Assembly (NCBI GenBank): GCA_003252375.1
Contig: QKEJ01000198.1
Span: forward strand, 1-35,427
Source: Halodesulfovibrio sp.
GTDB lineage: Bacteria; Desulfobacterota; Desulfovibrionia; Desulfovibrionales; Desulfovibrionaceae
Direction of reading: 5' to 3'
Length of the DNA stretch: 35,427 nt
Positions 1-35,427 of the stretch are shown in pieces; position 1 is the first letter of the stretch, and the number at the start of each line of letters is the position of its first letter. The position numbers were made by a program, and so were the translations under genes. Below the pieces are notes generated by a model. The model had not been told where the DNA came from. It searched no databases and saw only the letters and a program-made list of their open reading frames with translations.

Positions 1-1
1 T

Positions 2-805
2 GCCACCAAGGCCGCCCTGCCCATTTACACTGAAGCCAAGCTCCCGGTCATATCCCCCAGCGCGACCAACCCCGAGCTGACCCAGTCCGGCAACTACCCC
101 ACCTTCTTCCGCACCATCGCCTCTGACGATGCGCAGGCAAAGCTCGGCGTGGACTTCACCATCAACGTGCTGAAGGCCAAGAAGATCGCCGTGCTGCACG
201 ACAAGGGTGACTACGGCAAGGGCTATGCCGAATTCGCACAGAAGTTCATTCAGGAAAACGGCGGTGCCGAAGTCGTGCTTTTTGAAGGCGTGACCCCCGA
301 TGCCGTGGACTTCTCCGCCGTTGTGCAGAAGATCCGCCGTTCCAAGGCCGACGTGGTCATCTTCGGTGGCTACCATCCCGCAGCCTCCAAGATCGTTGCC
401 CAGATGCGCAAGAAGCGCATGGACACCAAGTTCGTATCCGATGACGGCGTGAAGGACGACACCTTCATCAAGGTTGCCGGTGAAGACGCCGAAGGCGTGT
501 ACGCTTCCGGTCCCCGCGACGTGACCAGCCTGCCCATGTACAAGGATGCCGTTGCCGCCCACAAGAAGATGTTCGGTGCTGATCCCGGTGCATTCTTCGA
601 TTCCGCCTATGCGGCTACCCTCGCCCTGCTGAACGCCATTGACAAGGCTCCGTCCACCAAGTTTGACGACCTTGCCAAGGTGCTCCACACCGATCTCATC
701 GACACCCCCGTGGGCAAGATCAAGTTTGATGCCCGTGGCGATGCCGAAGGCGTCGGCTTCTCCATGTACCAGGTTCAGGGCGGCAAGTTCGCAGAACTCA
801 AGTAG
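2..805 (+). CDS. livK: Branched-chain amino acid ABC transporter substrate-binding protein, 3' part (LivK-type)
   Basis: This is the C-terminal 267 residues of a periplasmic binding protein; the 5' end and signal peptide lie outside the window. The frame is open from base 2 and ends in TAG. The sequence has the type 1 periplasmic-binding fold pattern of the Leu/Ile/Val family: an early 'SPSATNPELT' ligand-loop segment, then 'FRTIASDD', then 'VLHDKGDYGKG', and later 'YDAV..H..MFG' and 'FFDSAYAA'. The protein would capture branched-chain or similar amino acids in the periplasm and hand them to LivH/LivM. It lies directly upstream of livH, livM, livG and livF on the same strand, which supports the assignment. 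The exact ligand cannot be told from sequence. Internal GTG and ATG codons, for example at 149, are not the start, because conserved family sequence continues upstream of them. Confidence 0.93.
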   Translation, partial: ATKAALPIYTEAKLPVISPSATNPELTQSGNYPTFFRTIASDDAQAKLGVDFTINVLKAKKIAVLHDKGDYGKGYAEFAQKFIQENGGAEVVLFEGVTPDAVDFSAVVQKIRRSKADVVIFGGYHPAASKIVAQMRKKRMDTKFVSDDGVKDDTFIKVAGEDAEGVYASGPRDVTSLPMYKDAVAAHKKMFGADPGAFFDSAYAATLALLNAIDKAPSTKFDDLAKVLHTDLIDTPVGKIKFDARGDAEGVGFSMYQVQGGKFAELK

Positions 806-831
806 TTATCGACGCCACCTGGAATATTCTA

Positions 832-860
832 GGGGGACAGGCAACGCCTGTCCCCCGCTT
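832..860 (+). terminator. Hairpin after livK: partial terminator or mRNA-stabilising stem
   Basis: A perfect 11-bp GC-rich inverted repeat (832-842 with 846-856) has a 3-nt AAC loop and is followed by a short mixed CTTCTTT stretch instead of a clean T-run. It lies 26 bases after the livK stop and about 90 bases before livH. Its position suits partial termination or 3'-end protection, which would give more binding protein than membrane subunits. A second weaker inverted repeat, CACCCC/GGGGTG (894-899 with 909-914), lies just before the livH start. Confidence 0.65.
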
Positions 861-945
861 CTTTACAACTAAGCCGGCTCTGCGGCCCGCCTTCACCCCG
901 TCATCGTTGGGGTGCCCGGGGGGAGACCGGACGGGACAAGACATT

Positions 946-1854
946 ATGGATTGGGATTATTTCTTTGAACTGACGCTTGGCGGTCTTACCCGCGGAAGCA
1001 TCTACGCGATGATCGCTCTGGGCTACACCATGGTGTACGGCATCATCGAACTCATCAACTTCGCCCATGGCGAGATATACATGATCGGCGCCTTCACCGG
1101 CCTGCTCGTGGCCGGCGTGCTCGGCGTGTACGGCTTCCCCGCACTCGCCATTCTCGTCATTGCGGCCGTGGTGGCGGTCATTTACTGCTCCGCCTACGGC
1201 TACACCATGGAAAAGATCGCGTACAAGCCGCTGCGCAACGCCGGACGCCTTTCGCCGCTCATTTCGGCCATCGGCATGTCCCTCTTCCTGCAGAACTACG
1301 TGATCCTCGCACAGACTTCGGACTTTCTGCCTTTCCCCGCGCTGATTCCCGAATTCGAATTCCTCGACCCCATAGCCCACATCTTCGGCTCCTCGGACTT
1401 CGTCATCGTTGTCGGCAGCGCCCTGTGCATGGCCGCCCTGACCCTGTTCATCAAGTACACCAAGATGGGCAAGGCCATGCGCGCCACCGCGCAGAACCGC
1501 AAGATGGCCATGCTCCTCGGCATTGACGCCGACAGGATCATCTCCATCACCTTCATCATCGGTTCGTCCCTGGCCGCTCTCGGCGGTCTGCTCATCGCCT
1601 CGCACGTGGGCCAGATCAACTTCATGATCGGCTTCCTCGCAGGCGTGAAGGCCTTCACCGCCGCCGTGCTCGGCGGCATCGGCTCCATTCCCGGCGCCGT
1701 GCTCGGCGGGCTGTTCCTCGGCCTCGCAGAGAGCTTCGCCACCGGGTACATTTCCAGTGACTATGAAGACGTGTTCGCGTTCACCCTTCTGGTCGTCTTC
1801 CTCATCTTCCGGCCCTCCGGCATCATGGGCAAGGCCCCCGTGGAAAAGGTGTAA
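946..1854 (+). CDS. livH: Branched-chain amino acid ABC transporter permease LivH
   Basis: This 302-residue polytopic inner-membrane protein is one of the two permease subunits of the LIV importer. It begins with a LivH-like N-terminus ('LTLGGLTRGSIYAMIALGYTMVYGI'-type segment) followed by 'INFAHGEIYMIGAF', a hallmark of this permease family. Several hydrophobic helices follow, with the coupling-loop region 'GKAMRATAQNRKMAMLLGID' near residues 178-200. The ATG at 946 gives the usual family length; an upstream TTG in frame at 907 would add 13 atypical residues and is rejected. The gene follows livK and its hairpin and precedes livM by 54 bases. It would form the membrane channel together with LivM, driven by LivG and LivF. 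Confidence 0.95.
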   Translation: MDWDYFFELTLGGLTRGSIYAMIALGYTMVYGIIELINFAHGEIYMIGAFTGLLVAGVLGVYGFPALAILVIAAVVAVIYCSAYGYTMEKIAYKPLRNAGRLSPLISAIGMSLFLQNYVILAQTSDFLPFPALIPEFEFLDPIAHIFGSSDFVIVVGSALCMAALTLFIKYTKMGKAMRATAQNRKMAMLLGIDADRIISITFIIGSSLAALGGLLIASHVGQINFMIGFLAGVKAFTAAVLGGIGSIPGAVLGGLFLGLAESFATGYISSDYEDVFAFTLLVVFLIFRPSGIMGKAPVEKV

Positions 1855-1908
1855 CCAACCGTTTACGCACATAGATGACGCAGCCCGGCTGCGTGTGGGA
1901 TACGTACA

Positions 1909-3125
<1,217 letters not shown>

Positions 3126-3126
<1 letters not shown>

Positions 3127-3911
3127 TGGCGACCGTTCTCAACGTCCAGAACCTCTCCAAGAACTTCGGCGGCCTGCGTGCCCTGAACGAAGTGGACATG
3201 CGCATCGACTCCGGGGAAATCGTGGCTCTTATCGGGCCCAACGGGGCAGGCAAGACCACCTTCTTCAACTGCATCACGAGCATCTACACTCCCACCGAGG
3301 GCGAGGTGCGCTTCACTCCCAAGAGCGGAACCGAATCCCGCATCAACGGCATGAAGCCCAACCTGGTCACCGGGCTGGGCATGTCCCGAACCTTCCAGAA
3401 CATCCGGCTGTTCAAGAACATGACCGTGCTGGAAAACGTGATGATCGCCCGCCACTGCCGCACCAAGGGCGGCATTCTGGGCGCCCTGCTGCGCACGCCG
3501 GCCATCCGCAAGGAAGAGCAGGAAATCGTGGACAGAAGCTACGAGCTTCTCAAGTACATCGGCCTGCACAGGTACTACAACGATCTTGCGTGCAACCTGC
3601 CCTACGGGGAACAGCGTCGCCTCGAGATCGCCCGGGCCCTGGCGACGGAGCCCTCGCTGCTGCTGCTGGACGAACCGGCCGCCGGCATGAACCCGCAGGA
3701 AACCGCCTCCCTGAAGCAGCTGGTCCTGCGCATCCGGGACGAACTGGACATGGCCATTCTGCTCATCGAGCACGACATGAGCATGGTCATGAGCCTGTCC
3801 GAACGCATCTACGTCATGGAATACGGGTGCATGATCGCCCACGGCACGCCCGACGAAATCAGCAAGGATCCGCGCGTCATCAAGGCGTACCTGGGAGAAG
3901 ACCATGCTTAG
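3126..3911 (+). CDS. livG: Branched-chain amino acid ABC transporter ATP-binding protein LivG
   Basis: This 261-residue cytoplasmic ATPase subunit has Walker A GPNGAGKTT at residues 37-45, the LivG-type 'GMSRTFQNIRLF' segment, the ABC signature in the form 'LPYGEQRRLEIARAL', Walker B 'LLLLDEPAAGMNP', and the switch His in 'LIEHDM'. The signature lacks the LSGGQ core and reads 'YGEQ', which is normal for LivG. The ATG at 3126 overlaps the livM stop by one base and is preceded by GGAGG. The 3' end overlaps livF by 8 bases. LivG pairs with LivF to energise the LivH/LivM channel. Confidence 0.96.
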
Positions 3912-4608
3912 GCTTACCAACGTCAACACCTTCTACGGCAACATCCACGCCCTGCACGATGTCTCCCTGCACATCGAACAGGGCGAGATCGTCACCCTTA
4001 TCGGCGCCAACGGCGCAGGCAAGTCCACCACGCTGATGTCCATCTGCGGCGGCACCCCCCCGCGCTCCGGCGAGATTACCTTCGAGGGCAAGCCGCTGCA
4101 TACCATGCGGGCCAACGAGATCGTGCGACTCGGCATCAGTCAGGTGCCCGAAGGCCGCCTGATCTTCCCCGAACTGACGGTCATGGAGAACCTGGATCTC
4201 GGGGCCTTCCTGCGCAACGACAAGGACGGCATCAAGCGCGACCTCGATTACGTGTTCGACCTGTTTCCTATCCTGGCCCAGCGCCAGAAGCAGCAGGGCG
4301 GCACGCTCTCCGGCGGCGAACAGCAGATGCTGGCCATTTCCCGCGCCCTCATGAGCAAGCCCCGCCTGCTCCTCCTGGACGAGCCTTCCCTGGGGCTTGC
4401 CCCCATCATCATCCAGCAGATCTTCGACATCATCAAGAAGGTCAACGAATCCGGCACCACGGTCTTCCTGGTGGAGCAGAACGCCAACCAGGCGCTCAAG
4501 ATCGCCCACCGCGGCTACGTGATGGAAACCGGCAGAATCACGCTGGAGGACTCCGCAGCAAGCCTGCTCTCCAACGACGACGTAAAGAAGGCCTATCTCG
4601 GTCTGTAG
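3904..4608 (+). CDS. livF: Branched-chain amino acid ABC transporter ATP-binding protein LivF
   Basis: The second ATPase subunit is 234 residues, the usual LivF length. Walker A GANGAGKST lies at residues 34-42. Also visible are 'VPEGRLIFPELTVMENL', which is typical of LivF, the signature 'LSGGEQQMLAISRAL', Walker B 'LLLLDEPSLGLAP', and 'LVEQNANQAL' in the switch region. The gene begins inside the last codons of livG, so the two ATPases are translationally coupled. A strong intrinsic terminator follows the stop codon, closing the liv operon. Confidence 0.96.
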   Translation: MLRLTNVNTFYGNIHALHDVSLHIEQGEIVTLIGANGAGKSTTLMSICGGTPPRSGEITFEGKPLHTMRANEIVRLGISQVPEGRLIFPELTVMENLDLGAFLRNDKDGIKRDLDYVFDLFPILAQRQKQQGGTLSGGEQQMLAISRALMSKPRLLLLDEPSLGLAPIIIQQIFDIIKKVNESGTTVFLVEQNANQALKIAHRGYVMETGRITLEDSAASLLSNDDVKKAYLGL

Positions 4609-4629
4609 CAAACCGACTTCGATCATGCT

Positions 4630-4660
4630 GGGGCGGTCCGGACAGGACCGCCCCTTTTTT
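4630..4660 (+). terminator. Rho-independent terminator of the liv operon
   Basis: A perfect 10-bp GC stem (4630-4639 with 4645-4654) with a 5-nt loop is followed directly by six T residues. It starts 22 bases after the livF stop codon. Confidence 0.93.
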
Positions 4661-4767
4661 GTGCACAGCCTCGCGCACATGGTGCATGAGGCCCTGTCCA
4701 TGAGTTGCCAACCGGACGGCGGTATGACACTATTCCGCAGATTCATTCCCTCTGAACACGGAACCAC

Positions 4768-5352
4768 ATGCGCACAAACGACCACAGATTTCCATACCTT
4801 CTCATCTGCCTTGCCCTTGCATGCCTCATGTGTGCCTGGGGCGCCCCTGCGCGGGCCGCGGACCAGCAGATACGGCTGCGCGACTTTGTCCTCGACAACT
4901 CCGACGGCCAGATCGCCGTTCGTTTCGGCATAGGATTCACCGAGCTTGACTCCCTGCGCCTGATGCTCAAGGAAGGAGCCCGGGTCACGCTGACCTGCGA
5001 AGCAGCCCTGACCGAACCCGGTTCACTCTGGTTTTCCAACACGCTGAGCACGCAGGAACTGCACAGCGTGCTTTCCTACAACGTCCTGACGCGCGAATAC
5101 ATGATCACCCTCTCCGGACAGCCCACCCTGCACAAGAGCAACAGCCTCGTGAAGCTTCTGGCGGAAACATGGGCCGAACTGGCCCTGAACGTCGGACAGC
5201 TGGCCAACCTGACCCGGGGAGAGGAATACCGCGTTGACCTCGACATCCGCATGGCAAGCGACAACGTGCCCCCGTGGCTGGCCAAGACCCTGTTCTTCTG
5301 GTCATGGGACATTGCCCCGTCCATGCACTACTCCATGGACTTCACACTCTGA
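4768..5352 (+). CDS. DUF4390 domain-containing exported protein
   Basis: This 194-residue protein has a clear signal peptide: a basic start, a hydrophobic core 'LLICLALACLMCAWG', and a likely cut after 'ARA' near residue 31. The mature part is beta-rich, with the pattern of the DUF4390 family: 'IRLRDFVLDNSDGQIAVRFGIGF' in pieces, a central 'LTREYMITL', and an ending 'ALFFWSWDI..SM..SMDF'-like tail. The biochemical function of the family is not known. In many proteobacteria a DUF4390 gene directly precedes an NtrY-like sensor kinase, as here, where the gap to the kinase is only 14 bases. This suggests that it acts with, or is sensed by, that kinase in the envelope (inference). Confidence 0.85.
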   Translation: MRTNDHRFPYLLICLALACLMCAWGAPARAADQQIRLRDFVLDNSDGQIAVRFGIGFTELDSLRLMLKEGARVTLTCEAALTEPGSLWFSNTLSTQELHSVLSYNVLTREYMITLSGQPTLHKSNSLVKLLAETWAELALNVGQLANLTRGEEYRVDLDIRMASDNVPPWLAKTLFFWSWDIAPSMHYSMDFTL

Positions 5353-5366
5353 CGGGCCGGCAGCAC

Positions 5367-6650
5367 ATGGACGAGCAGCAGGAACAACACACCATCCGCG
5401 TGAGTGTCGCGGACACCAAGGAGCGCAAGCGGCGGCAACGCGAACTCATCCTCGCCGCCGTGGCCTTCCTGCTGGTCATCGCCCTGACATGGATCGAGCT
5501 CAACTATCTGGGTGTTGATTCCTACTTCTTCCTCGGCCTCTTCAACCTGAATTTCATTCTCCTGCTGCTGGTGCTGTTCATCGTCATCCGCAACGGGGTC
5601 AAACTCATGCTGGAACGCCGCCGCAGGGTGCTCGGTTCCCGTCTGCGGACGCGGCTTGTTCTGGCCTTCATGTGCCTTTCCCTCTTCCCCACCGTGCTCA
5701 TGTTCATGGTCAGCGCCCTCTTTGTGCAGACCTCCGTGGATTACTGGTTCAAGAACCAGGTGGAGCATTCCATGGAGCAGGCGCTCGAGGTGGGGCAATC
5801 CATCTATGCGGACTCGCGCGAACGACTCAAGCATCGCAGCCAGTTCATGATCGACGAGATCATCGAACGCCGCTTCGCCTGGGGCGGCAAGGCCATGGAT
5901 GAATACCTCTCCAAGAAGCTGGACGAATACGATCTCACCCTGGTCGGCGTCATCCGTCCGGACAGGCAGGAGCAGAACTGGCACGGACCACAGGCCTTCG
6001 CCAACGTCTGGGACGAGACCAAGGCGCGCATAAACTGGGAAAGCCTGGAAAAGCAGCCGCTTTTCTGGTCGCTCATCTGGCCCGGCGCCAATGACGACTA
6101 CGCCGTGGGCGTCATGCCCGTGGATGAAGGCAAGACAGGATACCTGGTGCTGGTGGAAAGCGTCGGGCAGGGGGTCATGTTCCGGCTGGACCGTATTGTG
6201 CGGGGCGTGGAGGAATACAAGAAGCTCAAGACCCTGAAGCATCCGCTCAAGGTCACCCTCTATTTCGTGCTGGGCGTGCTGACCCTGCTGATCATCCTCG
6301 GGGCCATGTGGTTCGGCTTCCGCCTTGCCAAGGAACTGGCTGCCCCCATCCTCGCCCTTGCCGAAGGCACGGAACGCATCTCCCGCGGTGACCTGGCCGT
6401 GCGCCTGGAGGATACGTCCACGGATGAACTGGGTGTTCTGGTCCAGTCCTTCAACCGCATGGCCGAGGACCTGGAGCAGAGCCGGGCCAGACTGACCGAC
6501 GCCAACATCATGCTCGGGCGCCAGAATTTCGAAAAGGAACAGCGCAACCGCTACATCGAGGCCGTGCTGGACAACATTGCCGCCGGGGTCATCTCGCTGG
6601 ATCCGGAAGGCAGCTCTCGCTGGATCCGGAAGGCAGCATCTCCACCATGA
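5367..6650 (+). CDS. NtrY-like sensor kinase, N-terminal sensor half (membrane, HAMP, truncated PAS)
   Basis: This 427-residue fragment carries the input part of an NtrY-type kinase. Hydrophobic segments lie near residues 28-50, 58-75 and 95-120, followed by a periplasmic-type region with 'YWFKNQVEHSMEQAL'. A last transmembrane helix near 300-325 leads into a HAMP domain ('APILALAEGTERISRGDLAVRL' in pieces, then 'TDELGVLVQSFNRMAEDLE'). The PAS domain begins at 'RYIEAVLDNIAAGVISLD' and is cut off. The last 12 codons are out-of-frame reading of the second repeat copy and the bases after it. No kinase core is present, so this product alone cannot phosphorylate. The ATG at 5367 is chosen because it starts just upstream of the conserved basic/TM region; its ribosome site is weak. 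Confidence 0.75.
   Translation: MDEQQEQHTIRVSVADTKERKRRQRELILAAVAFLLVIALTWIELNYLGVDSYFFLGLFNLNFILLLLVLFIVIRNGVKLMLERRRRVLGSRLRTRLVLAFMCLSLFPTVLMFMVSALFVQTSVDYWFKNQVEHSMEQALEVGQSIYADSRERLKHRSQFMIDEIIERRFAWGGKAMDEYLSKKLDEYDLTLVGVIRPDRQEQNWHGPQAFANVWDETKARINWESLEKQPLFWSLIWPGANDDYAVGVMPVDEGKTGYLVLVESVGQGVMFRLDRIVRGVEEYKKLKTLKHPLKVTLYFVLGVLTLLIILGAMWFGFRLAKELAAPILALAEGTERISRGDLAVRLEDTSTDELGVLVQSFNRMAEDLEQSRARLTDANIMLGRQNFEKEQRNRYIEAVLDNIAAGVISLDPEGSSRWIRKAASPP
6592..6637 (+). repeat. Exact 23-bp tandem duplication inside the kinase PAS region
   Basis: Bases 6592-6614 are repeated without mismatch at 6615-6637. Because 23 is not a multiple of three, the second copy shifts the frame by two and leads to TGA at 6648. 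Removing either copy restores the family reading frame. Perfect adjacent copies of this length can be gained or lost by replication slippage. Confidence 0.97.
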
Positions 6651-7597
6651 ACAAGGCGGCCGCGGCCATCTTCCACGTGGAGGCGCGGTCCCTGATCGGC
6701 CTCAACGCCCGCGAACTCCTGCGCGGCGAATATGCCGAACTGGTGGACGAGATGTACCTGCATTTCTCCACCATGCCCGAGAGCCACTGGCAGCGTCAGG
6801 TGGACCTGTACATGGGCGGCAGGGAGCTGAAGCTGCTGGTGAACGCCGTGGGGCTGCCCGCACGGGACACCGAGGAATACGGCATCGTCCTCGTCTTCGA
6901 GGACATCACCGAGCTTGAGAAAATGCAGCGCATGGCGGCATGGCGCGAGGTGGCCAAGCGCATCGCCCACGAAATCAAGAACCCGCTCACTCCCATCAAG
7001 CTTTCGGCGCAGCGGCTGCAGCGCAAGTACGGCGGCGAAATCGGCGACCCCATCTTCGAACAGTGCACGGACCTCATCGTACGTCAGGTGGAACATCTGC
7101 AGCAGATGGTGCAGGAGTTCTCGGCCTTTGCCAAACTGCCCGAGGTCAAGCCCAAGCCCGACCAGATCGAGCCGCTGGTGGAGGAAATCGTCTCCCTGTT
7201 CCAGCACAGCCACAGCCACATCAAGTGGGAGCTGGTCTTCCTGACCCCCATCCCCACCATTCCCATGGACAGGGAGGCCCTGCACCGGGCGTTCCTGAAC
7301 ATCATCAGCAATGCCGCAGAGGTACTGCACAACCACCCCGCCCCAAAGGTCACCGTCACCCTGCGCCACGACCGGCAGCTCGGTCTCGTGCGTGTCGACG
7401 TTGCGGACAACGGCCCCGGCCTGACCAAGGAAGAGCGCTCCCGCCTCTTCGAACCCTACTTCTCGAGAAAGAAGGGCGGCACGGGTCTCGGGCTGACCAT
7501 CGTCAAGTCCATCGTCAGCGATCACCGCGGCTATGTGCGGGCAAATCACGCCGAGCACGGCGGAACCATTGTCACCATAGAGCTACCTGTGGCATAA
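6647..7597 (+). CDS. NtrY-like sensor kinase, C-terminal catalytic half (PAS remainder, HisKA, HATPase)
   Basis: This 316-residue frame starts at an ATG that overlaps the TGA of the upstream half (ATGA), an arrangement that allows translation by reinitiation. It contains the rest of a PAS domain (about 1-90, ending 'LVFEDITELEKMQ'). Next comes the NtrY-type dimerisation helix 'AHEIKNPLTPIKLSAQRL' with phospho-acceptor His108, then the ATPase motifs: N-box 'NIISNAAEVL', G1 'DNGPGL' and G2 'GGTGLGLTIVKSI'. All residues needed for autophosphorylation look intact. As a soluble piece without the membrane input and HAMP it might be unregulated. Its likely partner is the NtrX-like regulator at 10021-11418. 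The nearest Shine-Dalgarno-like sequence, GGAAGG, is about 13 bases upstream, which is far. Confidence 0.8.
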   Translation: MNKAAAAIFHVEARSLIGLNARELLRGEYAELVDEMYLHFSTMPESHWQRQVDLYMGGRELKLLVNAVGLPARDTEEYGIVLVFEDITELEKMQRMAAWREVAKRIAHEIKNPLTPIKLSAQRLQRKYGGEIGDPIFEQCTDLIVRQVEHLQQMVQEFSAFAKLPEVKPKPDQIEPLVEEIVSLFQHSHSHIKWELVFLTPIPTIPMDREALHRAFLNIISNAAEVLHNHPAPKVTVTLRHDRQLGLVRVDVADNGPGLTKEERSRLFEPYFSRKKGGTGLGLTIVKSIVSDHRGYVRANHAEHGGTIVTIELPVA

Positions 7598-7664
7598 TGA
7601 CCGACAATGTCTCCGGCAACTGAACGCGCCGGAACCGGATCATCCACAACCTCGGGGTGTTACC

Positions 7665-8606
7665 ATGCGTGCGGTCATACTGGGTGGCAGCGGTTTCATC
7701 GGTACGGCGCTGTCCGGACAACTGCTTGATGCAGGCTGGCAGGTCGTCATTCCCTCCCGGAATCCCGAAAAGGGCCGTTTCCTCATGCCCCAGGGGCATT
7801 CCTTCGACATTTCCTTTGTTCCGTGGGACGGACAGGATACCGCGCATCTTGCCCGGCACCTTGCCGGTGCCGATGCCGTCATCAATCTCGCAGGGGAAAG
7901 CATTGCGGACGGTCGCTGGTCCGGGGACCGTAAAAGCAGAATCAGGGATTCCCGCATCCGAACCGGGCAGGCGCTCATGGCGGCCCTCCGCACAATGGAG
8001 ACGACGCCTTCTGTGCTCGTGCAGGGATCGGCCGTAGGCTACTACGGAGCCAGACCAACGGTTGTCTCCCCAGAGACCTTCTCGGAATTTTCGTCATCCG
8101 GTGAAGGCTTTCTCGCCTCCGTTGCCCGGGACTGGGAGGCCTCCACCAAGGAAGCGGAGTCCATGGGCATCCGACGGGTCATTATCCGCACCGGCGTCGT
8201 GCTGGGAATTGAGGGAGGCGCCCTGCCGAAATTCCTGCCTCCCTTCCGGTTCTACCTTGGGGGGCCGGTCGGCTCCGGCAATCAGGGTATTTCATGGATA
8301 CACAGGCAGGATGCCGCCGGGGGGATTATGCATCTGCTTCAGTGCGACGAATGTGTGGGGCCCTACAACCTCACCGCTCCCACTCCGGTCAGCATGACCG
8401 ACTTCTGCGACACCCTCGGGCGCACCCTCCGCCGCCCCTCCTGGCTGCCCGTTCCCGGCTTCGTCCTCAGGCTCCTGTACGGAGAAATGGCTGAAGAAAC
8501 GATCCTGCAGGGCCAATACGCCCTCCCAAACCGGCTGGCGGACGCAGGCTACCAGTTCAGATTCCCGGATCTGGCCAACGCCCTTGCCGGCATCCTGACT
8601 CCATAG
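7665..8606 (+). CDS. TIGR01777 family epimerase (SDR-type NAD(P)-binding protein, YfcH-like)
   Basis: This 313-residue extended short-chain dehydrogenase-like protein has the nucleotide-binding motif 'GGSGFIGTAL' at residues 6-15, 'VINLAGESIADGRWS', 'SRIRTGQAL', 'QGSAVGYYG' with the Tyr in the active-site region, and 'IIRTGVVLG'. This set is diagnostic of the TIGR01777/YfcH family, whose substrate is unknown. The C-terminal 40 residues ('LYGEMAEETILQGQYALPNRL..AGYQF') match the family's DUF1731-like tail. It sits between the kinase and the HD-GYP gene, 67 bases after the kinase stop and 9 bases before the next start, so it is probably co-transcribed. No functional link to the two-component genes is evident. 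Confidence 0.9.
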   Translation: MRAVILGGSGFIGTALSGQLLDAGWQVVIPSRNPEKGRFLMPQGHSFDISFVPWDGQDTAHLARHLAGADAVINLAGESIADGRWSGDRKSRIRDSRIRTGQALMAALRTMETTPSVLVQGSAVGYYGARPTVVSPETFSEFSSSGEGFLASVARDWEASTKEAESMGIRRVIIRTGVVLGIEGGALPKFLPPFRFYLGGPVGSGNQGISWIHRQDAAGGIMHLLQCDECVGPYNLTAPTPVSMTDFCDTLGRTLRRPSWLPVPGFVLRLLYGEMAEETILQGQYALPNRLADAGYQFRFPDLANALAGILTP

Positions 8607-8615
8607 AAGAACACC

Positions 8616-9992
8616 ATGACCAGACAGGCAACATCCATCCTTCTCGTCGAAGACGAACCCGTCATCGCACTCGACGTGCGCAGACGCCTCCAGCAGCTGG
8701 GCTACTCTCCTCCCCTGACCGCCACCACGGGAGAGGAAGCCATTGATCTGGCAGAACTCCACCAGCCGGATCTCGTGCTCATGGACATCATCCTCAGCGG
8801 CGACATGGACGGCATTGATGCCGCCTCCCGCATCCGCAACAGCCTGTTCGTTCCCATCATCTACCTGACGGCTCATGCCGATCCGGATACCCTGCAACGC
8901 GCCAAGATCACCGAGCCCTTCGGCTACATCATGAAGCCCTTCGAGGACCGGGAACTGCACACCTGCATCGAAATGGCCCTCTACAAGCACGAGATGGAAC
9001 GCGACCTGCGGCACAAGGAGCGCTGGTTCGCCACCACCCTGCGCAGCATAGGCGACGCCGTGGTCTCGCTGAACGATAATGGCGAAATCACGCTCATCAA
9101 TGAGGCGGCGGAAAAACTTTTTGAGCTCAGCGATGCCGAGGTGACCGGGCTGAAATTCGCCGAAGCCTTCCGCGTTCGGGATGACAAGAGCGGGCTGTAC
9201 ATCAGTACCCGGGCGGCCCTTGGCAAAAACGATCTCTACACCCATCCGTCCCCGGCGACCGTGGAGCGCCCGTCCGGAAAGTACACGCCCGTGGACATCA
9301 GCATCACCGAAACCGCAGACAGGTTCGACCAGATTGCCGGTTCCGTCATCGTGCTGCGCGACGCCACGGACCGGAAACGCTCGGAAGAAGTACTGCGCAC
9401 CAGCCTCGTTGAGCTGCGACGCACCTTCGAGCAGACCGTTCAGGCACTGTCCCTGACCTCGGAAAAGCGCGACCCGTACACAGCGGGACACCAGTCCCGT
9501 GTCGCCAAGCTTGCCTGCGCCATTGCCCACGAGCTGGGGGTCGAGGGAGACACCCTTGAAGCGGTCCGCGTGGCCGGCACCCTGCACGACATCGGGAAAA
9601 TCTACATTCCCGCCGAGATCCTCTCGAAGCCCGGAAGATTGACCGAGCTGGAGATGAATCTCATGCGCACCCACCCCTCCGTGGGGTTCGACATTCTCAG
9701 CCGGATCTCGTTTCCCTGGCCCGTGGCCGAAATCGTGCATCAGCATCACGAACGACTTGACGGGTCGGGGTATCCTAACGGATTGTCTGAAAACAACATC
9801 CTGCTAGAGGCACGCATCCTTGCGGTGGCCGACGTGGTGGAAGCCATGTCCTCGCACCGCCCCTACCGCCCCTCGCTTGGCCTTGCTCCCGCCCTCGGGG
9901 AAATCATGGCCGGCAAGGGCCGATTCTATGACCCAGAAGTCGTGGATGCCTGCATTGCCCTGTTCGAAACGGGCTTCCAGCTGACGGACTAA
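8616..9992 (+). CDS. Response regulator with REC, PAS and HD-GYP domains (predicted c-di-GMP phosphodiesterase)
   Basis: This is a 458-residue cytoplasmic protein. The receiver domain spans about 6-125 with acidic residues Glu12-Asp13, phospho-acceptor Asp57 ('LVLMDIIL') and Lys107. The PAS domain spans about 137-260. The HD-GYP domain spans about 270-455 and has 'HDIGK' at 324-328, 'HQHHERLDGSGYP' at 375-387 and 'VADVVEAM' near 404-411, so the metal ligands and the GYP motif are present and it should be active. The predicted reaction is hydrolysis of cyclic di-GMP to pGpG or GMP, controlled by phosphorylation and a PAS ligand. It lies between the NtrY-like kinase and the NtrX-like regulator, with 9 and 28 bases to its neighbours. 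This suggests shared input from the same kinase (inference). Confidence 0.92.
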   Translation: MTRQATSILLVEDEPVIALDVRRRLQQLGYSPPLTATTGEEAIDLAELHQPDLVLMDIILSGDMDGIDAASRIRNSLFVPIIYLTAHADPDTLQRAKITEPFGYIMKPFEDRELHTCIEMALYKHEMERDLRHKERWFATTLRSIGDAVVSLNDNGEITLINEAAEKLFELSDAEVTGLKFAEAFRVRDDKSGLYISTRAALGKNDLYTHPSPATVERPSGKYTPVDISITETADRFDQIAGSVIVLRDATDRKRSEEVLRTSLVELRRTFEQTVQALSLTSEKRDPYTAGHQSRVAKLACAIAHELGVEGDTLEAVRVAGTLHDIGKIYIPAEILSKPGRLTELEMNLMRTHPSVGFDILSRISFPWPVAEIVHQHHERLDGSGYPNGLSENNILLEARILAVADVVEAMSSHRPYRPSLGLAPALGEIMAGKGRFYDPEVVDACIALFETGFQLTD

Positions 9993-10020
9993 CCAAGCAC
10001 ATTCCTGCGGAGTCGGCATA

Positions 10021-11418
10021 ATGCCAAGCAAAGCGCATATTCTGATTATTGACGACGAAGAAAGCATCCGATTCTCCCTGCGGGGGATTCTTGAAGACGA
10101 AGGGCATACCGTGGCCGAGGCCGAGACCGGTGAAGAGGGGCTGGACATGCTGAACAGCGAGAAGCCGGACCTTGTCTTTCTGGATATCTGGCTTCCCGGC
10201 ATAGACGGGCTGACGGCGCTGGCCACCATCAAGGAGCACGACAAGTCCCTGCCCGTCATCATGATCTCCGGGCACGGCACCATCGAGACCGCCGTCAACG
10301 CCATCAAGCGGGGCGCGCACGACTTCATCGAAAAGCCTCTGTCGCTGGAGAAGGTGGTCATCGCAGCCGCCAACGCCCTGGAGTTTCACAACCTGCGTCG
10401 GGAGAATCAGGCCCTCAAATCACGCATCGCCAGAGAGCACACCGTTGAGGTGACGGGCGAATCGTCCCCCATCCTTCAGCTGCGGGAACAGATCCAGCGT
10501 GTGGCGCCCACGGATGCCTGGGTTCTCATCACCGGTGAAAACGGCACCGGCAAGGAAATTGCGGCCCGGTCCATCCACGCCCAGTCCAAGCGCAAGGAAA
10601 AGGCGCTGGTGGCCGTGAACTGCGCCGCCATTCCCGAGGAACTCATCGAAAGCGAACTCTTCGGACACGAGAAAGGGGCCTTTACCGGTGCCGATCAGGC
10701 CAAGACCGGCAAGTTCGAGCTGGCGGACAACGGCACCCTGTTCCTGGATGAAATCGGGGACATGAGCATGAAGACGCAGGCCAAGATCCTGCGCATCCTG
10801 CAGGAACAGAGCTTTGAGCGCGTGGGCGGCAACAAGACCATGCGCGTCAACGTCCGCGTCATTGCGGCCACCAACAAGAACCTCGAGGAGCAGATCCAGA
10901 AGGGCAACTTCCGGGAGGACCTGTACTACCGGCTGCGCGTCTTCCCGCTCACGCTGCCGCCGCTGCGCACACGCGGCAAGGACATTCTGGTCCTGATCGG
11001 CGAATTCCACGACGCCATGGTGCGCGACCAGGGATTCAAGCCCCTCGACTTCACCAAGGATGCGGAACGGGCCCTGCTCGACTATCCGTGGCCGGGCAAC
11101 GTGCGTGAACTGAAGAACTTCGTGGAGCGCATGCTCATCATGTTTGCCGGACAGACCGTGGATGCCCTGGATCTGCCGCCGGAATTCGGCGCGGCCATCC
11201 GGAATGCGCCCCCCTGCGGCGCGGCGCTGCCCGAGCAGGGCATCGAACCCGGCGCCATGGACTTCAAGGCTGCCAGAAACGCCTTTGAAGCCGTCTTTCT
11301 GGAATCAAAACTCAGGGAGTTTGAAGGCAACATTTCCCGGCTGGCGGAAGCCATCGGGCTGGAACGCAGTTACCTGTACAGGAAGCTCAAGTCGTACAAT
11401 ATCCAAACCACCGAATAG
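10021..11418 (+). CDS. NtrX-like sigma54-dependent response regulator
   Basis: This 465-residue regulator has a receiver domain with Asp11-Asp12, phospho-acceptor Asp55 ('[10 protein letters not shown]') and Lys105. A sigma54-interacting AAA+ domain follows, with Walker A 'GENGTGKE' at 172-179, 'GAFTGA' at 219-224 and Walker B 'LFLDEIGDM' near 240-248. A Fis-type helix-turn-helix closes it ('[21 protein letters not shown]'-like, last 40 residues). The C-terminal '[11 protein letters not shown]' is typical of NtrX. All catalytic and GAFTGA residues are present, so it should activate sigma54 promoters. It would be phosphorylated by the NtrY-like kinase upstream. The start ATG at 10021 has GGAG 8 bases upstream. 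gpmA follows after 20 bases. Confidence 0.93.
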
Positions 11419-11438
11419 GTGTCGAAGGGGAGGCTCCC

Positions 11439-12185
11439 ATGCATACCCTCGTGCTGTTGCGCCACGGTCAGAGTGCCTGGAACCTTGAAAACCGCTTCAC
11501 GGGCTGGACCGATGTGGATCTCAGCCCGGCCGGCGAACAGGAAGCCGCCGACGGCGCCCGGCTCATTGCCGAGGCGGGCCTGACCTTCGACATCTGCCAC
11601 ACCTCGGTTCTCAAGCGCGCCGTCCGCACCCTCAACATCGTACAGGAGCAGCTCGATCTGCTCTGGCTTCCGGTCCTCCGCAGCTGGCGCCTGAACGAGC
11701 GTCATTATGGCGCCCTGCAGGGGCTGAACAAGGCTGAGACGGCCAGGGAGTACGGAGACGAGCAGGTGCTTATCTGGCGCCGCAGCTACGACACCCCGCC
11801 CCCGGCCCTTGATGCGGACGACCCGCGGTTCCCCGGCAGAGACCGCCGGTATGCCGACGTCCCCAAGACGCAACTCCCCCTGTGCGAAAGCCTGAAGGAT
11901 ACCGTGGCCCGCGTGCTGCCCTACTGGCATGACACCATACGCCGGGACATCCTGGACGGCCGCCGGGTGCTCATCGCGGCCCACGGCAACAGTCTGCGCG
12001 CCCTTGTCATGCATCTGGACGCCATGTCCCCCGACGCCATCATGAAGCTGAACATCCCTACCGGGCTGCCGCTGGTATACGAGCTCGATGCGCACCTGAA
12101 GCCCTTGCGCAGCTACTATCTGGGAAATGCGGAGGAAGCGGAGGCCCGCGCACGGGCGGTCGCCGAGCAGGGCAAGGCAGGCTAG
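11439..12185 (+). CDS. gpmA: 2,3-bisphosphoglycerate-dependent phosphoglycerate mutase
   Basis: This 248-residue cytosolic enzyme interconverts 3-phosphoglycerate and 2-phosphoglycerate in glycolysis and gluconeogenesis. The histidine phosphatase motif '[10 protein letters not shown]' places the phospho-His at residue 9. '[12 protein letters not shown]', 'RRSYDTPPP', '[14 protein letters not shown]' and the second active-site His in '[11 protein letters not shown]' follow in the family order. The length and C-terminal tail are normal. The ATG at 11439 has a GGGGAGG ribosome site. It lies 20 bases after the NtrX-like gene and may be co-transcribed with it, although the two have no obvious functional relation. 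Confidence 0.97.
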
Positions 12186-12326
12186 ATACGATTCTCCCTG
12201 CCTCCGGCTCTGTGGCCGCACCCGACACACAGTTGCAAAGAGAACCGGGTATTATCACGGCACTCTTGGGCTCCCGCACCATTTCCGCAGCCCCGGTCCT
12301 GCTGTCTTGAATGGAGATTACACACC

Positions 12327-13166
12327 ATGCCTTCCATGACTCCGCTGCGCCGCCACCTGCACGATATCATATTCGAAGCGGAAACCCTGGCCGGCAAGGC
12401 GTTCGACATCCTTCTCATTCTCTGCATCGCCTGTTCCGTGACCGTCGTAATGCTGGACAGCGCCATACCGGCCGACGCCCCCGTTGCCCCGCTGCTGCGA
12501 TGGGCTGAATTCCTTTTCACGGGCCTTTTCACCATCGAATACGCCCTGCGGCTCTGGTGTTCACCAAGACCGGCAGCCTACGCCCGCAGTTTTTTCGGGT
12601 TGGTGGACCTGCTTTCCATTCTGCCGACCTGGCTTGTTCTTGCCTTCCCGGCCGTCCAGTTCTTTGCCCTGCTCCGCGTCCTGCGCGTCCTGCGCATATT
12701 CCGCGTGCTCAAGCTTGTTCAGTACGTGCATGAGGGAACACACATCATGCGGGCGCTCCGGGCCAGCCGCAAACGCATTACCGTCTTCTTTTTCTGGGTG
12801 GTCACTCTCGTCATTCTGTTCGGCGCCCTCATGTATGTGGTTGAAGGCGGGAAGAACGGCTTCACCTCCATTCCAAGAGCCATATACTGGGCCGTGGTCA
12901 CGCTCACCACTGTCGGGTACGGCGACATCGCCCCCCGGACGCCCATGGGACAAGCCCTTGCTGCTGTGGTCATGGTTCTGGGCTACAGCATCATCGCCGT
13001 TCCCACGGGCATAGTCACCATGGAAATGTCGAGGGTGGACGGGAACGAACGTACAGCCCTCAGCAACCGGGCCTGCCCCGGTTGCAAGAGCAGAAGACAT
13101 GACGAAGATGCCGCGTTCTGCAAGCTTTGCGGCACACCGCTCGCTGGGAACAATTTTTCCGCGTGA
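12327..13166 (+). CDS. Voltage-gated potassium channel with C-terminal zinc ribbon
   Basis: This 279-residue inner-membrane protein has six predicted helices. An S4-like segment at 117-129 carries Arg117, Arg120, Arg123, Arg126 and Lys129 at every third position, the classic voltage-sensor pattern. The pore loop holds the K+ selectivity filter 'TVGYGD' at 195-200, followed by the S6 helix. After S6 there is no RCK/TrkA-N domain. The last 35 residues instead form a four-cysteine zinc ribbon (Cys250, Cys253, Cys265, Cys268). The protein probably forms a tetrameric K+ channel, with the ribbon as a cytoplasmic assembly or regulatory element (inference). The ATG at 12327 has GGAG about 9 bases upstream. 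The 141-base gap before it shows no convincing terminator. Confidence 0.92.
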   Translation: MPSMTPLRRHLHDIIFEAETLAGKAFDILLILCIACSVTVVMLDSAIPADAPVAPLLRWAEFLFTGLFTIEYALRLWCSPRPAAYARSFFGLVDLLSILPTWLVLAFPAVQFFALLRVLRVLRIFRVLKLVQYVHEGTHIMRALRASRKRITVFFFWVVTLVILFGALMYVVEGGKNGFTSIPRAIYWAVVTLTTVGYGDIAPRTPMGQALAAVVMVLGYSIIAVPTGIVTMEMSRVDGNERTALSNRACPGCKSRRHDEDAAFCKLCGTPLAGNNFSA

Positions 13167-13403
13167 CCTCTGCCTGCACTGTGCTTACAATGGGGCAGGC
13201 AGGCTGCGTGACAAACATGGCGCTTGCCGTTTATGCGTAACCCCTGTAGCCACAGGGAACGCCTGCTTGCAGGCCGATTGAGACACATGATCTAGGTAGA
13301 CCGGGATGTGCCGGACTCCCTGCGGGGGCAGGCAAGAGTATGGAACATCGCGGCAGGCTGCACACCTGACTGCCGGACCCACAGCGATTTACTCGGAGTT
13401 TAC

Positions 13404-14759
13404 ATGGCCAGCAACATAAGCATGCAGATGAAACAGAAACAGTACGAAGGCCACGTGGTCGACTACTTTTCCGTTTCCCGGGGCTATTTCATTGTCGTCA
13501 GCGACGACCACAACTTCCAGACAATCCTCCGCGGCACGCTGCAGAAGCACCTTGCCATAAGCGAGGATGTCATGACGGTGGTCTCCAACCCGGACCACAT
13601 CCTCAAGACCATCCGCGACACAAGCCTGCGTCGCAAAAGCATACTCATCTTCATAGAGCGGACCCTGCAGGGCAAGGACATGGGCTTCCTTGTCCGACAG
13701 CTCAAGAACGCCTTCGACTTCGTGAAGATCATCATCCTCACGGGCGAAGCGGACCGCCAGAAACTCGTCCTTCTGCATGAAATCGGTGCGGACAACTTCA
13801 TCACCAAACCCATTTCCATCAACACCCTGATCGAAAAGATCGCCTTTACCATCAAGCCGCAGGGCAAGCTCGGCCAGCTTATCGATCTGGCAAAGAGCAT
13901 GGTGACCAGAGGCGCATACGATCAGGCCCTCAAGGCCGGTCGCAAGATTCTGGAGATCAAGCCGAACTCCGCAGCCGGTTTTCTGGTCATGGGCGACGCC
14001 TTCAAGGGCCTCGGCAAGCACGAAAAGGCCCGCGAGGCCTATGAAAGCGCCAGCGACAACGCCCAGCTCTACCTTGAACCTCTCAAGAAGCTGGCGGAAC
14101 TCCACAAGGAGATGGGCAACACCGAGGAGCAGCTCAAGTATCTGGAGAAGCTCGACCGGCTCAGCCCCCTGAATGTGGAGCGCAAGGTGGACATCGGCAC
14201 CATCCATGTGGAAATGGGCAACGAGGAAGAGGCCCAGAAGCTCTTCGACAGCGCCGTGAACCAGGCCACCCGGGAGGCCATGTCCTATATCGGGGAAATC
14301 TCCGAACGCATTGGCAACGTCTACTCCCAGCATGACCCGGAACGCGCGGAGCAGTACTACCGCCGTGCGCTGGACGCCAAGGGTGACATGCTGGAAAAAT
14401 CCGACATTGCCACCTTCAACAGTCTGGGCATCGCCCTGCGCAAACAGGGCAAATGGTTCGAGGCCGCGCAGGAATACGAAAAGGCCCTGCGCATCTCCCC
14501 GGATGACGAACACCTGTACTACAACCTGGCCATGGCCTCTGCCGAAGGCAAGCAGTTCCGCGGCGCCGCAGAGCACCTGGAAAGCGCCCTCGGCATCAAC
14601 CAGGGATTCCCGCGCCGGGACAAGACCATCGCCTTCAACATGGGGCTCGTGTTCATGCGCGCGGGCAACAAGGAAAAGGCGCGGGAGCTGGTCTCCATCG
14701 CGCTGGAACTGGACCCGGACTTCACCAAGGCACGGGAAGCGTTGAACCAGCTCGGCTAA
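13404..14759 (+). CDS. Receiver-like domain plus TPR repeat protein
   Basis: This 451-residue protein starts at ATG 13404, which follows GGAG; an in-frame extension upstream to 13308 adds sequence unlike the rest. Residues 25-150 look like a CheY-type receiver: Asp34-Asp35, Thr113 and Lys135 of 'TKP' are in place. The phospho-acceptor position reads Glu85 ('LIFIERTLQG') instead of Asp. Residues about 155-450 form tetratricopeptide repeats, with repeated patterns such as 'AFKGLGKHEKAREAYESA', 'ALRKQGKWFEAAQEYEKAL' and 'FMRAGNKEKARELVSIAL'. The likely role is a scaffold, with TPRs binding partner proteins and the receiver-like domain fixed in one state (inference). The partner is unknown. A strong terminator follows. 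The 237 bases upstream contain small hairpins but no gene that I can support. Confidence 0.85.
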   Translation: MASNISMQMKQKQYEGHVVDYFSVSRGYFIVVSDDHNFQTILRGTLQKHLAISEDVMTVVSNPDHILKTIRDTSLRRKSILIFIERTLQGKDMGFLVRQLKNAFDFVKIIILTGEADRQKLVLLHEIGADNFITKPISINTLIEKIAFTIKPQGKLGQLIDLAKSMVTRGAYDQALKAGRKILEIKPNSAAGFLVMGDAFKGLGKHEKAREAYESASDNAQLYLEPLKKLAELHKEMGNTEEQLKYLEKLDRLSPLNVERKVDIGTIHVEMGNEEEAQKLFDSAVNQATREAMSYIGEISERIGNVYSQHDPERAEQYYRRALDAKGDMLEKSDIATFNSLGIALRKQGKWFEAAQEYEKALRISPDDEHLYYNLAMASAEGKQFRGAAEHLESALGINQGFPRRDKTIAFNMGLVFMRAGNKEKARELVSIALELDPDFTKAREALNQLG

Positions 14760-14780
14760 CCGATGTGAACGAAAACGAAA

Positions 14781-14806
14781 GGCGCCGGCGTACCGGCGCC
14801 TTTTTT
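14781..14806 (+). terminator. Rho-independent terminator
   Basis: A perfect 8-bp stem GGCGCCGG/CCGGCGCC (14781-14788 with 14793-14800), a 4-nt loop and six T residues, 21 bases after the TPR gene. Confidence 0.94.
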
Positions 14807-14834
14807 GTTTATCCGTCCTGCGCGCCTCTGCTCA

Positions 14835-14876
14835 GCAAACTACTTGAGGTTATCTGGAATACTTGATATAGTTTGC
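14835..14876 (+). promoter_or_regulatory. Sigma70-type promoter enclosed by an 8-bp inverted repeat
   Basis: A -35 TTGAGG (14844-14849), a 17-bp spacer and a -10 TATAGT (14867-14872) form a good housekeeping promoter about 50 bases before the DUF39 gene. The perfect inverted repeat GCAAACTA (14835-14842) and TAGTTTGC (14869-14876) encloses it, with one arm overlapping the -10 box. TACTTGA also occurs as a direct repeat at 14841 and 14860. This looks like a repressor operator, but no regulator can be named. Confidence 0.6.
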
Positions 14877-14923
14877 AAATATTAAACTTTTCTCAGTTAT
14901 TCAGCACTGTTCAGGAGGATTCC

Positions 14924-16096
14924 GTGGCCCAATTCTCGGTTAACAAGACCATTGCAGAGATCAACGAACGCATTCGCAAAGGCAAGGCTGTCGTCCTGAA
15001 TGCCGAAGAGATGACCGAAGCCGTCCGCACCATGGGCAAGGAAAAAGCCGCCCGCGAGGTGGACGTGGTGACCACGGGCACGTTTTCTCCCATGTGCTCC
15101 TCGGGGCTGCTCTTCAACATAGGGCAGCAGGAACCGCCGACCATGAAGACCACCAAGGTCTGGCTCAACGGGGTCCCCGCCTATGCCGGCCTTGCCGCAG
15201 TGGACAGCTATCTCGGCGCCACGGAGGCATCCGAGGATGATCCGCTCAACAAGGTGTACCCCGGCTCCTTCAAGTACGGCGGCGGGCACGTGATCGAAGA
15301 CCTCGTCCGGGGTCGTTCGGTGCACCTGCGCGCCGAGGCATATGGCACCGACTGCTATCCCAGACGCTCTCTGGACAAGAAGATCAGTCTCGCGGAACTG
15401 CCCTTTGCCGAGCTGTACAACCCGCGCAACTGCTACCAGAACTACAACGCGGCCGTGAACCTGACGAGCCGCATCATCTACACGTACATGGGGCCGCTCA
15501 AGCCCAACATGCGCAACGTGAACTATGCCACGGCCGGCCGCCTCTCCCCCCTGTTCAACGACCCCCTGTTCAGGACGATCGGGCTTGGTACCCGCATCTT
15601 CCTTGGCGGCGGCGTGGGCTATGTCGTGGGCGCAGGCACACAGCACGTCCCCAACCCCAAGCGCAACGAACGCGGGCTTCCCCTTTCCGCTGCGGGCACC
15701 CTGCAGCTCAAGGGCGACCTGAAAAAGATGAACGGGCGCTACCTGCGCGGCCTCAGCCTCATCGGCTACGGCTGCTCCATCAGCGTGGGGGTGGGCATTC
15801 CCATTCCCGTGCTCAACGAGGAAATCGCCTGGTACACCGGGGTGGATGATTCCGACATCCAGATGCCCGTCAAGGACTACGGCCACGACTATCCCAACTG
15901 CCTGCCCCGGGTGCTGCAGCACGTGACCTACGAGGATCTCAAGTCCGGCGAGGTGGAAATCCAGGGCAAGAAGGTGGAAACCGTGCCCATGACCAGCTAC
16001 ACCCTGTCGCTGGAAGTGGCCGACACCCTCAAGGAATGGATCACCAAGGGCGAATTCCTGCTCTCCGAACCCGTGGAAGCCATCCCGGCATGGTAA
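14924..16096 (+). CDS. Homocysteine biosynthesis protein (DUF39 family)
   Basis: This 390-residue protein begins at GTG 14924, which has an ideal AGGAGG 5 bases upstream; longer in-frame starts lack a ribosome site. The sequence shows the DUF39/HcyBio pattern: 'VVTTGTFSPMCSSGLLFNIG', read in pieces, then 'GVPAYAGLAAVDSYLGAT', 'GGGHVIEDLVRG', 'GTDCYPRR', 'IFLGGGVGYVVGAGTQH', 'YGCSISVGVGIPIPVLN' and 'DYGHDYPN'. Genetic work in methanogens and Desulfovibrio links this family to forming homocysteine from aspartate semialdehyde and sulfide, without the O-acylhomoserine route. The C-terminal ferredoxin/CBS part found in some homologues is absent here, so a partner protein elsewhere is likely needed. 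It overlaps the LarE-like gene by 7 bases. Confidence 0.88.
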   Translation: MAQFSVNKTIAEINERIRKGKAVVLNAEEMTEAVRTMGKEKAAREVDVVTTGTFSPMCSSGLLFNIGQQEPPTMKTTKVWLNGVPAYAGLAAVDSYLGATEASEDDPLNKVYPGSFKYGGGHVIEDLVRGRSVHLRAEAYGTDCYPRRSLDKKISLAELPFAELYNPRNCYQNYNAAVNLTSRIIYTYMGPLKPNMRNVNYATAGRLSPLFNDPLFRTIGLGTRIFLGGGVGYVVGAGTQHVPNPKRNERGLPLSAAGTLQLKGDLKKMNGRYLRGLSLIGYGCSISVGVGIPIPVLNEEIAWYTGVDDSDIQMPVKDYGHDYPNCLPRVLQHVTYEDLKSGEVEIQGKKVETVPMTSYTLSLEVADTLKEWITKGEFLLSEPVEAIPAW

Positions 16097-16953
16097 CAAA
16101 CGCGGACGGCGCGGCGGCGGATTACCCTGCCAAGGTTGCCGCATTTGAGGAGATACTGCGCGGTCTATCGGGCAGCCGGATCGGCGTTGCCGTCTCCGGC
16201 GGTACAGACAGCCGCCTGCTGGCGCACACCCTGCTCCGGCTGGGTATTCCCTTCATGGCCGTGCACGCCACGGGGCTGCACATGAGCCCTGCGGAAACGC
16301 TGGCCGCACGGCGGTGGCTGGCCGGAAAGGGCCTGCGCCACCTTGTCGTGCGCTTCGATCCACTATCCCTGCCGGCCGTGCAGACCAACGCGCAGGACCG
16401 GTGCTATCACTGCAAGTACGCCCTGTTCAGCGCCATACGGGACCTGCTCGGGGCCGACACGACAGTGCTCGACGGCTCCAACGCCTCGGATGCGGGCGAA
16501 TATCGCCCCGGTCGCAAGGCGTTGCAGGAACTGGGCATCCGCAGCCCGCTGGCACAAGCAGGTCTCAGCAAGGCGGACATCCGCAGACTCGCCGAGGAAA
16601 CCGGCATGGATAACCCGCAGCAACCCTCGCGCCCCTGCCTGCTGACCCGCTTTGCCTACGGCACAGCACCGGATGCAGACAGCCTTGTACGGCTGGGACG
16701 GGCGGAGGATGCCCTTGCAGAATTCGGGCTGACAGACTTCCGGCTGCGCATCCCCGAGCCGGGCATTGCCCTGCTCCAGATTGCAGACCACCAGAAAAAC
16801 CTTGCCCAGAAGGGCCTTGACACGGTAAAGAGCCTGCTCGCGCGCGAGGGATTCTCGCATGCTCAAATCGATTATGTTGAAACCATAAGCGGTTACTATG
16901 ACAGGGGCAACAATCCGGCCGGAGCGCTGGACAAGCATTCCCTTCATGAGTAG
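16090..16953 (+). CDS. LarE-like PP-loop ATP-dependent sulfurtransferase
   Basis: This 287-residue protein has an adenine-nucleotide alpha-hydrolase (PP-loop) fold: 'SGGTDS' at 36-41, where most relatives have SGGVDS, then 'DRCYHCKYALFS' at 103-114, 'LDGSNASDAGEYRPGRKA' near 127-143, and 'PSRPCLLTRFAYG' with Cys183 at the place of the LarE sulfur-donor cysteine. LarE-type enzymes activate a substrate with ATP and give up a cysteine sulfur, classically to make the nickel-pincer cofactor of lactate racemase. No larB, larC or larA is next to it here. The start overlaps the end of the DUF39 gene, so the two are translationally coupled. A sulfur-transfer role linked to homocysteine formation is therefore possible (inference), and the true substrate is unknown. 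Confidence 0.83.
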   Translation: MVTNADGAAADYPAKVAAFEEILRGLSGSRIGVAVSGGTDSRLLAHTLLRLGIPFMAVHATGLHMSPAETLAARRWLAGKGLRHLVVRFDPLSLPAVQTNAQDRCYHCKYALFSAIRDLLGADTTVLDGSNASDAGEYRPGRKALQELGIRSPLAQAGLSKADIRRLAEETGMDNPQQPSRPCLLTRFAYGTAPDADSLVRLGRAEDALAEFGLTDFRLRIPEPGIALLQIADHQKNLAQKGLDTVKSLLAREGFSHAQIDYVETISGYYDRGNNPAGALDKHSLHE

Positions 16954-16990
16954 GATATTAAATTGTTTACAACGCTGAAGGAGACATACC

Positions 16991-17101
16991 ATGGCTCATA
17001 AGAAAATCGAACGGAAGAAGGAACTTGATCGCCGCCGCAAGCGCCGTGAAGAACGCATCAAGCTGCGCATCAAGGAAGCCAAGGCAGCAGCCAAGGCCTA
17101 A
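16991..17101 (+). CDS. Small highly basic protein, 36 residues
   Basis: This short open frame has an AAGGAG ribosome site 7 bases upstream of the ATG and ends in TAA. It encodes a 36-residue peptide made almost wholly of Lys, Arg, Glu and Ala, predicted as one long amphipathic helix ('KKELDRRRKRREERIKLR' in the centre). The strong ribosome site, the codon use matching its neighbours and the terminator-like hairpin after it argue that it is a real gene. It lies 37 bases after the LarE-like gene. The function is unknown. Its charge would suit RNA, ribosome or nucleoid binding (inference). Confidence 0.7.
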   Translation: MAHKKIERKKELDRRRKRREERIKLRIKEAKAAAKA

Positions 17102-17108
17102 GCAGAGT

Positions 17109-17136
17109 CTGCGCTCCGGCGCAGTTCCTGTTTTCT
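17109..17136 (+). terminator. Probable terminator after the small basic protein
   Basis: A 6-bp stem CTGCGC/GCGCAG (17109-17114 with 17119-17124) with a 4-nt loop is followed by a T-rich but interrupted tract. It starts 7 bases after the stop codon. Confidence 0.55.
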
Positions 17137-17149
17137 GTGTGTTTCCGTG

Positions 17150-17179
17150 GCGGTTTCATGGCAGACTGCATGAAACCGC
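17150..17179 (+). other. Perfect 11-bp hairpin upstream of fmdB-like gene
   Basis: GCGGTTTCATG at 17150-17160 pairs without mismatch with 17169-17179 across an 8-nt loop. It ends 44 bases before the FmdB-family start and is followed by a weak T-rich stretch. It could be a second terminator, a leader structure of the downstream mRNA, or a protein-binding palindrome. Confidence 0.6.
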
Positions 17180-17223
17180 TACTTTGTTATAGCAGTAGCA
17201 TTTCCTGGATTCCGGAGGGTACG

Positions 17224-17535
17224 ATGCCCATTTATGAGTATCGGTGCATCGCATGCGAACAGATCTTCGAAGAATGGCAGAAGTCCTTCGAAGAGGCAGA
17301 TCCGTCCTGCCCCGTCTGCGGGGGCGACTCAGAACGCGTGATCTCCAACACGACCTTTGTCCTCAAGGGCGGCGGCTGGTACGTATCCGAATACGGCCGC
17401 AACAGCGCCGGGTCGCAGCCGAACACGAACGGGGCGGCCTCCGCTCCGGCCGAATCCGGCGGCACAACCAGCCCCGGCACCCAATCTGCCACAGGCACTA
17501 CCGACGCCGTAGCGTCCGGTGGTTCCGCTTCTTAA
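17224..17535 (+). CDS. FmdB family zinc ribbon protein
   Basis: This 103-residue protein starts with the family signature 'MPIYEYRCIACEQIFE'. Cys8, Cys11, Cys29 and Cys32 make a zinc ribbon (the second pair is in 'PSCPVCGG'), and 'FVLKGGGWYVSEYG' follows. The tail from about residue 60 is a low-complexity Ser/Thr/Ala/Gly stretch of the kind common in this family. FmdB was named from formamide/acetamide operons, where a regulatory role was suggested, but the molecular function of most members is unknown. GGAGGG lies just upstream of ATG 17224. A terminator with eight Ts follows. Confidence 0.9.
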   Translation: MPIYEYRCIACEQIFEEWQKSFEEADPSCPVCGGDSERVISNTTFVLKGGGWYVSEYGRNSAGSQPNTNGAASAPAESGGTTSPGTQSATGTTDAVASGGSAS

Positions 17536-17541
17536 CTATCA

Positions 17542-17568
17542 AGGCGGCCCAAGGGCTGCCTTTTTTTT
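17542..17568 (+). terminator. Rho-independent terminator after the FmdB-family gene
   Basis: A stem of about 8-9 bp (17542-17550 with 17553-17560, including one G-T pair) has a very short loop and is followed by eight T residues. It separates the FmdB-family gene from purB. Confidence 0.85.
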
Positions 17569-17627
17569 CATCGATCCGGCGCCCTGCGCGCCTCCCGAAA
17601 CAGCAAACCGATCGAGAGTCCACCAAC

Positions 17628-18920
17628 ATGATTGACCGCTATACCCGCCCCGAGATGGGGCAGCTCTGGACGCTGGAAAACAAGTTCCGCGTCTGGCTGG
17701 AAGTGGAAATTGCCGTGTGTGAAGCATGGCACCGACTGGGTGAAATTGACGCCGACAGCATGCAGCAGATCCGCGACAAGTCCGACTTTGACGTGGACCG
17801 CATTCTGGAAATCGAAGAAACAACCCGCCACGACGTCATTGCCTTCCTCACCGCTGTGGAAGAAAAGGTCGGTCCCGCTGCACGCTTCATCCACCTGGGC
17901 TGCACGTCTTCCGACATCGTGGATACCGCCAACGGCGTTCTCCTCACCAGAGCCGGTGAAATCATCTGCAAGGGCTTCGAACGCCTGCTGGACTCGCTGA
18001 AGACCATTGCCTACGCCCAGAAGGGCCGCCTGTGCATGGGCCGCACCCATGGCATCCACGCCGAGCCCACCAGCTTCGGCCTGAAGATGGCCGGGTTCTA
18101 TGCGGAATTCTCCCGCCACTACGAGCGCTTCAAGCAGGCGCTGGACGGCATCCGCGTGGGCAAGATTTCCGGCGCCGTGGGCACCATGGCCATGATCCCC
18201 ACCGAGGTGGAGAGCATCACCTGCGAGATTCTCGGTCTTGCCGTGGACCCCATCTCCACCCAGGTCATCCAGCGTGACAGACATGCCCACTTCTTTACCG
18301 CTCTCGCACTGGCTGCCGGCGGCGTCGAACGCCTGTGCGTCGAGCTGCGCCACCTGCAGCGCACCGAAGTGCTGGAAGCCGAAGAAGGCTTCCGCAAGGG
18401 CCAGAAGGGCTCTTCCGCCATGCCGCACAAGAAGAACCCCATCTCGGCAGAGAACATGACCGGTCTGTCCCGGCTCATCCGAACCAACGCCATGGCCTCC
18501 ATGGAAAACATGGCCCTCTGGCACGAGCGCGACATCAGCCACTCCTCCGTGGAACGGGTCATCATGCCCGACTCCACCATCCTCATGGACTACATCCTGC
18601 ACCGACTGGCCGGCCTGGTGGACAACCTGCGCGTCATCCCCGAGAACATGGACCGCAACCTCATGGGCTCCATGGGCCTGTTCTTCTCGCAGCGCGTGCT
18701 GCTCGGCCTGGTGGACAGCGGCATGGGACGTCAGGACGCCTATGTCATGGTGCAGCGCTGCGCCATGGAAAGCTGGGACACCAAACAGCTCTTCAAGGAC
18801 ATTGTCAGCCGTGATCCCGGCATCACCGCGCGCATCAGTGCGGATAAGCTTGAAGAAATATTCGACCCTAGCTACTATCTGCGCCACGAAGACCACATCT
18901 TCAACCGCGTCTTCGGATAA
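17628..18920 (+). CDS. purB: Adenylosuccinate lyase
   Basis: This 430-residue enzyme catalyses two fumarate-releasing steps of purine synthesis: SAICAR to AICAR, and adenylosuccinate to AMP. Family marks are the N-terminus 'MIDRYTRPEMGQLW', 'TTRHDVIAFL', 'TSSDIVDT' at 93-100, the catalytic His region 'GRTHGIHAEPTSFG' at 138-151, and the fumarase/lyase signature 'GSSAMPHKKNP' at 261-271. The length is normal for the shorter bacterial PurB type. The ATG at 17628 is chosen because it gives the standard N-terminus; open frame upstream is antisense-like filler. pyrE follows after 18 bases, so the two are probably co-transcribed. Confidence 0.97.
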   Translation: MIDRYTRPEMGQLWTLENKFRVWLEVEIAVCEAWHRLGEIDADSMQQIRDKSDFDVDRILEIEETTRHDVIAFLTAVEEKVGPAARFIHLGCTSSDIVDTANGVLLTRAGEIICKGFERLLDSLKTIAYAQKGRLCMGRTHGIHAEPTSFGLKMAGFYAEFSRHYERFKQALDGIRVGKISGAVGTMAMIPTEVESITCEILGLAVDPISTQVIQRDRHAHFFTALALAAGGVERLCVELRHLQRTEVLEAEEGFRKGQKGSSAMPHKKNPISAENMTGLSRLIRTNAMASMENMALWHERDISHSSVERVIMPDSTILMDYILHRLAGLVDNLRVIPENMDRNLMGSMGLFFSQRVLLGLVDSGMGRQDAYVMVQRCAMESWDTKQLFKDIVSRDPGITARISADKLEEIFDPSYYLRHEDHIFNRVFG

Positions 18921-18938
18921 GGGGAGCAACAGACCATC

Positions 18939-19499
18939 ATGCTGGAACTGAAAAAGCGTCTTGCACGCATCCTTGCCGAAAAGTCCTATCGTGAAGGCGA
19001 CTTCACCCTCGCCTCCGGCAAGAAGAGCGACTATTACTTCGACTGCCGCCAGACCGCCCTGCACCCCGAGGGGTGCTGGCTTATCGCCCAGCTGTTCTTT
19101 GACCTGCTCAAGGACAAGGACATCAACGGCGTTGGCGGCATGACCCTTGGCGCCGACCCCCTGGTCAGCGGCGTGGCTGTCATTTCCCACGAGAACGGCA
19201 AGCCCCTCCCGGCCCTCATCGTCCGCAAGGAAGCCAAGGGCCACGGCACGGGCAATTACGTCGAGGGTCTCGCCAACTTCACGCAGGGGCAGACCGTCTT
19301 CATGCTTGAAGACGTGGTGACCACCGGCGGTTCCGTTGTCACGGCCATTGAGCGCATTGAAGCCGCAGGCCTGAAGGTGGCTGGCGTCTGCTGCGTGCTC
19401 GACCGGCAGGAAGGCGGGCGCGAAGCCCTCAAGGCAAAGGGATACGAACTCGTGTCCATCTTCACCCGCGCAGAGCTGGTGGAGCTGGCGAACGCTTAG
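18939..19499 (+). CDS. pyrE: Orotate phosphoribosyltransferase
   Basis: This 186-residue enzyme of pyrimidine synthesis makes orotidine 5'-phosphate from orotate and PRPP. The sequence has 'FTLASGKKSDYYFDCR' at 22-37, the catalytic-loop region 'IVRKEAKGHGTGNYVEG' at 94-110, and the PRPP-binding motif 'FMLEDVVTTGGSVVTAI' at 121-137. The length is typical. It follows purB closely, with GGGGAG before the ATG, so purine and pyrimidine genes share a transcript here. Confidence 0.97.
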   Translation: MLELKKRLARILAEKSYREGDFTLASGKKSDYYFDCRQTALHPEGCWLIAQLFFDLLKDKDINGVGGMTLGADPLVSGVAVISHENGKPLPALIVRKEAKGHGTGNYVEGLANFTQGQTVFMLEDVVTTGGSVVTAIERIEAAGLKVAGVCCVLDRQEGGREALKAKGYELVSIFTRAELVELANA

Positions 19500-19553
19500 C
19501 ACGTACCGGGGTGCGCCTGCTTGGAGCATGGCGCACCGCAACGCAAGGATCCT

Positions 19554-20837
19554 ATGCGCTCCGCATACCGTTCGGTCATACTTCTCCTTGTTCTCTTCCT
19601 TGTGCCTGTTCCGGGCATGGCTGGTGCATCCCCTTCCGGCTGGCAAGCCGAATTCGGAGATCAACCGGGCCTCCCCCCAACCTTTGTGGCCGTGGACAAG
19701 CAGAATCAGCAACTCCTGCTGCTTGAACACAAAAGCCCTCTTGCAGTCGTGGGGCGCTACGCCTGCACCACCGGACAGATTCCCGGCGACAAGCAGGACG
19801 AGGGAGACAAGAAGACACCGGAAGGCGTCTACTTCGTAAAACGCCATATCCGCGACGGACTGGATTTCGCCCTCTACGGCGGCATTGCGTACACGCTGAA
19901 CTACCCGAACCCCATGGATATCCTGCGCAGGAAATCCGGGCACGGCATCTGGGTGCATGGCCGCGGACACGCCATTGTTCCTCTGGAAACCCAGGGGTGC
20001 GTCGCCATGAACAACAGTGATCTCATCACCATCGGGGGTACCCTGCAGCCAGGTACCCCCGTGGTGCTTGCACAGCGCATCGATCCCGCAGCCCCGCAGA
20101 CCACGGAGGGGAAAAAGATCGCCGCAGCCGTCCTGGACATGACCCGGGAATGGGCGGAGGCATGGGGCAGCCGCGATGCCACCATGTTCGGCTACTACGA
20201 TGCCGACGCCTACACGCAGTCGCGTTCCGGCAGCTTCAGTTCCCTCGTCTCCACCAAGCGCAGGCTCTTCGATTCCCTGCCCTGGATCATAAACTGGATC
20301 GATGATGTGCACGTCATGCAGGGCCCCGGCTACTGGGTTTCCTGGTTCAAGCAATATTACCGGGCTCCCAACCTGACCGTGCAGGGTGAACGCCGCCTCT
20401 ACTGGCACAAGGCTGCTGACGGCAACCTGCGCATTGCAGGCATGGAGTGGGACAGGCGGAACATGAATCTTGAGGAACGCTACCTCCAGACAAGAAAAGC
20501 CGATATATTGAGATTTGTTGAGGGGTGGCGTACCGCGTGGGAATCTGCTAACCTTGAAGGGTATGCTGCGAGTTATCTGCGCACGGCCGTGCAGGGGGAG
20601 CGCACGGGAGCCGACGCCATCCGCGCATACAAAGAAGAAGTTTGGGCGTTGTCCAAACCACAAGCAGTCAAGCTTTCGGATGTTACGATAGACATCAATG
20701 GCCAGGGCTTGTCCGTGCAGATGAAGCAATTCTATGCGAGTCAGGACGGATATAGTGACACTGGCATCAAGACTCTATTCCTGTACCCCGAAGGACAATC
20801 CTGGCGCATCGCGAGCGAAGACTGGAGAGCCTTATAG
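19554..20837 (+). CDS. L,D-transpeptidase with two NTF2-like domains (Cds6 type)
   Basis: This 427-residue exported protein has a signal peptide ('VILLLVLFLVPVPGMAGA', cut near residue 24). A YkuD catalytic domain spans about 42-168, with His135 in 'GIWVHGRGH' and the nucleophile in 'LETQGCVAM' (Cys149). The usual Ser/Thr-X-Gly-Cys motif is kept as Thr-Gln-Gly-Cys. Two NTF2-like domains follow, about 190-310 ('EWAEAWGSRDATMFGYYDAD..') and 325-427 ('FVEGWRTAWESANLEGYAASY..'). L,D-transpeptidases form 3-3 peptidoglycan crosslinks or attach proteins to the wall, or in Cds6-like and YafK-like members trim such links. The ATG at 19554 has AAGGA 4 bases upstream; an earlier in-frame start would spoil the signal peptide. 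The stop abuts the next start with no gap. Confidence 0.88.
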   Translation: MRSAYRSVILLLVLFLVPVPGMAGASPSGWQAEFGDQPGLPPTFVAVDKQNQQLLLLEHKSPLAVVGRYACTTGQIPGDKQDEGDKKTPEGVYFVKRHIRDGLDFALYGGIAYTLNYPNPMDILRRKSGHGIWVHGRGHAIVPLETQGCVAMNNSDLITIGGTLQPGTPVVLAQRIDPAAPQTTEGKKIAAAVLDMTREWAEAWGSRDATMFGYYDADAYTQSRSGSFSSLVSTKRRLFDSLPWIINWIDDVHVMQGPGYWVSWFKQYYRAPNLTVQGERRLYWHKAADGNLRIAGMEWDRRNMNLEERYLQTRKADILRFVEGWRTAWESANLEGYAASYLRTAVQGERTGADAIRAYKEEVWALSKPQAVKLSDVTIDINGQGLSVQMKQFYASQDGYSDTGIKTLFLYPEGQSWRIASEDWRAL

Positions 20838-21536
20838 ATGAGTGAAAAGTACAGCGTACTGTTCATGCGCGACGACACGAAGGTACACCGTTTCAGGATC
20901 AGTCCCTTCTGGCTTAGATTCCTGATATGGCTGCAAGGCGTCCTGATCCTCGTGGCGTCCCTTGGATTTTATGCTGGGTACACCTACTGGAGCCGGAACA
21001 GCGAGATGCAGGCGGACCGCATAACCCTGCAACGCGAACTGCGTGAGACCCAGGTCCATCTGGAGCGTCTGGAAAACATCGAGCAGATTCTCCAGTCCAA
21101 TGATCCCGAAGAACTGCAGGCCCTGTTCGGCACCATGAGCATCGAGGACTCTTCCAAGGAAAAACCTTCGGTCGACCTCTCCTCGCTACTTGCCACCGAA
21201 GATGTGCAGCTGGTGAGCATAGAGAATGTCATGCTGAAGCCGGCTGACAGCTCCAGCATCCGCCTCTCCTTCGACCTCAACAACCTGGATTCGGCTAAGA
21301 CCGTGGACGGCCTTGCCAGCCTGACCCTTGTTGGCCGGGATGGACAGTCCATCAGCATTGCCGCCGACGTGAAGGACATGAAATTTTCCATCTCCCGCTT
21401 CAAGAAGGTGGTCACCACCTTCTCGCTGCCGGAAACCACCGCCCTGAAGGACATCTATGCTCTGCGCATAGACATCACCGCAGAAGGCAAAACCGTGCTG
21501 CGCGACCTGTTCCCGGTGGAATCCATCCTGCAGTAG
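20838..21536 (+). CDS. Membrane-anchored coiled-coil protein of unknown function
   Basis: I do not recognise a family for this 232-residue protein. It has a short cytoplasmic N-terminus, one transmembrane helix at about 26-48 ('LRFLIWLQGVLILVASLGFYAGY' in pieces), and a coiled-coil stretch at about 52-92 ('LQRELRETQVHLERLENIEQIL'). A beta-rich C-terminal domain at about 120-232 would face the periplasm. The layout resembles envelope scaffold proteins such as MreC or PilN-like proteins in outline only; no motif supports either. The ATG directly follows the stop codon of the L,D-transpeptidase, so the two are translationally coupled and probably act together in the cell envelope (inference). 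A terminator follows. Confidence 0.8.
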   Translation: MSEKYSVLFMRDDTKVHRFRISPFWLRFLIWLQGVLILVASLGFYAGYTYWSRNSEMQADRITLQRELRETQVHLERLENIEQILQSNDPEELQALFGTMSIEDSSKEKPSVDLSSLLATEDVQLVSIENVMLKPADSSSIRLSFDLNNLDSAKTVDGLASLTLVGRDGQSISIAADVKDMKFSISRFKKVVTTFSLPETTALKDIYALRIDITAEGKTVLRDLFPVESILQ

Positions 21537-21558
21537 CAGCCCCTTCCCTGACACACAA

Positions 21559-21588
21559 AAAGGCCGGTCCCGTGACCGGCCTTTCTTT
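21559..21588. terminator. Bidirectional terminator between converging operons
   Basis: A perfect 11-bp stem (21559-21569 with 21574-21584) with a 4-nt loop has TTTCTTTT on the plus-strand side and, read on the minus strand, a T-run from the A-rich flank at 21556-21561. It ends the plus-strand envelope genes and the minus-strand cluster that stops at 21676. Confidence 0.9.
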
Positions 21589-21675
21589 TGATGTCATTCC
21601 GCCCCGCCATCGACACCTTCCCAGGTGGGAAGACCATACGCAGACGTGGCGTGCCGGGAACAAACTGTACGTATG

Positions 21676-22152
21676 TCAGAATGACACTATTGCGCGGCTT
21701 GTCACACGGAGTACGGCTTCCTGATGGAAGATCCGGCAGTATGCCTTACGGATTTCCTCAATGGCATGATCCGCCTGGCCCCATTCATCCGGCGAAGAGG
21801 CCGGGTGCAGCAGGACAAGAAGCTTCGAATGCTCCTTGACAGGCGCACCATCCTTGCCGAGCCATTGTCCGTAGCCGTCGATGACCGTGAGGCCGTTGGG
21901 GAACCGCGGTGAAATCCATGTATCCACAAACTCCTGCCACTGGACTTCGGAAACCACTCCGGCCGGATGACCGGGAGCAGCGGCAATGGACATGCCGAAG
22001 AACAGTTCCGTGCGCAGGAAGGTTTCCCCGGACGCAATCGGGGTCTGTGATATCCCGTATTCGGACGGCAATGTTCCGGAGTGGTGGACGCAGGCACTGA
22101 GCCCCACAAGCAGGAGTATCCCGATACAATGAGCGATACTATGTTTTTTCAT
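21676..22152 (-). CDS. DUF3574 domain lipoprotein
   Basis: This 158-residue protein starts at the ATG ending at 22152, which gives 'MKKHSIAHCIGILLLVGLSACVHHSG': a signal sequence with a lipobox (LSAC) and Cys21 as the lipidation site. An open frame further upstream adds 38 residues without signal character and is rejected. The mature part 'TELFFGMSIA..GVVSEVQWQEFVDTWISPRFPNGLTVIDGYGQW' and 'SKLLVLLH' is characteristic of DUF3574, whose function is unknown. It is the last gene of the minus-strand cluster, 50 bases after the WcbI-like gene. The ribosome site is weak (GGGTTGGG). Confidence 0.85.
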   Translation of the reverse strand: MKKHSIAHCIGILLLVGLSACVHHSGTLPSEYGISQTPIASGETFLRTELFFGMSIAAAPGHPAGVVSEVQWQEFVDTWISPRFPNGLTVIDGYGQWLGKDGAPVKEHSKLLVLLHPASSPDEWGQADHAIEEIRKAYCRIFHQEAVLRVTSRAIVSF

Positions 22153-22202
22153 ACCCAACCCGGGATACCCGCAACCATTCGGAGCGACAGCGCGCGGTGC
22201 GC

Positions 22203-23024
22203 TCAGACCAGATGCAGATAGCTGATGAAATCGTTTATGCCCAGGAGACGGCAGTCCAGATAGCAATTCAGATACTCTTCATACGTGCGCGGCTTGCCGT
22301 AGACATTGTATCGGGCATCTGCGCCGCCAAAGGCCATCCCGTGCACGGCTGCCACCTGCGGATGAATGGGCTGCTCGAAGTCCGGATACGGATCACGGAA
22401 GGCAGAGACAAGCACATCCGGCAGAGGGGGATATCCCAGTGCATCCAGCAGCCCCTCCGCCACATGCAGGATGAGGCGGCGGTTGGGGTGGTTTATGGAG
22501 TTGAAAAGGCGCTCGGAGCGGAACAGTTCCTCGACAAGCGCCACGGTTTCCACAACACACCCCTTTTCCTTGTCCCGCTCCATGGCCAGCGAGGCCTCGA
22601 GCATGGCGGGAAAATCATACTTGCGGGTCAGGTCCGTCTGGAGGGCGATGTAGAGGATTTCCTTCTTCTCCAGCCCCATGTCCACCATGTGATCCAAAAA
22701 GGTATCCCCGTAGTTCATGGGACTCCTGTTGGTCCAGAACGGCCAGTAGCCCTTGAAGAGCATATTGGGAATGGCAAGGCATGTGGCAGCGGGGTTCACG
22801 CGCTGCAGAAGGACGTCGGAGGCGTGGTCGTCCCACTTTTCCCCGAGCGGCTGATACAGAAACAGGCTGCATCCGGCAAGCTCATGCGCCGGAATCGTCT
22901 CGCGCAGGTAGTTCGTGTACTTGACCACCCGAAACTCGCTTCCGAACTGCGGATGCAGCTGCAGCAGCTGCAGCAACGGATCGCCCTGACAATTGGCATG
23001 GATGAGGCACAGTTTGCTGGACAT
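22203..23024 (-). CDS. WcbI-like polysaccharide biosynthesis protein
   Basis: This 273-residue cytoplasmic protein begins 'LCLIHANCQGDPLLQLL', the 'NCQ' motif at the start of the WcbI family, with 'YQPLGEKW', 'IPNMLFKGYWPFW' and 'HPNRRLILHVAEGLLDALG' later. WcbI proteins take part in making or acetylating capsular polysaccharide in Burkholderia and bind coenzyme A. The active-site details of this homologue cannot be read with certainty. No other capsule gene is present nearby, so it appears as an orphan. It lies between the MEMO gene (60 bases upstream) and the DUF3574 lipoprotein gene, on the same strand. Confidence 0.82.
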   Translation of the reverse strand: MSSKLCLIHANCQGDPLLQLLQLHPQFGSEFRVVKYTNYLRETIPAHELAGCSLFLYQPLGEKWDDHASDVLLQRVNPAATCLAIPNMLFKGYWPFWTNRSPMNYGDTFLDHMVDMGLEKKEILYIALQTDLTRKYDFPAMLEASLAMERDKEKGCVVETVALVEELFRSERLFNSINHPNRRLILHVAEGLLDALGYPPLPDVLVSAFRDPYPDFEQPIHPQVAAVHGMAFGGADARYNVYGKPRTYEEYLNCYLDCRLLGINDFISYLHLV

Positions 23025-23084
23025 TACCGCCCACCAATACCCACTGCGCCGCGCTTGTTCAAGCCATAAACCACGTCCGCGCCC

Positions 23085-23963
23085 TCAGTACGCCGGTCCC
23101 GGTATGACGGCACCGGCATAGCCCACAACCTTTTCCATGTCGCCGCTCACCTCGCCCGACGTGGCATAGCTGAGCAGACGCCCCTTCTGCGCTCCCATCA
23201 GCCGGCAGGCTACCAGTCCCACGGTCATGGGAAAAACACCGCACATGGTTATGCCCCGCGACCGGACGGTCGTGTAGAGTCCTTCCGGGTCCACGGATTC
23301 CACCATGGCCAACGCCAGCATGTCGTCACGGCGCGCCTGTTCGTGGGAAACGTAATGGCTCATGTCCGAGCTCACCACCAGGGTGACGGGGGATGGGTAC
23401 GTCTTCAGACACCGGGCAAGGGCTGCGCCGCACCGGGCCAGCACTTCCGGATCTCCGGCTCCCACGGCAATGGGCACGATGCGCACGCCGGGCTGCAGCA
23501 CCTGCAGAAAGGGCAGGACGACCTCAATGGAGTGTTCGTGGGTATGCGCCGCGGTATCGGGGGTGAAGACGGCATCGGACGTGCAAAGACAGGTGGCCAG
23601 CTCCGCATCCACGGGAACGGCTCCCAGGGGCGTCCGCCACTCCCCTCCCGGCCACACGGATATGGGGGCCCCCATTCCGGTATGGTTGGGACCGAGCAGG
23701 ACAATGGTCTCGGCAAGCCGGGCGGAACGCAGGGTGTGCCCGGCCACGCGTCCGGAATAGACGTATCCGGCATGGGGCACCATGACCAGCAGGGCATGGT
23801 CCGTACCGGCAGCGCTCCTGTCTGCCGATCCAAGGCCGACAGCCTCTCCGGGCTCTGCCTCTTCAAGCAGTTCGCGCACCTGAGTGCGGAGTGATGCGGG
23901 ATCGCCGGGATAGAACTGCCCGGCCACAACGGGCTGACGAATGATCTGGGAAGGATGCACCAC
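23085..23963 (-). CDS. amrB: AmmeMemoRadiSam system protein B (MEMO1 family)
   Basis: This 292-residue protein belongs to the MEMO family, related to class III extradiol dioxygenases. Family marks are 'IRQPVVAGQFYPGDP' at the N-terminus, 'VPHAGYVYSG' and 'GPNHTG' carrying metal-ligand histidines, 'HEHSIEVVLPFLQ', 'VVSSDMSHY' with the third histidine, and 'GITMCGVFPM' with the conserved cysteine. MEMO proteins bind a metal (copper or iron reported), and bacterial members are often encoded with an AMMECR1 protein and a radical SAM enzyme; neither is in this window. I choose the GTG at 23963, which has AGGAGG 10 bases upstream. An ATG at 24038 is also in frame but overlaps the preceding gene and adds atypical residues. 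Confidence 0.9.
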   Translation of the reverse strand: MVHPSQIIRQPVVAGQFYPGDPASLRTQVRELLEEAEPGEAVGLGSADRSAAGTDHALLVMVPHAGYVYSGRVAGHTLRSARLAETIVLLGPNHTGMGAPISVWPGGEWRTPLGAVPVDAELATCLCTSDAVFTPDTAAHTHEHSIEVVLPFLQVLQPGVRIVPIAVGAGDPEVLARCGAALARCLKTYPSPVTLVVSSDMSHYVSHEQARRDDMLALAMVESVDPEGLYTTVRSRGITMCGVFPMTVGLVACRLMGAQKGRLLSYATSGEVSGDMEKVVGYAGAVIPGPAY

Positions 23964-24003
23964 GATGTTGTCCCCTCCTGTGCCGGGGTTCACGGACACC
24001 GGG

Positions 24004-27000
24004 CTAGAGCCTGCCGGTGGGCGAAAACTTGGAGGCACCTTCGGTCAGGTCGTAGGTTCGCAGTTCCGAGGCCGCCATGCGCCCGTACAGGGAATTGGGG
24101 CTGCCGTCGCGCAGCTCCGTCAGGATGGAGCGCCATTTCTCTATGTCCGCGTTCTTCTTGTAGAGCCCGGCAATACGGTACTGCAACCCGGGATACTCGG
24201 CATCACCGGGTTTCACATATTCGGCGTACTGGCGGGCCCAGTCCAGCGCATTCTTGGCGCGGCCCGTCCGTTCCGTTATATCCATCAAAGCACCCAGCAG
24301 GTCCTTGATTTTCTGGACATCAAGCGCTGCGGGGTCATTCTTGCCCAGTTCCTTGAAATCAACGAGGGACTGCTGGGCATGGCGATAGGCCGTTTCCCAG
24401 TCCTCCTTGCGCTCCGCTTCGCGGCTCAGGAAATAAAGGGTATAGGCTTCCTGCTCCAGAGGCACGTCGTGGGCATCGGCCAGGCTGGCCCACAGGGGTG
24501 CCGCCTTGTCGTGCTCTCCAAGATTTTCATGCGCCAACGCCTTGGCATAGCTGAGCTGCCGCTGGCTTTCCGGATTCAGGTCCCACTGCTCAATGCGGTC
24601 GCCGAGCTTGATCACATCCGCCCATCGTTCATTGTCCAGATAGATGCTCAGGGCAAGGTTGAGCGCCATCTCCGAACTTCCGGGTACCTTCAGCCCGCGG
24701 AAGAAGGGATCAATCACCTCCAGCGCCTTGCTGGGCTGCTGTTTCTTCCAGTAGGAGAGCCCCAGCGCAATGCGGCTTTCCGGAGCCAGCTCGGTATCCT
24801 GTCCGCGCACAATGGGGAACTGGTCCCACATCTGAAGAATACGCTCGTAGTTGCCCTCGCGGATATTGTCGGCAACCATGACGTTGAAGGCCTTGAGGGC
24901 CACTTCCTTGACCCTGCCCGTCAGTTCATGTCCGGGGTGCTTCTGGACGAAGGTCGTCGCCGTGGCCAGCGCTTCGGGGTACTCCTTGTTCCACAGGTAC
25001 CACATGGCCTTCTTCAACCGCGCAAGCGGGACCAGTCCGCTATCCGGATGGTCCTCGATGATCTTGGAGTAAATCTGGAGGGGACGCAGGTTGTACGGAC
25101 GGTCGAACACGGAGAACATTTCCGTGATGCTGGGCGAATCAAACACCCCTTCCTCGGCAAGACGCATAAGCGCGATCAGACCGCCGTCCCTGTCCGGGAA
25201 CTTGCGGGCCGCCTCCTCATACACCTCGCGGGCGGCATCCCGCTCACGCTGTTCCAGATACAGGTCGCCGAGGCGGGCAAGAATCATGTCCGCCTCATCC
25301 CCGTCAGGATCGATGTTGTAATAGGTCCAATAGGTGATGCGCGCCTTGTCCAGCTTCTTCATGCGGTATTCCACGTCGCCCATCTGGCTGAGGAACGGCG
25401 GATATTCCACATAGAAGCGGGGCCAGCGTTTTTCCACATAGTCCACGATCTGGTAGGCCTGCTCGTAGAAGCCAAGGCTGTACAGGGCCCTTGCCAGCCC
25501 TACACCGGCTTCGCGCACAAACTTGGAATCCGGATAGTTCTGGACCACATACTGAAAATTGTCGGCAGCCTTCTGCCATTCGCCCTTCTTGAAGTAGTAG
25601 TCGCCCCAGTAATAGTACGAGAGCGGAATAAGGTCGCTGTTGGGGTAATTGCGCCGCAGGATGTTGAAATACGCCTCAGCCTCGCGCTCGTTGCCGATCT
25701 TCATGTTCGTCATGCCGATGCGCAGCAGGTGCCCGGGCACGGATTCGCTCTTGAGGTCAAAGTTCATGGCCTCGGTGCTGGACTGGATGATCTTCTCGTA
25801 GTTGGCGAGCAGGTCATCCTTGCCCAGTGCATAGGTGGCGTCGGCAATACCGTTCAGCACACTGGCCCGCAGCTCCTTGCTGAGCTTGGGCATGCTCTTG
25901 ATGGTCTTGAAGAGTTCAATGGCGGATTCCGGCTCCCCGTTGTTCAGGGCGGCCTGCGCCTGGAAGAGCAGCTCCTCCGGCTTGGGCGGGGGCGGAATGG
26001 GATTGCCATCCTTATCCACATACACCTTGGGAGGGGCTTCCGGCGGTGGCGGAGTGTTGTTGACCACCTGCTCCATGTTCGGTGCGGGCGTCTCGATGGG
26101 GGCGGTCGGCACCGCAGGTTCCGTTACGGGCAGCTCGGTCTTGAGCTCGGGATAGGCGGGCGCAGGAGGCACCTGCCCGCTCACCGTGAACCGATTCCCG
26201 TTGGCCGAGCCCACAGGCTCAGCCGGGGAAATAGCAGCAGTCCCCGACGGGGAAGACGCATTGCCCTTGGCAGGGGCCATCTGGCCGGATGCTCCGGGTG
26301 CTGAAGGTGCGCGGCGCACGGTCGCCACCTGTCCGGGCGGAGCGATACGGGCGCGGACGGCATATTCCGGTCCCTGCGCCATGGTCTGCACGACCGGCTC
26401 GGGAAGTCCGCCCGTCACGTCTTGCCGCACCGGTGGAGCAGGCTGCACGGACTGCCGGACCGGCTCTGCAGGAGCGGCCTTCTCCCGCGCCGCCGCATCC
26501 TGGGCCATGCGTTCCTTGTCTTTCCTGTCCTTCTCCTGCTGCGCCACCTGAAGCTGACGGGCTATCCTTTCCGCCTCCGGCGGCAGCTGGCGGGTTTCAC
26601 CGCCCTGCGGCAGCATTCCCACACGCCCCCGCATCCCGCCTTCGGCATACGGCATGGGCGAATCCACCACGGTGGGGGCCTCGGCGGCAACGGGAGCTTC
26701 CTTCCATGCCTCGGGGCCACCGCGGTTTATCCGCGAACGGTAGGTATAGGGCACCGCAAAAAACGGACGCTCCGGAGGAGAACTCACCTTGGGAGCAGGC
26801 TGAGCCGGAGTAGTTGGCCGGGGTTCCTGCACGACGGGGGCCGGACTGGCCCCGGGAGCAGGCGCAGCGGCCGGATCGGTTGCATTGGGTTTCCCCCCGG
26901 CGGCCGGCACTTCAGGCGCGGGTTCGTCAATGGTCTTCTGATTCAGCGGACTGGGCAGGACACCCGCAAGAGAACGGGTCCCGGGCTTCTCCACGATGGG

Positions 27001-27549
27001 TACGGCCTGTTTCCCCGTCGATTTCGCAGACACCTTCCCAGACGAATTCACAGGAGGCTTCGCTGGCGACGCGGCAACGGGGGCCGGCGCGGGAGCTGCC
27101 GGTGCGGCGGCAGGCTCTGCTGCAGCTCCGGGTCTCGGCTTCCAACGGGCGCCAATGGGGTCATTGAAAAGATCGACAACAATCTTGTTGCCGGAAACGG
27201 TAGTGGAAATATAGCCGAAGGCGGGCGACCGCACCGGAATGGTGATGGAGCGTGCATTTCCGGATGGGGCCTGCAGCAGTTCGGCACCGGCAAGGGATTT
27301 CGCACCAGCCTGGGGGGCCAGCCCCGTGCCGCTCATGCCGGCGGGAAGGGTCAGGGTAAGTGTCTGTCTGCCTGTTCTCTCAAGGGCGTACCCGTCCGCA
27401 GGCCTGTCGAGCACCAACACCAGACGTTCCTTGTCCGGGTGGGCACCCCAGTACCACGAAAGGGCCATGCAGTGGCTGACTTCCGCCAGCCAGATCCCAC
27501 ATGCCGCGATAAGAATCCAGAACAGCCTGGTGGCAGGTATACGACTCAC
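24004..27549 (-). CDS. Large exported TPR protein with AMIN-like N-terminus and Pro/Ala-rich linker
   Basis: This protein of about 1181 residues starts at GTG 27549, which directly precedes a signal peptide-like segment ('RLFWILIAACGIWLAEV'); a TTG at 27576 is also in frame. Residues about 33-130 form a small beta-rich domain resembling the AMIN fold ('RLVLVLDRPADGYALER', 'VVDLFNDPIG'). About 130-500 is a linker very rich in Pro and Ala. About 510-1180 is a long run of TPR-like helices ('AEAYFNILRRNYPNSDLIPLSYY' and many more). The architecture suggests an envelope scaffold with peptidoglycan binding by AMIN and partner binding by TPRs (inference). It lies 127 bases downstream of the sigma54 activator and 40 bases upstream of the MEMO gene, on the same strand. 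Confidence 0.85.
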   Translation of the reverse strand: MSRIPATRLFWILIAACGIWLAEVSHCMALSWYWGAHPDKERLVLVLDRPADGYALERTGRQTLTLTLPAGMSGTGLAPQAGAKSLAGAELLQAPSGNARSITIPVRSPAFGYISTTVSGNKIVVDLFNDPIGARWKPRPGAAAEPAAAPAAPAPAPVAASPAKPPVNSSGKVSAKSTGKQAVPIVEKPGTRSLAGVLPSPLNQKTIDEPAPEVPAAGGKPNATDPAAAPAPGASPAPVVQEPRPTTPAQPAPKVSSPPERPFFAVPYTYRSRINRGGPEAWKEAPVAAEAPTVVDSPMPYAEGGMRGRVGMLPQGGETRQLPPEAERIARQLQVAQQEKDRKDKERMAQDAAAREKAAPAEPVRQSVQPAPPVRQDVTGGLPEPVVQTMAQGPEYAVRARIAPPGQVATVRRAPSAPGASGQMAPAKGNASSPSGTAAISPAEPVGSANGNRFTVSGQVPPAPAYPELKTELPVTEPAVPTAPIETPAPNMEQVVNNTPPPPEAPPKVYVDKDGNPIPPPPKPEELLFQAQAALNNGEPESAIELFKTIKSMPKLSKELRASVLNGIADATYALGKDDLLANYEKIIQSSTEAMNFDLKSESVPGHLLRIGMTNMKIGNEREAEAYFNILRRNYPNSDLIPLSYYYWGDYYFKKGEWQKAADNFQYVVQNYPDSKFVREAGVGLARALYSLGFYEQAYQIVDYVEKRWPRFYVEYPPFLSQMGDVEYRMKKLDKARITYWTYYNIDPDGDEADMILARLGDLYLEQRERDAAREVYEEAARKFPDRDGGLIALMRLAEEGVFDSPSITEMFSVFDRPYNLRPLQIYSKIIEDHPDSGLVPLARLKKAMWYLWNKEYPEALATATTFVQKHPGHELTGRVKEVALKAFNVMVADNIREGNYERILQMWDQFPIVRGQDTELAPESRIALGLSYWKKQQPSKALEVIDPFFRGLKVPGSSEMALNLALSIYLDNERWADVIKLGDRIEQWDLNPESQRQLSYAKALAHENLGEHDKAAPLWASLADAHDVPLEQEAYTLYFLSREAERKEDWETAYRHAQQSLVDFKELGKNDPAALDVQKIKDLLGALMDITERTGRAKNALDWARQYAEYVKPGDAEYPGLQYRIAGLYKKNADIEKWRSILTELRDGSPNSLYGRMAASELRTYDLTEGASKFSPTGRL

Positions 27550-27608
27550 GCAGAAACCGTTGCAATTCCCATGCAATATTGAGCATTACTGCCCTGTGGA
27601 GCGTATGA

Positions 27609-27632
27609 CACGCTGGCCGGGCCACGCTGGCC
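27609..27632 (-). repeat. Two direct repeats upstream of the TPR gene
   Basis: CACGCTGGCC occurs at 27609-27618 and again at 27623-27632, a 14-base period. The second copy is part of an inverted repeat GGGCC-N5-GGCCC (27619-27633). They lie 60-85 bases before the TPR start, in the gap after the sigma54 activator, and may be a binding site or an RNA hairpin. Confidence 0.5.
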
Positions 27633-27676
27633 CGCATCACGTCTTATCGGATAACACGCAGGAATACTTGAGAGTG

Positions 27677-28705
27677 CTACTCAAGCTTCTTCTTTTTAAG
27701 CTTCTCTATGAGCGTGGTGCGCTTGACGCCGAGTATCTCCGCAGCCTGATTCTTCACGCCATCCGCCATGGACAGCGCCTCAAGCAACAGCTTTTCCTCT
27801 GCAAGATCCAGAAATTCCTTCAGTCCCATGCCATGTTCGCGCAGATGCTCCACACGCGGCCACACGAACCCCTGCTGCCCCTGCGCCACCGGCGCTGCAG
27901 GCAGTTCCGGTTCGGGCAGGCTGACGATATCTCCCACATCCTCCAGAATCTTGGCGGGCAGGTCCGCAGGGGTCACCACATCACCGTCGCACAGGATGCT
28001 GAGGCGCTCCATGAAGTTTTCCAGCTCGCGCACGTTGCCCGGCCAGCGATAGGCGGCCAGCACCCGGCGCGTGTCATCGGAAAGCGTCAGCTCCTTGCGC
28101 CCCTTGCGCTCACAGAACCGGGCAAGAAAGGACTGGGCAAGAACAAGGATATCTCCTCCGCGGTCACGGAGCGCTGGCAGGTGCATGGGAATGACGTTCA
28201 GACGGTAGAAGAGGTCTTCACGGAACCGTCCGGCGCGCACCTCATCTTCCAGGTCACGGTTGGTGGCGGCCACGATGCGGACATCCACCTTCTTGATGGA
28301 GGAACCGCCGACCCGTTCGATTTCCTTTTCCTGCAAAACGCGCAGAATCTTCACCTGCAGGGGAAGATCCATTTCGCCGATTTCATCAAGGAATATGGTG
28401 CCTCCGTCCGCCAGTTCAAAGCGGCCGGGACGGGATCGGATGGCGTGGGTAAAGGCCCCCTTCTCATGGCCGAAAAGCTCCGACTCGAGAAGCTCCTTGG
28501 GGATGGCGCCGCAGTTGATGGGCACAAACGGAGCGTCATGACGCAGGCTGTTGGCATGCAGTGCCCTGACGAGCAATTCCTTCCCCGTACCGGATTCGCC
28601 GGTAACAAGCACCGTGCTATCTGTGGGAGCAACCTTGGCAAGGACTCTAAACACTTCCATCAGGGAAGTGGATTGGCCGATGATGCCGTTGGTCTTCAGA
28701 TCCAT
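27677..28705 (-). CDS. Sigma54-dependent activator without a receiver domain (FleQ/FlrA-type C-terminus)
   Basis: This 342-residue protein starts almost directly with the AAA+ domain: Walker A 'GESGTGKE' at 36-43, Walker B 'IFLDEIGEM' near 104-112, and a sensor region '[17 protein letters not shown]'. The sigma54-contact loop reads GAFTHA at 83-88 instead of the usual GAFTGA. The C-terminal helix-turn-helix 'NQAAEILGVKRTTLIEKLKKK' resembles the FleQ/FlrA flagellar regulators. There is no REC or other N-terminal sensory domain, so activity must be controlled by expression, a partner, or a ligand such as c-di-GMP on the AAA+ core, as in FleQ (inference). Two adjacent ATG codons exist; the second (28705) is better spaced from the GGAGG at 28710-28714. 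An orphan FlgC-like gene lies upstream. Confidence 0.9.
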   Translation of the reverse strand: MDLKTNGIIGQSTSLMEVFRVLAKVAPTDSTVLVTGESGTGKELLVRALHANSLRHDAPFVPINCGAIPKELLESELFGHEKGAFTHAIRSRPGRFELADGGTIFLDEIGEMDLPLQVKILRVLQEKEIERVGGSSIKKVDVRIVAATNRDLEDEVRAGRFREDLFYRLNVIPMHLPALRDRGGDILVLAQSFLARFCERKGRKELTLSDDTRRVLAAYRWPGNVRELENFMERLSILCDGDVVTPADLPAKILEDVGDIVSLPEPELPAAPVAQGQQGFVWPRVEHLREHGMGLKEFLDLAEEKLLLEALSMADGVKNQAAEILGVKRTTLIEKLKKKKLE

Positions 28706-28755
28706 CATGCCTCCGGGTTCTAAATACCTGACCTGCAGTAAGCCATACCGTTACG

Positions 28756-28795
28756 ATACAATGCGTACTCTCAATAGGTGTCAAGATAATGACAC
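28756..28795 (-). promoter_or_regulatory. Promoter of the sigma54 activator with overlapping palindromic operator
   Basis: On the minus strand a -35 TTGACA (28784-28779), a 17-bp spacer and a weak -10 TTGTAT (28761-28756) can be read. The perfect palindrome GTGTCA-N6-TGACAC (28778-28795) covers the -35 box. Its half-site spacing is the geometry of CRP/FNR-superfamily sites. Repression by blocking the -35 box is the simplest reading (inference). Confidence 0.5.
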
Positions 28796-28823
28796 AAAGT
28801 CAACAACTATATAGAAAAAATCT

Positions 28824-28851
28824 AAAAAAAAGGCCACGCATCCGCGCAGCC
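28824..28851 (-). terminator. Rho-independent terminator after the FlgC-like gene
   Basis: On the minus strand an 8-bp stem with two G-T pairs (28851-28844 with 28839-28832) and a 4-nt loop is followed by eight T residues (28831-28824). It ends transcription of the FlgC-like gene, so the sigma54 activator downstream needs its own promoter. Confidence 0.85.
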
Positions 28852-28902
28852 CCCCAGCACCTCGTCGTGCGCATGTCAGCAGGCCCGTCAGGACCGCACG
28901 CT

Positions 28903-29274
28903 TCAGGCTACTTCGTCAATGAACTGCCCAACAAGCTCCGTCTGTGAGCGAATCGCCTGCACATTGGCGGCATACGCATTTTCGTCCCGGATCATGTGCA
29001 CGGTCTCCCGCACGTAGTCCGTGTTCGAGCCCTCAACAACGTCACTCACGGCGCTGTCACCGCCGACCTCCAGGTCGGGATAGGGCATGACCGGACCGGG
29101 CGACGTGTCCTTGTGGATTTCGGATACCCGTACCCCCTGACCTTCCGGGCCGGTCTCAAGACGCACATCGGATGCCTTGAACTCGTCCGTGTTGGCGTTG
29201 GCCACGTTATTCGCCGTTACCTGCTGGCTCAGGCCAATGGCATTAAGGGCGGACAGATTGGCGTCTACACGCAT
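28903..29274 (-). CDS. FlgC-like flagellar basal-body rod family protein (orphan)
   Basis: This 123-residue protein has the N-terminal rod signature '[27 protein letters not shown]' in pieces, close to the 'ANNIANANT' motif of FlgB/FlgC/FlgG proteins. The C-terminal rod domain '[31 protein letters not shown]' follows. The central part is shorter than in FlgC (about 135-150 residues). No flgB or fliE is adjacent, so it is separate from the main rod operon. It may be a substitute rod subunit or a paralogue with another role. The AGGTGA site just upstream of ATG 29274 and the promoter at 29295-29323 support single-gene expression. Confidence 0.85.
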
Positions 29275-29294
29275 AACTCACCTCTCGTGCTTCC

Positions 29295-29323
29295 TATATA
29301 ACTATTCCCGTCGCCAATGTCAC
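29295..29323 (-). promoter_or_regulatory. Sigma70-type promoter for the FlgC-like gene
   Basis: On the minus strand a -35 GTGACA (29323-29318), a 17-bp spacer and a -10 TATATA (29300-29295) lie about 20 bases before the start codon. The TGGCAG-N7-TTGG run nearby has the wrong spacing for a sigma54 promoter. Confidence 0.45.
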
Positions 29324-29341
29324 CCTGCCAGACACCGGACA

Positions 29342-29370
29342 TTGACTTATCAGGAACAGATCCTAATTAT
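29342..29370 (+). promoter_or_regulatory. Sigma70-type promoter for msrB
   Basis: A -35 TTGACT (29342-29347), a 17-bp spacer and a -10 AATTAT (29365-29370) lie 23 bases upstream of the msrB start. It is back to back with the promoter of the FlgC-like gene. Confidence 0.5.
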
Positions 29371-29392
29371 TAGAAAGCCCATGGAGGCACCC

Positions 29393-29938
29393 ATGAAGAT
29401 ATCCACCCTGCTCAAAATTTTTGTTCCCTGTGTGGGACTCCTCCTGTTCGCCGCTTCCGGGGACTCGGCAGCAGGAGAAAACTGGAACACCTTTGTCAAG
29501 CCGGACGAAGCGACCCTCAGGTCGCGGCTGACCGATCTTCAGTTCAAGGTCACACAACGGGAAGGAACCGAGCCGCCCTTCAGAAACGAATACCACGACA
29601 ACCATCGGGAAGGCATCTACGTGGACATCGTCTCCGGAGAGCCTCTTTTCAGCTCCACGGAAAAGTATGATTCCGGCACAGGCTGGCCCAGCTTCTGGAA
29701 GCCGCTTGTCCCCGGAAACATCGTCGAGCGGGAAGACAGCCGTCTTTTCACGACACGGACGGAAATTCGCAGCAAGCACGCAGACTCCCACCTCGGCCAT
29801 GTGTTTATGGACGGACCGCCCCCAACCGGGTTACGGTACTGCATGAATTCGGCAGCCCTGCGATTCATCCCCAGGGAGAGACTCAAAGAGGAAGGTTATG
29901 CCGAATTCCTCCCCCTCTTCAGCGGAGAAGCGCAATAG
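29393..29938 (+). CDS. msrB: Exported peptide-methionine (R)-S-oxide reductase (MsrB)
   Basis: This 181-residue protein repairs the R-form of methionine sulfoxide in proteins. Residues 1-27 form a signal peptide ('[18 protein letters not shown]'), so it should act in the periplasm. Family motifs are '[15 protein letters not shown]' at 65-79, '[20 protein letters not shown]' at 85-104, '[12 protein letters not shown]' at 127-138 and '[11 protein letters not shown]' with catalytic Cys150. The two zinc CxxC pairs are absent, as in part of the family. The common resolving cysteine in 'DSGCGWPSF' is Thr96 here, so the mature protein has only one cysteine. ATG 29393 is chosen over the ATG at 29381 because GGAGG lies 5 bases before it. 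Confidence 0.92.
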
Positions 29939-30073
29939 CTGTAGCGCTCCCTCCAGGCCTTGCGTGGCAACCGACAACCATCCGTTACCGTTGTACTTGA
30001 AGGGAGGATTATTGCAGACCATATCGCTGTCGGCGCTGTCGGCATGGATGAGACTCACCATACCGGAGATGGC

Positions 30074-30913
30074 ATGAGGGTTCCTGTTCGTCCCATACCT
30101 TTCCCCTTGGCATGCATTGCCGGCATCCTGCTGTGCATTCTGCTGCTGTCAGGCAGCAGAACCTTTGCAGCCTCTGCGTCCGTTGCGGGACAGGAAGGAA
30201 AGCCCATCCTCCGCGTGGGCTATTTTCAGCTCCCGCCCCACGCCTATGCAGACCCGCAAGGCAAGGCAACCGGCGCGGCAGTGGAACTGCTGACGAAGCA
30301 CATTGCCCCGGCAATGGGGGTTACCGTGGAGATGGTGGGCCCCATTCCCCTGCCCCGATTGAAAAGCGAAGCCACAGCCCGCACGCTTGACGCCCTGCTG
30401 CTCGTGCACACCCCGGACTACGAAACCCGGTTCTCCTACCCAGCACAGCCCTTCTGGAGCATGGCCCCGGCACTGGCTGTGGCGACCACCTCCACCATTA
30501 CGGACACGGCATTCCCTCCGTCTCTTTCAGCGCTGACCATAGGGTATGTCTCCAACGCCTGGATTCATCCGTCAATCCCGCAAAGCGGGGCACGCATCGA
30601 CTTCGCCACAGGTATTAATGCCGACCAGAGCAATCTGCACAAGCTGGCCAGCGGCAGGATCAACGCCGTGTTCAGCACGGACTTCTGCTCCCTGCAATGC
30701 ACGATTCTGCACAGCCGCTTCAAGGAACACGTCCGCCCCGTGCACCTGCCCGTTGCCCCCGAGCCCATCTACACGGTCTTTCGCAAGGACATGCCGCGGG
30801 ACATCATCACCCGCTACGAGAACGCCCTGCAGCAGACGCTGCGCACCACCTCCTACAAGGCCATGCAAGAGCGATACATCAGGGCCTTTGCCGACAGCCC
30901 CCTGCCACAATAA
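30074..30913 (+). CDS. Periplasmic solute-binding protein of the SBP_bac_3 type
   Basis: This 279-residue protein begins at ATG 30074, with GGAG 5 bases upstream. The signal peptide is 'FPLACIAGILLCILLLSGSRTFAAS'. The mature part reads 'LRVGYFQLPPHAYADPQGKATGAAVELL', the family 3 solute-binding opening, then 'DALLLVHTPDYETRFSYPAQPFWSM' in pieces and a C-terminal 'RYENALQQTLRTTSYKAMQERYI'. No ABC permease or ATPase gene is adjacent, so it may serve a distant transporter or be a stand-alone sensor. Its ligand is unknown. A longer in-frame extension upstream lacks signal-peptide character. Confidence 0.82.
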   Translation: MRVPVRPIPFPLACIAGILLCILLLSGSRTFAASASVAGQEGKPILRVGYFQLPPHAYADPQGKATGAAVELLTKHIAPAMGVTVEMVGPIPLPRLKSEATARTLDALLLVHTPDYETRFSYPAQPFWSMAPALAVATTSTITDTAFPPSLSALTIGYVSNAWIHPSIPQSGARIDFATGINADQSNLHKLASGRINAVFSTDFCSLQCTILHSRFKEHVRPVHLPVAPEPIYTVFRKDMPRDIITRYENALQQTLRTTSYKAMQERYIRAFADSPLPQ

Positions 30914-30926
30914 GTACGTTCCTCAT

Positions 30927-30956
30927 TTGACTGTCCGCCGTCGCATGGCATATATT
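30927..30956 (+). promoter_or_regulatory. Promoter of the iclR-type gene with a small palindrome downstream
   Basis: A -35 TTGACT (30927-30932), an 18-bp spacer and a -10 TATATT (30951-30956) lie 37 bases before the IclR start. CGAA-N5-TTCG (30958-30970) follows directly and could be an autoregulatory site. Confidence 0.5.
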
Positions 30957-30992
30957 CCGAACAGCATTCGATAATACCGAAAGGAATAGATC

Positions 30993-31760
30993 ATGTCACA
31001 GCAGTCCATCCATCGGGCGACCCAGGTGCTCGGTTTATTCACGTTTGAAAAACCCAGCTGGCGTGTCAGCGACATCGCCAAGGCGCTGGGTCTTGCCGTG
31101 GGCACCACGCACGGCATCGTCAGCGCGCTCGAGCGCTGCGAATTCCTCGCGCAGGACCCCGCCAGCAAGGAATACAAGCTGGGCCTGAAGCTTCTGGAGC
31201 TGGGCGCCCTGCAGTCGGTCACCTTCTCCCTCAACCGCAAGGCCGCAACCCCCATCAACTACCTCTCCCGCCACACCAGCACCATCGGACGCGTGGGAGT
31301 CCTGAACAACGATGTCGTCCTGACCACCATGAGCACGGACCATCAGGAATGGCACCCATCCTCCTATATCGGCCCCACCGTGCCCGCCTTCTGCACCGGC
31401 ATCGGCAGGGCCATTCTGGCCTACATGCCCGGCGAGGAAGTCATCGCCCACCTGGCCCGGGTCAAACTGCATCAATACACGTCCAAGACGCTGACCGACC
31501 CCGTCAGGCTGCGCGCCGAATTCACCGCGACCAGAGAGCGCGGCTATTCACTGGTCTACGGGGAAACCCTCGTGCACCTCGACACCATCGGTGTACCAGT
31601 GTTCGGCCCCGAAGGCCGCGTGGTTGGTGCGGTCAGCCTGAGCGGCAATCCCGGCCAGTTCGCCAGCGGCGATGTGGCCGAGCTGGCCCCGCAACTCCTT
31701 GATGCCGCCATGGAAATATCCACCCACATGGGCTACCGCCCGCAACCCCACTTCCTGTAG
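30993..31760 (+). CDS. IclR family transcriptional regulator
   Basis: This 255-residue DNA-binding protein has an N-terminal winged helix-turn-helix at about 5-65 ('IHRATQVLGLFTFEKPSWRVSDIAKALGLAVGTTHGIVSAL' in pieces). The IclR effector-binding domain spans about 80-250, with 'GRVGVLNNDVVLTTM', 'TGIGRAILAYMP', 'RERGYSLVYGE' and 'IGVPVFGPEGRVVGAVSLSG'. Family members respond to small metabolites, often organic acids. It lies 8 bases upstream of the acyl-CoA synthetase gene and probably controls it (inference). AAGGA precedes the ATG. Confidence 0.95.
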   Translation: MSQQSIHRATQVLGLFTFEKPSWRVSDIAKALGLAVGTTHGIVSALERCEFLAQDPASKEYKLGLKLLELGALQSVTFSLNRKAATPINYLSRHTSTIGRVGVLNNDVVLTTMSTDHQEWHPSSYIGPTVPAFCTGIGRAILAYMPGEEVIAHLARVKLHQYTSKTLTDPVRLRAEFTATRERGYSLVYGETLVHLDTIGVPVFGPEGRVVGAVSLSGNPGQFASGDVAELAPQLLDAAMEISTHMGYRPQPHFL

Positions 31761-31768
31761 GTCCCGCC

Positions 31769-34252
31769 ATGCCGAACGCCCACCAGGCTCCCGCCATAGA
31801 CTTTGACGCCATTACCGAACTCTTCCGTACTGCGCATGCGGAAGGCCGCTCCTTCCTCTACGAATACGAAGTCTACACGCTGCTGGCGCGTTCCGGGGCG
31901 GAAACCCCGCCGCGCGCCAACCTCATCCCCAAGGGGGCACGCCCTTCGGATACGGAGCTCCTGGCCATTCCGGGCGACAAGTCGGTCCTGAAAATCGTCT
32001 CTCCCACCATCATCCACAAGACCGAAGTGGGCGGCGTGCGCATCGTGGAGCGCGAACCGGACCGGATACGATCGGCATGGCGCAGGATGCTCTACGAGGT
32101 GCCGGAAAACTACACGGCGTGGCTGGAACGGAACCCGGATGCGGCTCCGCCCGCCTATCGCGGGCTGACGGGCGAGGTACTGACCGACGCCATACGGCGC
32201 GACCTGAAAGGGGTGCTGCAGGTGCAGTTCATGCCGCCGGATTCCAGCGCCTTCGGCAACGAGCTGATCGTGGGCATACGGCGGACGCGGGAATTCGGCA
32301 TGATCCTCAGCGCCGGACTGGGCGGAACCGACACCGAGCTGTATGCCGAACGCTTCCGCAAGGGGCAGGCCATCGTGGCGGCCTCCACGGCCCTGACCGA
32401 TGCCGAAGCCTTTTTCGCCCTGTTCCGCCAGACCATCTCCTACCGGAAGCTGGCAGGGCTGACCCGGGGACAGCGTCGCATCGTGACCGACGAACAGCTC
32501 ATCGAGTGCTTTGATTCGTTCATCCGCATGGCCAACCACTACTCGCCGGCCAATCCCGATGCCCCCTTCATCATCGAGGAACTGGAAATCAACCCCTTCG
32601 CCTTCACCGACTTCCTCATGGTGCCCCTGGATGGCATGTGCCGGTTCTCCCCGCCGGATGCACGAGCCGTGCCCCGCCCCATCGAACGCATCCGCCCCCT
32701 GCTACATCCCCGCAGCATCGGCATCATAGGGGTTTCCGCCTCCCGCGAAAATTTCGGGCGCACCATCCTGCGCAACATCCTGGCCGAGGGTTTCGCCCCG
32801 GAGAACATCGTGATCATCCGCGAGGGCGAGTCCGCCATTGACGGCGTCACCTGCGTCCCGTCGCTGGATGCGCTGCCCGCGCACATGAACGGATGCGTGG
32901 ATCTCTTTGTGGTGGCCGTAGGCGCCGGGCAGGTGCCGGAACTTGCCGAGCAGATCATTGACCGGGGGGCGGCGCAGAGTGTCATGCTCATTCCCGGCGG
33001 CCTGGGCGAAACCGAGGACAGCAGGGACCGGGCTGACAGGCTCATCGCACGCATCCGCGACGCCCACGCCTCGAACCACGGCGGCCCCGTCTTTCTGGGA
33101 GCCAACTGCATGGGTGTGGTCTCCCGCCCCGGCCAATACGACACATGGTTCATTCCCGAGGAAAAACTCCCCAAGGACAGAACCGCCAGCTACCGCCGGG
33201 CCGCCCTTGTCAGCCAGAGCGGCGCATTCATGCTGCACCGCATCAGCCAGTGCCCGGAACTGCGCCCGGCATACATGATCTCCATGGGCAACCAGACGGA
33301 CCTGACCCTTGGGGACATGCTGCACCACTTCAGCCGCAGCGATGATGTGGATGTGATTGCCGTCTATGCCGAAGGTTTCAACGACCTGGACGGGCTGGAA
33401 TTCTGCCGGGCTGTCCGGCAGGCCGTCCTGTCCGGCAAGGAAGTGCTCTTCTACAAGGCTGGGCGGACGCCCGAAGGCAAATCGGCCACCAGCGGGCATA
33501 CGGCCTCGCTCGCCGGCGACTACATGGTCTGTGACAGCTGTCTGCGCCAGGCAGGCGCCATCGTGGCCCGCACGTTCACCCAGTTTCAGGATCTCTTCCT
33601 GCTGGCCGAGACCATGCACGGCAAGCCCGTGCGGGGGAACCGCCTTGCCGCCGTCAGCGGTGCGGGCTTCGAAGCCGTGGGCATGGCCGACTCCATTCAC
33701 TCGGACGACTATGCCATGCGCCTGGCCCCGTTCTCTGCCGCCACCCAAAGCACCCTGCAGGGCATCCTCCGGGAAAAGCGGCTTGATGCGCTGGTCGGCA
33801 TTGCCAATCCCATGGACATCAACCCGGCCGCGGATGACGAGACCCATGCCCGCGTGACGGAAGCACTGGCGCAGGATCCCAACGTGGACGCCGTGATCGT
33901 TGGTCTGGATCCGCTCTCGCCCGTCATGCATACGCTGGAGCATGCGGACAGCGCATCCTTTGACCTGCATGCGCCCGGAGGCATTGTCGCCCGCCTGCGC
34001 GACCTTGCCCTGCGCACGGAAAAACCGCTCATCTGCGTTGCGGACGGCGGAACACTCTACGCTCCGCTGCGCAAGGCACTGCTGGACGCGGAGCTCCCCG
34101 TCTTTCCCGTATGTGACCGGGCCGTGGATGCGCTGGCCCAATACGTCCAGGCGCGCCTGCACATGGCCAACATCCGCAGCCAGCAGGCTGCACCGGATGA
34201 AACCCCGTGCGTGCGCGACACGGGAAACATGGAGTGCGTCATACCGTCCTAG
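31769..34252 (+). CDS. ADP-forming acyl-CoA synthetase family protein (ATP-grasp first, then CoA ligase)
   Basis: This 827-residue cytoplasmic enzyme belongs to the NDP-forming acyl-CoA synthetase superfamily. An ATP-grasp domain spans about 15-290, with 'VLKIVSPTIIHKTEVGGVRI' in pieces and 'ELEINPFAF'. A CoA-binding Rossmann domain spans about 305-440 ('LLHPRSIGIIGVSASRENFGRTIL'). A succinyl-CoA ligase-like part follows, with the phospho-His motif 'TSGHTASLAG' (His577). The order ATP-grasp then CoA-binding is the reverse of the common alpha-beta order. The reaction is acyl-CoA + ADP + Pi to acid + CoA + ATP or the reverse; the acyl substrate is unknown. It follows an IclR gene by 8 bases. 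Its last 14 bases overlap the 3' end of the DUF1127 gene on the other strand. Confidence 0.9.
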   Translation: MPNAHQAPAIDFDAITELFRTAHAEGRSFLYEYEVYTLLARSGAETPPRANLIPKGARPSDTELLAIPGDKSVLKIVSPTIIHKTEVGGVRIVEREPDRIRSAWRRMLYEVPENYTAWLERNPDAAPPAYRGLTGEVLTDAIRRDLKGVLQVQFMPPDSSAFGNELIVGIRRTREFGMILSAGLGGTDTELYAERFRKGQAIVAASTALTDAEAFFALFRQTISYRKLAGLTRGQRRIVTDEQLIECFDSFIRMANHYSPANPDAPFIIEELEINPFAFTDFLMVPLDGMCRFSPPDARAVPRPIERIRPLLHPRSIGIIGVSASRENFGRTILRNILAEGFAPENIVIIREGESAIDGVTCVPSLDALPAHMNGCVDLFVVAVGAGQVPELAEQIIDRGAAQSVMLIPGGLGETEDSRDRADRLIARIRDAHASNHGGPVFLGANCMGVVSRPGQYDTWFIPEEKLPKDRTASYRRAALVSQSGAFMLHRISQCPELRPAYMISMGNQTDLTLGDMLHHFSRSDDVDVIAVYAEGFNDLDGLEFCRAVRQAVLSGKEVLFYKAGRTPEGKSATSGHTASLAGDYMVCDSCLRQAGAIVARTFTQFQDLFLLAETMHGKPVRGNRLAAVSGAGFEAVGMADSIHSDDYAMRLAPFSAATQSTLQGILREKRLDALVGIANPMDINPAADDETHARVTEALAQDPNVDAVIVGLDPLSPVMHTLEHADSASFDLHAPGGIVARLRDLALRTEKPLICVADGGTLYAPLRKALLDAELPVFPVCDRAVDALAQYVQARLHMANIRSQQAAPDETPCVRDTGNMECVIPS

Positions 34253-34535
34253 CCGAGGGCCGCCCGGAGCAGCAGCCACTTGCAACTGTCGTTCGGCGCA
34301 CCGCCTGCGGAGCTCCGCATTCCTCTCCGGTGATCTGCCCGTCAGAGTTCCTTTCAGCGTCCCGGTGCACCCTGAGAAGTGCCGCACGCGAAAGGCCTAT
34401 GTCACGCAGCGTGTGCGCATCCAGCGCCAGCAGATCATGCAGGGCCGCCCTCTGCTCCCGGGCAATGCGTCGCCTCCGGACGATGGCGCATCCCCACTGC
34501 CATATTCTGGTCATGAGTTCATGGATACCGTTCAT
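34239..34535 (-). CDS. DUF1127 domain protein
   Basis: This 98-residue protein carries a DUF1127 (YjiS-like) motif at 21-55: an Arg-rich start 'RRRRIAREQRAAL' and the hallmark 'LRDIGLSRAAL'. Small DUF1127 proteins are widespread, and some affect RNA turnover or metabolism in alphaproteobacteria; the role here is unknown. The tail after residue 57 is longer than usual and of low similarity to the family. The ATG ending at 34535 has a strong AAGGAGG 5 bases upstream; the GTG at 34541 lies inside that site and is rejected. It is divergent from the LysR gene. Confidence 0.82.
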   Translation of the reverse strand: MNGIHELMTRIWQWGCAIVRRRRIAREQRAALHDLLALDAHTLRDIGLSRAALLRVHRDAERNSDGQITGEECGAPQAVRRTTVASGCCSGRPSARTV

Positions 34536-34578
34536 GGGCACCTCCTTTTCAGTTACAGTAAGGATGTGCCCGTTTCCT

Positions 34579-34615
34579 TGATCAGTAAAACGAATTGATC
34601 TAATGATGATCAGTA
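34579..34615. promoter_or_regulatory. Repeated TGATCAGTA sites between DUF1127 and LysR genes
   Basis: TGATCAGTA occurs at 34579-34587 and 34607-34615, with a partial TGATC at 34596-34600. The sites lie in the divergent gap upstream of the LysR start. LysR regulators usually bind such a gap to control themselves and the divergent gene, so these repeats are candidate binding sites (inference). Confidence 0.5.
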
Positions 34616-34627
34616 GAGGTGCTTATC

Positions 34628-35427
34628 ATGGATATCGGAACAGACCTGCTCCGCTCCTTTGTGGCCGTTGCGGAAACACGCAACTTCACCCGGGCCAGTG
34701 AGGCGGTGCACAGAACGCAATCGGCCGTGAGTCAGCAGATCAAACGGCTGGAAACCGAACTCGGCGTACAGCTCTTTGACCGCACCGGGCGCACCGTCAC
34801 CCTGACCAGCGTGGGAGAATCCTTCCTGCCCAACGCCCGTCGGGTGCTGAAAGCCCACGACGAGGCCATTGCCACCATCACCACGCCGGACATGACCGGG
34901 CTGGTTCGCGTGGGCACAACGGACGAGCTGGCCATGTGCTACCTGCCCGACATTCTGAAGCACTTTGCCGTGCACTATCCCGCCATGCAGGTGGAGGTAT
35001 GGACGGAGTCCGGACCGAACCTGATGAGCAAGCTGGCCAAGGGCGAGCTGGACTTCTACCTCAACACGTCCACCATGGTGCATCCGGGCACGGAGGTCGT
35101 GGCCTACACCCCGCTGCTCTGGGTCTCTTCCGCCCTGCACTGCGCCCATGAGGAAGCAGTCGTTCCGCTGGCCGTCTATTCCCAGAGTTGCTCCTACCGC
35201 CATCACGCCACGGAGGCCCTGAGCAGGGCAGGCCGTTCCTACCGCATCGCTTACAGCAGCCCGGCCCTTTCCGGCCTGCATGCCGCCCTTGCGGCGGGTA
35301 CGGCGGTTTCCATACTGGTGGCGGCATCCCTGCCCCCCAACCCGCTGATCCTGGGTCCGGAAGACGGGTTTCCCCCGCTGCCCATGGCCAACGTCTACAT
35401 CGCCAAGGCGGAAACGCTGAGCCGCGG
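34628..35427 (+). CDS. LysR family transcriptional regulator, 5' part
   Basis: The frame is open to the window end, giving 266 residues without a stop. The N-terminal winged helix-turn-helix reads 'LLRSFVAVAETRNFTRASEAVHRTQSAVSQQIKRLETELGVQLFDR' in pieces, the standard LysR opening. A periplasmic-binding-like effector domain starts near residue 88 ('GLVRVGTTDELAMCYLPDIL'). AGAGGTG lies before ATG 34628. The effector is unknown. It is divergent from the DUF1127 gene, the likely target besides itself. Confidence 0.94.
   Translation, partial: MDIGTDLLRSFVAVAETRNFTRASEAVHRTQSAVSQQIKRLETELGVQLFDRTGRTVTLTSVGESFLPNARRVLKAHDEAIATITTPDMTGLVRVGTTDELAMCYLPDILKHFAVHYPAMQVEVWTESGPNLMSKLAKGELDFYLNTSTMVHPGTEVVAYTPLLWVSSALHCAHEEAVVPLAVYSQSCSYRHHATEALSRAGRSYRIAYSSPALSGLHAALAAGTAVSILVAASLPPNPLILGPEDGFPPLPMANVYIAKAETLSR

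Follow-up and report, generated by a model that had tools for sequence, protein, structure and literature searches.

The window analysed here, a stretch of 35,427 bases, contains an exact tandem duplication of 23 bases that breaks the reading frame of a sensor histidine kinase gene. Judged by its domains, the gene is an NtrY-family kinase, and a broken member of the family as the sequence stands. The duplication is absent from every relative examined, and a short direct repeat lies across each of its breakpoints. We give about even odds that the duplication arose recently by slipped mispairing, in a single lineage of a sulfate reducer related to Halodesulfovibrio. Altogether, the site gives the impression of a commonplace slippage mutation of recent date, or of an error in sequencing or assembly, rather than of a demonstrated switch. 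Taken at face value, it is a further example of a private frameshift in a draft genome.

Organization of the broken kinase gene

The two copies of the unit were identical on re-checking, in agreement with the earlier note, and form the sole exact tandem duplication with a unit of at least 10 bases in the window; in 30 mononucleotide shuffles of the window, the longest exact tandem unit was 6 to 10 bases. In the Tandem Repeats Finder output the array spans 6590-6642 and counts 2.2 units, and CATCTC marks each outer edge. As sequenced, the kinase consists of two frames broken at the duplication, so that its domains do not lie in one continuous frame (Table 1). The sensor ORF spans 5274..6650 with an in-frame ATG at 5367, and its stop codon shares bases with the start codon of the catalytic half in an ATGA at 6647-6650; the stop and the overlap had both been claimed before, and both are present. 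Upstream of 6647 the catalytic frame continues without a stop for 73 codons, and ATG 6647 is its first start codon when ATG, GTG and TTG are considered. The kinase of 735 residues that removal of one copy had been proposed to restore is recovered by length arithmetic with the 23 bases uncounted, an agreement that concerns length.

Table 1. Coordinates of the duplication, the two kinase halves and the putative partner in the window
Feature	Position	Strand	Remarks
First copy of the 23-base unit	6592..6614	+	Letter-for-letter match to the second copy
Second copy of the 23-base unit	6615..6637	+	Identical to the first copy; opposite a 23-base gap when the three nearest relatives are aligned
Left CATCTC repeat	6590..6595	+	Across the left breakpoint
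Right CATCTC repeat	6637..6642	+	Across the right breakpoint
Sensor half	5367..6650	+	427 residues; NtrY_N and HAMP; stops inside the PAS domain at TGA 6648-6650
Catalytic half	6647..7597	+	316 residues; PAS from about profile position 20, HisKA and HATPase_c; start in the ATGA overlap
Sigma-54-dependent response regulator	10021..11418	+	Likely kinase partner, from family and neighbourhood

Domain matches bear out the claim that an NtrY-like kinase has its frame broken within the PAS domain. The sensor half matches the Pfam families NtrY_N (9.4e-11) and HAMP (9e-15), both above the curated cut-offs, and the catalytic half matches HisKA (6.3e-12) and HATPase_c (1.8e-24), also above cut-offs. 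The PAS fold of the catalytic half is probably incomplete, because its PAS family matches start only at profile position 16-26. With the halves scanned apart, no NCBIfam cut-off was reached among the families listed (20 of 20, and the best 25 of 78), so that no equivalog among them names the kinase NtrY. Jointly, the sensor and catalytic frames cover the whole protein of a relative (query 1-474 and 459-785 of 785). The gene thus resembles the NtrY-family transmembrane sensor histidine kinases in the order NtrY_N, HAMP, PAS, HisKA and HATPase_c and in a nearby sigma-54 regulator; however, these kinases are unsplit in relatives, whereas here there are two frames with the break inside the PAS domain. 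The neighbourhood of ten ORFs also includes branched-chain amino acid transporter genes, a DUF4390 gene, an NAD-dependent epimerase and an HD-domain response regulator.

Distribution of the break among relatives

All nine other members of the genus that were searched have one unbroken frame across the gene, of 740 to 789 codons. Alignment with the three nearest relatives (81-82% identical DNA) has one gap, of exactly 23 bases. At the family level, the kinase was matched at 1e-80 in 145 of 288 genomes and at 146 places, the window's own genome included, with at most seven candidates scored per genome and the 143 genomes without a match being uninformative. The frame in the window is the shortest of the 146 (389); the other 145 are at least 547 long, enough to extend well upstream of the break, and none is broken at this point. 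Four of these places fall below 700 (547, 610, 657 and 679) and may be contig edges.

The 94 loci compared from relatives (L003-L096, in which some genes are represented twice) include two with an exact tandem unit of at least 12 bases, both more than 1000 bases upstream of the break point. The frame is short in four of the 94 through a contig edge and in one other, L095, which was considered as a second natural split and rejected, its frame having a run of unknown residues from Ns that was read as an assembly gap. The 23-mer is absent from the viral contigs searched. According to the earlier note, two copies in all related strains would argue against a recent or switchable change; on comparison, no relative examined has the second copy. 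On these alignments, the break is private to this lineage among the relatives examined.

Between the window and its three nearest relatives, pN/pS is 0.078-0.144 in the sensor half and 0.152-0.188 in the catalytic half, and among the three intact relatives themselves the values are 0.044-0.149 and 0.084-0.200, respectively; with pS at about 0.5, synonymous sites are almost saturated and the test is therefore coarse. Across seven genomes (408 columns in all for the sensor half and 317 for the catalytic half), the window has unique changes at otherwise invariant columns once in the sensor half and twice in the catalytic half, and the corresponding counts are 0 and 1 in genome G005, 1 and 2 in G006, and 8 and 6 in G003. 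By these measures both halves are under ordinary purifying selection, which would fit a recent break, an artefact, or two halves that both still work.

Origin of the duplication

Counting one copy only, the site holds two CATCTC repeats 24 bases apart, with each breakpoint inside one of them. Random breakpoints at 687,210 positions in 56 other stretches of the window's genome touch a repeat of at least six bases at an offset of 22-24 in 0.75% of cases, a criterion whose six-base length and one base of slack were set after the site was seen, and in 0.48% at an offset of 24. An arbitrary contig join would therefore rarely leave such repeats at its breakpoints, which favours slipped mispairing, either in the cell or during library preparation; the breakpoint microhomology leans towards slippage. 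The duplication site could also form a hairpin in single-stranded DNA (z -2.67; equalled in stability by 1 of 200 shuffles).

In the proposed mechanism, the CATCTC hexamers, which lie some 24 bases from each other where the gene encodes the PAS domain, would mispair, and the stretch would be copied twice with the loss of one base, adding 23 bases instead of the in-frame 24. It is the lost base that would make the unit 23 and break the frame. The full-length kinase would then no longer be made, a loss of function that we infer, and the sensor half would terminate within the PAS domain. Some catalytic half may arise by reinitiation at the fortuitous ATGA, free of membrane input.

Slippage, which we place in the cell and in the recent past by inference, is favoured by the identity of the copies and their absence from the nine genus mates and the other family places; against it, the unit is 23 and not the 24 expected of simple slippage, and the lost base must be assumed. 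Short frame-breaking tandem duplications are a general class of mutation that arises from slipped mispairing between short direct repeats. The present duplication shares with them exact adjacent copies, a six-base direct repeat at both breakpoints and occurrence in a single lineage; it differs in a unit one base under the repeat spacing, and its slippage would have to be presumed to have taken place in a cell. Among the literature matches listed for short or microhomology tandem duplications, NtrY, assembly duplication artefacts and phase variation, this case is undescribed.

Draft quality and a possible artefact

A serious rival to the slippage mutation, possible in our judgement though somewhat doubtful, is that the gene has one true copy and that the second came from a slipped or chimeric library molecule or from overlapping contig ends left unmerged. 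The window is a whole contig of a draft genome in 203 contigs that is 86.5% complete, another apparent frame break lies in a conserved enzyme gene within the compared sample of the draft (L149), and absence of the duplication from every relative examined is also what an artefact would give. On the other hand, an arbitrary join meets such breakpoint repeats in only 0.75% of cases, as given above, although slippage in library preparation would leave an equal mark.

Exact tandem units of at least 16 bases are rare, which argues against an artefact: two, including this one, occur in 725,997 bases of the window's genome and none in 1,120,000 bases of G005, a difference that means little at so few events. 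Units of at least 12 bases number eight in 701,350 bases of the window's genome (window excluded) and seven in 400,000 bases of G005, and the units of this size in the two genomes are nearly all multiples of three. Systematic duplication by the assembler, as a general fault, was rejected, the sole other exact unit of at least 16 in the 725,997 bases being one of 17 bases on L134. This second duplication lies at 12330-12440 of L134, where the DNA is rich in A+T and carries several inverted motifs of the form TTGCA...TGCAA, which by their sequence look like a candidate cluster of operator sites. Scaffold gaps were likewise rejected: the fetched stretches have none, and their Ns make up four whole contigs.

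Comparison of contig ends provided a hint in the artefact's favour. A search for the assembly word length found no exact suffix-prefix overlaps of 15-300 bases among 102 contig ends. Five gap-free overlaps of 271-411 bases were found at 96.6-98.9% identity (L101/L105, L112/L134, L117/L133, L117/L154 and L132/L150), together with a sixth match, L136/L144, that is shorter and has one gap; differences of 1.1-3.4% between overlapping ends hint at mixed strains. Scored in the frame with the fewest amino-acid changes, the differences fall at third codon positions in 9 of 10, 8 of 9 and 3 of 4 cases in three pairs, but in no more than 2 of 4 and 2 of 8 for L117/L133 and L132/L150, which leaves three of the five pairs as evidence of strain variation. 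From these overlaps, the draft appears to mix two or more strains. Four contigs (L137, L138, L142 and L146, which are C81, C82, C86 and C90) are all N, 10,780 bases in total, and an alternative allele on such contigs would therefore go unseen.

The ATGA overlap and the two halves

If the duplication is real, the two halves might both be made from one message by termination-reinitiation, giving a soluble kinase freed of membrane input. Such a functional or adaptive split is in our view unlikely. The ATG in the overlap is the earliest start codon that the catalytic frame offers, and both halves show the ordinary purifying selection described above. In the three nearest relatives, the codon aligned to 6647 is CTC, CTG and CTC, all encoding Leu; at the aligned position ATG stands in 2 of 88 distinct sequences, which remained from the 94 loci after those with a match starting after residue 3, with no flank or with a repeated sequence were dropped. 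The start codon is therefore private to this sequence among its near kin in the set, and its origin as an old internal Met codon was rejected.

Chance is sufficient to explain the overlap. When 23-base duplications were simulated, with 2,945 trials in ORFs of the window and 30,381 in those of G005, an ATGA resulted in 8.7-14.1% of cases, an overlapping NTGA start in 31-34%, and some start at most 30 nt from the new stop in 69-72%. Because duplications so often make one, the ATGA here is unsurprising and needs no selection, and the suggestion that it is more than chance was not upheld. With about one in ten simulated frameshifts making such an overlap, caution is due in taking an ATGA at a frameshift as evolved coupling.

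Other evidence also weighs against a functional split. None of the 145 other family places is split at this point, and the PAS domain of the catalytic half is probably incomplete, as noted above. The closest run resembling a Shine-Dalgarno sequence is GGAAGG, which ends 13 bases 5' of ATG 6647, a long spacing between such a run and a start codon. In its favour, ATGA overlaps can couple translation, as reported for 13 of 14 tested pairs (PMC6728339). The kinase resembles the coupled overlapping gene pairs of PMC6728339 in having its stop and start overlap as ATGA, but here the overlap arose within a single ancestral gene, at a rate accounted for by chance.

A hypothetical reversible switch

Gain and loss of one copy by slippage could in principle toggle the gene between the full-length kinase and the split halves, a reading that we hold to be very unlikely. 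The earlier note had raised an on/off switch of this kind, which found no support. Slippage can in principle remove one of two perfect tandem copies, and the CATCTC repeats stand at the same spacing in G003, which has one copy; however, the two-copy allele occurs in no relative examined, a 401-base query found one match to the locus in the genome bin (the all-N contigs apart), and to our knowledge a two-copy array is not typical of contingency loci. It is equally improbable to us that the two-copy allele toggles a tethered full-length NtrY against a coupled pair whose soluble core, freed of HAMP and most sensing input, drives the neighbouring sigma-54 regulator. If both alleles were shown to coexist, the locus would offer a straightforward test of slippage that uncouples a kinase from its sensor.

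Candidate frame breaks elsewhere in the draft

A census against G005 at 70% identity gave 123 candidates, comprising 94 intact, 12 at an edge, 14 otherwise partial and three in multiple pieces. Two of the three multi-piece candidates are this kinase, counted twice through overlapping stretches, and the third was read as a spurious upstream extension and set aside. At 50% identity there were 198 candidates: 139 intact, 17 at an edge, 31 otherwise partial and 11 in multiple pieces, the last comprising the same three, seven that were read one by one, and L102. Six of these seven were judged spurious or non-coding ORFs; the remaining one, L149, was taken as a conserved enzyme whose frame is apparently broken. 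A reverse census gave 127 candidates, with 89 intact and five in multiple pieces.

Relative to G005, the apparent break on L149 lies at about 2619 on the minus strand, near the start of an aminotransferase-like gene (a name judged from sequence), the remainder of which shares a single long ORF with the gene upstream. At about 13061-13140, L102 carries a degenerate array of units of about 10 bases that are GTTGTTCCGC-like.
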